Source: Caulobacter sp. | GTDB lineage: Bacteria > Pseudomonadota > Alphaproteobacteria > Caulobacterales > Caulobacteraceae | Assembly: GCA_021741355.1 (NCBI GenBank) | Contig: JAIOXZ010000003.1 | Span: forward strand, 62,001 to 126,000 | Length of the DNA stretch: 64,000 nt | Direction of reading: 5' to 3' | Part shown: positions 1 through 64,000 of the stretch, piece after piece | Layout: every line of letters starts with the position of its first letter | Numbering within the stretch: the first letter of the stretch is position 1 | The notes under the pieces: generated by a model | What the model was told of the DNA's origin: nothing | What the model saw: only the letters and a program-made list of their open reading frames with translations | Database searches by the model: none | Made by a program: the position numbers and the translations under genes

Positions 1-1216
1 CGCCCGCCCGCCGCGCGGCTTCCAGCAGCGTGAGGTCGATCACGTCGCGCTGGGCGTGGCTGCCGCCGAACCGGTGCGCCACGGTCCGCACGGGCTGCAG
101 CGCCGCGATCGCGCCCCGCCAGTCGCCCTCGCCGAAGGCCGCCAGCCCGCGCACCACCGGCTCGCCGACGGCGATGAAGGCGGCGTTGTCGCCCGGCCGC
201 GCCATCGCCCGCCGCTGCGCCTCCCGCAGGGCCGCCAGAGCGTCAGCCCGTCCGGCGCCGACGAAGGCCATGGCGGCATGGGCGTCATTGAAGGCGTAGA
301 GACTCTCTGTCACCGCGGGCGCCCACTTGTCCGCCAGAACGTCCCAGCGATCCCCCACATCCACGCCCTGCAGATGCAGCCGCCACAGCAGGGCAGAGGC
401 GTCGACCATGTTGTAGGCCAGCTCCGACCGGTCGCCCCAGATCGGGTCGTCGTACAGCGCCAGCACCGCGTCGGTATCGCCGAGCCCCAGGTGAAACAGC
501 GCCAGATGCCACCAGTTGTGCACCTGGAAATAGCTGTCGCCGGTCCAGCGGGCGAGGTCGTCCCGCATCCAGGCAACGCCCTCCTCGCGCCGGTCCTGCA
601 TCTCCAGCACATGGGCCACCGCGTGCTGCGCCCAGCCGTTGCGGGGTTCCAGGTCGATGGCCCGTCGGCCCGCCGCCTCGGCCGCCGTGTAGTTGCCCGT
701 TTCCTCCAGCCCGAAGGCGTGCAGCCCCAGTACCGCGTGGTAGCCGGGCATGGTCTCGTCCCAGTGGGGCAGGGCGACCCCGATCCTGTCGCGCAGCCGC
801 CGCGCGTCGCCCTGCAGGAAGTCCAGCAACTGGCCGATCTGCAGCGCCAGCGCGTCGCGCGGATACGCCGCCGAGACGTCCGCCAGCAGCTTCGCCGCCG
901 CCGCGATCTCGCCGCGCGCCATATGGCCCAGCGCCGCCACATGGCCGGCCTCGCGCTCATTGGCCGGCAGGGCTAACGCCTTGGCATGGCAATCCAGAGC
1001 GACCGGCAGGGTGAAGGCGTCCGTCCCCGCCGCGTGCAGGTAACCCAGGAATACCCGGGCCATGACGAAGTCCGGACTGTCGGCCAGCGCGGCGCGCAGG
1101 CCGCGCACCGGCTCGCCGACGAAACACTGATGCCCGGCCAGCACGGTTTCGTAGAGATCGAGCGCCGCCGCGCTGGCGCCGGTCGGCCGCTGGGGCGTGG
1201 CGATGTCGAAGGCCAT
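1..1216 (-). CDS. TPR protein resembling the TTC38 family (partial, runs off the left edge)
   Basis: Open minus frame from ATG (cat at 1214-1216) to base 1 without a stop: MAFDIATPQRPTGASAAALDLYETVLAGHQCFVGEPVRGLRAALADSPDFVMARVFLGYLHAAG... Absent from the ORF track because it has no stop in the window; the track ORFs here are shadow frames. Confidence 0.75.
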   Translation of the reverse strand, partial: MAFDIATPQRPTGASAAALDLYETVLAGHQCFVGEPVRGLRAALADSPDFVMARVFLGYLHAAGTDAFTLPVALDCHAKALALPANEREAGHVAALGHMARGEIAAAAKLLADVSAAYPRDALALQIGQLLDFLQGDARRLRDRIGVALPHWDETMPGYHAVLGLHAFGLEETGNYTAAEAAGRRAIDLEPRNGWAQHAVAHVLEMQDRREEGVAWMRDDLARWTGDSYFQVHNWWHLALFHLGLGDTDAVLALYDDPIWGDRSELAYNMVDASALLWRLHLQGVDVGDRWDVLADKWAPAVTESLYAFNDAHAAMAFVGAGRADALAALREAQRRAMARPGDNAAFIAVGEPVVRGLAAFGEGDWRGAIAALQPVRTVAHRFGGSHAQRDVIDLTLLEAARRAG

Positions 1217-1282
1217 GAGTCTCTCGCTGTGTCCGGAAATCACAGCTTGGCCTGACGGGCCGCCGTGGTCTACGCCTTGGGC

Positions 1283-2395
1283 ATGAGCGAGTTCGACTTC
1301 GACGCCCTGGTGGTCGGCGCCGGCGCGGTGGGTCTGGCCACCGGCCATGCGCTGGCGCAACGCGGCCTGTCGGTTGTGGTGCTTGAGAAGGAGCGGGCCA
1401 TCGGCCAGGGCGTCTCCTCGCGCAACTCCGAGGTCATCCATGCCGGGCTCTACTATCCGACCGGCACCCTGAAGGCGCGGTTCTGCGTTGAGGGCCGCCG
1501 GCTGCTCTATGCCTTCCTCGACAAGCACCACGTCGACTACCGTAAATGCGGCAAGCTGGTGGTGGCCAACGGCGACGCGGAGGTGGAACGCCTGGACGCG
1601 ATCCTCGAGCAGGCGCGGATCAACGACGTCGAAGGCATGGAGCGCCTGACGGGCGCCGCGGCCATGGCGATGGAGCCGGGCCTGAAGTGCGACATGGCGT
1701 TGCTCTCACCGGAGAGCGGCGTGTTCGACAGCCACGGCTACATGAACGCCCTGGTCGGCGAGATCGAGTCGGCCGGCGGGGCGGTCGTGACCGCAACCCC
1801 GTTCGAGGGCGCGACGCCGCTGCCGGGCGGGGGCTTCTCGGTCCGCGCGGGCGGCGAGGCGCCGACGACGCTGACAGTGCGCAAACTGGTGACGGCCGCG
1901 GGGCTGGGCGCCCAGCACGTTGCGGCCCTGATCGAGGGCTTTCCGGCTGACCGGATTCCGGCGCGCCATTTCGGCAAGGGAGTCTACTTCCGCCTGCAGG
2001 GCAAGGCGCCGTTCAGCCGCCTGATCTACCCGCCGCCGATCCACGGCGCGCTCGGCACCCACTACCGCAAGGACCTCGGCGGCCAGGCGGTGTTCGGCCC
2101 TGATCTCGAGTTCGTTCCGACCGAGGACTATTCGGTCAACCCGACCAAGGCCGCCGTCTTCGCCGCCTATATCCGCAAGTTCTGGCCGGACGTCCCGGAG
2201 GATCACCTGTCCCCCGACTACGCCGGCCTGCGCCCCAAGATCCACGGTCCGGACGAGCCCCAGCCCGACTTCCGCCTCGACGGCGAGGCGGAGCACGGCA
2301 TCCCCGGCCTTGTCGCGATGTTCGGGATTGAGAGCCCCGGCCTGACGAGCTCGCTGGCGATCGGGGAAGAAACGGCAGCTATCCTCCCCGCGTAG
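1283..2395 (+). CDS. FAD-dependent oxidoreductase, L-2-hydroxyglutarate oxidase (LhgO)-like
   Basis: Rossmann FAD motif DALVVGAGAVGLATGHALAQRG and SSRNSEVIHAGLYYPTGTLKA. Start taken at MSEFDFDAL. Confidence 0.85.
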   Translation: MSEFDFDALVVGAGAVGLATGHALAQRGLSVVVLEKERAIGQGVSSRNSEVIHAGLYYPTGTLKARFCVEGRRLLYAFLDKHHVDYRKCGKLVVANGDAEVERLDAILEQARINDVEGMERLTGAAAMAMEPGLKCDMALLSPESGVFDSHGYMNALVGEIESAGGAVVTATPFEGATPLPGGGFSVRAGGEAPTTLTVRKLVTAAGLGAQHVAALIEGFPADRIPARHFGKGVYFRLQGKAPFSRLIYPPPIHGALGTHYRKDLGGQAVFGPDLEFVPTEDYSVNPTKAAVFAAYIRKFWPDVPEDHLSPDYAGLRPKIHGPDEPQPDFRLDGEAEHGIPGLVAMFGIESPGLTSSLAIGEETAAILPA

Positions 2396-2422
2396 CGGGG
2401 AGGGGGACCATCCGGAGGATGG
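2383..2422. repeat. Double hairpin containing the stop codon of the upstream CDS
   Basis: cctccccg/cggggagg (2383-2390/2396-2403) and ccatcc/ggatgg (2408-2413/2417-2422). Confidence 0.6.
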
Positions 2423-2450
2423 TGGAGGGGCCGGCGCGAACGTCCGCCGT

Positions 2451-2553
2451 GCGTCCTTCGAGACGCGATCCTGACGGATCGCTCCTCAGGATGACGAACA
2501 ACAATGACCGTCATGGTGAGGAGCGAGCTTCAAGCGAGCGTCTCGAACCACGC
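2451..2553. repeat. Palindromic intergenic repeat, family A copy 1
   Basis: gcgtccttcgagacg...ctcctcaggatgac ... gtcatggtgaggagcg...cgtctcgaaccacgc; a second copy lies at 54225-54346. Confidence 0.8.
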
Positions 2554-2561
2554 AGCCCGGA

Positions 2562-3782
2562 TCAACCCTTCGGAACCAGCCTCAACACCCTGCCGTCATC
2601 GGTCGCCACATACACAGCCCCGTCCGGACCCACGCGCACGTCGCGGATGCGCTGTCCGAGGTCCTGCAGCAGCCATTCCTCGCCGACCACGCGGTCGCCG
2701 TCGAGCGTCAGCCGGACCAGCTTCTTGCTGCTCATCCCGCCGATGAACAGGCTGCCCTTCCAGGCCGGAAACAGCGCCGCGTCATAGAAGGCCATGCCCG
2801 ACGGCGCGATCACCGGGTCCCAGTAGTAGACCGGCTGCTCGGTCCCGGCCTTGGCCGTGACCCCCTCGCCGATCGGCTGGCCGGAGTATTCCACGCCATA
2901 GGTGACGGTCGGCCAGCCGTAGTCCTTGCCGGCCTGCGGAATGTTCAGCTCGTCGCCGCCCTTGGCGCCATGTTCGACCGTCCACAGCTTGCCGGTCCAG
3001 GGGTTGAAGGCAGCGGACTGCAGGTTGCGGTGGCCGTAGGACCAGATGCTCTTGATCGCCTCGCTGACCGCCGCGAACGGATTGTCCTTGGGCACGGCGC
3101 CGTTGGGATAGATCCTGATGACCTTGCCGAACGCCGACTTCAGGTCCTGCGCCTGAACGCGGCCCGGCAGGATCGAGCGCTCGCCCGTGGTGATGAACAA
3201 GAACCCGTCCGGCGAGAAGGCCAGCCGGCTGCCGTAGTGCTGCACGGAGTCCAGGGTCGGCAGCATGCGCCAGATGACCTGCACGGCCTCGACCCGGGCG
3301 GTCGCGCCGTCCAGCGCCAGCCGGCCGCGGGCCGCCGCCGTGCCGTTGCCGCCTTCGCGCGGCTCGGCATAGGTCCAGTAGATCAGGCCGTCCTCGGCGA
3401 AGCTGGGTGACAGCGCGACGTCGAGCAGGCCGCCCTGGCCCCGCGCGTCGACCTTCGGCAGGCCCTCGACGGGCGCCGACAGCTTGCCGTCCTTCGCCAC
3501 GATCCGCAGCTGGCCGGAGCGCTCCGTGACCAGCATCCGGCCATCGGGCAGCCAGGCCATGGCCCACGGCTTGTCCAGCCCGGACGTGACGGTCTGCACC
3601 TCGAACGCGACATCGCGCGAGACCAGCGGCGCGCGGGTCTGGCCCGCGAAGGCTGGCGTCTGGCCGTCGCCGTTCGGCGGGCGGGTCTCCAGCGGCTGGC
3701 CGGGCGCAGGCTGGGCGCCCGACGGCTGCCCTCCGCAGGCAGCAAGCAACAGGGCGGCGAGGGCGAGCGGGGCGGGGCGCAT
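2562..3782 (-). CDS. PQQ-dependent sugar dehydrogenase (glucose/sorbosone dehydrogenase-like) lipoprotein
   Basis: Lipobox [66 protein letters not shown]. Confidence 0.85.
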
Positions 3783-3793
3783 GGCGGGGTCTC

Positions 3794-5578
3794 CTAATCG
3801 TCACCGAGCAAAGCGGCGAGGGCGGCGGGCGGTTCCGCGCCTTCGAGGTGGATCAAGGACCATAGGGCGAAGAACATCAGCGGCCAGCGGTTGTGCGCCT
3901 GTTTCTCGTCCGTGAAGACCGCGCGGACGCCGTCGACGTCGCAGACCTCGGCCACGGCCTTCACCCCGGCGATGCGCGGGCCTAGTTCCCCGGCGCGCGG
4001 CGCAATCCAGCTGGCCACGGGCACGGTGAAGCCCTTCTTCTTCGCCCACGGCTCGGCGGCGGGGCAATGCCGCTCGAGCCACTTGCGCAGGATGTACTTG
4101 CCGTACTTCCCGCGCACCTTCATCCGGTCCGGCAGGTTGAACGCGAAAGCCGCGACCTCGCGGTCGAGGAACGGCGTGCGGCCCTCGAGCCCGTGCGCCA
4201 TCAGCATCCGGTCGAGCTTGAGCAGCAGGTCGTTCGGCAGCCAGGTGACAATGTCGGCGTACTGGGCGCGTTGGAGGGGGGAGTAGCCATTCGGCGCCTC
4301 GGCCCCTTTTCGCCAGCGGGCGAGAGCCCCTGCGCCCTTGTCCTTGAGGAAGGCTGCGTCGACCTGCGGCTCCGCAGGCCGCCCGCCAAGCCAGGTCGGC
4401 CGCATGGCCCTGCGGTATCGACCGTAGCCACCGAACAGCTCATCCCCGCCTTCGCCCGTAAGGATGACCGTCAGAGTGCCCTTGGCCGCCTCGGCGAGCT
4501 TGTAGGTGGGAAGAGCCGCATAGTCGGCCGTCGGGTCATCGAGCGCCCAGGCCACCTGCGGCGCTATCCGCCAGAAATCCGCCTCGCTGAAGGTCGTCTC
4601 GCGCCAGTCAAGGTTCAGCGCCTTTGCTACGCGCTCTGCCTGACCCCGTTCGTCGCGCGCCTCCGGGGCGTCAAATCCGCAGGTGTAGGCGGTGACAGGT
4701 CGCGCATTCAGGCGGGACATGATCGTGGCGATGGTTGCACTGTCCACACCACCGGACAGGAACAGGCCGTAGGGCACGTCCGAGCGCTGATGGACCTTCA
4801 CGCTGTCTTCCAGCACCCCGTCGAGCGCGGACAACAACGCTTCTTCCCCGCTCATCCCGGCGAAGGCCGGGACCCAGGTTTTTTTCTCTATGCCCGAGCC
4901 GAGGCGGCCTCCCTCAAAAACGCCTGGGTCCCGGCCTTCGCCGGGATGAGCGGATTGAGGGGAAATCTCCATCACGCTGCCGGGCGCCAACCGGCACGAG
5001 CCCAGCCCATGCGTCGCATAGCCATCATCGACCAGATAGTTCAGCGCGAGCAATTCGCGGTTTGGCATTTTTGGCCACACAGTGCTGGCGGCGAATGCCC
5101 GCGGCTCCGAAGCAAAGGCTACTTCGTCGGCGCGATCTCCCTGCCGATAGTACAGCGGCTTGATCCCGAACCCGTCCCTGACCAGCCACGTCCGCCCGTC
5201 GCAGCCGATGAAGCAGAACGCATACATCCCGCGCAGCCGCTCGAAGGCCTTCTCGCCTTCCAGCGCGTAAATGTGCAGCAGGGGTTCGAAGTCCGAGCCG
5301 GTCGAGAGCTTGTCCCGCAGCCCGAACTCCTCGGCCAGCTCCAGATAGTTGTAGATCTCGCCGTTGCCGATGACCGTCGAGCCGGCTGCGTGCAGGGGCT
5401 GCCAGCCGCCTTCGAGGTCGATGATCGACAGCCGCGCGTGGGCCACGCACCAGCCAGGGCCGCTCTCCACCTGAATGCCGTTCGGCCCGCGATGGGCGAT
5501 GCGCTCGATCATCGCCCGCACGTCGCGCTCGGCCTGCGCCGGGTCGGTGACCCCCAGAATGCCCGCGATGCCGCACAT
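3794..5578 (-). CDS. asnB: Asparagine synthase (glutamine-hydrolysing)
   Basis: [10 protein letters not shown]-terminal nucleophile Cys2; [47 protein letters not shown]. Its ATG overlaps the upstream stop by 1 nt (TGATG). Confidence 0.9.
4849..4952. repeat. Palindromic element inside asnB, family B
   Basis: 30-nt perfect inverted repeat cgctcatcccggcgaaggccgggacccagg (4849-4878) / cctgggtcccggccttcgccgggatgagcg (4923-4952), 44-nt spacer. Confidence 0.95.
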
Positions 5579-6606
5579 CAGCCTTCACCCAGGCGGGAGA
5601 ACAGGCTGCGCCATTCGGCGACCACGGCGTCCTGCGAAAACTCCGCCTCGACCCGTGCGTGACCGTTCTGGATCAGCCGGATGCCGAGCATCGGATCGGC
5701 CAGCAGCGCCCGCGTCCGCTCCGCCAGGGCGTCGGCGTCATCGACGTGGACCAGGAAGCCGTCCTGGCCGTCGCGGATCAGCGCGCCCGGTCCCTGGCTG
5801 TTGGCGGCGACGACCGGCAGGCCGTTGGCCCAGGCCTGGATGACCACGTTGCCCAGCGGCTCGAACCGCGAGGGAAACAGGCAGACGTCCGCCGCGCGAT
5901 AGAGGGCCGAGGCGTCCTGCCGCCAGCCGAGGAACCGCACGCGGTCGGCGACGCCCAGGGCGCCGGCCATGGCCTTCAGCTTGTCCTCCAGCGGCCCGGC
6001 CCCGGCGATCCAGAGGTAGGCGCCGGGGATCTGCGTCAGCGCCTTGAGGCTCACGTCGTGCGCCTTGGCGTCGTGCAACCGGCCCATGCCGAGCAGCAGC
6101 GGGACGCCTTCCGGCGTGTCCAGGCTGGCCCGGCTGACCGGCGCGTCCTCGTCCGGCCCGCCGGCGAAGTTGGGGATGTAGCTGACGCGATCGGCCGGCC
6201 AGCCCTGGGCGATCACCCAGCTGACGATGTCGCGCGTGTTGCCGACCAGATGGTCGAAGCCGCGGTAGTATTTCAGGCTGTAGTAGCCGCCCAGCCGGCC
6301 GATCCGCTTCCACGGGCCGGCGGGCGTGTGCCGGCCCGCCCGGTTCATCCAGGCGACGATCACCCGGGCGTCCATCCGCCGGCCCCAGGTGGCGATCCGC
6401 GGCCGGGTGAAGAGGTCCAGCGGGCCGCCGAAGCCGAAGGTCTGCGAGACGACGCCGGCCTCGGCCAGGGCGGTCGTCCGGGCGGCGTGACGGCGGATCG
6501 CGCATGCCTCCGCCACCCCCGCGCGATGCAGGGCCGTGACGAGGTCGACGAAGTAGGTCTCGGCGCCGCCGTCGCCCCCGGACCCGAGCAGATGAAGCAC
6601 GCTCAT
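5578..6606 (-). CDS. Glycosyltransferase, group 1/GT4-like
   Basis: MSVLHLLGSGGDGGAETYFVDLV; LLGMGRLHDAKAHDVSLKAL; VCLFPSRFEPLGNVVIQAWANGLPVVAANSQGP. Confidence 0.88.
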   Translation of the reverse strand: MSVLHLLGSGGDGGAETYFVDLVTALHRAGVAEACAIRRHAARTTALAEAGVVSQTFGFGGPLDLFTRPRIATWGRRMDARVIVAWMNRAGRHTPAGPWKRIGRLGGYYSLKYYRGFDHLVGNTRDIVSWVIAQGWPADRVSYIPNFAGGPDEDAPVSRASLDTPEGVPLLLGMGRLHDAKAHDVSLKALTQIPGAYLWIAGAGPLEDKLKAMAGALGVADRVRFLGWRQDASALYRAADVCLFPSRFEPLGNVVIQAWANGLPVVAANSQGPGALIRDGQDGFLVHVDDADALAERTRALLADPMLGIRLIQNGHARVEAEFSQDAVVAEWRSLFSRLGEG

Positions 6607-6729
6607 GTGGTCTGGAACCTAGCTGGACAGCGGCGCTTTCCCAAGCCGCATGACGCGCTCTTGAAGCGGAACCGATGCGCCCGTATAAGGCCGCCTCTCG
6701 CGCTCGCGGATTGATTTGCCGTCGCGTGT

Positions 6730-6806
6730 GGCTGGGTAGCTCAGATGGTTAGAGCGGTGGATTCATAACCCACAGGTCGGCGGTTCGATCCCGCCCCCAG
6801 CTACCA
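6730..6806 (+). tRNA. tRNA-Met (CAT), possibly tRNA-Ile2
   Basis: 77-nt cloverleaf including CCA: ggctgggtagctcagatggttagagc...ttcataa...ggttcgatcccgcccccagctacca. A CAT anticodon does not by itself separate Met from lysidine-modified Ile. Confidence 0.9.
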
Positions 6807-6829
6807 ATTTTCCCTGACAAATAAATGAC

Positions 6830-8341
6830 TTATGCGGCGGCCGACTGATCCTCGGCGCCGTCGAGCGCGGCCTGCAGCGCCACCAGCATCCGCTCGGCCT
6901 TGATCGGCTTTTCGACCACGTCGTTCATGCCCGCTTCGAGATAGCCGCGCACGTCGTCGGGATCGGCGTTCGCGGTCAGGGCGATGATCGGCGTGCGGCT
7001 GACCGGGCCGGGCAGGGCGCGGATCGCCCGCGTGGCGGCGACCCCGTCCATGCGCGGCATCTTGATGTCCATCAGGATCAGGTCGAAGCGACGGGCCTGA
7101 ACGGCGTCCAGCGCCTCGACGCCGTCAACGGCCTGTTCGGACGTGCAGTCGAACATCTCGCACAGGGCTTCGGCGACCATCCGGTTGGTGGCGTTGTCGT
7201 CGACGATCAGGATGTGGGCCGCGTGCGAGGGGGCCTGGTCCTGGGCCGCCGCGGCGGCGGCGGCGGCGGTCTGCGACTGGCTGGCGATGAACTCGAACAC
7301 CACGGTCAGGCCGGCGCCGGCATTGGATTCGGCGCGGATCACGCCGCCGGCGGCGATGCTGATACGGCTGGCGAGCGCCATGCCCAGGCTGACCGAGAGG
7401 CCCTCGCCCCGGGCTTCGTTTGCATCGACGGGCTCGAAAATGCGCGCCAGTCGCTCGGCGCTGGTCGCGCTGCCGGCGTCGCGCACGCGACCTTCGAGGA
7501 TCAGGCCGTCGGCGGTCGGGCGGACTTTCAGGGACGCCTCGATCGCGCCGCGCCGGGTTTCGCTGAGGGCGCGGAAGATCAGGGCGTCGAACACCTGCAG
7601 CAGACGGGCCTCGTCGATGTCGGCGACGTCTTCGGGATCACCGTCGAAGGCGGTCAGCAGCGTCAACCCGCTGTCGGCTGCACGCTGCTTCCAGCGGGCG
7701 TCGACCGTGTCCATCACCGTCTGCAGCTGAACCGGGTGCGGGTGGAAGGTGAGGACGCCCAGATCGGCTTCATGCAGATCGACGGCGCGCCGCATGAGCG
7801 AGGTCAGGTCCTCGCTGGTCTGGGTGATCGCCCGCACGCAGGCCAGCGCATCGGGCGGAAGGTTCTGGCGCGTCAGACGTCCGGCGAAGTCGGCCACGCC
7901 GTCGAGATGACGCAACACCTCGGCGCTCATCCGCTGGATCAGCAGGACTGACGGATCCTGCGGCGCCCGGGCGCGCGAGCGGCGGGCCGTAAGCAGGGTC
8001 GCGGGCGTGCCGACGCCGACATACCGGCCGTGGTCGACAACGATGAAGCCGTGGTTCAGCGCGTCGGGCCGCGTGGCCCGCAGGTGTTCGAGGAAACCCC
8101 AGGGCGTCATGCCCGCATCGGCGATCGCCGGCGCCCCGTCCATGATCTCTGACAGCGGGCGCTGGCCGTCGGGCTGGGACAGCACGACCTCGCGGCTCAC
8201 CAGGCCCACCGGTGTCTCGCCGTCAACCACGGCCAGGACGACGGCGTCCGGCTCGGCGGCGAAACGCAGGGCGGCCGTGGCGCAGCTGGCCCCCGAAGGG
8301 ACCGGCGCACGGCGATCTACAAAGCTGGAAAAGGTGTCCAT
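6830..8341 (-). CDS. Hybrid histidine kinase-like protein with degenerate kinase core and C-terminal receiver domain
   Basis: N-terminal CBS-like segment; DHp/HATPase-like region QRMSAEVLRHLDGV...DEARLLQVFDALIFRALSET; receiver HILIVDDNATNRMVAE...LILMDIKMPRMDG...ALTAN...EKPI. Start placed at MDTFSSF; the track ORF extends upstream to 8419. Confidence 0.75.
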   Translation of the reverse strand: MDTFSSFVDRRAPVPSGASCATAALRFAAEPDAVVLAVVDGETPVGLVSREVVLSQPDGQRPLSEIMDGAPAIADAGMTPWGFLEHLRATRPDALNHGFIVVDHGRYVGVGTPATLLTARRSRARAPQDPSVLLIQRMSAEVLRHLDGVADFAGRLTRQNLPPDALACVRAITQTSEDLTSLMRRAVDLHEADLGVLTFHPHPVQLQTVMDTVDARWKQRAADSGLTLLTAFDGDPEDVADIDEARLLQVFDALIFRALSETRRGAIEASLKVRPTADGLILEGRVRDAGSATSAERLARIFEPVDANEARGEGLSVSLGMALASRISIAAGGVIRAESNAGAGLTVVFEFIASQSQTAAAAAAAAQDQAPSHAAHILIVDDNATNRMVAEALCEMFDCTSEQAVDGVEALDAVQARRFDLILMDIKMPRMDGVAATRAIRALPGPVSRTPIIALTANADPDDVRGYLEAGMNDVVEKPIKAERMLVALQAALDGAEDQSAAA

Positions 8342-8424
8342 GAAGCCGCACGTGAGGGTCAGATTGAGCCTCACTATGGCCGATTGCGCTTGCAGAGAGG
8401 TTAAGCACGCGCCGGACAAAGAAA

Positions 8425-8452
8425 AACGGCGGGGACTTGCGTCCCCGCCGTT
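8425..8452 (-). terminator. Rho-independent terminator of the TonB-dependent receptor gene
   Basis: 12-bp stem aacggcggggac-ttgc-gtccccgccgtt followed on the minus strand by TTTCTTTG. Confidence 0.85.
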
Positions 8453-8475
8453 CCGCTCTTCAGAAGCCGTGAGGC

Positions 8476-11331
8476 CTAGAAGGTCTTGGTGACGCCAACG
8501 CCGTAGGTGCGCGGCTCAAGGTAGAAGCCGTTGCGGAACAGACCCGACGAGTCGTCGGTCAGGTAGGTGTCCGTCAGCGGCGCGTCGTCCATCAGGTTCT
8601 TGCCGTAGATTTCAAGCGACCAGCCGGCCTCGTAGTTGGCCAGGGTGAAGGTCGCGTTGAAGTTCTCCCAGCCTTCCAGAGCGTCCGGCGCGGAGTTGTA
8701 GATCCGCGAGAACGAGTCCGTCTGACGGTAGTAGTCGCCGCGGATCGTGCCTTCCCAGCCAGCGCCGAACTCCCAGTTGTACTGGGCGCCGATCGACAGG
8801 GTGTAGTGCGGCGCGTTGGGCAGTTCCTTGCCCGTCAGGTCGACTTCCACGCCATCGCTGATCAGACCGCCGAACGCGTTGGTCCCGACGGCGAGCGGGC
8901 CACCCGCGAAGAGCGGGGTGCCGGCCGTGGCCGTCGTCGCCGGCGTACAGACGCCAAGCAGGTTGAACACGGTCGGGGCGGTGTTGGAGACCGACAGGGC
9001 GAATGCCGCGTGCGCCGTGGTGACGACGCAGTTGGCGGCGCTGCTGGACTTCACCAGCGTCAGCAGCGGATCGCTCTGGGTGCGGTTGAACGTGTCGATC
9101 GACGTGCCACCGGTGATTTCGGTCTGCAGGTAGCCGATGTTCATGTTCAGGCGCAGGCCGTCGATCGGCGACCAGACGCTTTCGAACTCGAGGCCCTTGA
9201 TCTCGGCGTCGATGTTCTCGTTCACCGAGGTGCGGTTCACGATCTTCGACACCTGATAGCCTTCGTAGTCATACTTGAAGGCCGTCGCGTTCAGGACCAT
9301 CGCGCCGCCGAGCAGGGTGTTCTTGGCGCCGATTTCCATCGAGGTCACGAACTCCGGATCGAAGGTCGGCGGCGGGCAACCAACCACGGCCGAGCAGGCC
9401 GGGTTCATGCCGCCGGCCTTGTAGCCGCGCGAGTAGAAGGCGTAGAGCAGCGTTTCGTCGGTGAAGCCGACGTCCGGCTTCCAGTCGAAGCCCAGGCGAC
9501 CGGTCATCTCTTCGAAGTCGGCCGTCAGGTAGGGCTGCGTCGTGCTCAGCGGGATGCCGGGGCCGCCCGGAACGAACAGGGCCACCGGACGGTTTTCCTG
9601 ACGCTTCATGTCGTGCGTGTAGCGCAGGCCGCCGGTGACCTTGAAGGTGTCGGCCAGCTGCCAGTAGACCTCACCGAAGACCGCGCGGGACTTCAGGTGA
9701 TAGGCGCCGGTGTTGTCATAGTAGTTGCGGCCCGAGCGGGTCGGGTTGGCGTTCGGATCGATGTAGCAGGGGTTCTCGAACGAGCAGCCCAGAACCGGAG
9801 CGAAGGCCTGCGGAATCGCGTTCTCGACCTGGGCGGCGGCGGTGAGGGTGTTGCCCATCACGTAGTAGTCACCGGACGACTTGAAGTCGATGTAGATGGC
9901 GCCGACGTTGAAGTTGAAGGGGCCATCGAAGTTCGACTGCAGGCGCAGTTCCTGCGACCAGTTTTCACTTTCACCGCCGGAGATGTCGAAGGTGCTGAAG
10001 CGGCTCAGGGCGCCGAGTTGCGGATCCTGAACGGTGCCGAACGCCGCGGCGGTCGGGTTGAACAGGGCGGCGTACAGGCCCGGATAGGCCGGGTTGGCGC
10101 CGTAGAGGTTGATCGCGGCCGGCGTCGGGTTGAACTGGGTGTTCGGGACGATCCGGTTGTAGTCCTGACGGGTGAACAGCGAGTTCTTGCTGTAGCCGGT
10201 CAGGGCGGTCAGCTGCAGTTCGTCGCTCAGATCCCAGGAAATCTGGAACTGCACGATGTCGGTCTTGGCCTGATAGATCGGGTCCGCGGCCGACTGGATG
10301 TTGCGGATGTCCGGGTCCTGCATCTGGCCGGCGAACGCGTCACCGGTGGTGAAGCCGTACAGGGTGCCGAACAGACCACCGAGGGTGGCTTGCGAGTTCG
10401 GGGTGCCGAGGATGCCCGGGTCGTTCAGCGAGGCCGCGGCGCAGCCCTGGCTGAAGAAGCCGCGCTGGATTTCGGCGATCGGGCCGAGGCCGCCGGCGTT
10501 CAGCGACTGGGCGCCGACTGCGGTTGCCGGACCGGGGTCCTTCACGCAGAGCTGCTTGCCGATGCGCGAACGGGCGTCGTCTTCCTCGAAGTGGTCCCAC
10601 ATCAGGAAGGTGCGGAACGTGTCGCTCGGGTTGAAGGCCAGCGTGCCGCGGACGTTCCACAGGTCGCGGTCGTCGGCGTCGTTGCCGGTCGTCAGGTTGG
10701 TGCCGTAGCCGTCACGCTTCAGGACGTTGGCCGCGACGCGCAGGGCGAGGGTGTCGCCCAGCGGCACGTTGATCATGCCGCGGACCTTCTTCGAGCCGAA
10801 GTTGCCGGCTTCCAGGCGGATCAGCGCGTCGAATTCGTCGGTCGGCTTGGCGGAGATCAGGTTGACCACGCCGCCGGTGGCGTTGCGGCCGTACAGCGTG
10901 CCTTGCGGGCCGCGCAGCACTTCCACGCGCTCGACGTCGAAGAATTCCGACTCGAACAGGTTGTTGGCGGTCAGCGGGGCGTTGTTCAGGTGGATGCCGG
11001 TGCCGGCGTCGCCCGAGCCAGCGACCAGCTTGGAGCCGACGCCGCGGATCTGGAAGTTGTAGCCGGTGAAGTTCCCCTTGGAGAAGTTCACGTTCGGCAC
11101 GGCCAGAACCAGGTTCGGGCCGCCGTCGATCTTGGCCTTCTCAAGGCTTTCAGCACTGAACGCCGAAACGGCGATCGGCACGTCCTGGATCGCTTCTTCC
11201 CGCTTCTGGGCGGTCACGACGACTTCGCCGACCGTCGTATCCTGGGCGAAAGCAGGTGCGGCGACGCCAAGCATGGCGGCGGCCGACACACTGGCGATGA
11301 GCATACTGCGCAGGCGCAGAGATTCGGACAT
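8476..11331 (-). CDS. TonB-dependent receptor
   Basis: Signal peptide; VGEVVVTAQKREEAIQDVPIAVSAFS; VERVEVLRGPQGTLYGRNATGGVVNLIS; C-terminal aromatic ...YGVGVTKTF. Confidence 0.93.
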   Translation of the reverse strand: MSESLRLRSMLIASVSAAAMLGVAAPAFAQDTTVGEVVVTAQKREEAIQDVPIAVSAFSAESLEKAKIDGGPNLVLAVPNVNFSKGNFTGYNFQIRGVGSKLVAGSGDAGTGIHLNNAPLTANNLFESEFFDVERVEVLRGPQGTLYGRNATGGVVNLISAKPTDEFDALIRLEAGNFGSKKVRGMINVPLGDTLALRVAANVLKRDGYGTNLTTGNDADDRDLWNVRGTLAFNPSDTFRTFLMWDHFEEDDARSRIGKQLCVKDPGPATAVGAQSLNAGGLGPIAEIQRGFFSQGCAAASLNDPGILGTPNSQATLGGLFGTLYGFTTGDAFAGQMQDPDIRNIQSAADPIYQAKTDIVQFQISWDLSDELQLTALTGYSKNSLFTRQDYNRIVPNTQFNPTPAAINLYGANPAYPGLYAALFNPTAAAFGTVQDPQLGALSRFSTFDISGGESENWSQELRLQSNFDGPFNFNVGAIYIDFKSSGDYYVMGNTLTAAAQVENAIPQAFAPVLGCSFENPCYIDPNANPTRSGRNYYDNTGAYHLKSRAVFGEVYWQLADTFKVTGGLRYTHDMKRQENRPVALFVPGGPGIPLSTTQPYLTADFEEMTGRLGFDWKPDVGFTDETLLYAFYSRGYKAGGMNPACSAVVGCPPPTFDPEFVTSMEIGAKNTLLGGAMVLNATAFKYDYEGYQVSKIVNRTSVNENIDAEIKGLEFESVWSPIDGLRLNMNIGYLQTEITGGTSIDTFNRTQSDPLLTLVKSSSAANCVVTTAHAAFALSVSNTAPTVFNLLGVCTPATTATAGTPLFAGGPLAVGTNAFGGLISDGVEVDLTGKELPNAPHYTLSIGAQYNWEFGAGWEGTIRGDYYRQTDSFSRIYNSAPDALEGWENFNATFTLANYEAGWSLEIYGKNLMDDAPLTDTYLTDDSSGLFRNGFYLEPRTYGVGVTKTF

Positions 11332-11692
11332 TCGTAACCCTCCCCGGACGGCGCGACCTCATCTAGGAGGTTCACGGCGTCGATGTTTCCTCGTGTATCG
11401 CGCGTTTGGTTACCGCCGGGGTCGCGCGACACATTCCCCCGCAGCTTCCGGAATTGCATACGCGCCACAGGGTGGTGTCAACCGCCAGCGTCACGTTACC
11501 GCCGTCAAGTTGCCGCTTTTCACCTTGGTGTTGCCTGCCTGCTTCGCCTTGTGACGTACGGGAAACGACTTCTTCCCGCCCTGCGGGAGCTGGCCGTCGC
11601 CGGCGCGGAGTCCGGACGTTTCGGGACGGGGCCGGATCGTGTAGGGAACAGAACGCGCAAAGCGCATAACTCCAAGGCGTATCCTCCGCTCC

Positions 11693-12427
11693 ATGACCCC
11701 CGGTTCACCGTCTTCGCAAGGCGCGCTCGTCCTCTTTTCCGGCGGACAGGATTCCGCCACCTGCCTGGCCTGGGCGCTCGAACGCTACGCGCGGGTGGAA
11801 ACGGTCGGCTTCGATTACGGCCAACGTCACATTGTCGAGATGGACGCCCGCCAGAAGGTCCGCACGGGCGTCATGGCGCGGTTTCCGGCGCTCGCGGCCC
11901 GACTCGGCGAGGATCATGTGCTCGACCTCGCCAGTTTCGGCGCGATCGCAGAGTCGGCGCTGACGGCGGATCGCGCGATCGAGATGACCGAACGGGGCCT
12001 GCCCTCGACCTTCGTTCCGGGCCGAAACCTCGCGTTCCTGGTCTACGCGGCGGCGCTCGCCGACCGGCGCGGCCTGACCGCCCTGGTCGGCGGCATGTGC
12101 GAGACGGACTATTCCGGATACCCCGACTGCCGCCGTGACACGCTCGACGCGATGCAGCAGGCCCTGAACCTCGGCATGGCGCGCGACTTCCGCATTGAGA
12201 CGCCGCTGATGTGGCTGACCAAGGCTCAGACCTGGCAGCTGGCGGCGCATCTGGGCGGGACGCCGCTGGTCGAACTGATCGTCGAGGACAGCCACACCTG
12301 CTATCGCGGCGAGCGCGGAGATCTGCACCCCTGGGGCCACGGCTGCGGCGACTGCCCGGCCTGCGATCTGCGCGCGGCCGGCTGGGACGGCTGGGTGGCG
12401 ACGGGCCGCCCGACGGGTGAGCCATGA
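11693..12427 (+). CDS. queC: 7-cyano-7-deazaguanine synthase
   Basis: [21 protein letters not shown]-loop; [12 protein letters not shown]-terminal Zn-site cysteines [10 protein letters not shown]. Confidence 0.95.
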
Positions 12428-13056
12428 CCTACAGCGTCAAGGAGATCTTCCTCACCCTGCAGGGCGAGGGCGGTCAGGCCGGCCGGGCGGCGGTGTTCTG
12501 CCGCTTCACCGGCTGCAATCTGTGGAGCGGTCGCGAACAGGACCGTGACAAGGCCGTCTGCACCTTCTGCGATACGGATTTCGTCGGCGTGGACGGCGAG
12601 GGCGGCGGCAAGTTCCTGACGCCCGACGACCTCGCCGCCGCGGTCGACGCCGCCTGGACCGGTCCGGACCAGAACAAGCTGGTCGTGTGCACGGGCGGCG
12701 AGCCGCTGCTGCAGCTGGATCCGCCGCTGATCGAGGCCCTGCACCGGCGCGGCTTCATGATCGCGGTGGAAACAAACGGCACGATCCTCGCCCCGCCCGG
12801 CATCGACTGGATCTGCGTCAGTCCCAAGGCCGACGCGGTCGTGGTCCAGACAACGGGCCAGGAACTGAAGCTGGTCTACCCGCAGCGCGGCGTCGATCCG
12901 GCCCGCTTCGAGGGGCTCGATTTCGAGCGGTTCTTCCTTCAGCCGATGGATTGCGCCGACCGGGAGGCGAACACCACCGCAGCCGTCGCCTATTGCCTTT
13001 CCCACCCCCGTTGGCGTTTAAGCGTCCAGACACACAAGTATCTCGGCCTGCCCTGA
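12424..13056 (+). CDS. queE: 7-carboxy-7-deazaguanine synthase (radical SAM)
   Basis: [21 protein letters not shown](x)10[24 protein letters not shown] overlap with queC. Confidence 0.93.
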
Positions 13057-13111
13057 TGGATAGGGACCGCATTCCGCGGACCTGAAGCCTCCCAGGCCAC
13101 CTCAAGAAGCC

Positions 13112-13480
13112 ATGACCGACTCCATCTTCGAGATCACGAAGGCCGCCACCTTCGACGCCGCCCACTACATCCAGCAGGGCGAGCCGGACCATCGCTACCG
13201 CCGTCTGCACGGGCATTCGTTCCGCGTGGAGGCCAGCGTGCGCGGCTCGGCCGCCGCCGAGGGCTGGGTCGTCGACCTGGACCGGCTGGACACCGCGCTC
13301 AAGGCCGTCGCGATCGAGCTCGACCACGGGCTGCTCAACGACAAGCCCGGTCTGGAAGTCCCGACGCTCGAACGGCTGTGCCTCTATTTTGTCGATCGGT
13401 TGCGCCCGGCCTTCCCCGGCCTCTCGCGCATCGTGGTCTCGCGGCCGACGATCAACGAGAGCTGCTCGCTGGCGCTCTGA
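13112..13480 (+). CDS. queD: 6-carboxytetrahydropterin synthase / PTPS family, QueD-like
   Basis: FDAAHYIQQGEPDHRYRRLHGHSFRVEASVRG; LDHGLLNDKPGLEVPTLERLC; downstream of queCE. Confidence 0.85.
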   Translation: MTDSIFEITKAATFDAAHYIQQGEPDHRYRRLHGHSFRVEASVRGSAAAEGWVVDLDRLDTALKAVAIELDHGLLNDKPGLEVPTLERLCLYFVDRLRPAFPGLSRIVVSRPTINESCSLAL

Positions 13481-13508
13481 GGCCAAGCCTGAAGTCTATC
13501 CAAACCGG

Positions 13509-13632
13509 CGTCATGGCCCGACTTGTTCGGGCCATCCATGCGCGGTGAGGCGAATATCCGGCCCGCTGAGGGTCAACGTCTCACCGTCCAGGACCGTGTT
13601 CATGGGTGGCCCGAACAAGTCGGACCATGACG
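13509..13632. repeat. Palindromic intergenic repeat, family C
   Basis: cgtcatggcccgacttgttcgggccatccatg (13509-13540) versus the reverse complement of 13601-13632; 30/32 match. Confidence 0.85.
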
Positions 13633-13692
13633 GACTTTTTGAAAGGTGGGACATCCGGCCTGCGCCATCGCAGAGCTGAAGGTCGATCCGCT

Positions 13693-13902
13693 CTAGTCTC
13701 CGCGCTTCTTCTTCCCGTCCTTCTTGTCGCCGTCCGGGATTGCCGCGCCGACGACCGCGCCGCCGACCTTGGCCGTGGTCACGACCACCGCTGAAGTGGC
13801 CCCCACGACCGCGCCCGCGGTAGCGCCGACGACGGTCGCGACGCAGCCCTGCAGGCCGAAGGCCGCCAGCGCGACAAGCAGGGGCAGGATGCGACGGGAC
13901 AT
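13693..13902 (-). CDS. Small glycine/alanine-rich lipoprotein
   Basis: 69 aa; signal peptide and lipobox LQGC, glycine-zipper-like VVGATAGAVVGATSAVVVTTAKVGGAVVGAAIP. Confidence 0.6.
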   Translation of the reverse strand: MSRRILPLLVALAAFGLQGCVATVVGATAGAVVGATSAVVVTTAKVGGAVVGAAIPDGDKKDGKKKRGD

Positions 13903-13961
13903 GGCGTATCTCCGGTGACTCCGGGGCGCATAGCGGACAATCGTCGCGGAAAGATGTCCGG

Positions 13962-14489
13962 TCAGGCCGGCTCGGCGCCTTCGCGTGCAGGATCGGTGCT
14001 GCGCCGCCAGGGACCCGGGAAATGCGCGTCGGCCTTGCGGCGGCGCTCCGGGCCGAAATAGTCGCTCGTGCGGACGTAGGGGCGGGGGTGCTCGACGATC
14101 TCGCCGATGCGCTCGATCACGCCACGCGCCGTGACGGGCTTGGCGAGGAACTCGTTGACGCCGGCGTCCCGGGCCCCGGCGACGCGCCGCGATGTCGAAT
14201 GGCCGGTAATCATGATTACCGGCGCCATCTGGTTGGGGCTGTCGGGCGAGTTGCGCAGCAGACGGACGAAGTCGATACCGTCCAGCGGCTGCATCGCCAG
14301 ATCGGTCATCACGACGTCGATCTGGTGTGTGCGCATGATCTGCAGCGCCTCGGCGCCGTCGCCGGCCTCGAAGACGTACTTCACGCCGATGGCGCGCAGA
14401 ATCTCCGTCAACAACACCCGCATGTGGTGGTTGTCATCGACCAGCAGGATCTTGATCAGATCAAAGCGCACGGGCGGAATCGAGACCAT
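13962..14489 (-). CDS. Single-domain response regulator (CheY-like)
   Basis: KILLVDDNHHMRVLLTEIL; VVMTDLAMQPLDG; IMITGHS; LAKPV; C-terminal YFGPERRRK. Confidence 0.88.
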   Translation of the reverse strand: MVSIPPVRFDLIKILLVDDNHHMRVLLTEILRAIGVKYVFEAGDGAEALQIMRTHQIDVVMTDLAMQPLDGIDFVRLLRNSPDSPNQMAPVIMITGHSTSRRVAGARDAGVNEFLAKPVTARGVIERIGEIVEHPRPYVRTSDYFGPERRRKADAHFPGPWRRSTDPAREGAEPA

Positions 14490-14622
14490 TGGATCGGTCG
14501 GGAGCGACCGCGGAATAGCGGCCGCCCCCTGATCAGAAGCCGACTCCTAGGGTCGCAATTCGGACCCGGTCAAACAAAAAAAGCTGAACCGGTTCGGCGA
14601 CTTGCGTGACGCGGGCGTCAAG

Positions 14623-15318
14623 TTAGGCCGCGTCGACCAGCACCAGCTCGGCGTCATTTTCCGCGCGGATGGTCAGAAGCGGCTCGTCCCGGATCGCCGC
14701 GCCGTCGCGAGGGTTGAGCGTCACGCCGTTGACTTCAACCGTGCCGGTCGCGGCCACAAGGTAGGCGTGCCGGCCCTCGCCCAGTTCATAGGTCGTCGAC
14801 TCGCCGGCCTTCAGCGTTGCCCCCAGGACCCGTGCGTCGGTGCGGATGGGCAGCGCGCCCTCGTCGCCGAAGCCGCTGGCCAGAGCGACGAACCGGCCGG
14901 ACCGGTCGTCCTTGGGGAACGGCTTGGCGCCCCAGGACGGCGCGCCGCCGCGTTCCTTCGGCTCGATCCACAGCTGGAACAGCGTGGTGGTCTCGTCCTC
15001 GAGATTGTACTCGGCGTGGCGGATGCCGCTGCCGGCGCTCATCACCTGCACGTCGCCGGCGCCGGTGCGGCCTTTGTTGCCCAGGCTGTCCTGGTGGGTG
15101 ATCGCCCCGGTGCGGACATAGGTGATGATCTCCATGTCGTTGTGCGGGTGCGGCGGGAAGCCGGACTTCGGCGCGATCTCGTCGTCGTTCCACACGCGCA
15201 GCGCGCCCCAGCCCATGCGGGCGGGATCGTACCAGCTGGAAAAGCTGAAGTGGTGCCGGGCGTTCAGCCAGCCGTGGTTGGCATGGCCGAGCTGCTCGAA
15301 GGGCCTGCGGTCAATCAT
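14623..15318 (-). CDS. Pirin family protein
   Basis: HHFSFSSWYDPARMGWGALRVWNDDEIAPKSGFPPHPHNDMEIITYVRTGAITHQDSLGN...MSAGSGIRHAEYN. Start chosen at MIDRRPFEQLGHANHGW. Confidence 0.9.
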   Translation of the reverse strand: MIDRRPFEQLGHANHGWLNARHHFSFSSWYDPARMGWGALRVWNDDEIAPKSGFPPHPHNDMEIITYVRTGAITHQDSLGNKGRTGAGDVQVMSAGSGIRHAEYNLEDETTTLFQLWIEPKERGGAPSWGAKPFPKDDRSGRFVALASGFGDEGALPIRTDARVLGATLKAGESTTYELGEGRHAYLVAATGTVEVNGVTLNPRDGAAIRDEPLLTIRAENDAELVLVDAA

Positions 15319-15475
15319 GGGGTCTCTCCCTTTCGGAGGGAGAGATAGGGAGGGGGACCGATAATTGCAACTGAGTCGGTGCCTGAATAGCGAGCCTACG
15401 AGGCCTTGCCGCCACCATGCTGACAGGTTTCGGCATCGGCAATGGCTATGAGATCCCGAACGAGGGAACAGGGCC

Positions 15476-15964
15476 ATGCAGACCACCAGCCAGATCAACG
15501 ACGGCCGCGAGGATTTCGACTTCCTCGTCGGGCGCTGGACCATCCGCCACCGCCGCCTGAACGCTCGCCTCGCCGGCTGCGTGGACTGGACCGAATTCGA
15601 CGGGACCTGCGTGATGCAGAAGACCATGGGCGGTCTGGGCAACATGGACGACAACACCGTCGACCTGCCCGAGGGCGCCTACGCCGCGGTGACCGTCCGC
15701 CGGTTCGACCCGGCCCTGCGCCGCTGGTCGATCTGGTGGCTGGACTCCCGCTTTCCGGACATCGACCCGCCGGTGCATGGCGCGTTCGCGGACGGGGAGG
15801 GGGTGTTCCTCGGCGACGACGTCTTTCAGGGCAAGCCGATCAAGGTCCGCTTCCTCTGGTCGGCCATCACCCCGACCCGCTGCGAATGGCGCCAGGCCTT
15901 CTCCGACGACGGTGGCGCGAGCTGGGAGACCAACTGGGAAATGTGGTTCACGCGGGTGGGGTAG
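15476..15964 (+). CDS. Hypothetical protein, DUF1579-like
   Basis: DFDFLVGRWTIRHRRLNARLAG...WEMWFTRVG. Confidence 0.65.
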   Translation: MQTTSQINDGREDFDFLVGRWTIRHRRLNARLAGCVDWTEFDGTCVMQKTMGGLGNMDDNTVDLPEGAYAAVTVRRFDPALRRWSIWWLDSRFPDIDPPVHGAFADGEGVFLGDDVFQGKPIKVRFLWSAITPTRCEWRQAFSDDGGASWETNWEMWFTRVG

Positions 15965-15971
15965 GGCGGAA

Positions 15972-16071
15972 GGGGACTGTTCTAGCTGTCCCTTGGGACT
16001 GCTTGAACTGTCCCCGTTGTGCAGCAAGGGGACAGGCTATCCAGTCCCAAGGGACAGGAAAGCCAGTCCCC
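15972..16071. repeat. Composite GGGGAC palindrome, family D
   Basis: 44-nt arms 15972-16015 and 16028-16071, conserved blocks ggggactg / ctgtcccttgggactg / ctgtcccc flanking two divergent 6-nt patches. Confidence 0.85.
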
Positions 16072-16459
16072 CGGGATCACCCCGCCCGGCCGGCTGGAAC
16101 AGCTCGACGACATTGCCGGACGGGTCCTCGGCCAGGATCTGCGAGCCGCCGGGCCCGGACAGGATGTCATTGCGGAAGTTCACGCCGCGCGTCCGCAGCC
16201 GCTCCACCTCGGCGGCGATGTCGTCGACGATCACCTGGAAGCGGTTCCAGCCGCCGGCCTCGGGCTGGCGGCCGTCGGGCATCGGCCGGCCGGCCGAACT
16301 CTTCGCGCCGCTGAGCAGCAGCCGCAGCGCGCCGCGCTCAACGGATGCAAAGGCCGGCGCGGCGTTCATCTGCTCACTGAAGCCGAAGTGGCCGACGTAC
16401 CAGTCGACGGCCTGCTGCACGTCGCTGACCATGTAGCGGACGTTGACGCTCTCACTCAT
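16037..16459 (-). CDS. VOC (glyoxalase/bleomycin-resistance) family protein
   Basis: VRYMVSDVQQAVDWYVGHFGF...SGPGGSQILAEDPSGNVVELFQPA; the C-terminal tail and stop lie in the family D palindrome. Confidence 0.82.
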   Translation of the reverse strand: MSESVNVRYMVSDVQQAVDWYVGHFGFSEQMNAAPAFASVERGALRLLLSGAKSSAGRPMPDGRQPEAGGWNRFQVIVDDIAAEVERLRTRGVNFRNDILSGPGGSQILAEDPSGNVVELFQPAGRGDPGGLAFLSLGTG

Positions 16460-16485
16460 GGGCGGATCCTCCTCTGGACGTTGGG

Positions 16486-17058
16486 CTATGGCGCGAGGGT
16501 GCGCCGGAGCAGACTGTTGAGCGCCGCGATGATGGCTTCACGATCCGCCCCGCCGGCGACGGCGTCGGCGGACTCATGGATCACGGCGAACAGCAGACGC
16601 GCCGTGGGGTCCGGATCGACGGGTCCGAAGGCCTGGACCTCCTGGCCGGCGCGGATCACGGCGCTGAGCCGCAGGATGCCGTTGTCGGCCAGTGGGCGGC
16701 GCTCGGCGAAGTCGGAGTGGAACACCGCGTCGCCGAACCCCTGCCGCGACAGGGTCCAGTCGATGAAGGCGGCCGCCTGGGATTCGACGAGCCCCGGCCA
16801 GTCGATCGGTCCCTCGGCCTCGGTCGGCAGGGGATGGGTCCGGTCGAACTCGGTCACCAGCCGCTGGCGAACGGTCTCCAGCAGGTCGTCCCAGGTGGGA
16901 AAATAGAGGAAGAAGGTGCCCTTCGCGACGCCGGCCTCGCGGACCACGTCCTCGACCCGCACCCGCGAGCCCTGGGCGGCCAGCAGCCGCTCGGCCGCCT
17001 CGATAATCTCAAGTTTCCGCGCCTCCGGCTGGAGGCGGCGGCGCGCGGGCTTGCCCAT
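16486..17058 (-). CDS. TetR family transcriptional regulator
   Basis: KLEIIEAAERLLAAQGSRVRVEDVVREAGVAKGTFFLYFPTWDDLLETV helix-turn-helix. Confidence 0.88.
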   Translation of the reverse strand: MGKPARRRLQPEARKLEIIEAAERLLAAQGSRVRVEDVVREAGVAKGTFFLYFPTWDDLLETVRQRLVTEFDRTHPLPTEAEGPIDWPGLVESQAAAFIDWTLSRQGFGDAVFHSDFAERRPLADNGILRLSAVIRAGQEVQAFGPVDPDPTARLLFAVIHESADAVAGGADREAIIAALNSLLRRTLAP

Positions 17059-17122
17059 CGATCCGTTCCTGATGACCGAGGGTCATTAGTTACTGACCGA
17101 CGGTCAGTGTCAACTGCATCGC

Positions 17123-17241
17123 CTGTCATCCCGGCCGCAGCGCGGAGCGCGAAGAGCCGGGACCCAGATTCGCCCTCACGCGCCACGGATGGGATTCGAT
17201 CTGGGTCCCGGATCGTCCCTTCGGGCCGTCCGGGATGACAG
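17123..17241. repeat. Palindromic repeat related to family B
   Basis: ctgtcatcccgg...gggacccagat ... atctgggtcccgg...ccgggatgacag. Confidence 0.8.
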
Positions 17242-17297
17242 TGGGAAGGGCGAGGGGCACGGCCAAACCCGGCCCTGATCTCATGGCGAGAGGATCG

Positions 17298-17384
17298 CCG
17301 GTCTCCCCAGCCTGCTCAAGGGCGCTTCGCGTCGCGCAGCGACAGGCCCGCAGGGCCTGCCCTTGACCAGGCTGGAGAGACCGG
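17298..17384. repeat. Palindromic repeat, family E
   Basis: ccggtctccccagcctgctcaagggc (17298-17323) versus reverse complement of 17359-17384; 24/26 match, with a nested caggcccgcagggcctg. Confidence 0.8.
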
Positions 17385-17429
17385 CACGCTGGCCCGCAAG
17401 AGATCGACGGCGTGGTTTCGACGGAGCTC

Positions 17430-17458
17430 GGGGACATGCACTTCAAGTTCGTGTCCCC
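17430..17458. repeat. GGGGACA...TGTCCCC hairpin, family D
   Basis: ggggacatgcactt-c-aagttcgtgtcccc, 12/14 paired. Confidence 0.75.
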
Positions 17459-17552
17459 TTCGGCTTCGAAGCGAAGTACGTGAGCGCCTAAGAATAGGCA
17501 TCACAAATTAGGCGTAGCTTCCGAGCAAGAACGCGACGCACGTCTCCAAGCA

Positions 17553-18488
17553 TTAGAGAAACTTCTCGGCCAGCTGGCGCTTTCCGCGTGGATCGACGTT
17601 CGTGATCTCATCCCTGGATGGGTAGTAGAATCCTGAAACGTAGAGGTCGTGCTCGCCGATCTCGACACGGACCGACAACTCCTCATTGTCTTCCCACGTG
17701 TCACGCAGCGATGCCTTGCAGGCTTCCCCGCGCAACTCGAAGGTGAAGGAGGGGGCCGTTCGATCCCAATTCGTCACTGCTGTCCGGATGAGCGTCTCGC
17801 CGATCGCGTTGCGCTTCTTCTGCGATAGCATATCCAGCGACGACTCTTTGATCGGCCCGAACATGCCGCTCTCGTTCATCGCCTCCAGGATCTTACGCAT
17901 GTGTGCGCCCGTGTGCTGGTTCACGAACAAAGATGAGCGGGACCCATGGGGGCTCCCCAGGATGTAGGATCGGATGTTCCACCAGGTCTCCGCCACCTGC
18001 GCGTTGGCTGCCTCGCTCGCCGTGAGGGAGACGAACCAACTAAGGGCGTCCCGGCTTCGGATTGTGCCGTCGCCCTCGAGTTCGACATTCCACGCGGCGA
18101 CCACGACCGGATAGGCTTTGTCTGAATAGAGGGGCTCAGAAAGCCGATGCGCCCTGAGGTTAGGCACCGCATTCACGGCGTTCACCAGCCGATCCGCATC
18201 CTCCTCTGAATAAGGGCAGGTCACAAATCCGCGGACGAACTCAATAGTGTGATCGAGTCCCCCATAGGCTCCAATCTGCTGAAGGCTGGAACGGTGCTCG
18301 CGCGAGTCTCGGGGCGGGCAAGTCAGGATGGGGTGCCAGTCTGGATACCTGTCGGTGGCGTTGCCCAGTTCCGCAATCAGCTCCTCGACAACCGCGCGGC
18401 CGGCCGCAGGGTCGCTAAGCGACTTGGTCAGGTAGGTGATGGCGGCGACGTTCTGCTGCGCCGCCACCGTGGGAGATCGAAATTCCAT
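17553..18488 (-). CDS. Hypothetical protein, no recognised family
   Basis: Open frame from MEFRSPTVAAQQNVAAITYLTKSL to ...RGKRQLAEKFL; visibly lower-GC than its neighbours. The track start is 18533. Confidence 0.6.
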   Translation of the reverse strand: MEFRSPTVAAQQNVAAITYLTKSLSDPAAGRAVVEELIAELGNATDRYPDWHPILTCPPRDSREHRSSLQQIGAYGGLDHTIEFVRGFVTCPYSEEDADRLVNAVNAVPNLRAHRLSEPLYSDKAYPVVVAAWNVELEGDGTIRSRDALSWFVSLTASEAANAQVAETWWNIRSYILGSPHGSRSSLFVNQHTGAHMRKILEAMNESGMFGPIKESSLDMLSQKKRNAIGETLIRTAVTNWDRTAPSFTFELRGEACKASLRDTWEDNEELSVRVEIGEHDLYVSGFYYPSRDEITNVDPRGKRQLAEKFL

Positions 18489-18696
18489 GGCGCCTAACTC
18501 ACGTGGATAAATCAAGTTACGTAAATATAGCACTTCACGTGATTATGGCAAGATGCGACTGCGCGCCGGTCTTGTTTGACCGCTCAGGCACCAGCTCTCC
18601 ACTGAGCCGCGAATTGAATCAGGGCTATCTTGAGGGGGCAGACGTTTGCGACTTCTTAGAAGGGTCGACGGCGGTCGCGACCCTGACCGACCCAGC

Positions 18697-19818
18697 CTAC
18701 CCCCGCCCGTCCCCGCCCGGCGCAAACGCGCCGCCACCCGTCTGCCCGCGGTGCCGCAGGAACGCGTCCGCCAGCACGCAGGCCATCATCGCCTCGACCA
18801 CCGGCACGGCGCGGATGCCCACGCAGGGGTCATGCCGCCCCTTGGTGCGCAGTTCGATCTCGGCGCCCGCCTCGTTGACCGTCTCGCGCGGGGTGAGGAT
18901 CGAGGAGGTCGGCTTGAAGGCCACGCGGACCACCACCGGCTGGCCGGAGGAGATGCCGCCCAGCACGCCGCCGGCCTTGTTCGACAGGAAGCTGATGCCG
19001 TCGTTGCCCATGCGCATCTGGTCGGCGTTCTCCTCGCCGGTCAGGGCGGCGGATGCGAAGCCGGCGCCGATTTCAACGCCCTTGGCGGCGTTGATCGACA
19101 TCATCGCGGCGGCCAGTTCGGCGTCGAGCTTGCCGTAGAGCGGCGCGCCCCAGCCGGCGGGCACGCCCGTGGCCTCGACCTCGACGACAGCGCCGGTCGA
19201 GGAGCCGGCCTTGCGGATCTTCTCCAGGTGCTCTTCCCAGACGGGGACCATGCCGGCGTCGGGACACCAGAAGCCGTTCTCGCGCGTCTGGCTCCAGTCC
19301 CAGCGGCCTGGGTCCACGGCGTGCGGGCCGATCTGCACCAGCGCGCCGCGGATGGTGACGCCCTCCAGCACCTTGCGCGCCACGGCCCCGGCGGCCACCC
19401 GGGCGGCGGTTTCGCGGGCCGAGGAGCGGCCCCCGCCGCGGTAATCGCGCACGCCGTACTTGGCGAAATAGGGCCAGTCGGCATGGCCCGGCCGGAAAGC
19501 CTGGGCGATCTCGGAATAGTCCTTCGAGCGCTGGTCGGTATTCTCGATCATCAGGCTGATCGGCGTGCCGGTGGTCACCGGACCGCCGGTCCGGTCGTCC
19601 TCGAACACGCCGGACAGGATGCGCACCGCGTCCGGCTCCTGGCGCTGGGTGACGAACTTGCCCTGGCCCGGCCTGCGCTGGTCGAGCCAGACCTGGATGT
19701 CCTCCGCCGTCAGCGGAATCCCCGGCGGGCAGCCGTCGACCACGCAGCCGAGCGCCGGCCCGTGGCTCTCGCCCCAGGTGGTCACGCGGAACAGGTGGCC
19801 GAAAGTGTTGTGCGACAT
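18697..19818 (-). CDS. aroC: Chorismate synthase
   Basis: [73 protein letters not shown]. Confidence 0.97.
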
Positions 19819-19868
19819 GGGGCGCTTCTAGCGGAAGGGAGAGGAGGTCACAAACCTGGGCCGCCCCA

Positions 19869-20576
19869 TCACGCCGCCCAGGCGGCGGCGAACTGGCGCA
19901 GCAGCGTCCGCGCCGGGCTCTCGGCCCGCGCCGCGCCGGCGGCCAGGCGCACGAACAGATCCCCTTGCCGGTGGCCCTCGCGGGCGGGCAGGCCCTCGCC
20001 GGGCAGGCGCACCAGCGCGCGGGCGGCGGCCTTGCGGCTGACCCAGACGGTGCGGGTCCCGCGCGGCGTGACCACGGCCAGACGGCCGCCGTCGACCAGC
20101 ACGGCGGGATCGACCCGGGTGGTGATCCACAGGTCGTCGCCGCGGATGATTGCGCCCTCGCCCCGCACCACGACTTCGAACACCTGGTCGCCGGCCCGCA
20201 CCTTCTCGCCGGGCCGCATGCCGGCGGGCAGGCTGACCTTAAGCCGTCGGCCATCGCCGGCATCCGCCGCGACCGACCCGCCGAACACGGCCGTCTCGGG
20301 CGGAATGGTGATCACCAGCCGCACCGGGGCGGCGGGGGCCGGCGGCGCGGGCAGGAAGGCGGCGGCCTCGGGATCGCCGCCCTTGAGGAAGCGATAGGCC
20401 TCCATGATCTCGCGGAAGGCGGCCGGATCGCCGCCGGGCCGGTCGGGGTGATTGCGCTTGGCCGCCTCGCGGAAGGCGGCGCGCAGGGCGTGCTCGTCCG
20501 CACCGGGTCCGACCCCCAGTCGTGCGCGCGCCCAGCGCGCGGTCATCCTGCGCCCGTCCCCGGTCATGGCGGGCAA
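19869..20576 (-). CDS. DnaJ domain / DnaJ C-terminal domain protein
   Basis: J-domain with HPD (AKRNHPDRPGGDPAAFREIMEAYRFL); VTIPPETAVFGGSV...VSLPAGMRPGEKVR. Confidence 0.8.
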   Translation of the reverse strand: MPAMTGDGRRMTARWARARLGVGPGADEHALRAAFREAAKRNHPDRPGGDPAAFREIMEAYRFLKGGDPEAAAFLPAPPAPAAPVRLVITIPPETAVFGGSVAADAGDGRRLKVSLPAGMRPGEKVRAGDQVFEVVVRGEGAIIRGDDLWITTRVDPAVLVDGGRLAVVTPRGTRTVWVSRKAAARALVRLPGEGLPAREGHRQGDLFVRLAAGAARAESPARTLLRQFAAAWAA

Positions 20577-20644
20577 GGTGAACCGACACCGTCAATGGTC
20601 GGTTAAGCCTGAAACATTCCCGCGAGCGCGCTATATGTCGCCGT

Positions 20645-21313
20645 ATGAACGACAAGACCGACCTGATCCCGCCGTCTCCCGCCGAGGCCGACTACGTCGA
20701 GCAGGTGACCGAGGCAGAGCCTCTGCCCCTGCTGCCGGAGGGCGACCCGATCACCCTGTTCGAGACCTGGCTGACGGCGGCGCACAAGTCCGAGCCCAAC
20801 GACGGCAACGCCATGGCCCTGGCCACGGTGGACGCGGCGGGCATGCCGGACGTGCGGATGGTCCTGCTCAAGGACGTCGATGCCGACGGCTTCGTCTTCT
20901 ACACCAACCTCGAAAGCGCCAAGGGCCGCGAGCTGGCCGCCAATCCGGTCGCCGCGCTGCTGTTCCACTGGAAGTCCCTGCGCCGCCAGGTGCGCGTGCG
21001 CGGAACGATCACGCCCGTCAGCGACGCCGAGGCCGACGCCTATTTCGCCTCCCGCGCCCGCCACAGCCAGATCGGCGCCTGGGCGTCTGACCAGTCGCGG
21101 ACGATGGAAGAGCCGCTGGCGCTCGGCAAACGGGTCGCCGAGGCCGGCCTGCGCTTCGGCCTCGGCAAGGTGCCGCGCCCGCCGCATTGGTCTGGCTTCC
21201 GGCTGACGCCGCAGTCGATCGAGTTCTGGCGCGACCGGCCCTTCCGCCTGCATGAACGGCTGGTGTTCGATCACCAGGACGGCGGCTGGACGACTAGGCG
21301 GCTCTTTCCCTGA
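20645..21313 (+). CDS. pdxH: Pyridoxamine 5'-phosphate oxidase
   Basis: [43 protein letters not shown]-terminal [27 protein letters not shown]. Confidence 0.95.
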
Positions 21314-21956
21314 CGCCGTAGCGGGCCAGGAAGGTCTCGACCGCCTCGGCCACGATGGTGTCGAGCGGTCGGACCGGCATCACGTCGTCGCCGCCCACCA
21401 GCCCCAGGATCAGGGTGGCGTGCTCGATCATGCCCTGGAACTGCCCGGCAGCCCACGAAGGCCGCTCAACGGCGATCTCGCCGCTCGCCTCGAGCGTCTT
21501 GAGAAGATCCAGCAGCGTCCCGCCGAGCTCGAGACGGCTGCGGGACTGGAAATGGTCGGCCAACTGCGGAAACCGCCGTCGCTCGGCGATCACCATCCGG
21601 AACGTCGCCCGGGCGGTCGGTGAGCAGTAGAATTCCGCGTAGGCCTTGCCGAACGCGGTGAGCCGCGTGGCGGCGTCGCCTGTCACCGCGGTGGATTCGA
21701 CCACCCGCGCCGAGATGTCGCCGAGGGTTTCCTCGACCACGATGCGGAACAGCTCGGCCTTGCCCGGAAAGTGGGCGTAGAGGGTGGCTGTGGACACGCC
21801 CGCGTCGCGCGCGACCTGCTCCATGCCGGCGTGGGCGAAACCTTCGCGTGTGAAAATCGTCCGGGCGGACGTGAGAATGAGTTTGCGCTTTCGCTCAGAC
21901 CGTTTCTCTCCCAAGGCTGACGTCGCCATTTGTCCTCGAAAAACGCTGTTACACAC
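21294..21956 (-). CDS. TetR family transcriptional regulator
   Basis: [52 protein letters not shown]; convergent 20-nt overlap with pdxH. Confidence 0.88.
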
Positions 21957-22011
21957 TCAGCCTATAGGCGAAAGAATCCGGGCGGCAAGACGACTTTCCC
22001 CCAAATTGGGC

Positions 22012-22686
22012 CTAGGCGCGAAATGAGCTGAGCAGCGGGTGCGCCAGCACCGGGGTCAGGAGCCGGTCAAACTCGGTCGGATCATCCGGAACCACGGCGC
22101 CGCGGCCGTCGGCGATGATGATGTCCGCCCGCGACCGGGAGGGTTCGATCAGCCGCTCATGGGCCGGCCGCACGGTCGCCAGATACTGCTGGATCACCGA
22201 GTCTGCCGTCCGGCCGCGCTGCGCCTGGTCGCGGATCAGCCGGCGGATGAACCGCACGTCTGGCGGCGTATCGACGTAGATCCGCAGGTCGAACAGGTCC
22301 GCCAGCGCCGGCGTGCACAGCAGATGCGCGCCCTCGACGACGATCAGCGGCGCGGGGGTGATGGTCTCGAGGGACGGCAGGCGGCGGTGTGTCTCGAAAC
22401 AATAGAGCGGCGCGTCGACGGTCTGGCCCGCCCGCAGCGCGGTCAGGTGCTCGGCCAGCAGGCCGTGGTCCTTGGCGGTGACGTCGTCGAAGTCGAACGA
22501 GGCTGCGTCAAAGCCCGGCCGGCCGCCGAAGTCGCCGTAGTAGGCGTCCTCGATCACCAGCGTCACAGTTCCCGGCGACAGCCGCGCCTCAAGCGCGGTC
22601 GCGAGCGTGCTCTTGCCCGATCCAGACCCACCGGCGACGGCGATCAGCAGTGGGGCGGACGCGGTGGGGGGCGGCATTTCGCTCAT
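22012..22686 (-). CDS. Uridine kinase-like P-loop kinase
   Basis: LIAVAGGSGSGKSTLATAL; VIEDAYYGDF; APLIVVEGAHLL. Confidence 0.82.
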   Translation of the reverse strand: MSEMPPPTASAPLLIAVAGGSGSGKSTLATALEARLSPGTVTLVIEDAYYGDFGGRPGFDAASFDFDDVTAKDHGLLAEHLTALRAGQTVDAPLYCFETHRRLPSLETITPAPLIVVEGAHLLCTPALADLFDLRIYVDTPPDVRFIRRLIRDQAQRGRTADSVIQQYLATVRPAHERLIEPSRSRADIIIADGRGAVVPDDPTEFDRLLTPVLAHPLLSSFRA

Positions 22687-22825
22687 GACGGCCTATCGGC
22701 CACAACCCGCGGGGTTTGCCAACGGCGACATGGTGAATATTCGCGCTTGGCTTGCCCCGCGTTGCCCGCGCGGCCCGGCGCGGTTAGGGTTGATCCCGCA
22801 AGGAAACACTGGGGAGAGAGCGGGC

Positions 22826-25786
<2,961 letters not shown>

Positions 25787-25893
25787 ACGAAATGCCGATG
25801 CCGCAGGCCGCGGAAATCGGCGCAGCGGGCTCAGCTATCGGTTGACTCGTGCCGTCCCCGCCGGAAACTGCCCGTCTGTCAGGCGGGGGTCTC

Positions 25894-27000
25894 ATGCAAT
25901 TCCAGAGTAGCGAGTCGACGAGTGGGTCGGCCGGTGAATCGCTTGCGTTCAGCGAGTCCATAGACACGCAGTCCTTCCTCGGGCTGAGCGTCAAGAACGG
26001 CCTGCTCAACCTCGTTACGCTGACGCTCTACCGGTTCTGGGGGCGCACCGAGGTCCGCCGCCGCGTCTGGTCGCGGATCAGCCTCAACGGCGAGCCCTTC
26101 GAGTACACGGGTACGGGGCGGGAGCTGTTCATCGGGTTCCTGATCGCCCTGTTCACCGTCGGCCTGCCGTTCCTGCTGGTCGTCGGCGGCGCGCAGTTCC
26201 TCGGCCCGGCGTTCGCGGTGCTGATCATCCTGCCGCTCTATCTGGCGCTGCCGGTGCTGCTGGGCGCGGCGATCTTCTTCGCCTTCCGCTACATGGCCAG
26301 CCGCACGGTCTGGCGCGGCGTGCGGTTCCATCTCACGGGATCGCCGTGGGACTATGGGCTGTCCACGCTGGGCTACGGCCTCCTGACCGGCATCACTCTG
26401 GGCTGGTTCCAGCCGGCGGCCTCGATGCGGCTGGCGGAGAAGCTCTGGGGCAATCTCCGCTTCGGCGATCTGAAGCTGCGCTGGGCCCGCCGCGAAGACG
26501 AAGGCCTCTACGGCTGGTTCGCCCTGGGCTGGGCCGGCGTCTTTGTCGGCTATTTCCTCTTCGCCTTCGTGCTGGTCGGTTCGATGCTGGCCACCGGCGC
26601 CATGGCCGATCCGGAGAACCCGTCGGCGGGACCGTCGGCCATGTTCATGGTCATCACCTACGCCTGGGCGCTGGTGTTCGCGGTCTACGTCATGCTGATC
26701 TTCGCGCCGTACAACGCCGCGCTCCTGCGGGCGATCATCGGCTCGCTGAAGATCGGCGACGCGCGGTTCACCCTGAACCTCAAGGCGCTGGACCTGTTGG
26801 GCCTCAGCGTCACAAACGTCCTGATGCTGATCTTCAGCCTCGGTCTGCTGTCGCCGTTCATCCAGGCGCGCACCGCCCGCTTCATGGTCCGGTGCCTGAC
26901 GGCGTCCGGCCTAGCCCCGCTGGCGGACGCCAACCAGGCCGAGCGTGGCCCCGGGTCCGGCGAAGGCATGGCGGACGCGTTCGGCTTCTCGCCGATCTGA
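25894..27000 (+). CDS. DUF898 (YjgN-like) membrane protein
   Basis: FLGLSVKNGLLNLVTLTLYRFWGRTEVRRRVWSRISLNGEPFEYTGTGRELFIGFLIAL; multiple hydrophobic helices. Confidence 0.82.
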   Translation: MQFQSSESTSGSAGESLAFSESIDTQSFLGLSVKNGLLNLVTLTLYRFWGRTEVRRRVWSRISLNGEPFEYTGTGRELFIGFLIALFTVGLPFLLVVGGAQFLGPAFAVLIILPLYLALPVLLGAAIFFAFRYMASRTVWRGVRFHLTGSPWDYGLSTLGYGLLTGITLGWFQPAASMRLAEKLWGNLRFGDLKLRWARREDEGLYGWFALGWAGVFVGYFLFAFVLVGSMLATGAMADPENPSAGPSAMFMVITYAWALVFAVYVMLIFAPYNAALLRAIIGSLKIGDARFTLNLKALDLLGLSVTNVLMLIFSLGLLSPFIQARTARFMVRCLTASGLAPLADANQAERGPGSGEGMADAFGFSPI

Positions 27001-27002
27001 CC

Positions 27003-28094
27003 ATGCAGGGCGACTATTACGATGGGCTGACATCCCGGAGGCGCCGGGTCGCGGTGAGCGTCGTCGATGGCGACCTCATCGGCGAGGGCGACGGGGCCTC
27101 CTTTCGCTGGCCGCTCAAGGGCGTGCGGATTCTCGCCGTGGAAGCCGGGCTAATCCGGCTGGCGCCCCGGAGCGGGGATGGCCGGCTGGTCCTCGACGTC
27201 GCCGAATGGGAGGCCGCGACAGGCCTGTCCGTCAGGGCCGCGCGCCGCGCCAGCCGCAACCGCGAGGGACGGCTTGTGGTCTGGCTGGCCGTGGCCGGCG
27301 TCACCCTGGCGGTGGGCATCTTCGTCGGCATTCCGATGGCAGCGCGGCCGCTCGCCCGGGCGACTCCGCCGGGCATCGAGGCCGACATGGGCCGCAACAT
27401 GGCCAGTCAGCTGCAGGTGGCGCTCAAGCCCTGCACGGGCAATCCCGCCGGCCAGGCCAGCCTGAACGATCTGACGCGCCGCCTCACCCGCGACGTGGAC
27501 ATGCCGTTCGTGGTCCGGGTCATTCCGGTGCATGCGCCGATGGTCAACGCCTTCGCCCTGCCGGGCGGCACGATCCTGGTCACCGACGACCTGATCGCCG
27601 ACGCCCGGTCGTCGGATGAACTGGCCGGCGTGCTGGCGCACGAGATCGCGCACATCGAAAAGCGCCACGTCATGGAGGCGGTGCTGCGGTCGCTCGGCCT
27701 CGGCCTGGTGCTCGACGCGGTGGTCGGCGGCGGCTCGGGGGCTGGCCAGCAGGCGGTGCTGCTGGCGAGCAGTTTCACCGAACAGCGCTACAGCCGGACC
27801 CTTGAGCGGGAGGCCGACGAACGGGCCTTTGAGCTGCTGGCGGCGAACCGGATTTCCACGGCCGGCATGGCCGCCTTCTTCGAACGGCTGGCCGACAAGA
27901 CTTCGCCCGAGGGCGTCAACCGCGCCGCTGAATGGTTCGCCACCCACCCGGACAGCGGCCGTCGGGCGACGGCGGCGCGCGCGCTGGCGAAGACCGGCGT
28001 GCCTGCGATGGCCCCGGGCGACTGGACCGCCGTGCGGCAGATGTGCCCGCTGTCGCCGAACAAGCCGAAGCCGCCCTGGCCCCTGCGGCGCTAG
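27003..28094 (+). CDS. M48 family metallopeptidase
   Basis: NAFALPGGTILVTDDLI; LAGVLAHEIAHIEKRHVME (HExxH); EREADERAFELLAANRIS. Confidence 0.9.
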   Translation: MQGDYYDGLTSRRRRVAVSVVDGDLIGEGDGASFRWPLKGVRILAVEAGLIRLAPRSGDGRLVLDVAEWEAATGLSVRAARRASRNREGRLVVWLAVAGVTLAVGIFVGIPMAARPLARATPPGIEADMGRNMASQLQVALKPCTGNPAGQASLNDLTRRLTRDVDMPFVVRVIPVHAPMVNAFALPGGTILVTDDLIADARSSDELAGVLAHEIAHIEKRHVMEAVLRSLGLGLVLDAVVGGGSGAGQQAVLLASSFTEQRYSRTLEREADERAFELLAANRISTAGMAAFFERLADKTSPEGVNRAAEWFATHPDSGRRATAARALAKTGVPAMAPGDWTAVRQMCPLSPNKPKPPWPLRR

Positions 28095-28984
28095 CTCGCC
28101 AGCCGGTATTCGCTGTCCAGCGCAGGGGCTCCGTCGCACAGGACGCGGCCTTCCTTCACCAGCTGGACCATGTGGGCCATCACCGAATGGGCCGCGGCCG
28201 GGTGCAGGCGCGCGTCGACGGCCTTGTAGAGGTCGGTGACCATCGGCTTGATCTGCGTGTGGCCGCCGGCCAGCGCCGCCAGGATCTGCGCCTCTCGGGC
28301 GCGGCGATGGTCGATATAGGCCTGCACGAACGGGTCAGGCTCGGTGATCGGCGGGCCATGCGTCGGCCAGATGATCGCGAAGTCCCGCGCCTTCACCCGG
28401 TCGAGGCTGTCGAAGTAATCGCCCATGTCGCCGTCGGGCGGACTGATCACCGTCGTCGACCAGCCCATGATGTGGTCGCCGGAGAACAGGGCGTTCTCCT
28501 CAAGCAGGGCGTAGCAGATGTGGTTGGAGGTGTGCCCCGGCGTCGGGATCGCCTCCAGGGTCCAGTCCCCGCCCTTGAACACGCCGCCATCACAGAGGCC
28601 GACGTCGGGCGTGAACACGCGGTCGTCACCTGCCTCGAGCCGGACTTCCGCCTCGGTCGGTACGCCCTGCTGGGCGCAGGCGTAGATCGTCGCGCCGGTC
28701 CGCGCGGCCAGTGGCCGGGCCAGCGGCGAGTGGTCCATGTGGTTGTGGGTGACGAAGATGTGGGTGATCGTCTCGCCCGCCGTGGCGGCCAGGATCGCCT
28801 CCAGGTGATCGTCCATGTCGGGGCCCGGATCGATCACCGCGACCTCGCCGTTGCCGATGATGTAGGTGCCGGTCCCCATGAAGGTGAACGGGCCGGGGTT
28901 GTTGGCCACCACCCTGCGGATCAGCGGCGTCAGCCGGTCACAGGCGCCGTACTCGAACGTGATGTCGCGGACGAACGGGATCAT
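28091..28984 (-). CDS. MBL-fold metallo-hydrolase
   Basis: THIFVTHNHMDHSPLARPL; IPTPGHTSNHICY; ALFSGDHIMGW; IWPTHGPPI. Confidence 0.9.
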   Translation of the reverse strand: MIPFVRDITFEYGACDRLTPLIRRVVANNPGPFTFMGTGTYIIGNGEVAVIDPGPDMDDHLEAILAATAGETITHIFVTHNHMDHSPLARPLAARTGATIYACAQQGVPTEAEVRLEAGDDRVFTPDVGLCDGGVFKGGDWTLEAIPTPGHTSNHICYALLEENALFSGDHIMGWSTTVISPPDGDMGDYFDSLDRVKARDFAIIWPTHGPPITEPDPFVQAYIDHRRAREAQILAALAGGHTQIKPMVTDLYKAVDARLHPAAAHSVMAHMVQLVKEGRVLCDGAPALDSEYRLAS

Positions 28985-29910
28985 GCGCGGGCCTTTGCAG
29001 TGTCGGTTTCAATCATCGTCAGAAACGCTTTCGACAGGATCGCGATCGCCGCCATCTTCTGCGGCCAGGGCAGCCGCAGCGGTGGCATGTCGGTCTTGTT
29101 CACATCAACAATATACAGCCGGCCGTCGCCGCGATCCCGCAGGATATCCAGCCCGCCCCAGTCAAGCTGCATGGCCCCGCAGAACCGGCCGATCATCTCC
29201 AGTTCCTGCGGCGAAAAAAGGTCTTCCGGCCGGTGCAGCGACACCGAGCTGTTGTAGTTCGCGAAGCGGTCCCGCACGGGCCGCCGCTTGATGAAGGTCA
29301 GCGCCGGCGCGCCGCCGACGCACGGCGTGCGCAGATCGACGACCTGATCGCCGTCAACGGTGTCGATCACGCGCTGGTAGACCCGGCCGGGCAGGGCGGG
29401 GCAGGGGCACTGCACGATCCGTCCGTCATGCGCGCCGTTGCCCTCGCCCTTCTCGACGGCGGGGCCGGTCGAGGTCGCCGGATCGATCCGCAGCGGATAG
29501 CCGAACACATCCTCGAAGACCTTGGCCACATGGCTCTTGGAGACATCGCCGCAGTCGAAGTTGTAGCGCACCGGCAGATCGCAGGCCGGCGCCTGGCCGA
29601 CCGTCGTGTCCTCGAAATAGACGGCGGCGTCGGCGCCTTCGGGCGATCGGGCGATCCGCACCCCGCTCCAGCATGCGGCCAGCCAAAGCAGGTACCAGGG
29701 CCGGGGCGGGTCGGGTGCGAACCAGACCCTCGGCCCGGGCGTGACGGCCCACGCCCAGAACCCCTTCAGCCGCACCGGGATGTAATAGGCCAGCCACAGC
29801 GCGATATCGCCCATCAGGCCGCGATCAATCGCCAGGTCCGCGCCCGTGGCCCGAACCTTCACCCTGCCACTCCCGAAGTGGAAATCGGACGTCCAGAGCG
29901 TCCCGGCCAT
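28981..29910 (-). CDS. Hypothetical protein, ATP-grasp-like C-terminal region
   Basis: ...AMQLDWGGLDILRDRGDGRLYIVDVNKTDMPPLRLPWPQK resembles the C-terminal lobe of ATP-grasp enzymes; ATGA overlap with the MBL gene. Confidence 0.6.
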   Translation of the reverse strand: MAGTLWTSDFHFGSGRVKVRATGADLAIDRGLMGDIALWLAYYIPVRLKGFWAWAVTPGPRVWFAPDPPRPWYLLWLAACWSGVRIARSPEGADAAVYFEDTTVGQAPACDLPVRYNFDCGDVSKSHVAKVFEDVFGYPLRIDPATSTGPAVEKGEGNGAHDGRIVQCPCPALPGRVYQRVIDTVDGDQVVDLRTPCVGGAPALTFIKRRPVRDRFANYNSSVSLHRPEDLFSPQELEMIGRFCGAMQLDWGGLDILRDRGDGRLYIVDVNKTDMPPLRLPWPQKMAAIAILSKAFLTMIETDTAKARA

Positions 29911-30061
29911 ACAAACCTCTCGCCGCCCCCGCGGCTGCATCGACGCCGTTAACTAGTGTAATTCGCATCACGGACAAACGACGGCTGCGTGACGGGACTG
30001 TGAACGTCCGGCGGCCCGGGACTTGCGCTGCGCCCCCCGTCACAACGGGGAGAACGCCAGA

Positions 30062-30211
30062 ATGGCGGCCGACGCAGCGATCTTTGTCTCAAAACGGCTC
30101 CAGCGTGCGGCCTTCGCCTTCCTGTGTCTCGTCGCGGCGCAACTGGTCCTGGCCAGCTGCGAGCCGGAACCCTCGGCGATGGCCGCGAGGGTGACGCTGG
30201 GCGGAAGCTAG
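30062..30211 (+). CDS. Possible very small lipoprotein
   Basis: 49 aa MAADAAIFVSKRLQRAAFAFLCLVAAQLVLASCEPEPSAMAARVTLGGS; lipobox-like LASC. Confidence 0.35.
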   Translation: MAADAAIFVSKRLQRAAFAFLCLVAAQLVLASCEPEPSAMAARVTLGGS

Positions 30212-30295
30212 CCTGCGAGACCACCGCCGCTTCGCCGGGCTTGGTTCGTAAAGAATATTCCACTATATCTGGACGGGCCAGCTTTGGAGGCATCC

Positions 30296-30559
30296 ATGTC
30301 CAGGACCATGACGCTGAACGTGCGGGTTACCGGCGCACTCGGCGACTTTGTCGCCGCGAACGTCGGCGATGCCGGCGCCTATGACAACGTCAGCGAATAC
30401 GTGCGCGACCTGATCCGCCGCGACAAGGCGCGCGCGGAGCAGGAAGCGTTCGAACGGCTCAAGGCCGAACTGACTCGCGCCTTCGCCGCCCCCGACAGCG
30501 CCTACCGCCCGCTCGACGCCAATGCGGTGTTTGCGCGCAACGCCCGCACTGAGGGATGA
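30296..30559 (+). CDS. parD: ParD-like type II antitoxin
   Basis: MSRTMTLNVRVTGALGDFVAANVGDAGAYDNVSEYVRDLIRRDKARAEQEAFERLKAEL; ggagg upstream of the ATG. Confidence 0.82.
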   Translation: MSRTMTLNVRVTGALGDFVAANVGDAGAYDNVSEYVRDLIRRDKARAEQEAFERLKAELTRAFAAPDSAYRPLDANAVFARNARTEG

Positions 30560-30870
30560 CCTCCTGGCGGGTAAGCGACGGCGCGGGCAGCCGGATCGAC
30601 GAGATCTACCGATACTCGCTCGATACCTGGGGCGAGGACCAGGCGAAGGCCTACATCGAGGGCTTGTTCGCGCGCTTCGCTGCGATCGCCGCGCGCCGGT
30701 TCCCCTGGCGCGCCATTCCGGCGGAGTTCGGAGTCGATGGCTATGTCTGCCGGTACGAGAAGCACCTGATCTACTGGAAGGTGCTGGAGGACGGCGCTGT
30801 CGGGATCGTGACCGTGCTGCACGAGCGCATGCACCAGATCGAACGGTTCAGCGACGACTTCGGCGGCTGA
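30556..30870 (+). CDS. parE: ParE/RelE-superfamily toxin
   Basis: Overlaps parD by 4 nt; IDEIYRYSLDTWGEDQAKAYIEGL...IPAEFGVDGYVCRYEKHLIYWKV...VTVLHERMHQIERF. Confidence 0.83.
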   Translation: MTSWRVSDGAGSRIDEIYRYSLDTWGEDQAKAYIEGLFARFAAIAARRFPWRAIPAEFGVDGYVCRYEKHLIYWKVLEDGAVGIVTVLHERMHQIERFSDDFGG

Positions 30871-30874
30871 CGCC

Positions 30875-30924
30875 AAAAGGGGACACACACTCATTTGCTC
30901 GCAAATGAGTGTGTGTCCCCTTTT
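30875..30924. repeat. Perfect GGGGACA...TGTCCCC palindrome, family D; may also act as a bidirectional terminator
   Basis: aaaaggggacacacactcatttgc-tc-gcaaatgagtgtgtgtcccctttt: 24-nt perfect inverted repeat, 2-nt spacer. Confidence 0.95.
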
Positions 30925-30934
30925 ATGTCCCCCT

Positions 30935-31342
30935 CTAGCCCAGCACGCCCGACAGATCATATCCGGCCTGCCGTCCGAGCGCCGCCAGGTCGCTCCTCGA
31001 CCGCACGCCCGACAGCGCCTGCCCGATCGACCAGGTGACGATCGACCGCGTGCCGGACCGGCAGAAGGCCAGCACGGGGCCGTCGGCGTCCTCGATCGCC
31101 ACGCGGTTGGCGGTGATCTGGTCATCGTTGGGACTGCCCGTGACCGGAATGTGCACGTAGTCCATGCCGGCGGCGCGGGCGGCGGCCTCCATCTGCGCGC
31201 TGGTCGGCTGGCCGGGGACCTCGCCGTCGGGCCGGTTGTTGATCACCAGGGTGAAGCCCTGGGCGGCCGCATCAGCCATGTCCTCGGGCGCGATCTGCGG
31301 GCTGACCGAAAAATCGTCAGTCACACGGCGGAATTCAGTCAT
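30935..31342 (-). CDS. TIGR01244-type sulfur transferase/phosphatase domain protein
   Basis: FSVSPQIAPEDMADAAAQGFTLVINNRPDGEVPGQPTSAQMEAAARAAGMDYVHIPV; VLAFCRSGTRS P-loop. Confidence 0.8.
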   Translation of the reverse strand: MTEFRRVTDDFSVSPQIAPEDMADAAAQGFTLVINNRPDGEVPGQPTSAQMEAAARAAGMDYVHIPVTGSPNDDQITANRVAIEDADGPVLAFCRSGTRSIVTWSIGQALSGVRSRSDLAALGRQAGYDLSGVLG

Positions 31343-31437
31343 GTCTGGGTCATCCGGGATGGGGTTCGTTGACATCATCCAAGCCGGGTGGAAGTTTCGC
31401 AACGCCTTTGCGGCTTTGCCGCGCCAGTGAGCCGACG

Positions 31438-32361
31438 ATGCTGCGTTTCCTGTTCCGCCGTCTCCTCGTGGCGATTCCCACGCTGTTGCTGGTGATCACG
31501 GTCGCCTTCTTCATGATGCGCGCGGCGCCGGGCAGTCCGTTCGTCAACGAGCGCCAGCTGTCGCCCGAGGTCGAGAAGGCCGTCATGGCCCAGTTCGGCA
31601 TGGATCGCCCGCTGGTCGAGCAGTACGTCAACTATCTGAAGGGCGTGGCCGTCGGCGACTTCGGGCCGTCGCTGAAGTACCGCGACAAGACGGTGCTCGA
31701 GATCCTCCAGGCCAACTACAAGGTCAGTCTCACGCTGGGCGGCCTGTCGATGCTGCTGGCGGCGATGATCGGGATGTCGCTGGGGGTCATCGCCGCCCTG
31801 CGCCAGAACCGTGTCGCCGACTATCTGACCATGGGAATCGCGATCCTCGGGGTCTGCATCCCGACCTTCGTCACCGCGCCGCTGCTGGTGCTGGTGTTCG
31901 CCTCGAAACTCGGCTGGCTGCCGACCGCGGGGTGGAACGACGGGGCGCTGGCCAATCTGATCCTTCCGATCACGGTTCTCGCCCTGCCGCAGATCGCCGT
32001 CATCTCGCGTCTCACGCGGGCCGGGATGATCGAGGTGCTGGGCTCCAACTACATCCGCACGGCGCGGGCCAAGGGCCTCCCTGAAAGCCTCATCGTCCGC
32101 AAACACGCCCTGCGCGCGGCGATCATGCCGCTGGTCAGCTACCTCGGTCCGGCCGCCGCCGGCCTGCTGACCGGCTCGCTGGTGGTCGAGAAGATCTTCA
32201 ACCTGCCGGGCCTCGGGAAGTTCTTCGTCAACAGCGCGCTGCAGCGCGACTACACCGTCGTGATGGGCATGGTGATCGTCTACGCCGTGCTGATCCTGGT
32301 CCTGAACCTGATCGCCGACATGCTCTATGCGGCGCTCGATCCGCGGGTGCGGCTGTCATGA
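31438..32361 (+). CDS. oppB: Oligopeptide ABC transporter permease (OppB/DppB type)
   Basis: MLRFLFRRLLVAIPTLLLVITVAFFMMRAAPGSPF; EVLGSNYIRTARAKGLPESLIVRKHALRAAIMPL. Confidence 0.9.
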   Translation: MLRFLFRRLLVAIPTLLLVITVAFFMMRAAPGSPFVNERQLSPEVEKAVMAQFGMDRPLVEQYVNYLKGVAVGDFGPSLKYRDKTVLEILQANYKVSLTLGGLSMLLAAMIGMSLGVIAALRQNRVADYLTMGIAILGVCIPTFVTAPLLVLVFASKLGWLPTAGWNDGALANLILPITVLALPQIAVISRLTRAGMIEVLGSNYIRTARAKGLPESLIVRKHALRAAIMPLVSYLGPAAAGLLTGSLVVEKIFNLPGLGKFFVNSALQRDYTVVMGMVIVYAVLILVLNLIADMLYAALDPRVRLS

Positions 32362-33266
32362 GCGTCGTCGATATGATCCCCGGTTCGCCGGAGCGCGCGG
32401 CGCTCCTGCAGAACGCGGTCAGGGGCCGCTCCCTCTGGGACGACGCCGCCCGCCGCCTGCTGCGCAACAAGGCCGCGGTCACCGGCATGGTGGTGCTGGC
32501 GGTGATGGTGGTCCTGGCGGTCGTCGGGCCTTGGCTGGTCCCGTATCACTACGACACCGTGACCAAGACCGACGTCTGGATGGGCCCGCTGCAAAGCGGA
32601 CACCTGCTCGGAACCGACTCGCTCGGCCGCGATCTGGCCGCCCGGCTGCTGGCGGGGCTGGGAGTCTCGCTGGCGATCGGCGTCGTGGCGACCAGCGTGT
32701 CGCTGGTCATCGGCGTCCTGTGGGGCGCGGTCGCGGGCTACCTGGGTGGCCGGATCGACGAGATCATGATGCGCATCGTCGACACCCTCTATTCGCTGCC
32801 CTTCATCTTCTTCGTCATCCTGCTGATGGTGACGTTCGGGCGGAACATCTTCCTGATCTTCCTCGCCATCGGCGCGGTCGAGTGGCTGACCATGTCGCGG
32901 ATCGTGCGCGGCCAGACCCTGTCGCTGAAGAGCAAGGAGTTCATCGAGGCGGCCCGCGCTGCGGGCCTCTCCTCCGGCCAGATCATCATCCGCCACATCG
33001 TGCCCAACCTGCTTGGACCGGTGGTGATCTATGTGACCCTGACGATCCCCGCGGTGATCATCGCCGAGAGCTTCCTGTCGTTCCTCGGCCTGGGCGTCCA
33101 GCCGCCGATGGCCTCGCTGGGAACCCTGATCGCCACTGGCGCCCAGGACATGGAGATGGCGCCCTGGCTGCTGGTCTTCCCGTCCCTGACGATGGTCGTG
33201 ACCCTGATGGCCTTCAACTTCATCGGCGACGGCCTCCGGGACGCCCTTGATCCCAAGGATCGATAG
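32358..33266 (+). CDS. oppC: Oligopeptide ABC transporter permease (OppC/DppC type)
   Basis: LLGTDSLGRDLAARLLAGLGVSLAIGV; EFIEAARAAGLSSGQIIIRHIVPNLLGPV; ATGA overlap with oppB. Confidence 0.9.
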   Translation: MSVVDMIPGSPERAALLQNAVRGRSLWDDAARRLLRNKAAVTGMVVLAVMVVLAVVGPWLVPYHYDTVTKTDVWMGPLQSGHLLGTDSLGRDLAARLLAGLGVSLAIGVVATSVSLVIGVLWGAVAGYLGGRIDEIMMRIVDTLYSLPFIFFVILLMVTFGRNIFLIFLAIGAVEWLTMSRIVRGQTLSLKSKEFIEAARAAGLSSGQIIIRHIVPNLLGPVVIYVTLTIPAVIIAESFLSFLGLGVQPPMASLGTLIATGAQDMEMAPWLLVFPSLTMVVTLMAFNFIGDGLRDALDPKDR

Positions 33267-33293
33267 GTGTCCCGGCCGGTGAAAAATGCGACG

Positions 33294-33842
33294 CTAGTTG
33301 TCGCGCCGGACGCGGATCTGCCGCTGGCCGTCGACCTTCATGAAGTAGCTGCCGAGCGCCGCGGTGCGGATCTCGACGGTCGAGCCGTGCTGCGGGTCCT
33401 TGAACATCGACTTGGTGTCGATCTGGCGCCAGACGGCGCCGTCGGCGAGCTTGATCACCCACTTGCCGCTGGCGTCCATCCGCGCGGAATCGACGGTGGC
33501 GGTGATCCGGTCCAGTTCCTCGGGCGTGGCGTCGCGCGTCATGAACGACGGCATGGCGAAGTTGAACCCGAACGCCGCGCGCCGCGCCTCGCGCACCTGC
33601 GCCCGGTCGACCACGACGACTTCCCCGGCCTTCTCCGCGGCGTCGAGCGTGGCAGTCGCCGCATCGTAGCAGGCCAGCCGCTGCGCGGGATCGGCCTGCT
33701 GGCGGCAGTCGACAACGGCCTGCAGCTGGGCGGCGCGACCCTGGGGCGCGTCCGCAGCCGTGGCGGCGCCGGCGAAGGCGAGGGCGGCCGTTCCGGCGGC
33801 CAGGGCGATGCCGGTAATCCGGCGCAGGGCGAGCGATGACAT
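33294..33842 (-). CDS. Hypothetical secreted protein
   Basis: Signal peptide MSSLALRRITGIALAAGTAALAFAGAATAAD; CRQQADPAQRLACYDAATATLD. Confidence 0.6.
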   Translation of the reverse strand: MSSLALRRITGIALAAGTAALAFAGAATAADAPQGRAAQLQAVVDCRQQADPAQRLACYDAATATLDAAEKAGEVVVVDRAQVREARRAAFGFNFAMPSFMTRDATPEELDRITATVDSARMDASGKWVIKLADGAVWRQIDTKSMFKDPQHGSTVEIRTAALGSYFMKVDGQRQIRVRRDN

Positions 33843-33888
33843 GGGCGACTCCCGAAAGATCTCAGCCGCCATTGAAGGGCCGGGCCGC

Positions 33889-35511
33889 ATGATCCGCAAT
33901 CTCTTCCTTGCGGGCGTCGTCGCCCTGGGCCTGTCGTCGTGCGGCCAGTCGGCGCCGTCACGCCCCGCCTGTCCGCCGGGCAAGGTCTGTCTGCAGTACG
34001 GCAACGTGTCCGAACCCCAGACCCTCGACCCGCAGCTGTCGACCGGCACCTGGGAAGACCGGATCCAGAGCGACCTGCTGATCGGCCTCAGCCAGTCCGA
34101 TCCCGAAGGCAAGCCGATCCCCGGCATGGCCGAACGCTGGGACATCACCCCCGACGGCCTGACCTGGACCTTCCACCTGCGTGACGCGAAGTGGTCCGAC
34201 GGCGTCCCGGTGACGGCGGAGGACTTCGTCTATTCCTTCCGCCGCCTGCTCGATCCGAAGACAGGTTCCGAATACGCCTCGGTTTTCTATCTCGTGAAGG
34301 GCGCCCGGGCGGTCAACGAGGGCAAGGCCCCGCTCGAGAGTCTCGGCGTCACGGCGCTGGACGCCCGCACCCTGCGGGTGGAGCTCAACCATCCGGCGCC
34401 CTATCTGATCGAGCTGGCCAAGCATCACACCATGTATCCCGTGCCCAAACACGTCGTTGAGCGTTGGGGCGCGGACTGGATCAAGCCCGAGCACTTCGTC
34501 GGCAACGGCCCCTACATCCTCAAGGAGGTCCGGCTCGGCAACTACGTCCGGTCAATCAAGAACCCGCTGTTCTGGGACGCGGCCAGCGTCTGTGTCGACG
34601 AGGTCTACTACTACCCCACGACCGACTCGATCTCGGCCGAACGGCGCGTGGCGCGGGGCGAGCTGGATGTGAACGCCGACATCCAGTCCAACCGGATCGC
34701 GTTCCTGCGCACGAAGATGCCGGAGTTTGTCCGCACCAACACCTACCTCGGCATTACCTACATCGCCTTCAACAACAACCCGAAGACCGGCTTTGCGCCC
34801 TTCCGCGACCGCCGGGTCCGCCAGGCGCTGACGATGGCGATCGACCGGGACTTCATCGCCACCAAGCTCCTGCGCGGCGGCCAGCTCCCGGCGATGACCT
34901 TCACGCCGCCCGGCGTGGCCAACTACACCGGCGCGAAGCCGCCCTACTGGGCGGCGTGGCCGCTGGCGAAACGCCAGGCGGAAGCACGCCGTCTGCTCGC
35001 CCAGGCCGGCTATGGCCCGAAGCGTCCGCTGAAGCTGGAGATCAAGCACCGCAACACGCCCGACCCGATGCTGTTCATGCCGGCGGTCCAGTCCGACTGG
35101 AAGGAGATCGGGGTCGAGGTCACCCTGGCGCAGCAGGAGGTCCAGATCGCCTATGCCGACTACCGCGCCAGGGCCTTCCAGGTCGCCGACGCCGCCTGGA
35201 TCGCGGACTACAATGACCCGACCAGCTTCCTCGACCTGCAGCGGTCCTTCTATGGACCGCAGAACTACGGCGACTACGACAACCCGGAGTACGACCGGCT
35301 GATGGCTCTGGCCGACAGCGAGACGGATGTGGCGCGCCGCGCGACCTACATGGCGGAGGCCGAGCACATGATGCTGGAGGACGCACCGGTCGCGCCGGTC
35401 TATTTCTCGGTGAACAAGAACCTCGTGCGGCCGGAGATCACCGGCTGGGTCGACAATCTGCTCGATCATCACCGAACCCGCTGGCTGTGCATGAAGCCGC
35501 TGGCGCGCTGA
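33889..35511 (+). CDS. oppA: Peptide ABC transporter substrate-binding lipoprotein (OppA type)
   Basis: Lipobox GLSSCGQ; EPQTLDPQLSTGTWEDRIQSDLLIGL; GLTWTFHLRDAKWSDGVPVTAEDFVYSFRRLLDPKT. Confidence 0.92.
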   Translation: MIRNLFLAGVVALGLSSCGQSAPSRPACPPGKVCLQYGNVSEPQTLDPQLSTGTWEDRIQSDLLIGLSQSDPEGKPIPGMAERWDITPDGLTWTFHLRDAKWSDGVPVTAEDFVYSFRRLLDPKTGSEYASVFYLVKGARAVNEGKAPLESLGVTALDARTLRVELNHPAPYLIELAKHHTMYPVPKHVVERWGADWIKPEHFVGNGPYILKEVRLGNYVRSIKNPLFWDAASVCVDEVYYYPTTDSISAERRVARGELDVNADIQSNRIAFLRTKMPEFVRTNTYLGITYIAFNNNPKTGFAPFRDRRVRQALTMAIDRDFIATKLLRGGQLPAMTFTPPGVANYTGAKPPYWAAWPLAKRQAEARRLLAQAGYGPKRPLKLEIKHRNTPDPMLFMPAVQSDWKEIGVEVTLAQQEVQIAYADYRARAFQVADAAWIADYNDPTSFLDLQRSFYGPQNYGDYDNPEYDRLMALADSETDVARRATYMAEAEHMMLEDAPVAPVYFSVNKNLVRPEITGWVDNLLDHHRTRWLCMKPLAR

Positions 35512-35819
35512 CGGCGCGAACGTCGGTAGGTCGGCGATTCGCCGCTGGGGCGAATTGCGGGTCGGATCTGTCCGATCAAAGCCCGAAGGCCGCGAATCCG
35601 GGCCTCAATTCAGCCGTTGCGCCGCCGCGCTGTTGCCAAAGTGCGACATTCCGGCGCCCGATACGTGACGGTCCTGTAATGGTCGTTGACCGTCCAGACG
35701 GTGGAGAGCAAGGATCACGGTAACCGGGTGTGTAATGCGCCCGGACGCCTATTCGTCCAGATTTTAGAGGGGGCGCGCTACCGGACCACCCGGAGTGTCG
35801 CTGAACCGGAGGGAATAAG

Positions 35820-38786
35820 TTGAGGCTCCAATCCACGCGCGGTCGCCTGCTGGCGTCCACCATCATCTGCGGTGCGGCTCTCGCCGTCGCTGCTCCTGCC
35901 TTCGCGCAGGAAACCACGGTTGAGGCCGTGACCATCACCGGTTCGCGCATTCCGCAGCCGAACCTGGTCGGCACGAGCCCGGTGACCCAGGTGACGTCGG
36001 AAGACATCGCCACCGCCGGCGTGACCAAGGTCGAAGACCTCATCAACTCCCTGCCGCAAGCCTTCGCGGCGCAGAACTCCTCGGTCTCCAACGGCGCCTC
36101 GGGCACCGCGACCGTCGACCTGCGCGCGCTCGGCTCGGTCCGCACCCTGGTGCTGATCGACGGCCGCCGGATGGGCTACGGCTCGCCGAACGACGCCGCC
36201 GCCGACCTGAACCAGATCCCGGGCGGCATGGTCGAACGGGTTGAAGTCCTCACGGGCGGCGCCTCGGCCGTCTACGGTTCGGACGCCATCGCCGGCGTCG
36301 TGAACTTCATCATGAAGAAGGACTTCGAAGGCGTTCAGATCGACGCCCAGTACTCCTTCTACCAGCACCAAAACGACTATGACGGCGTGGGCAACCTGCG
36401 TTCGGTGATCGCCGGCCGCGCCGCGACCAACCCGTCGCAATTCGCTCTGCCCGACTCCAATGTGACGGACGGCTACGGCAAGGAAGTCACCATGATGCTC
36501 GGCGTCAACGCGCCGGACGACCGTGGCAACCTGACCGCCTACGTGACCTATCGTAACAACGACGCGATCCTGCAGGGGCAGCGCGACTATTCGTCCTGCG
36601 CCATCGGCGCCCCGGCCGCCCTTACGCCGAACAACTTCCAGTGCGGCGGGTCGAGCACGACCTTCCCGGGCCGTTTCACGGACTTCGCCACGTTCGACTT
36701 CACGATCGACCCGGCCACCGGCAACACCTTCCGGCCTTGGGTCGGCGCCCGTGACCAGTACAACTATGGTCCGCTGAACTACTACCAGCGTCCTGATGAG
36801 CGTTATTCGCTCGGCGTGATGGGTCATTACGAGATCAATGAGCACTTCGATGTGTTCACCCAGTTGATGTTCACCGATTATTCGACGGTCGCCCAGATCG
36901 CCCCGTCGGGTAACTTCTTCAGCACCGGGACCATCAACTGTGGCAACCCGCTGTTGTCGGCGTCGCAATCTGGAGTCGGCCCAACCGGCATCGGCTGTAC
37001 CCCGCTGATGATCGCCAACGACGACCCCACGACTCTCTACATCGGTCGCCGGAACGTTGAAGGCGGCGGACGCCAGGACGACCTGCGTTACCAGTCGTTC
37101 CGCGGTGTCATCGGCACCCGCGGCGCGATCACTGACGGCTGGAACTACGACTTCTCGGCCCAGTACAGCCGCGTTCAGCTGTCGCGCGTCTATCGCAACG
37201 ACTTCTCGGTCACGCGCCTGAACCGCTCGCTGGACGTGGTTGACGTCGCCGGCACCCCGACCTGTCGGTCGGTTGTCAACGGCACCGACCCCAACTGCGT
37301 GCCCTACGACATCTTCACCCTCGGCAACGTGACGGATGACGCCCTCGCCTACCTGCAGACCCCTGGCCTTCAGACCGCCTGGACGACGCAGCAGGTCGTG
37401 AGCTTCGCGGTAAACGGCGACCTCGGCAGCCTGGGCCTGCAAAGCCCTTACGCCGACCGGGCCTTCATGACCGCCTTCGGTGTCGAGTATCGCCGTGACG
37501 GCCTGAACTCCGAGACCGACAACGCCTTCTCGACCGGCGACCTCGCCGGTCAGGGCGGCGCCACCATCGGTCTGGGCGGCTTCACCGAGAACTACGATAT
37601 CTTCGCCGAACTCGTGCTGCCGCTGATCGAAGGCAAGGAGATGGCTGAACTGCTGTCCCTGGAGCTGGCCTACCGCTTCTCCGACTACAGCAGCGGCGTG
37701 AACACCGACACCTACAAGATCGCCGGTGACTGGGCCCCGACCAGCGACATCCGCTTCCGCGCCAGCTACCAGCGCGCTGTGCGGGCGCCGAACGTCATCG
37801 AGCTGTTCACCGCCCAGGGCTTCAATCTGTTCGATATCGACTTCGATCCCTGCGACGATCTGAACGACGGTGGCGGGCTGGACAACAGCGTTCCGGCGTC
37901 GTGCATCGGCGGCGGCGCTCACCAGGTCACGCTCGCCCAATCCGACAGCGGCGCTCTGGCCAGCCCGGCCGGCCAGTACAACTTCCTGCAGGGCGGCGAC
38001 ACGGGCCTGACGCCGGAATCAGCGGACACCTACACCTACGGCCTGGTGTTCACGCCGAGCTTCATCCCGGGTCTCAGCGTTTCGGTGGACTACTACGACA
38101 TCGAAGTGACGAACCTGATCAGCACGGTCGGGGCCGCCAATACGCTGACCGCCTGTTACGATTTTGGCATCACGGCTTCCTGCGACCTTATCCAACGCAA
38201 CCCCAACGGCCAGCTGTGGGTCGGCACCGGCAACGTCATCGACCTCAACACCAACATCGGTGGTCTTGAGGTTTCGGGCGTCGACGTGGTCGCGAACTAC
38301 CGCTTCAGCCTCGACAACCTTGGCTTGACGGACATGGGCGGCCTGTCGCTCAACTTCGTGGGTTCCTGGCTCGAAAAGCACAACACCGACCCGGGCGCCG
38401 GCCAGGCGCTCGACGAATGCGTCGGCAAGTTCGCCGGCGACTGCGGCACCCCCAAGCCTGAGTGGCGTCACCGCGCTCGGGCCACCTGGGAAACCCCGTG
38501 GGACGCGTCGATCTCGCTGACCTGGCGCCACATCGGTGAGGTCGAGGAGCACAACGGCACCACGACCGACATCGACTACGCCTTCGAAGCCGAAAACTAC
38601 TGGGACGTCTCGGGCAACTGGGAAGTTAAGGACGGCGTGGTTCTCCGCGGCGGCATCAACAACCTGTTCGATGACGAGCCCCAGCTGTCGACCTCGGTCG
38701 GCACGACCGGCAACGGCAACACCTACCCGCAGACGTACGACTCCTTCGGTCGCTACATCTTCATGGGTGTGACGCTCGACTTCTAA
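35820..38786 (+). CDS. TonB-dependent receptor (TTG start)
   Basis: MRLQSTRGRLLASTIICGAALAVAAPAFAQ; VEAVTITGSRIPQPNLVGTSPV; VERVEVLTGGASAVYGSDAIAGVVNFIMK; cggaggg upstream of TTG. Confidence 0.93.
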   Translation: MRLQSTRGRLLASTIICGAALAVAAPAFAQETTVEAVTITGSRIPQPNLVGTSPVTQVTSEDIATAGVTKVEDLINSLPQAFAAQNSSVSNGASGTATVDLRALGSVRTLVLIDGRRMGYGSPNDAAADLNQIPGGMVERVEVLTGGASAVYGSDAIAGVVNFIMKKDFEGVQIDAQYSFYQHQNDYDGVGNLRSVIAGRAATNPSQFALPDSNVTDGYGKEVTMMLGVNAPDDRGNLTAYVTYRNNDAILQGQRDYSSCAIGAPAALTPNNFQCGGSSTTFPGRFTDFATFDFTIDPATGNTFRPWVGARDQYNYGPLNYYQRPDERYSLGVMGHYEINEHFDVFTQLMFTDYSTVAQIAPSGNFFSTGTINCGNPLLSASQSGVGPTGIGCTPLMIANDDPTTLYIGRRNVEGGGRQDDLRYQSFRGVIGTRGAITDGWNYDFSAQYSRVQLSRVYRNDFSVTRLNRSLDVVDVAGTPTCRSVVNGTDPNCVPYDIFTLGNVTDDALAYLQTPGLQTAWTTQQVVSFAVNGDLGSLGLQSPYADRAFMTAFGVEYRRDGLNSETDNAFSTGDLAGQGGATIGLGGFTENYDIFAELVLPLIEGKEMAELLSLELAYRFSDYSSGVNTDTYKIAGDWAPTSDIRFRASYQRAVRAPNVIELFTAQGFNLFDIDFDPCDDLNDGGGLDNSVPASCIGGGAHQVTLAQSDSGALASPAGQYNFLQGGDTGLTPESADTYTYGLVFTPSFIPGLSVSVDYYDIEVTNLISTVGAANTLTACYDFGITASCDLIQRNPNGQLWVGTGNVIDLNTNIGGLEVSGVDVVANYRFSLDNLGLTDMGGLSLNFVGSWLEKHNTDPGAGQALDECVGKFAGDCGTPKPEWRHRARATWETPWDASISLTWRHIGEVEEHNGTTTDIDYAFEAENYWDVSGNWEVKDGVVLRGGINNLFDDEPQLSTSVGTTGNGNTYPQTYDSFGRYIFMGVTLDF

Positions 38787-38811
38787 GGCCCAACAGCCTT
38801 CGAACGAATTG

Positions 38812-38842
38812 GGGCGGCGGACTTCGGTCCGCCGCCCTTTTT
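38812..38842 (+). terminator. Rho-independent terminator after the TonB-dependent receptor
   Basis: gggcggcgga-cttcgg-tccgccgccc followed by ttttt. Confidence 0.85.
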
Positions 38843-38892
38843 CGTTGTGATGCCGTCTGAAGCCGAAGGAGAGTGGCCGGACAGAGGCCCGG

Positions 38893-39855
38893 TCAGGTCC
38901 TGTTCAGGGCGACCCGCCAGGCGACGAGTTCACCGCGGTCGTCCCGCGCCTCGGAGCGGTCCGACAGCGCCAGGCCGACGCGATCGGCCCGCTGCAGGAA
39001 CGCGTCCAGCGCGGCGCCGTCCATCGCCGCGCCCAGCTGGCTGCGATGGCGTTGACGCCAGGAGGCGTTGCCGAACTCAAAGGCGTCGATGCGCGACAGG
39101 GCGCTCGCCGGCTCATAGGCCGCGATCCGTTGCGCGAGATCGTTCAGATAACCCGTCAGATACCGCGTCGGCTCGTAGTCCGGGGAGGGTTCGAGCCGGG
39201 CGGCCATGCGACGGACGGCCTCGCGAAACGCCTCTTCCGCCGCGCGCGTGGCGTCCGGGGGCAGGCGGTTCAGGTGCGCGCTGAACGCCCGCCGCGCGAG
39301 GCGAAGGGCGCCGCCGTCAGCGAACACCCGGTCGTAGGCCGCCGCCTGTCCGGCCGTCGCGCGGGTGATGGCGCTGTCGGCATGGTGGATGAGCATCAGA
39401 GCCCTGCCGCCGGGCTTCAGCACGCGGGCCAGTTCGCCCAGGGCCTGGCGCCGCTCGGCGTATTCGATGCCGAACTGTGACGAGGCGCCGTCGAAATGGG
39501 CGTCCGGGAAGGGAAGCTGCTCCAGCGCCACCGACCCCATCAGGGTGCATCCGGGCGCGGCCGGGCCGCCTGTCGGCGCGAGCTCGGCATGATCCACGCC
39601 GATGACCTCAAAGGTCTTCCCCGCAGCGCGCGCGGCGTCGCTCGCGAAACCGGCCACCTGACCGCCGCCCGTCGCCAGATCCAGCAGACGGGCGCCGGAC
39701 GCAAACGTCTCGAAATAGCCCAGCCAGACGGCCGCGGCGTCGAACGCCTTGCGACCCGGCCCCGCGCCGAGGGTCATGACCTCGGGATGACCGCCCCGCC
39801 AGTATTCCGTCCATTGCCAGCCGGGCCGCTTGGCGGATGTCGGGGCTCGGCTCAT
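38893..39855 (-). CDS. Class I SAM-dependent methyltransferase
   Basis: ARLLDLATGGGQVAGFASDAARAAGKTFEVIGVDHAEL; ALGELARVLKPGGRALMLIHHADS. Confidence 0.82.
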   Translation of the reverse strand: MSRAPTSAKRPGWQWTEYWRGGHPEVMTLGAGPGRKAFDAAAVWLGYFETFASGARLLDLATGGGQVAGFASDAARAAGKTFEVIGVDHAELAPTGGPAAPGCTLMGSVALEQLPFPDAHFDGASSQFGIEYAERRQALGELARVLKPGGRALMLIHHADSAITRATAGQAAAYDRVFADGGALRLARRAFSAHLNRLPPDATRAAEEAFREAVRRMAARLEPSPDYEPTRYLTGYLNDLAQRIAAYEPASALSRIDAFEFGNASWRQRHRSQLGAAMDGAALDAFLQRADRVGLALSDRSEARDDRGELVAWRVALNRT

Positions 39856-39966
39856 CAGGGCTCCTGGAACGGCGATCGTTGAACAGCGCTCAGCTTATCC
39901 ACTCTCCGCACCGGAAAGGGAGGGGAGAAAGCGCCTTCGCCTCACGGATCGACAAACATCTGCGCC

Positions 39967-39992
39967 GGGACATGCACTTCAGTGCGTGTCCC
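39967..39992. repeat. GGGACA...TGTCCC hairpin, family D
   Basis: gggacatgcact-tc-agtgcgtgtccc, 11/12 paired. Confidence 0.75.
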
Positions 39993-40435
39993 CTCTGGCC
40001 GGAAAGGGGCGCGCACTGACGCGCATGTGCATGTTCTCCAGCCTCAACACGCTGAAATTTCTCAGGTCCTGGCGCGATACGCCACAGCGCAGAACAATCT
40101 GCGCCTCACCCCCACAGCCCGCGCCCATACTCACGCCATCCCCGCCGCACGGGGAGGGCGCAAAGGCCTTGCGACCTTGCGGCGGCGGGGAGGATGTTCG
40201 AGCGGACGCTCATCGGGACTTCCAGCAACAGGGAAGCCCGCCCGCCGGGCCCGCGTCGGCTAAGCCTCAACAGGGCTGCCTACCGACGCTCCCGCCAAAA
40301 CGGACATCGCGGAGCGTACCGGACTGCCGCAAGCCTGCCCTGCACCACCCTCTCGCACCCGGCGACAGCCGGGCCGCTCCGCACCCCCTCCCCACCTTCA
40401 GCTGGAAGCAGCGTGAAGCGGCAAAGCCGTGCGCC

Positions 40436-40514
40436 GGGGACATGTACCGCAGGTACGTGTCCCCTAAACTGCAGCCGCTCGATTGGGGGACACCTACCTG
40501 CGGTACATGTCCCC
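40436..40514. repeat. Mirror-image pair of family D hairpins
   Basis: ggggacatgtaccgcaggtacgtgtcccc (40436-40464) and the reverse complement of 40486-40514 agree at 28/29 positions. Confidence 0.85.
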
Positions 40515-40534
40515 GAACTCCCCCGCCCAACGAA

Positions 40535-40562
40535 AAAGGGCGGGGATCGCTCCCCGCCCTTT
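40535..40562. terminator. Rho-independent terminator of the S9 peptidase gene (minus strand)
   Basis: aaagggcgggga-tcgc-tccccgcccttt; on the minus strand the stem is followed by TTCG. Adjoins the stop at 40596. Confidence 0.75.
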
Positions 40563-40595
40563 CCGTCGTTTCGTCCGCTGTGACGCGGGGAGGGG

Positions 40596-42614
40596 CTAGA
40601 GCCCGCCCGGGCCGCATTCAGTGCGCAGATAGTCTTCCACCGCGTTCAGGACGATGGCGGTCTGGCCGGCTTCCCAGCGGTTGTACTGGTGGCCCATGTC
40701 CGGGATCGCCAGGTACTTGTAGGGCTTGCCGGCGGCGCGCAGGGCGGCGACGAACCGCTCCGATTCCCCGATCGGCACCGTCACGTCACGGTCGCCGTGG
40801 TAGAGGAAGATCGGGATCGAGACTTCCGGTCCATGATCGACGGGCGACAGGCCCTGGATCGACGGACGCTGCAGCTCCCGACCGATCCGGTTCTGGTTGA
40901 CCAGTTCGCGGAAGCGGTCGATCGAGGCGACGCCCGCGCCGGCGATGGCGCACTGGTACAGGCCGTTGGGCCGCACCGAGGCCGCCATGGCCGCATAGCC
41001 GCCGTAGGAGTAGCCGTGCATGGCCACCCGGTCCGGAGCGGCGATGCCCTGGGCGATCAGCCACTTCACGCCGTCGTCCTTGTCGTCCTGCATCTTCCCG
41101 CCCCATTCGGCGTCGCCGGCGCGCCAGAGCTTCTGGCCCCAGCCGTCGGAACCGCGGTACTGCGGCTGCAGCACGGCATAGCCGCGGGCGGCGAAGTACT
41201 GCGTCCAGCCGGAGCCGTCCCAGCCCATGCCGTCCCGGGCCCACGGGCCGCCGTGCGGCACGATGATGGTCGGGTAGGGGCCGGCGCCGTAGATTTCCGG
41301 TCGCGGCGTGGTCAGGAAGCCCGGGATCAGCAGGCCGTCACGCGCCGGGTACTGGATCAGGCGGGTGTCGCCGAGCGTGGCGGTGTTCAGCCACGGCCGC
41401 TGCGAGCCGAGCTTGGTCAGCTTGGTCCCGTCCGTCAGCAGATAGTACTCGGGCGGCTGGCGCGGGCCGGACTTGACGACGACCACGTATTTCATGTCGT
41501 CGGACCAGTCGGTGATGGTCGCGTCAGCGCCGTCACCGGTGGAGAAGCGGGCCTTCTCGCCGGTGGCGATGTCGGTCCAGGCGACGGGCACGGTGGTGAT
41601 CCCGAGCGCCTGACGCAGGCCCTTGGCGATCGCCTTCATCTTCTCGTCGATCCAGTAGACCTTGCCGGTCTCGCCCTCATAGGCGAAGCCGAGGATCGCG
41701 CCATAATTGCCGGCGGCAGGCGACTGGATCACGTCGCTGGCGTCGAACAGCTTGATCTCGAAGATCGGCTCGAGGAACTTCTTGGCGGCGATGTCGTATT
41801 CAAAGATCGCCGTCTTGTCGCGACCGGCGTTGGTCCGCACGTAGATGATGTTGGGGTTTTCGCTGAAGCCCACGATCTCCTTGGGTTCGCGGTCGGCGGC
41901 GAACCAGCGGAAGTGCTCTTCCCACTGGTCGTTGGCCGGATTGCGGATCCACTGGGCGACGTAGACCTTGCCGTTCTCGAAATCGACGGACTGACGGGCG
42001 CGGATTTCGCCCTTCAGGTCGACCTGTTCACCGCCGAACTTGTCGGAGCCCGTGCCGACCTTCTTGCGGCTGCCCGAATAGAGGTCGAGCAGGTAGAAAT
42101 TGGCGTCTTCATAGCTCTGGATGAGGATGTTGCGCGGGTCACGGGGCAGGGTCGACACCACGCCGGCGGGCGGGCCGGAGGTCTGGTCGGTGGTGCCCAG
42201 CGCGTTGCGCCACACCTTGCCTTCGAGGTCGGTGGTGAAGAAGCGGAACAGGTGGGTCTTGGTCGAGCCCGACGTGATCGTCTGGCGCACCGAGATCCGG
42301 ATCCGGTCGTTCTTCAGGAAGCCGACGCCCATGCATTTGGAGCGGTCGCCGCAGCCCAGATTGACCGGCGGCTTGTCCATGGCGTCCGTGCTCCAGATGG
42401 AGACGTAGGTATTGACGCCGTCGGGCGAGACGATGGCGGCCAGGTGCTTGCCGTCAGGCGAGAGGCTGACATTGCTGATCGCCGATTCGCGGTCGAAGTC
42501 GGCGGCGCTGGGCGGGGAAGCGCCGGGCGCCTGGGCCTGGCCGGGCGCAGCCACGGCGAGGCCGAGGAGCGAAATCGCGGCGGCGAGACAGAGAGAACGG
42601 AGTTTCGGCGTCAC
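40596..42614 (-). CDS. S9 family peptidase (prolyl oligopeptidase/DPP-like), secreted
   Basis: Signal peptide; VAMHGYSYGGYAAMAA nucleophile motif; LYHGDRDVTVPIGES; IPDMGHQY. Confidence 0.92.
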   Translation of the reverse strand: MTPKLRSLCLAAAISLLGLAVAAPGQAQAPGASPPSAADFDRESAISNVSLSPDGKHLAAIVSPDGVNTYVSIWSTDAMDKPPVNLGCGDRSKCMGVGFLKNDRIRISVRQTITSGSTKTHLFRFFTTDLEGKVWRNALGTTDQTSGPPAGVVSTLPRDPRNILIQSYEDANFYLLDLYSGSRKKVGTGSDKFGGEQVDLKGEIRARQSVDFENGKVYVAQWIRNPANDQWEEHFRWFAADREPKEIVGFSENPNIIYVRTNAGRDKTAIFEYDIAAKKFLEPIFEIKLFDASDVIQSPAAGNYGAILGFAYEGETGKVYWIDEKMKAIAKGLRQALGITTVPVAWTDIATGEKARFSTGDGADATITDWSDDMKYVVVVKSGPRQPPEYYLLTDGTKLTKLGSQRPWLNTATLGDTRLIQYPARDGLLIPGFLTTPRPEIYGAGPYPTIIVPHGGPWARDGMGWDGSGWTQYFAARGYAVLQPQYRGSDGWGQKLWRAGDAEWGGKMQDDKDDGVKWLIAQGIAAPDRVAMHGYSYGGYAAMAASVRPNGLYQCAIAGAGVASIDRFRELVNQNRIGRELQRPSIQGLSPVDHGPEVSIPIFLYHGDRDVTVPIGESERFVAALRAAGKPYKYLAIPDMGHQYNRWEAGQTAIVLNAVEDYLRTECGPGGL

Positions 42615-42974
42615 GGTGACCCCTCGAAGCTGGTTTTCGCTCGCCCGCCACGGGAATCATTCCCCGATGACGTCAGAAATGGTGGCGAAGCGCGGCCGAC
42701 AGACGGCCAATCGGTGGCTAATCTAACCTCTCTGGCCGTTTCGCCAAGCTGATCTTGCCTTTCCCCTTTCGTAACGTTTTCGGGCAGGCGATGCCCGCGT
42801 TGGGGGAAACTGTGGCGGGATTGTTACGCTCGGATGGCAAGGCGGCGAAAATGCGTCATCATTGTTGTCGGGGGCTTCGAAACTGCTAGTTTCGGTTCAC
42901 CGCGCGGGATTGTATCCCGTCGCCGGCCGTCTGACGGCCGCTGAATCATCGGGTTACTGGGGATTTAAAACCAA

Positions 42975-45968
42975 ATGCTGGACCGCAAGCTTCTCCTGGG
43001 CACGACTGTGATCGCCGGCTTCGCCGCCGCGCTCGCGATCGCCACGCCCACCGTGTCGTTCGCTCAGACGACGCCTCCCGCCACCACGGCTGACGACGAA
43101 GACGACACCGAAGTCGAAGCCCTGGTCGTCACCGGCTCGCGCATCAAGCGGTCCGAGTTCACCAGCCCGGCCCCGATCCAGGTGATCACCGCCGAGTCCT
43201 CGACGCTCGAAGGTCTGGTCGACACGACCGAGATCCTCCAGCAGTCGACGCTGGCCAGCGGCTCGTTCCAGGTCAACAACATGCTGACCGGCTTCGTCGT
43301 CGACGGCGGCCCCGGCGTGAACACGATCTCGCTGCGCGGCCTCGGCGCCACGCGCACCCTGGTTCTGCTGAACGGCCGTCGCGTCGGTCCGGCCGGCGTG
43401 CGCGGCACGGTCGGCCCGGTCGACCTGAACGTCATCCCCAACTCCTCGATCGAGCGCGTTGAAATCCTGAAGGACGGCGCTTCGTCCATCTACGGCTCCG
43501 ACGCCGTGGCCGGCGTGGTCAACATCATCACCAAGTCGAACCTCGACGGCGCTGAACTCTCGGCCTTCTACAAGGCCGGCGAAGAGCAGGGCGGCGAGTA
43601 CCTCCGCCTCAACGGCGTGTGGGGCAAGACCTTCGACCGCGGTTTCGTGACCGTCTCGGCTGACTACTCCGAGCAAAAGGCCCTGCGCCGCAGCGACCGC
43701 GACAACCTGGCCTGTTCGTCCGACTACCTGCAGAACGCCGCCACCGGCGCGCGGATTGACTACCTCGGGCTCGACGGCCAGCCGAAGTGCTACAACGTCA
43801 TCAACAACGTGTTCGACTACCCGCAGTTCTACGGCGGCTTCTTCCAGTACCGTGATCCGGCGCTGGCCGGCGTCTATCCGGCGACCCCGGGCCTCCAGCC
43901 TGACCCCACGCGCTTCGGCGGCGGCCTCGCCGCTCAGCTGATCCGTTCGGCGCGCGCCAACGCCGGCATGCCGGAATCCTACCCGTACGCCAACTACGAC
44001 AGCCCCTATGACCAGAACCGTACGGTCATCAGCCCGGTCAAGCGCTCCACGCTGTTCGGCACGTTCGGCTACGACATCACCCCGGGCGCCGAGCTCTACG
44101 GCGAGTTCCTCTACAACCGTCGTGAGTCGCAGCAGGACAGCGTTCGTCAGCTGTTCCCGTCGGTCGTCGCCAACAACCCGAACAACGCGGTCTTCGCGAC
44201 GACGGGCCTGACCGACCGCGGCATCATGCGGCCGATCATCGCGATCCCGTACAGCTTCGCCCAGGAAGTCGACTACACGCGCGGCGTCATCGGCCTGCGC
44301 GGCACCTTCGACGGCGCCTTCCTGAACAACTGGGACTGGGACCTGTTCTACCAGTTCTCGCGTTCGGACGGCGAGTACACCGGCGACATCGTCTATAACG
44401 ACCGCGTTCGCGCCACCACGGCCACGGCCCTGGCTTGCGACAACACGCTGATCACGATCTCCAACGGCCTGCCGGGCGGCAACTGCTCGACCCTGCCGGC
44501 CGGTGGCATCCCCTGGTACACCTCGCGCGTCATCTCGGGCGACTTCACGGCCGCCGAACGGGCCTTCCTGTTCGCGACCGAAACCGGCACCACCACCTAC
44601 GATCAGGACCTGGTCGAAGGCAGCATCTCCGGTGACCTGTTCACCCTGCCGGCCGGTCCGGTCGGCGCGGCCATCGGCTTCCAGTGGCGCAAGGAATCGA
44701 TCGACGACACCCCCGGCATCACGTCGCAGACCTACAACATCTGGGGTCTGACCTCGGCCGGCCGTACGGCTGGTGACGACACCATCAAGGAAGTGTTCGC
44801 CGAGTTCGCGATCCCGGTCGCCAAGGGCATGCCGGGCATTGAAAGCCTGGATCTGTCGCTGTCGGGCCGTTACACCGACTACGCCAGCTACGGCTCCAAC
44901 AGCACCTACAAGGTCGGCCTCAACTGGCAGATCGTCCCGGCCTTCCGCGCCCGCGCCACCTACGGCACCTCGTTCCGCGCCCCGGCGCTGTACGAGCAAT
45001 TCCTGGGCGACCAAACGGGCTTCCTGGGCCAGACTTCGGTTGACCCCTGCATCCAGTGGCAGAACAGCACCGACCCGATCCTGCAGTTCAACTGCGGCAC
45101 CAACCCGGCCGGTCCGATGCTTCCCGCCGGTTACGGCGGCGGCACCAACGGTTCGGCGCTCATCTACTCGGGCGGCGGCACGGGCCTGAAGGCTGAAGAG
45201 TCCAAGGCCTACACCCTCGGTGTGATCTGGACCCCGAGCTTCATCGACCTCAGCGTGGCGATCGATTACTTCGACATCTCGCTGACCGACCAGGTGACCA
45301 AGTTCGGCGCCGGCAACATCGTCGAGCAGTGCTACTCGCGCACCAGCTTCCCGACGAACTTCTTCTGCACGCAGTTCGTCCGTGGTGGCGTCGGCATCAA
45401 CTTCGGCATCACCGAAGTGCATGACGACTACATCAACATCGCGGAAGAGAAGAACCGCGGTATCGACCTGACCCTGCGCTACCAGCACGAATTCGACCTC
45501 GGTCGTCTGACGCTGGACGGTCAGTTCACCTGGCAGCTGGCCACCTCCACCGAACTGCAGGTCGGCACCGGTATCGACGACTTCAACGGCACGACCAACG
45601 GCTACGACGGCCCGGACTTCACCGGCCAGCTCGGCGCGCGCTTCGACAGCGGCGACTGGACGTTCAACTGGGCGACCGACCTGATCGGCAAGGGCTCCGA
45701 CACCGAGCCGTTCGGCGGCGACGTGTTCTCGAGCACCCGCTACCAGACCAACGTGTACTACAAGCAGTACACCGAGTTCACGGCGTACCACGACATCTCG
45801 GTCCGTCGTAAGTTCGACACCTGGACGGTGGTTGGCGGCATCACCAACCTGTTCGACGAGCGGGCTCCGTCCGCCTCGGCCGGCCAGTTCCGGCTCGGCA
45901 CCGCGGCCCTCAACCAGTACGACCTGGTTGGCCGCAGCCTCTTCGTGAACGTGTCCAAGAAGTGGTAA
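42975..45968 (+). CDS. TonB-dependent receptor
   Basis: EVEALVVTGSRIKRSEFTSPAPIQVI; GLGATRTLVLLNGRRVGPAGVRG; IERVEILKDGASSIYGSDAVAGVVNIITK. Confidence 0.93.
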   Translation: MLDRKLLLGTTVIAGFAAALAIATPTVSFAQTTPPATTADDEDDTEVEALVVTGSRIKRSEFTSPAPIQVITAESSTLEGLVDTTEILQQSTLASGSFQVNNMLTGFVVDGGPGVNTISLRGLGATRTLVLLNGRRVGPAGVRGTVGPVDLNVIPNSSIERVEILKDGASSIYGSDAVAGVVNIITKSNLDGAELSAFYKAGEEQGGEYLRLNGVWGKTFDRGFVTVSADYSEQKALRRSDRDNLACSSDYLQNAATGARIDYLGLDGQPKCYNVINNVFDYPQFYGGFFQYRDPALAGVYPATPGLQPDPTRFGGGLAAQLIRSARANAGMPESYPYANYDSPYDQNRTVISPVKRSTLFGTFGYDITPGAELYGEFLYNRRESQQDSVRQLFPSVVANNPNNAVFATTGLTDRGIMRPIIAIPYSFAQEVDYTRGVIGLRGTFDGAFLNNWDWDLFYQFSRSDGEYTGDIVYNDRVRATTATALACDNTLITISNGLPGGNCSTLPAGGIPWYTSRVISGDFTAAERAFLFATETGTTTYDQDLVEGSISGDLFTLPAGPVGAAIGFQWRKESIDDTPGITSQTYNIWGLTSAGRTAGDDTIKEVFAEFAIPVAKGMPGIESLDLSLSGRYTDYASYGSNSTYKVGLNWQIVPAFRARATYGTSFRAPALYEQFLGDQTGFLGQTSVDPCIQWQNSTDPILQFNCGTNPAGPMLPAGYGGGTNGSALIYSGGGTGLKAEESKAYTLGVIWTPSFIDLSVAIDYFDISLTDQVTKFGAGNIVEQCYSRTSFPTNFFCTQFVRGGVGINFGITEVHDDYINIAEEKNRGIDLTLRYQHEFDLGRLTLDGQFTWQLATSTELQVGTGIDDFNGTTNGYDGPDFTGQLGARFDSGDWTFNWATDLIGKGSDTEPFGGDVFSSTRYQTNVYYKQYTEFTAYHDISVRRKFDTWTVVGGITNLFDERAPSASAGQFRLGTAALNQYDLVGRSLFVNVSKKW

Positions 45969-45993
45969 TCTGATCTCATCAGAGACCTGAACG

Positions 45994-46026
45994 GGGCGGC
46001 GGAGGAAACTCCGCCGCCCTTTTCTT
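45994..46026 (+). terminator. Rho-independent terminator after the TonB-dependent receptor
   Basis: gggcggcggag-gaaa-ctccgccgccc followed by ttttctttt. Confidence 0.87.
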
Positions 46027-46054
46027 TTGCGCATCGGGTCGATAGGCCAAACCT

Positions 46055-47650
46055 ATGTCCCCCCAGACCGCCCCGCTGATCGACAAGGCCCTGCAACACT
46101 ACGCCCGCGGCCAGGCGCGCGAGGCGCATACCCTGTGCCTCCAGACGCTGCGCGCCGATCCGCAGGCGGGCGCCGCCTATGCCCTGCTGGGCCGGATCGC
46201 CGCCGACCAGCGCGTCTTTGACCAGGCGATCGACCTTCTTCAGCGGGCATTGGCGATTGACCCGCGTCAGGCGCCCTGGGGCGCTGATCTCGCGCGCAGC
46301 CTGATCGGCCTGAACCGCGAGGGGCCGGCCCTGATCGCGGCGAAGCAGGCGCTCGCGCTCGGTCCCGCTGATCCCCGGACCTTCGACACCTTGGGCGTCG
46401 TGTTCAGTCGTGTCGGCCATCAGGCGGAGGCGGCGGTTTGTTTCCGCGCGGCCCACCAGCTCACGCCGACCCATCCGGGCTATCTGCTCAATCTCGGCTG
46501 GGCGGAGCAGTACCTCGGAGATTTCGCCGCCGCCGAGCAGGCCTGGCGGCGCTGCATCGCGCTGGATCCCGACAACGAGCGGGCCATCTCGGCGCTCGTC
46601 CAGATGGTCACCCAGACCCGCGACGATCACTTCATCCCGACGCTGGAGCGGCTGTTCGCCCGCGCCGCCGGCGATGCCGAGCGCCGACTGCGCATCGGTC
46701 ACGCCCTGGCCAAGACATTCGAGGACCAGGGCGAGCCCCTCCAGTCCTTCGACTGGCTGGTCCGGGCCAAGTCCGCCCGCGCGGCCGCCGCCATGACCCT
46801 GCCGGCCTGGCAGGACGCCCTGTTCGCCGCCGCGCGCGCCACCGCGCCCCGACCTGCGACTGCCGCACCCGGCCACGGCTCCAATGAGCCGATCTTCGTC
46901 TTCGGCCTGCCCCGCAGCGGCACGACCCTGGTCGAGCGGATCATCACCAGCCACCCCTCGGTCATTTCCGCCGGAGAGCCGATGGACCTGGCGATCCTCG
47001 CCCGCCGCCTCGCGGGCGCACCGACGCGGGAGCTGATCGACGGCCCGACGCTCGCCGCAGCGGCTTCAGCGGACCTGTCGCGCCTGGGCGCCGACTATGT
47101 CGCCGCGATCCGCGCGCGCCACCCGGGCCAGGGGCGCTTCACCGACAAGACGCCGCTCAATGTCCTCTACGCCGGCCTGATTCACGCGGCCCTGCCGAAT
47201 GCGCGGATGGTCTGTCTGCGACGCCACCCGGTGGACAGCTGCCTGGCGATCTTCCGCCAGATCTTCTCGACGGGCTTCGCCTACTACGACTGGGTCTATT
47301 CGCTGGAGGCGACGGCGCGCTTCTACCTGGCGTTCGATGGTCTGGTCGCCCACTGGCGCGAGACCTTGCCGGCCGACCGGTTCCTGGAAGTGTCCTACGA
47401 GGCCGTGGTCGCCGACCAGGAGGGGCAGGCGCGGGCGCTGCTGGCCTGGCTCGACCTGCCCTGGACCGACGCCGCGCTGACCTTTCACGAGAACGCCGCG
47501 CCGGTCGCCACGGCCAGCGCCGCCCAGGTCCGCAAGCCGGTCTACGCCAGCTCCGTCGGCCGCTGGAAACGCTACGGCGGCCGGCTGAAGCCGCTGACCG
47601 ACATCCTCATCGCCGGCGGCGTGATGTCGGCGGACGAGCTGGAGGGTTAG
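46055..47650 (+). CDS. TPR-containing sulfotransferase family protein
   Basis: N-terminal TPR units; PIFVFGLPRSGTTLVERIITSHPSVISAGE (PAPS 5'-phosphosulfate loop); MVCLRRHPVDSCLAIFRQIF. Confidence 0.88.
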   Translation: MSPQTAPLIDKALQHYARGQAREAHTLCLQTLRADPQAGAAYALLGRIAADQRVFDQAIDLLQRALAIDPRQAPWGADLARSLIGLNREGPALIAAKQALALGPADPRTFDTLGVVFSRVGHQAEAAVCFRAAHQLTPTHPGYLLNLGWAEQYLGDFAAAEQAWRRCIALDPDNERAISALVQMVTQTRDDHFIPTLERLFARAAGDAERRLRIGHALAKTFEDQGEPLQSFDWLVRAKSARAAAAMTLPAWQDALFAAARATAPRPATAAPGHGSNEPIFVFGLPRSGTTLVERIITSHPSVISAGEPMDLAILARRLAGAPTRELIDGPTLAAAASADLSRLGADYVAAIRARHPGQGRFTDKTPLNVLYAGLIHAALPNARMVCLRRHPVDSCLAIFRQIFSTGFAYYDWVYSLEATARFYLAFDGLVAHWRETLPADRFLEVSYEAVVADQEGQARALLAWLDLPWTDAALTFHENAAPVATASAAQVRKPVYASSVGRWKRYGGRLKPLTDILIAGGVMSADELEG

Positions 47651-47656
47651 CGTCCC

Positions 47657-49459
47657 CTACCGAACGGGCGTCGGCGCCAGTACGGCGGCGCCGGACGGGG
47701 TGGCGCGCAGACGGGCGGCGGCCATCTCGTCGAGGATCGCCGCGGCGCGCGGATCACCCATCACCCAGCCGGCGGCGGCGAGCGTCCGCATCGAGGTCGA
47801 ACTGACCCCGAACATCTTCTCGAACGCCTCGAACGGAGAGGACGGCGCGTCCATGTGGCGGATGCGGACCTCGCCCTTGATCCCGGCCAGGGCCTTCGCC
47901 CGGTCGATGGCTTCGTAGTAGCCGCCGAGGCTGTCGACCAGCTTCAGCTGCCGCGCCTGGACGCCGGTCCAGACCCGGCCCTTGGCGATTTCGCGCACGC
48001 GGTCGACGGGCAGCTTGCGCCCCTCGGCCACACGGCCGACGAAGCCGTCATAGATATGGTCCATCCACTGGGCGAAGGCGGCCCGCTGGTCGGGCGTGAA
48101 GCCGCCGGCCGTGCCGAAGGCGCCGGCGTACTCGCCGCCGACCGCCGTGGTGCGCACATCGATGCCGAACCGCGACAGGGCGTCGCCCAGCGCGAACTTG
48201 CCGCCATAGACGCCGATCGATCCGGTCAGGGTCGTCGGCTGGGCGACGATCTCGTTGGCGTGCGAGGAGATCCAGTAGCCGCCCGAGGCGGCGTAGGTGC
48301 CCATGCTGACCACCACCGGCTTGCCGGCCTTCCGCGCGGCCTTCACGGCCGCCAGGATCTGCTCGGACGCGGTGTCCGACCCGCCGGGCGAGGAGACGCG
48401 GAAGACGATCGCCTTCACGTCCTTGTCCTCGATGGCCTTGTAGAAGGAGTCGGACACATCGTCGGACCAGACGGTGTCGTCGCCGGAGAACGGGTTACCG
48501 CCGCCGCTGCGTCCGGTCATGATAGGCCCCTCGGCGCCGATCACGGCGATGACCGACTTGCCGCCCAGGCCGCCGGTGGCGCGCTGGCTGCGGACCGTCT
48601 GGGTCATGTAGTCGTCGAACTCCACCAGCTTGGCCTTGCCGCCCACCCGGGCGATCAGGGCCTCGCTCGCTTCACGCACCTGACCGACCTTGTCGATCAG
48701 GCCCTTGCGGGCGGCGTCCTCGGCGGAATAGGGACCGGCCTCGATGGTGCGGACGAAGGCCACCGGCTCCTTCCTGCGGTCGATGGCGGCGGTCAGTATG
48801 CCGGTGCGGTAGACCGATCCCATCCAGGACGTCGCCGACTCGCGGTGCGCGGCGGTGTAGTCGTTGTAGAGGTAGGGATTGACGGCGTTTTTGTACTCCA
48901 TGCGCTGCTCGTAGTCGGCCTTGACGCCGTACTTGTCGAAGAAGCGCTTGAAGAACATGTCCTCGCCGGCCAGACCGACGGCCTGGAACGAGCTGTCGGG
49001 CTGCATCCACAGGGCGTCGGTCGCCGCGCCGAGCATGTAGGTCGAGGTCACCACGCCGGACGGGTACAGGCCCTGGCTATGCGCCCAGATCGGCTTGCCG
49101 GCCTTGCGGAAGTGGAGGAAGGCGAGGCGCAGTTCGTCGGCCGCCGCCGGCGCCATCCCGCCCTCGGGCAGGCGGACAAAGATGGCCTTCACCTTGTCGT
49201 CGGTCTCGGCGTGGCGCAGCGCCTCGATCACCGAGACGACCGACAGGCTGGAACCACCGAACGCGGCGAACGGATTTTTCGGATCCTGGTCGGTCATGCC
49301 GCCGCGCAGGTCCAGTTCCAGCACGGCCTGGGCCGGGGTGGTGTCCTTCGGGTTGCTGGCCGCGCCGATGATCGACCCGATCACCAGAAACGGGATCAGC
49401 ACGAAGAACAACACCAGACCGGCGAAGACGCCAGCCATGGTCAGAAGGAACTGCTTCAT
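47657..49459 (-). CDS. sppA: Signal peptide peptidase SppA, 67K type
   Basis: VSSPGGSDTASEQI; VVSMGTYAASGGYWISSHANEIVAQPTTLTGSIGVYGGKF; N-terminal SppA duplication. Confidence 0.93.
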   Translation of the reverse strand: MKQFLLTMAGVFAGLVLFFVLIPFLVIGSIIGAASNPKDTTPAQAVLELDLRGGMTDQDPKNPFAAFGGSSLSVVSVIEALRHAETDDKVKAIFVRLPEGGMAPAAADELRLAFLHFRKAGKPIWAHSQGLYPSGVVTSTYMLGAATDALWMQPDSSFQAVGLAGEDMFFKRFFDKYGVKADYEQRMEYKNAVNPYLYNDYTAAHRESATSWMGSVYRTGILTAAIDRRKEPVAFVRTIEAGPYSAEDAARKGLIDKVGQVREASEALIARVGGKAKLVEFDDYMTQTVRSQRATGGLGGKSVIAVIGAEGPIMTGRSGGGNPFSGDDTVWSDDVSDSFYKAIEDKDVKAIVFRVSSPGGSDTASEQILAAVKAARKAGKPVVVSMGTYAASGGYWISSHANEIVAQPTTLTGSIGVYGGKFALGDALSRFGIDVRTTAVGGEYAGAFGTAGGFTPDQRAAFAQWMDHIYDGFVGRVAEGRKLPVDRVREIAKGRVWTGVQARQLKLVDSLGGYYEAIDRAKALAGIKGEVRIRHMDAPSSPFEAFEKMFGVSSTSMRTLAAAGWVMGDPRAAAILDEMAAARLRATPSGAAVLAPTPVR

Positions 49460-49522
49460 CGGGGACCCCGGTTGGAACTCGCGTCCACGCTATATGGGTC
49501 CGCGTTCGCGTCAAATGAACAC

Positions 49523-49569
49523 GGGGACACACTCCCCGCGAAATCGTTCTGAATCATGATTTCGCGGGG
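49523..49569. repeat. Family D-like half element with 12-bp palindrome
   Basis: ggggacacact followed by ccccgcgaaatc (49534-49545) / gatttcgcgggg (49558-49569). Confidence 0.6.
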
Positions 49570-49580
49570 CGCGGGAAAGA

Positions 49581-49657
49581 TGGTCGGAGTGAAAGGATTC
49601 GAACCTTCGACCCCCGCCTCCCGAAGACGGTGCTCTACCAGACTGAGCTACACTCCG
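49581..49657 (-). tRNA. tRNA-Pro (CGG)
   Basis: Minus-strand cggagtgtagctcagtctggtagagcaccgtcttcgggaggcgggggtcgaaggttcgaatcctttcactccgacca. Confidence 0.95.
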
Positions 49658-49803
49658 ACGTAAGGACGCGGCTTATAGAGGCGACTTCCCGGGACCGCAA
49701 GCGACCATCAGAAACCGTTTCACACGACGTTGCATCCAGTCCCCGCCTGCGCTATCTGACCCGCCTCGCGACGCATGGCTCCCCGGAGCCGCGCCGTTCC
49801 TGC

Positions 49804-49877
49804 TGGGGAATGGTGTAATGGTAACACAGCGGTTTTTGGTACCGTCATTCTAGGTTCGAGTCCTAGTTCCCCAGCCA
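49804..49877 (+). tRNA. tRNA-Gln (TTG)
   Basis: tggggaatggtgtaatggtaacacagcggtttttggtaccgtcattctaggttcgagtcctagttccccagcca. Confidence 0.95.
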
Positions 49878-49985
49878 CTTCCTTTCCCCCATCGACGATC
49901 CCCGCGGGGCACGCGGCGCTTTGCCGACGGCCCCAAGCCCGATAGGTTGCACGGGGTCGCACGTGGCGGACCCGGGAGTGCGTGA

Positions 49986-52514
49986 GTGACGGAGTCGAAG
50001 CGGTCTCTGCTGGTTCCGATCCTGCTCATCCTCGCGATGGCGGCGCTGACGGCCTTCTCTTCCCTCAACCACATGGTCGCCCTGCGCCGCAGCCAGGCCG
50101 ACGTGAATCACACCCACGAGGTGATGATCGCGGCGCAATCCCTCTTTTCCAGTCTCCAGGACGCCGAGACCGGTCAGCGTGGCTACCTGCTGACGGGCGA
50201 GGCTGTGTACCTCGAACCCTGGCGGACCGGTTCGGCGCGGGTCCCCGACCAGGAAGATCGACTTGCCGGGCTGGTGTCCGACAATCCGGCCCAGGCGGCC
50301 CGCGTCGAGCGGCTGAGGCAGGCCGCCGACCTTCGCCTGAAGACCCTGCGCGAGAACCTCGCCCTGGCGCGATCGGGAAATATGACCGCCGCGCGCGACC
50401 GGATCGCGTCAGGTATCGGCAAGGTTCAGATGGACCAGATCCGGGTCCTCGCATCCGAGGTGATGGCGGTGGAGCGTGACCTGCTCAAGGCCCGCCAGGA
50501 GAAGGCGCGTCGGGACGAACAGGTCAGTCTGCTGTTGACGCTGGGTCTCGGTGGCGCGGGCCTGCTGTTCCTGGCCTTCATGGTCGTGGCCATGGTCCGC
50601 TCGAACCACGCGCTTGCGGCGGCCCTCGCCGGGCGCGACGAGGCCGAGACGGGCCGGCGCGACGCCGACGCCCTTGTGCGGGCGGTGTTCGAGAACATTC
50701 CCGACTACCTCTACACCTTCGAGGTGACGCCGGACGGCCGCTTCCTGATCGGCGACTTCAACCCCGCCCTGGCCAAACTCCTCGGCGGCGACATGACGCC
50801 CTGGCGCGGCCGTGACGTGATGGAGGCCTTCCCGGTCATGGGGCCGCGCCTGACCGAGCTCTACAATCGCGTCATCGAAACCGGCAAGACCAGCGCCCAG
50901 CGCGACTCGGCTGATGTGCCGGGCGTGGGCCGGATCACCTGGGAGTCGATGCTCGCGCCGGTCTTTGATGAGGCGGGCCGGCCCACCCGCATCGTCGGCT
51001 CCTCGCGCGACATCACCGAGCGCGAGCAGGCCGAGGAGCAACTGCGCCGGGCCCAGCGCATGGAAGCGGTCGGACAGCTGACCGGCGGCGTCGCCCACGA
51101 CTTCAACAACCTGTTGCAGGTGATCCGCGCCAACCTCGAGATGATCGAGCGAACGCTGACCGACGAAAAGGCGCTGGCCCGGATCGCCAACGCGACCCAT
51201 GCCGCTGATCGCGCCGCCGACCTCACGCGCCAGCTGCTGGCCTTCGCCCGCCGCCAGCCGCTGGAGCCGGAAGTGGTCAATCCGGGGCGCCTGGTCCAGG
51301 CGATGGCCGAGATGCTGCGCCGGACGCTGGGTGAGTCGATCGAGGTCGAGACGGTGGTCGCGGGCGGGCTGTGGAACACCATCGCAGACCCCGCCCAGGT
51401 GGAAAGCGCTCTGCTGAACCTGGCCATCAACGCCCGCGACGCCATGCCCGGCGGAGGGCGGCTGACGGTCGAGTTGGCCAACGCCTCGCTGGACGACCGC
51501 TATGCCGCCCGCGACGCCGAGATAAAGCCGGGCCAGTACGTCATGCTGGCGGTCTCCGACACCGGCCAGGGCATGTCGGCCGAAACGGTCGCCCGGGTTT
51601 TCGAGCCTTTCTTCACCACCAAGAGCGAGGGCAAGGGCACCGGACTCGGTCTGTCGATGGTCCATGGCTTCGTCAAACAGTCGAACGGCCACATCCAGAT
51701 CTACAGTGAGCCCGGCCAGGGCACGACGGTGAAGATCTACCTGCCGCGCACCCGCAAGGCCGAGGCCGTCCCCGACAGCCGCGAGGCGCCGGTCGGCGGA
51801 AGCGGTGAGACGGTGATGGTGGTCGAGGATGAGGCGGCGGTCCGCGAGGCGGCCTGCGCCATGCTGACCGAGCTCGGCTACAACTGCATCCAGGCCGACG
51901 GGCCGGACGCGGCGCTGGAAATCCTCCGGGGCGGCGAGCCGGTGGACCTGCTGTTCACCGATGTGGTCATGCCCGGCTCGATGAAAGCCCCGGCCTTCGT
52001 CAAGGCGGCCCGCGCGCTGAGGCCGGCCATGCCGGTGCTCTACACGTCCGGCTATACCGAGAACGCCATTGTGCACCACGGCCGGCTGGACGAGGGCGTG
52101 GCGCTGCTGTCCAAGCCCTACGGCAAAACCGATCTGGCCCGGAAGGTCGCCGCCGCCCTGCTCGATGGCCGCGAGGTGGTGCTTGTGGTCGAGGACGAGG
52201 GTCTGGTCCGCGCGGCCGCGGTCGACATGATCGGCGACCTCGGCTTTGCGGTGCTGGAGGCGGACGATGCGACCACCGCGCTCGCGATTTTCGAGAGCGG
52301 GGCCCGGGTCGACATTCTGTTCACCGACATCGGCCTGCCCGGCATGCGTGGCGACGCATTGGCGGAGAAGGCCATGACCCTTCGCCCCGGCCTGAGGGTG
52401 GTCCTCGCCAGCGGCTACAGCGACAAGGATATGGCCAGCCAGATCGACGGCGCCGTGGGCCTGGACAAGCCCTACGACGCCGCCGCGCTGGCCCGCGCTC
52501 TTGGGCGGGGCTGA
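49986..52514 (+). CDS. Hybrid sensor histidine kinase: CHASE3, PAS, HisKA/HATPase, two receiver domains
   Basis: SLQDAETGQRGYLLTG (CHASE3); EAVGQLTGGVAHDFNNLLQVI; LNLAINARDAMPGGG; FTTKSEGKGTGLGLSMVHGFVKQ; two receivers (VVEDEAAVRE, VVEDEGLVRA). GTG start. Confidence 0.92.
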   Translation: MTESKRSLLVPILLILAMAALTAFSSLNHMVALRRSQADVNHTHEVMIAAQSLFSSLQDAETGQRGYLLTGEAVYLEPWRTGSARVPDQEDRLAGLVSDNPAQAARVERLRQAADLRLKTLRENLALARSGNMTAARDRIASGIGKVQMDQIRVLASEVMAVERDLLKARQEKARRDEQVSLLLTLGLGGAGLLFLAFMVVAMVRSNHALAAALAGRDEAETGRRDADALVRAVFENIPDYLYTFEVTPDGRFLIGDFNPALAKLLGGDMTPWRGRDVMEAFPVMGPRLTELYNRVIETGKTSAQRDSADVPGVGRITWESMLAPVFDEAGRPTRIVGSSRDITEREQAEEQLRRAQRMEAVGQLTGGVAHDFNNLLQVIRANLEMIERTLTDEKALARIANATHAADRAADLTRQLLAFARRQPLEPEVVNPGRLVQAMAEMLRRTLGESIEVETVVAGGLWNTIADPAQVESALLNLAINARDAMPGGGRLTVELANASLDDRYAARDAEIKPGQYVMLAVSDTGQGMSAETVARVFEPFFTTKSEGKGTGLGLSMVHGFVKQSNGHIQIYSEPGQGTTVKIYLPRTRKAEAVPDSREAPVGGSGETVMVVEDEAAVREAACAMLTELGYNCIQADGPDAALEILRGGEPVDLLFTDVVMPGSMKAPAFVKAARALRPAMPVLYTSGYTENAIVHHGRLDEGVALLSKPYGKTDLARKVAAALLDGREVVLVVEDEGLVRAAAVDMIGDLGFAVLEADDATTALAIFESGARVDILFTDIGLPGMRGDALAEKAMTLRPGLRVVLASGYSDKDMASQIDGAVGLDKPYDAAALARALGRG

Positions 52515-52515
52515 C

Positions 52516-53839
52516 CTACCCGATCTTCAGCCGCACGAACGCCATCCCGCCGCCCGTGTCGCCATAGCTGGCGGACAGAGGTGAGGGGATGTCGAAGCCG
52601 TTGATCAGGGCGCCGACGCCGAGCTTGATATCGTTGCTGAGTCGCCAGTCATGGATCATGCCGAGCGAGACCTTGCGCACAGTGTAGATATTGCCCGGCG
52701 CCAGCTCGGCCTGGTCGACCTGCTCGGCGCGGGTGAACACCGTCCAGGCGTCGTTGAACTGCAGCGCGCCCTCCAGCAGCCAGGCGTCGAGCGTCTCGCC
52801 GTCCTTCTCCTTGCGGGCCCAGGCTCCGGTCGCCGAAGCGAATCCGCTGCTGCCGAACGCACGGCCATAAAGCGCGCTGACGGACACCCGCTCCTCATCG
52901 ACCAGCGGTTCCAGCGCCTCGGGGCTCTTGATGTCCGCCCAGCTGGCCTGCAGTGACCAGTTGTCCGTCGGATTGACGCTCAGCCGCACGGACCGGGAGT
53001 CGAGATCGCCGGTTTCGATATCCCACCGCTGCTGGTCCGGCTCGCGGCCCCGGAGCGTCGAGGCTTCGACCTTCCAGCGATCCTGGACAAAACCGAGCGT
53101 GACCACGCCGTAGGTGATGTGGGTGGAGTCGAGCCAGTGGTGGCTGATCGGGGCCTCGGGGCTGTCCATGGCCGCGGTGCGGTGCATGAAGGCCGGCGGG
53201 CCAAACGCGGGCTCGCCGGGCAGGCCGCCGTAGACGAACAGACTGCCCTTGTCGCCGACCGGCAGGCTGTAGCTGGCCGACAGCTCCATGAAGAGGTCAT
53301 GCGGATGCTGCCGGTCGACCAAGTGATCGATCCCGTCCGCGGTCTCGCCGGTGGCCAGCAGCAGCGGGTAGCCCTCCGGCCCCATGAAGGGATCGGGGCT
53401 CAGCATTGCCCGAAGTTGCAGCTTGCCGGGGCCGAGGTCGCGCTGGGCCATCCCCATGATCATCCCGGCGGCGAAGCTGCGGCTGTCGCCCCGAAGGCCG
53501 GTCTGCTCGGAGGCGACGAGATTGAACTCGCCATGGACCATGACCATCCAGTCTCCGGACATCAGATGGAGGTCGCCATGCGGGGCGGCGTCCGGCTGCC
53601 AGGCGGTGCCGCCGGCGTCGCGGCCGGAGGCATAGGGGCCCGAGTGCGCTGGTCATGCGGCTCATGCCGCCGACGATGGCGCCTTCGTCTGTGTCGGCAG
53701 CGGGCGGCGGCGTCGTCGGCGCGCTCGCCGGGGCGGGTGGCTTGTGGTGGTCGTGGTCCTGGGCGAACGCGGCGGGCGCAAGCAGCGGGCTGGCGGCGGT
53801 GGCGCTTGCGAACAGGCGCGAACGGATAGCGGGGGTCAT
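52516..53839 (-). pseudogene. Outer-membrane protein of the type seen in copper-resistance loci, interrupted by a 1-nt frameshift
   Basis: N-terminus MTPAIRSRLFASATAASPLLAPAAFAQDHDHHKPP...GGMSRMTSALGP is in one frame; YASGRDAGGTAWQPDAAPHGDLHLMSGDWMVMVHGEFN... continues in another. The frames rejoin if one base is removed near 53635-53641. Confidence 0.75.
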
Positions 53840-53883
53840 CGAACCCTCCTTCTGTCTGGAAACGACAATAGCGGCGTGTGGTT

Positions 53884-54189
53884 TCAGACGCGAAGGCGTG
53901 GCGGGTCGGGATCGGGCGCGGTCAGGCGCCCCTCAAGGCCCGACGCAGGATGGTCATAGGCCGCGCGTTCGGCGGCGACGCTGGTCAGCACGACAACGGC
54001 GTCGGTGGGCGCGGGCATACAGCCGATGCAGCAGGTCATGGCGGCCTGGATCGGGGTGGACTTTTCGTGATGCGCGGGCGCTTCGTGACAGGGCGAGGGC
54101 GCGGCCTCCGCCAGGCCGGGGCGCACCATGCCGCCGACGGCGAACAGCACCGCGATCAGGGTCAGGACAAGGGTGCGCAGGGATCGCAT
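53884..54189 (-). CDS. Small secreted Cys/His-rich protein, possibly metal related
   Basis: Signal peptide MRSLRTLVLTLIAVLFAVGGMVRPGLAEA; CHEAPAHHEKSTPIQAAMTCCIGCMPAP. Confidence 0.6.
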   Translation of the reverse strand: MRSLRTLVLTLIAVLFAVGGMVRPGLAEAAPSPCHEAPAHHEKSTPIQAAMTCCIGCMPAPTDAVVVLTSVAAERAAYDHPASGLEGRLTAPDPDPPRLRV

Positions 54190-54224
54190 AGGGCGAAAGT
54201 AGGGAAGGGGAGGGGCGCGTGCAA

Positions 54225-54346
54225 TGCGTGGTGCGTCCTTCGAGACGCTCGCTTGAGGCTCGCTCCTCAGGATGACATCGAGGGGGTCTTCAAAGATGTC
54301 CGTCATGGTGAGGAGCGATCCCTCGGGATCGCGTCTCGAACCACGC
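54225..54346. repeat. Palindromic intergenic repeat, family A copy 2
   Basis: tgcgtggtgcgtccttcgagacg...ctcctcaggatgac ... gtcatggtgaggagcg...cgtctcgaaccacgc. Confidence 0.85.
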
Positions 54347-54349
54347 AAC

Positions 54350-54907
54350 CTACCCCCCGCCCAGCGGCAGCCCCGGTCCGTCCGGCAGGGTGTCCACGCC
54401 ACCGTTCAGCGCCTTCTGCATCATCACGATGTCCATCCAACGCCCCAGCTTGTATCCGACTCCGGTCATCACGCCCTTGAGCTCGAACCCGAGCGACCGG
54501 TGCAGCGCGATGGACGCGGCGTTCTCCGAGCCGCCAATCACCGCCATGAGCTGGCGCAGACCCAGCCATTCGCAGTCGGCGATGACCGGCGTCAGCAGCG
54601 CCCGGCCGAGGCCCCGCCCCTTGGCCCAGGGCGCGATATAGACGCTGTCTTCGGCGGTGTAGCGATAGCCCGTGCGCGGCCGGAACGGCGAGGCATAGGC
54701 ATAGCCCGCGACCCGGCCGTCCAGTTCGGCGACGTAGTAGGGCAGGCCCTTGGCGCGGATCGCCTCAAGCCGTTCCGCCATGGCCGCCGGTCCTGGCGGA
54801 ACCTCCTCGAAGGTGCCGGACCCGGTCAGGCAGGCGTCGCCATAGATGTCGGCGAGGGCCCCGGCGTCGTCCGCCGAGGCCGCTCTCAGGATCAGGCCTT
54901 GGTCCAT
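54350..54907 (-). CDS. GNAT N-acetyltransferase (phosphinothricin acetyltransferase-like)
   Basis: LILRAASADDAGALADIY; YRYTAEDSVYIAPWAKGRGLGRALL; MAVIGGSENAASIALHRSLGFELKGVM. Confidence 0.88.
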   Translation of the reverse strand: MDQGLILRAASADDAGALADIYGDACLTGSGTFEEVPPGPAAMAERLEAIRAKGLPYYVAELDGRVAGYAYASPFRPRTGYRYTAEDSVYIAPWAKGRGLGRALLTPVIADCEWLGLRQLMAVIGGSENAASIALHRSLGFELKGVMTGVGYKLGRWMDIVMMQKALNGGVDTLPDGPGLPLGGG

Positions 54908-57063
54908 CCGCGATCCACGGCCCAGACGGCGAAGGCGTAGTCGAGCGCGATCTCCTTGAGGAAGTCGAACCGGCCCGACGCGCCGCCGTGACCGGCCTCC
55001 ATGTTGATCTTCAGCAGGATCGGATCGCCGCTGGTGGTGTGGTCGCGCAGCTTGGCTGCCCACTTCTCCGGCTCCCAGTAGGTGACGCGCGGATCGGACA
55101 GACCCCCGGTCGCCAGCACGGCCGGGTACGGTTTGGCCGAGACCTGGTCATAGGGGCTGTAGCTCATCATGTAGTCGTAGGTCTCGGGGTCCTCGATCGG
55201 GTTGCCCCACTCGGGCCATTCCGGTGGCGTCAGCGGCAGGCTGGTGTCGCTCATGGTGTTGATCACGTCGACGAACGGCACTGCGGCGATGATCCCGGCC
55301 CACAGCTCAGGCCGCATGTTGGTGATCGCCCCCATCAGCAGGCCGCCGGCCGAGCCGCCATAGGCGACGGTCCGCTCGGGCTTGCCGTAGCCGTTGGCGT
55401 GCAGGTGCTCGGCGCAGGCGATGAAGTCGGTGAAGGTGTTCTTCTTCTTGAACTTCTTGCCGTCGAGGAACCAGCCCCAGCCCTTCTCGGCGCCGCCGCG
55501 CGGGCAGGCCGTGGCCCAGATCCAGCCGCGGTTGACGAGGCTCAGGTTGCGGATCGAGAAGTTCGGCTCCTGCGAGATGCCGTAGCTGCCATAGCCGTAG
55601 AGCAGCAGCGGCGCGGAGCCGTCGAGCTTGGTGCCCTTCTTCATCAGGATGAAGATCGGCACCTCGGCGCCATCCGGCGCCTTCGCGTTCAGGCGACGGG
55701 TCTCGTAGTCCGCCGGATTGTGGCCCGACGGAATCTCCTGCGTCTTGCGCAGGGTCCGTTTGCGGGTGGTCATGTCGTAGTCGATCCACTGCCGCGGGGT
55801 GGTCATGGAGTTGTAGGTGAACCGCAGGCTGCTGGTGTCGTACTCGTAGCCGCCGTCGAGGCCGAGGGCGTAGGCCGCCTCGTCGAACCCGACGACGTGC
55901 TCATCGCCGCCCTTGGCGGTGATCACGATCCGGTTGACCGCGTCGACCTTCTCCAGCCGCACGAAGTGGTCGCGGAAGGCGCCGGTGCCGAGGATCAGGT
56001 TGCCGGGCTTGTGCGCGACCCAGTCGGTCCAGTTCGCCTTGCCGGGCTTGTCTTCAGGCGCCTTGACCAGCTTGAAGTCGACCGCGCCGTCGGCGTTGGT
56101 GCGGATCACGAAGTGGTCGTTCCAGTGGTCCAGATCATAGCGGACCCCGACCTTGCGCGGCTCGACGACTTTCGGCGCGGCGGTCGGATCGGAAGCCGGG
56201 ATCAGCCAGGCTTCGCTAGTCTCCTGGTTGCCGCAGCCGATGACGATCCACTGGCGCGACTGGGTGACGCCGGCGCCGATGAAGAAGCCCTCGTCGGGCT
56301 CGTCATAGACCAGCACATCGTCCTTGGCGGCGCCGCCGATCGGCCGGCGGAAGACCTTGGCCGGCCGGCCGTTGTCGTCGCGCAGGGTCCAGAAGATCCA
56401 CTTCGAATCCGGCGAGAAGACAAAGTCCGAGACGCTCTCGACCGCTTCGCCGACGGTCTTGCCGGTGGCGATGTCGCGCACGTGCAGACGGTAGACCTCC
56501 GAGCCCTGCTCATCGACGGCCCAGCCGTAGAGGGCGTGGTCGCCGGTGTGGCTGGCCGACCCGACGCTGTAGAACGCCTTGCCCTTGGACTCGGCTTCCT
56601 CGTTCAGCAGGATCACTTCGCCGTCGGTCTTGCCGAGCGGCCGGCGCGCGTGGATCGGATGCTGCGCGCCCTTCTCGAAGCGGGTGTAGTACTCCCACGG
56701 TCCGTCGGCGTCGGGCACTGAGGCGTCGTCTTCCTTGATGCGCCCCTTCATCTCCTCGAACATCGCAGCCTGCAGCGCCTCGGTCGGGGCGAGCATGGCC
56801 TTGGTGTAGGCGTTCTCGGCGGTCAGGTGCTCCTTGACGTCAGCCTTGATCAGCGTCGGGTCGCGCAGGACCTTCTGCCAGTTGTCGTCCTTCATCCAGG
56901 CGTAGTCGTCGACGCGGACGCGGCCCAGCTGCTCGGTGCGCTTGGGGATCTTGCGGGCGACGGGAGGAACAGGCTTGGCGGTGGCGGACATGGCGCTCCG
57001 GGACGACAGGGTGGTGGTGAGGGCGGCGGCGGCGGTCGCGGCCAAAAGGTCTCGCCGATTCAT
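54892..57063 (-). CDS. S9 family peptidase, oligopeptidase B-like
   Basis: RTVAYGGSAGGLLMGAITNMRPELWAGIIAAVPFVDVINTM; AGHGGASGRFDFLKEIALDYAF; N-terminal Tat-like MNRRDLLAATAAAAL. Confidence 0.92.
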   Translation of the reverse strand: MNRRDLLAATAAAALTTTLSSRSAMSATAKPVPPVARKIPKRTEQLGRVRVDDYAWMKDDNWQKVLRDPTLIKADVKEHLTAENAYTKAMLAPTEALQAAMFEEMKGRIKEDDASVPDADGPWEYYTRFEKGAQHPIHARRPLGKTDGEVILLNEEAESKGKAFYSVGSASHTGDHALYGWAVDEQGSEVYRLHVRDIATGKTVGEAVESVSDFVFSPDSKWIFWTLRDDNGRPAKVFRRPIGGAAKDDVLVYDEPDEGFFIGAGVTQSRQWIVIGCGNQETSEAWLIPASDPTAAPKVVEPRKVGVRYDLDHWNDHFVIRTNADGAVDFKLVKAPEDKPGKANWTDWVAHKPGNLILGTGAFRDHFVRLEKVDAVNRIVITAKGGDEHVVGFDEAAYALGLDGGYEYDTSSLRFTYNSMTTPRQWIDYDMTTRKRTLRKTQEIPSGHNPADYETRRLNAKAPDGAEVPIFILMKKGTKLDGSAPLLLYGYGSYGISQEPNFSIRNLSLVNRGWIWATACPRGGAEKGWGWFLDGKKFKKKNTFTDFIACAEHLHANGYGKPERTVAYGGSAGGLLMGAITNMRPELWAGIIAAVPFVDVINTMSDTSLPLTPPEWPEWGNPIEDPETYDYMMSYSPYDQVSAKPYPAVLATGGLSDPRVTYWEPEKWAAKLRDHTTSGDPILLKINMEAGHGGASGRFDFLKEIALDYAFAVWAVDRGWTKA

Positions 57064-57187
57064 GAATCAACTCTCCGGGTGCGGCAGGACGCCAGCTTGT
57101 GCGCCGCCGCGGTTCTGGTCAAATGAAGCGAAGGTAATGAGGCGGGCGCGAATGGCCCGATGGTAAGCGTACGGGTGGGGGGCGTCG

Positions 57188-58009
57188 ATGGCCTGGGACC
57201 TTTCGGTCGACCTGATCAACGCGACGGTCCAGCTGGAACAGCCGCTGGGCGATGGCACGCGCACGGTCGGCACGGGCTTTCTGATCAATGCGCCGACGCC
57301 TGACGGCCAGCCGCGCATCGTGCTGGTCACGGCGGCCCACGTTCTGGACCGCATGCCGATCGCTTCGGCGAAGATCGGCTTTCGGGCCCGGACCTCCGAG
57401 GGCGGCTGGCGCTACGACCCAACCCCGCTGACGATCCGTGAGGGCGAAAAGCCGCTCTGGACCCGCCATCCTGACCGGGACGTGGCCGCCATGGTGATCG
57501 AGGCGCCGCCGGAATTCGCCCGGGCCGCCATTCCACTGGCCTGGCTGGCCGAGGACGAGACCTTCACCCGGTACGCGCTCGGTCCCGGCGACGAGATGAT
57601 GGCCCTGGGCTTCCCGCGCGGGCTGGCGGCCAACCAGGCAGGTTTCCCGATCCTGCGGTCCGGCCAGGTGGCTTCCTATCCGCTGGCGCCGTCTGCTTCG
57701 TTTCCGACGTTCCTGCTGGATTTCAGCGTGTTCCCCGGAAACTCCGGCGGGCCGGTGTTCATGGCCCAGGCCGCGCGCCGCCGGCCCGGCGCGACAGAGG
57801 CGCAGGAGGTCCAGTTCATTGCCGGCATGCTGACCCAGCAGGTCGAATTGTCGGGTGAACGGCTTGAGATCGGCATCGTCACCCAGGCCCGGTTCATCCG
57901 CGAAGCGATCAACATGCTGGACGGCATCGCCCCACCTGCCGCACGCCGGACAGAACCGCCGCCGGTGGGGTCGAGAACGGCGTCCGCTGAAGAAGCTGCG
58001 GAACCCTGA
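57188..58009 (+). CDS. Trypsin-like serine protease
   Basis: GTGFLINAPTPDGQPRIVLVTAAHVLD (His); HPDRDVAAMVI (Asp); FPGNSGGPVF (Ser). Confidence 0.82.
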   Translation: MAWDLSVDLINATVQLEQPLGDGTRTVGTGFLINAPTPDGQPRIVLVTAAHVLDRMPIASAKIGFRARTSEGGWRYDPTPLTIREGEKPLWTRHPDRDVAAMVIEAPPEFARAAIPLAWLAEDETFTRYALGPGDEMMALGFPRGLAANQAGFPILRSGQVASYPLAPSASFPTFLLDFSVFPGNSGGPVFMAQAARRRPGATEAQEVQFIAGMLTQQVELSGERLEIGIVTQARFIREAINMLDGIAPPAARRTEPPPVGSRTASAEEAAEP

Positions 58010-58073
58010 GGCTCTCCGGCGGTTCTTCTTGCGAGGCGTCCACGGACGCCATGACCATGCAAGGAGTACCGCC

Positions 58074-58292
58074 ATGTGGGACCGCGCCGAAGGCTCGTGG
58101 AAGGAGTTCACCGGGAAGGTGAAGGAACAGTGGGGCAAGCTCACCGATGACGATCTGACGGTCATCGCCGGCAAGCGCGACCAACTCGCGGGCAAGATCC
58201 AGGAGCGCTATGGCTACGCGCGGGACAAGGCCGACGAGGAAATCACCGCCTTTGAGCGCCGGATGCAGGAAGAGCGCACCTTCAAGAGCTAG
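58074..58292 (+). CDS. CsbD family protein
   Basis: MWDRAEGSWKEFTGKVKEQWGKLTDDDLTVIAGKRDQLAGKIQERYG. Confidence 0.92.
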   Translation: MWDRAEGSWKEFTGKVKEQWGKLTDDDLTVIAGKRDQLAGKIQERYGYARDKADEEITAFERRMQEERTFKS

Positions 58293-58316
58293 GTCCGTTC
58301 AGGCCTGAACACGAAG

Positions 58317-58342
58317 ACGGCCGCGGAGCGATCCGCGGCCGT
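58317..58342. terminator. Rho-independent-like hairpin between convergent csbD-like gene and msrB
   Basis: acggccgcgga-gcga-tccgcggccgt, 11-bp stem; weak U-tract. Confidence 0.6.
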
Positions 58343-58349
58343 TGTCACG

Positions 58350-58745
58350 TCAGCTCGGCCGGAAGATCATGGCGACGCCGTTCATGCACCATCGCTGACC
58401 GGTCGGTCGGGGGCCGTCGGGGAACACGTGGCCGAGATGACCGCCGCAGTTGGCGCAGTGGACCTCGGTGCGGACCGAAAAGAACGACCGGTCGATCGAG
58501 GTGCCTGTCGCCCGCGCGTTGATGGGCTTCTTGAACGAAGGCCATCCGGTGCCGCTGTCGAACTTGTCGGCCGAGCTGAACACCGGCCAGTTGCAGCCCG
58601 CGCAATGGAACACGCCCCGCCGCTTTTCTCGATCCAGCGGGCTGGTGAAAGGCCGCTCGGTGCCCTGCTTGCGCAAGACTGCGTACTGGTCGGAGGTCAG
58701 CAGGCGGCGCCATTCGGCGTCGGTGCGTGTCACGCGATAGGTCAT
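58350..58745 (-). CDS. msrB: Peptide-methionine (R)-S-oxide reductase
   Basis: [67 protein letters not shown]. Confidence 0.96.
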
Positions 58746-58853
58746 CGATCTGCTCTCCGTACCACCCCGGGCCTTGATCTAGGGCGCGGTCCCTTCACGG
58801 TCCAGGCGACTGGTCGTGAAGGGCGCGTGATCGACGGGCAGCGAGTCGGAGGA

Positions 58854-59300
58854 TCAGCCGTAGATGACCGAAATCGTCTCGGCGACGCAGGCGGGGCGAT
58901 CCTCGCCCTCGATCTCGATCGTGCATTCGTTCTTCATTTGCAGACCGCCGGACTTGGCCTCGACGGCCAGCAGCTTCTGGCGCATGCGCACCTTCTTGCC
59001 GACGCGGACCATGTTGGTGAAGCGGACCTTGTCGCTGCCGTAGTTGATGCCGCGGGTCACGCCGTTGACGCGCAGCAGGCCGGCGCCGAGGAACGGGATG
59101 AGTGACAGCGTCAGGTAGCCGTGGGCGATCGGGCCGCCCATCTCGCGCGTGGCGCGCTCGACGTCGACGTGAATCCACTGGTGGTCGCCGGTCGCCTCAG
59201 CGAACTGGTTGACCCGCTCCTGGGTGATCTCGACCCAGTCCGAAACGCCGATCTCCTGGCCAACGAGGCTCTGCAGATCCTTGTAGTCGACTTCCTTCAT
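58854..59300 (-). CDS. MaoC family dehydratase
   Basis: ITQERVNQFAEATGDHQWIHVDVERATREMGGPIAHGYLTLSLIP. Confidence 0.92.
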   Translation of the reverse strand: MKEVDYKDLQSLVGQEIGVSDWVEITQERVNQFAEATGDHQWIHVDVERATREMGGPIAHGYLTLSLIPFLGAGLLRVNGVTRGINYGSDKVRFTNMVRVGKKVRMRQKLLAVEAKSGGLQMKNECTIEIEGEDRPACVAETISVIYG

Positions 59301-59429
59301 GGCGCTGTTTCCTCAAACGCTTGTTCGCCAGCTTTCTGCCCCGTGCGGACGGGTAAGGGAAGCCCGGCCATTGATTTCCGTGACGGCACAGGGCGAACAC
59401 GAGCGCGGCAGCAACCGCGGAGGATCTCG

Positions 59430-60218
59430 GTGAGCGACTACGTCTTCAGACTCGACGGAACGCGAGCAACCGCCACGCCCTTCTCGGCAGGTCCCTGGGA
59501 CCCCACGATGCAGCACGGCGGCGCGCCATCGGCCCTTGTGGCCCGTGCAGCGGAGCGGTTCCCGTCGGCCCGGCCGATGCGGGTGGCCCGGATGACGGTC
59601 GACCTGATGCGGCCGGTGCCGGTGGCGACCCTCGATATCGAGATCGAGGTCCTGCGAGAGGGCCGCAAGCTGCAACTGCTTCAGGTCCGCCTCCTGTCCG
59701 AGGGCAAGGAATGTGTCCGGGCCAGCGTGCTGAAGCTGCGCGACGAGCCGCAGGACCTGCCGGACCACGACGGCTTTCGCCCGCTGACCTTTGAAGCCCC
59801 GCCTGAAGACGAGCCGCGCCTGCCAGGGTTTGGATCCAGCCAGGGCTTTGGCTCGGGCATGTCGGCGAAGATCGTTCGCGGGGAATGGGGCAAGCCCGGC
59901 CCTGCCGCCGTCTGGTTCCGCGCCGACCGCGCCATCGTCGAGGGTGAGGCGACCACGCCGGTGATGCGGGCCGCGCTCACGGCGGACTTCTGCAACGGCG
60001 TCTCGGCCGTGCTGGACTTCCAGAAGTGGACCTTCATCAACGCCGACCTGTCGGTGAGTTTCAGCCGCAATCCTGTCGGGTCCTGGATCCTTCTCGACGC
60101 GGAAACCTGGGTCGGCGATAGCGGCGGCGCTCTGGCCTTTGCCCGTCTGGCCGACCGGGATGGCTATTTCGGACGCGCGGTCCAGAGCGTGCTGATCGAC
60201 GCACGGCAGACGGCCTGA
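59430..60218 (+). CDS. Acyl-CoA thioesterase family protein (double hotdog), GTG start
   Basis: GPWDPTMQHGGAPSALVARAAE; RMTVDLMRPVPVATLDIEIEVLREGRKLQLLQVRLL. Confidence 0.8.
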   Translation: MSDYVFRLDGTRATATPFSAGPWDPTMQHGGAPSALVARAAERFPSARPMRVARMTVDLMRPVPVATLDIEIEVLREGRKLQLLQVRLLSEGKECVRASVLKLRDEPQDLPDHDGFRPLTFEAPPEDEPRLPGFGSSQGFGSGMSAKIVRGEWGKPGPAAVWFRADRAIVEGEATTPVMRAALTADFCNGVSAVLDFQKWTFINADLSVSFSRNPVGSWILLDAETWVGDSGGALAFARLADRDGYFGRAVQSVLIDARQTA

Positions 60219-60231
60219 ACCGTTCTTACGG

Positions 60232-61248
60232 CTACGTATTTTCCAGCACGGCCCGGGCGGATGCCGGCAGCAGCGTCACAGCCTCATCCAGCAGCTTGCG
60301 CCACTCCGGCCCCCGATCCCGCGCCTCTCCGTACGCGTCGCGCAGGGCGAAGGGGTCGATCACGCCAAGCGCCTCGATGAGGCTTACGGCTTGATGAAAG
60401 TCCTTGGGACTCTTGGGGTTCGCAGACCCTCGCTTGCGGGAGATGATCAACTTGTGCACCGCAAACCTCGCTGGAGCGGGGACGCGTACCAGAACGCCGT
60501 CTTCGTGAAGAGTCGCAGCATCGATCGTTTCACGAAGCAGGAAGTCCATGAAACGGAGGGGCGTCGCGTCCGTCCGCAGGGGCTTGAGGCGAGAGCTTGG
60601 CTCGTCAGCGCCGCCTCGGCTTGTCGTCAGGACGTCGACCGCGAACCCGTCTGGCAATACGTAGCGGGCAACTTTCGCCGGCTCCAGCGGCTTTGAAACC
60701 GCGCGAAAATCGGAGCTGACTCCTCGCAACACATCGAAAAAGGGCTGGTCGAGCTCGTCGTCAAGCGCGACGGAAACGCCATAGTCCTGAGCGACATCCA
60801 GATCCCCCGTTCGGAGAGCGGGGAGAGGAAGCTGCACGCCCAGCAGACCCGGGTAGTGCTGGAAAGCCACCGTTCCGACCAGGGCTCCACGCAGTCGGAA
60901 GAGGCCCGCTTCTGAGAGGCTCCTGACTACTTTTCCGGTACGGTCATCCGTTCCTGGAAGGCCGGCTGCGAGAAGCGATCTGACGATCGTCCGGCGCACA
61001 TCGGCGCCGATCTGTTGATCTCTCGCACGCTTGATCATCGCCAGCAGGGCATCCGTTTCCGGTCCCAGGTAGCGCTCCGTTCGCTTGCCGTTGCTTTGGG
61101 GCGGGCGAACGTACCAATAGTAGCGGCCCTTGCGTTCACGCCGGAGGAATGCTGCGTCGCGACCGAAGGCGCTGATCTGCTGCAGCCGGAGTTGATCAAG
61201 CAATTCCGCCAGATTGGTCTGGATCGCTAGTGGAATGCGATTGACCAT
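60232..61248 (-). CDS. GSU2403-like nucleotidyltransferase-fold protein
   Basis: GRDAAFLRRERKGRYYWYVRPP...KRTERYLGPETDALL; LFRLRGALVGTVAFQHYPGLLGVQLP; TGDLDVAQDYGVSVAL. The track ORF runs upstream into a shadow frame of the neighbouring ligase; start placed at MVNRIPLAIQ. Confidence 0.7.
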   Translation of the reverse strand: MVNRIPLAIQTNLAELLDQLRLQQISAFGRDAAFLRRERKGRYYWYVRPPQSNGKRTERYLGPETDALLAMIKRARDQQIGADVRRTIVRSLLAAGLPGTDDRTGKVVRSLSEAGLFRLRGALVGTVAFQHYPGLLGVQLPLPALRTGDLDVAQDYGVSVALDDELDQPFFDVLRGVSSDFRAVSKPLEPAKVARYVLPDGFAVDVLTTSRGGADEPSSRLKPLRTDATPLRFMDFLLRETIDAATLHEDGVLVRVPAPARFAVHKLIISRKRGSANPKSPKDFHQAVSLIEALGVIDPFALRDAYGEARDRGPEWRKLLDEAVTLLPASARAVLENT

Positions 61249-61260
61249 CGACAGCCTCCA

Positions 61261-61292
61261 GTTGCCACCACTCCAGAGCATGTGGTGGCAAC
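61261..61292. promoter_or_regulatory. Operator-like inverted repeat upstream of the nucleotidyltransferase gene
   Basis: gttgccaccac (61261-61271) / gtggtggcaac (61282-61292), 11-bp perfect. Confidence 0.5.
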
Positions 61293-61318
61293 AGAGCTCA
61301 TAAATCAATAGCTTGGAG

Positions 61319-61346
61319 TTATACGCAGTCGAAACTTTGCGTATAA
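61319..61346. promoter_or_regulatory. Second operator-like inverted repeat, AT-rich
   Basis: ttatacgca (61319-61327) / tgcgtataa (61338-61346), 9-bp perfect. Confidence 0.45.
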
Positions 61347-61352
61347 TCAGCC

Positions 61353-62894
61353 TCACACCACCTTGCTGTCGGTCTTGCCCCAGTAGGCGTCGCGGATCAG
61401 GCGCTTGTAGATCTTGCCCGTGTCGTGCCGCGGCAGCTGTTCCATGAAGTCGAACTGCCGGGGCCGCTTCACGCCGCTGAGATTGGCGCGGACAAACTCG
61501 TTGAGCTCGGCGGCCAGTTCGTCGCCGGCCTCGGCCCAGTTGGCCGGCTGGATGACCGCCACGACCTTCTCGCCCATCTCCTCGTCCGGCGCGCCGACCA
61601 CGGCCACGTCGGCGACCTTGGGATGGGTCACCAGCAGGTTCTCGATCTCCTGCGGATAGATGTTCACCCCGCCGGAAATGATCATGAAACTCTTGCGGTC
61701 GGTGAGGTAGAGGAAGCCCTCCTCGTCCAGCCAGCCCACATCGCCCAGGGTCGTCCAGCCGTGCCGGTTCATGGCTTCGGCGGTCTTCTTGGGGTCGTTG
61801 TAATACTCGTAGGCGCCGCCGCCGGCGAAGTAGACGCCGCCTTCCTGGCGCGGACCCAGCTCGTTGCCGTCCTCGTCGCAGATCTTCACCTCGGCGGTCA
61901 GGCCCTTGCCGACCGAACCCTTGTGACCCAGCCATTCCTCGGAGTTGATCGCGGTCAGGCCGTTGCCCTCGGTGCCGGCGTAGTACTCGTGGATCAGCGG
62001 ACCCCACCAGGCGATCATCTGTTCCTTGACGGGCACGGGGCAGGGGGCCGCCGCGTGGAACACCGCCTTCAGCGACGAGACGTCGTATTTCTTGCGGACG
62101 TCCTCGGGCAGCTTGAGCATCCGCACGAAGTGGGTCGGGACCCACTGCGCGACAGTGATCTTGTACTGCTCGATATACTTCAGCGCCGTCTCGGGATCGA
62201 ACTTCTCCATCACCACAACGGTGCCGCCCAGTTGCAGCATGCCGGCGGACCAGCCCAGCGGCGCGGCGTGGTAGAGCGGCGCGGGAGAAAGATAGACGCT
62301 GTCCGGCGTCGAGCCGTAGAGCCCGACCAGCAGCATCATCAGCGGGCCGGGCGTCTCGCCGACACCGCCCTCGGGCAGGGCGCGGCGCACGCCCTTGGGC
62401 CGCCCCGTGGTGCCCGATGAATAGAGCATGGTCATGCCGGGCGAGGGGTCGTCGATCATGGTCGTCGGGAAGCCCGCGCGGGCGTCCTCGAAGCTCTCGA
62501 ACGGCGGAACCACGCCGTCGCACATATAGAGCTTCACGCCGGTCAGCAGGGCGGCGGCTTCGGTGGCGACGCCGGCCAGGCTTTTGCCGGTGATCAGCAC
62601 CTTCGCGCCGCAGTCCCCCACGATGTACTCGATCTCGCCGGCCGTCAGCTTGGACGAGATGCAGGTGATGTAGAGACCCGCCCGCTCGGTGGCGTAGAGG
62701 ATCTCATAGTAGCGCGGGCTGTTGTCCATGAAGACCGCAACCGCGTCGCCGCGCTTGAGACCCAGCGAGCGGAACAGGTGCGCCCCCTGGTTGGCGCGCT
62801 CGTCGAGCTGGCCATAGGTAACGGACTCGCCGGAGCCGGCCATGATGTAGGCGACCTTGTCAGGCATCGTGCGGGCGTGGTGGATCGGGTGCAT
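61353..62894 (-). CDS. Acyl-CoA synthetase (AMP-binding)
   Basis: MTMLYSSGTTGRPKGVRRAL; YAGTEGNGLTAINSEEWLGHKGSVGKG; LGDVGWLDEEGFLYLTDRKSFMIISGGVNIYPQEIE. Confidence 0.93.
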   Translation of the reverse strand: MHPIHHARTMPDKVAYIMAGSGESVTYGQLDERANQGAHLFRSLGLKRGDAVAVFMDNSPRYYEILYATERAGLYITCISSKLTAGEIEYIVGDCGAKVLITGKSLAGVATEAAALLTGVKLYMCDGVVPPFESFEDARAGFPTTMIDDPSPGMTMLYSSGTTGRPKGVRRALPEGGVGETPGPLMMLLVGLYGSTPDSVYLSPAPLYHAAPLGWSAGMLQLGGTVVVMEKFDPETALKYIEQYKITVAQWVPTHFVRMLKLPEDVRKKYDVSSLKAVFHAAAPCPVPVKEQMIAWWGPLIHEYYAGTEGNGLTAINSEEWLGHKGSVGKGLTAEVKICDEDGNELGPRQEGGVYFAGGGAYEYYNDPKKTAEAMNRHGWTTLGDVGWLDEEGFLYLTDRKSFMIISGGVNIYPQEIENLLVTHPKVADVAVVGAPDEEMGEKVVAVIQPANWAEAGDELAAELNEFVRANLSGVKRPRQFDFMEQLPRHDTGKIYKRLIRDAYWGKTDSKVV

Positions 62895-62934
62895 GGCGTT
62901 CAGACTGTTCGACTGGTGTTGAGACGAGGGCCGC

Positions 62935-64000
62935 TCAGGCGGCCATGGATGACGGGACGGACTTGCCCAGGATCATGTCGCTGGCTTTCTCGGCGATCAT
63001 GATGGTCGGGGCGTTGGTGTTGCCGCTGACCAGCCGGGGCATGATCGAGGCGTCGACGACCCGCAGGCCCTCCACGCCGTGAACCCGCAGCTGGGCGTCG
63101 ACCACCGCCTGGGGGCCATTGCCCATCTGGCAGGTGCCGACCGGGTGATAGATCGTCGTGCCGGCGCCGCGGGCGTATTCGAGCAGCATCTCGTCGGTCT
63201 GGAAGTCCGGGCCGGGCATCATTTCGTGGTCGATGTAGCGCGCCAGGGCGGCTTGTTCGGCGATCTTCCGCCCGATCTTCAGCGAGGCCACGGCGACTTC
63301 CTGGTCGAGGCTGTCGGCCAGGTAGTTGGCGAAGATGCTCGGATAGACGCTCGGGTCAGCGGACTTGATGCGGATATGGCCGCGGCTCTCGGGCCGCAGC
63401 TGGCAGGGCGCGATGGTCAGGCCGGGCTGGCCTTCCAGCTCCATCTTCTGCTCGTTCGCCAGCTTCTCGAAATTCATCGTCGCCGGCAGGATATGGTACT
63501 GGATGTCCGGGTGCGCGAGGTCCGGCCGGGACTTGCAGAACACCGCGATATGCGCCGCCGAGAGGGTCAGCAGACCCTTGCGCTGGAACAGGAACTTCAT
63601 CGCCTCGCCGATGAAGCGCGGCCCGCGGGTCAGCTCGTTGACGGAGATGACGTCCGCCTTGAGCCGGTACTGCTGGCTCATCACATAGTGGTCCTGCAGG
63701 TTCTCGCCGACGCCCGGCAGGTCCGCGACCACCTCCACGCCGTGTTCGCGCAGCAGGGCCCCGGGGCCGACGCCGGACAGCTGCAGAAGCTGGGGCGAGT
63801 TCACCGCCCCGCCCGACAGGATGACCTCCTTCGCGGCCATCGCGGTGCGCTTGACGCCGTTCTGGGTCAAGGCCACGCCCACCGCGCGCTTGCCCTCGAA
63901 CAGCACCTTTGAGGCCAGGGCGTTGGTCTCGACCCGCAGGTTCTGGCGGCCCATGACGGGGTGCAGATAGGCGACGGCGGCCGAGCAGCGCTGCCCGTTC
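62935..64000 (-). CDS. GMC family oxidoreductase (choline dehydrogenase-like), partial at the right edge
   Basis: Frame stays open to base 64000 (...[42 protein letters not shown]); [60 protein letters not shown]. Confidence 0.93.

Follow-up and report, generated by a model that had tools for sequence, protein, structure and literature searches.

A palindromic segment that is read in frame through the asparagine synthetase gene asnB of a Caulobacter genome is explained, with a probability that we put at about 0.68, as a short mobile palindrome in non-autonomous form, repeats of this kind being mobilised by a GIY-YIG nuclease. Since longer copies of the same repeat family enclose a GIY-YIG gene, this nuclease is the strongest candidate to date for the missing machinery that disperses CGTC-type repeats. 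CGTC-tagged REPs form one of the two large REP super-families and are a very common class of bacterial repeat.

A REP-type dimer inside asnB

In the window, by which we mean the whole 64,000-nt stretch of DNA analysed, asnB lies on the minus strand at 3794..5578 and encodes a 594-aa protein of the asparagine synthase (glutamine-hydrolysing) type, which exceeds the TIGR01536 asn_synth_AEB cut-off in a profile search. The palindrome occupies 4848..4953 (106 nt, minus strand) and is a REP dimer, a head-to-head pair of CGTC-1-type hairpins, which contributes 36 in-frame residues (209-244) flanked by the GATase_7 and Asn_synthase domains, one on each side. An inverted-repeat search places its perfect 31-nt arms, CCGCTCATCCCGGCGAAGGCCGGGACCCAGG, at 4848-4878 and 4923-4953, and these extend to 38 nt at 95% identity when the T/A tracts are included; the sequence-only reading had recognised the palindrome and given its peptide correctly, but had set its limits one base short at each end, as a 104-nt element at 4849-4952 with 30-nt arms. 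The first arm (4848..4878) forms one hairpin unit, made up of the tag GCTC, the stem halves ATCCCGGC and GCCGGGAC around a GAAG loop, and the tail CCA, and the second (4923..4953) is its perfect 31-nt reverse complement. The spacer between them (4879..4922) has a T tract at its start and an A tract at its end, matching that of the nuclease-bearing copy L137 described below, and spacers vary among the genomic copies. When folded as RNA, the palindrome strand reaches -84.8 kcal/mol, against -45.4 +/- 4.0 for shuffled sequences (z -9.75; equalled by 0 of 200 shuffles). The palindrome also yields near-identical arm peptides (10 letters each) on either strand and is crossed, together with asnB, by an antisense ORF of 531 aa (4067-5662) that we take to be spurious. 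Comparison of the hairpin with Rfam returned microRNA matches only, all sub-threshold, which were dismissed as chance.

Alignment of asnB orthologues reveals that the interdomain segment is hypervariable and that most orthologues are without the insert. Among close relatives, a dimer occupies this position of asnB in G011, G025 and G028 and is absent from G034 and L043. An inverted repeat scoring at least 13 was found in 16 of 76 asnB linkers, as compared with 2 of 760 windows of equal size from other parts of these genes (p 6e-16). These palindromes are of at least two unrelated kinds, CGTC-type dimers and elements with CCTCCCC...GGGGAGG arms, and on a tree built without the linker each kind requires at least 3-4 changes. 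The sisters L016 and L018 have differing palindromes in the linker, and L041 has a different REP subfamily there, its sister L013 being insert-free. Members of the CCTCCCC/GGGGAGG family, often with GGGGGACCG, stand in frame in the AsnB linker of other Caulobacterales (L018, L055, L070, L072, L075, L088, L092 and L103). In an AlphaFold2 model of AsnB (mean pLDDT 85.8), residues 208-234, which make up most of the insert, score below 50, and the linker holding the insert is presumably flexible and disordered. Because in-frame palindromes recur at this position and the insert is disordered in the model, we read the AsnB linker as a tolerant joint that has been filled repeatedly by in-frame palindromes.

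The identity of the asnB segment as a REP-type dimer that entered in frame is near certain and, because the phase of insertion keeps the frame open, we presume that it is translated and that the protein tolerates it. The sequence-only reading had proposed just such a protein-tolerated insertion, and is borne out by the absence of the segment from most close homologues, by its position in a low-confidence, presumably flexible part of the model and by the many copies of the repeat in the genome; the contrary outcomes that it had named, a peptide conserved in distant genera or a frame break, did not appear. An alternative account, in which the insert is functional in AsnB and retained for the sake of the protein or for an mRNA hairpin that adjusts translation, is very improbable. 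Such a role would agree with a reading frame that is open in all insert-bearing orthologues despite several different arm sequences, with the very stable fold predicted for the mRNA hairpin and with four spacer codons that differ only synonymously between the window and G011. It is hard to reconcile with an insert that most orthologues lack, with sister pairs whose linkers contain either unrelated palindromes or no palindrome, with the predicted disorder of that linker and with changes between G025 and G028 that are mostly replacements. Over the whole insert, the window and G011 are separated by 5 synonymous and 2 replacement codon changes (one compensated base pair), and G025 and G028 by 1 synonymous and 5 replacement changes; judged from these codons, purifying selection on the insert is not clear.

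The repeat family and its relatives

This Caulobacter genome contains about 25 inverted pairs of TCATCCCGGCGAAGGCCGGGACCCA, nearly all of them head-to-head and in most cases separated by a spacer of a few tens of bases. A reading of their flanks leaves asnB as the only clear intragenic case; long ORFs that cross other dimers in this genome were not counted, since Pfam found no domain spanning the element in them. The count of copies suggested in the sequence-only reading thus gives about 25 dimers, with a fraction inside ORFs that appears low.

Di Nocera et al. (2013; PMC3733652) included Neisseria dRS3 and R. conorii RPE-6 in the CGTC-1 family, listed C. crescentus among CGTC-positive species and recorded in-frame intragenic copies, which they suggested are tolerated by flexible linkers. 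The asnB-type repeat resembles CGTC-1 REPs in its 8-bp stem and 4-nt loop (ATCCCGGC / GAAG / GCCGGGAC in nearly all copies), its CCA tail, its head-to-head dimers, its alphaproteobacterial host and its distribution, mostly intergenic with some in-frame intragenic copies. It differs in the first stem pair, which is A.C in the dimers, and in the terminal tag, which is GCTC (CCGCTC in the asnB subfamily) instead of CGTC, TGTC or CCTC; moreover, the copies here are tied to a GIY-YIG gene, whereas the CGTC repeats were reported to be without association to transposase genes (PMC3733652). Because of this tag, the asnB repeat is described as a CGTC-type variant rather than a strict CGTC-1 member; the CGTC tag itself is present in other subfamilies that flank related GIY-YIG genes. 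The analogy with the Rickettsia RPE that had been drawn from the sequence is apt, because RPE-6 is filed in the CGTC-1 family, the type that the asnB element resembles (PMC3733652). In common with RPE, the asnB insert is a short palindrome lying in frame inside a conserved protein; host and sequence differ, and RPE-6 is nearest by published family, not by alignment.

A second CGTC-type dimer (GTCATCCCGGCC...GCCGGGACCCA), which is intergenic and belongs to another subfamily, occupies 17125..17239, with tagged hairpins at 17125-17166 (plus) and 17202-17239 (minus). The palindrome previously placed at 17123-17241 as a relative of the asnB element is therefore real and related, but the kinship is limited by the different subfamily and the imperfect arms. 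Similar arms flank GIY-YIG genes in other Caulobacter genomes (L172, L177, L218, L220 and L222). A third CGTC-type dimer lies at 13496..13645 and consists of GTCATGGCCCGACTTGTTCGGGCCATCCA (13510-13538) and its inverted partner. Elsewhere in the window, long inverted repeats at 2450-2562 and 54224-54347, 83-85% alike (GTCATCCTGAGGAGCGATCC...), apparently represent another CGTC-like family, and palindromes ending GGGGAC...GTCCCC at 15972-16071 and 40435-40515 are of a repeat type unrelated to CGTC hairpins. The spacer of the dimer L136 (1496-1623) contains GGGTTCGAATCCCACTCTCTCCGCCA, which resembles the 3' end of a tRNA gene; a tRNA fragment was rejected as its identity, ARAGORN finding no tRNA.

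REP/REPIN systems with RAYT (the REPtron) likewise comprise dispersed non-autonomous palindromic dimers and a cognate enzyme gene, which has those palindromes on its flanks. Here, however, the tag is another one and the cognate enzyme is of the GIY-YIG nuclease and not of the Y1 HUH transposase type; a profile search of this genome for Y1/RAYT transposases (PF01797) returned no match, and hence no REP-flanked Y1 transposase gene, the control genomes giving matches. RAYT is ruled out as the mobiliser of the asnB-type repeats, its gene being absent from the genome.

GIY-YIG genes between repeat arms

In the two longest genomic copies, L137 (354 nt) and L138 (475 nt), arms of each copy's own variant, with a GAAG or a GAAT loop, surround an intact GIY-YIG ORF. 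The product, of 94 aa, matches PF01541 (E 2e-15 in a profile search), retains the conserved catalytic residues of the family (Y6, Y17, G19, R27, E64 and N83) and is modelled with a pLDDT of 96, its closest PDB match being UPF0213 1zg2, followed by Slx1; the fold and the catalytic Tyr, Arg, Glu and Asn of a GIY-YIG nuclease are all present. Introns and phages are known to harbour selfish GIY-YIG genes. The present protein has the fold and catalytic residues of GIY-YIG homing endonucleases and of UPF0213/Slx1-like nucleases, but unlike them it is a stand-alone 94-aa minimal domain that is bounded by REP arms, multicopy and accompanied by deletion derivatives.

To determine how widely the gene and the arms occur together, the 250-nt flanks of relatives of the L137 gene were compared in Caulobacter (71 loci), in a class-wide draw (49) and in a draw across the phylum Pseudomonadota (46). 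An inverted repeat scoring at least 18 surrounds the gene at 43 of the 71, 18 of the 49 and 28 of the 46 loci, 89 of 166 in total, and at 13 of the 27 loci outside the Alphaproteobacteria; the corresponding controls were 0 of 150 displaced windows and 1 of 497 other gene boundaries (Fisher p about 2e-62, for loci that come partly from related genomes and are not fully independent). With either a tagged hairpin or such an inverted repeat, the counts become 60/71, 34/49 and 37/46, and detectable arms or a tagged hairpin are absent at about 15-30% of loci. The flanking arms have many different stems and keep the CGTC...CCA outline. Their similarity tracks that of the GIY-YIG proteins (Mantel r 0.48, p 0.0005), the sharing of arms increasing from 0.07 to 0.67 as protein identity rises. 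In Azospirillum lipoferum 4B (NC_016623.1) the GIY-YIG gene AZOLI_RS22735 (L353 889-1182) is situated between sufB and sufC and has a REP dimer to either side, and REP-bracketed GIY-YIG genes are also found in records of Neisseria gonorrhoeae, Novosphingobium aromaticivorans and Shinella; the bracketing match is a short one in S. meliloti, and R. tumorigenes and Photobacterium show hairpins on one side only. Matching arms around a nuclease were not found in some REP-rich genomes, for example G002, G009 and G014. An association of CGTC-type REPs with this GIY-YIG family is strongly supported. In the open-licence papers searched, which do not settle priority, we found no earlier report of this association. 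A 2006 survey (PMC1564403) described an HsdR protein of Methylococcus whose middle had recently acquired a GIY-YIG domain, which would fit a mobile GIY-YIG gene.

A different origin of the association would be that old repeats were amplified by replication slippage or host repair and that the nuclease is a host repair enzyme (UPF0213/Slx1-like) which merely resides in REP-rich intergenic DNA. The predicted fold is indeed nearest to UPF0213 and to Slx1, a branched-DNA nuclease, and prokaryotic relatives have been predicted to act in double-strand break repair (PMC1564403). We nevertheless consider this improbable, given that tagged hairpins occurred on both sides of none of the 497 gene boundaries at the same loci, that the gene separates sufB from sufC in Azospirillum, and that a housekeeping gene would not typically occur in several scattered copies per genome, with remnants and at non-orthologous positions.

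Derivatives of nuclease-bearing copies occur alongside them. A second subfamily in the same genome (TCATCCTCGCGGAAGCGAGGACCCAGG) includes L151, with an intact nuclease gene, and six or more copies in which intact arms enclose truncated nuclease remnants, mainly retaining the C-terminal part (L347-L350, L144 and L147). As in bacterial MITEs, these elements of about 100 nt have terminal inverted repeats and internal-deletion derivatives share them with coding parents, here L137, L138 and L151; in contrast to MITEs, the ends are hairpins, no regular target-site duplication is apparent and the parent encodes a GIY-YIG nuclease, not a transposase. Two nuclease-bearing copies of the second subfamily, L212 and L216, adjoin another repeat of about 100 nt that has dozens of partial matches in related genomes.

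The orthologous sites of the dimers L126b, L136, L128 and L124 are clean and hairpin-free in sister species. Direct repeats at the dimer ends are not consistent (11 nt at L136, 3 nt at L126b and none clear elsewhere). G011 has a solo hairpin at the sites orthologous to L137, L138 and L132, with a matching loop variant for L137 and L138. At the L137 site, three related species are in three different states, G025 (C54:149103-149128, L340) having a solo hairpin of a different stem (CCTCGCGAAAGCGAGG). A joined-flank search for empty sites of the nuclease-bearing copies met flanks that are themselves repeated, and no empty site was resolved.

These comparisons bear on the main rival explanation, which we judge unlikely, namely that the GIY-YIG genes are homing-type parasites that entered pre-existing REP hairpins, the REPs spreading by other means and the asnB dimer being unrelated in origin to the nuclease. 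The solo hairpins, with their matching loop variants, at the orthologous sites of two nuclease-bearing copies are as homing would predict, co-evolution with the target would also produce the correlation between arms and protein, and REPs are described as insertion targets of IS elements (PMC1525189). Yet the solo sites are explained equally well by deletion between the 7-nt direct repeats GCCGGGA as by insertion into a solo hairpin, and the many copies that retain both arms around a decayed nuclease are expected of deletion derivatives. Moreover, the dimers themselves move, because the sites of two nuclease-free dimers (L126b and L136) are clean, without a hairpin, in sister species.

The arms within asnB vary with lineage. 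Both arms have stems of the CCCGGC type in G000 and G011 and of the CCCCGC type in G025 and G028, and these types agree with the arms seen in L154 and L155, two nuclease-bearing copies. In the genomes with listed matches (G000, G011 and G028), the asnB arm type is also the dominant first-type variant of its own genome. Between the window and G011, the asnB arms differ by one base pair that is altered on both sides, from C-G to A-T, with the replacements H to N and M to I. Such lineage-matched changes would be consistent with replacement or copying from REP to REP or with hairpin-templated correction, without proving either.

A candidate engine for CGTC-type repeats

That the GIY-YIG nuclease moves CGTC-type REPs is likely, and we envisage the following route. 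The full-length element would be a gene for an endonuclease of about 94 aa enclosed by the same arms as the dimers. The nuclease may recognise its own REP hairpin, whether as double-stranded palindrome, cruciform or single-stranded hairpin, and cut the REP or target sites, whereupon cell repair would copy the arms and the intervening DNA into the broken site. Internal deletion, in a MITE-like manner, would give rise to short dimers, the asnB copy among them, which would spread in trans, and the same nuclease activity could homogenise arms within a genome. In asnB, a dimer would have entered the hypervariable, disordered linker in a phase that preserves the frame.

More broadly, we think it somewhat probable that CGTC-tagged REPs, from RPE-6 to dRS3, are non-autonomous forms of an unrecognised class of mobile element whose sole gene is a stand-alone GIY-YIG nuclease; as part of the same reading, this class would amount to a REPtron driven by a branched-DNA-type nuclease, not a transposase. 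The taxon-wide and statistically strong link to a nuclease makes a question that has been open for more than 10 years directly testable, by confronting the nuclease with its own REP. Neither this cognate nuclease nor the repeated use made of the one AsnB linker had been recognised in the sequence-only reading. If true, the proposed mechanism would account for the abundance and scatter of orphan GIY-YIG genes and would provide a source for in-frame protein insertions such as that in asnB, and the AsnB linker, with its several uptakes of palindromes of at least two unrelated kinds, offers a natural model for the absorption of mobile DNA by proteins.
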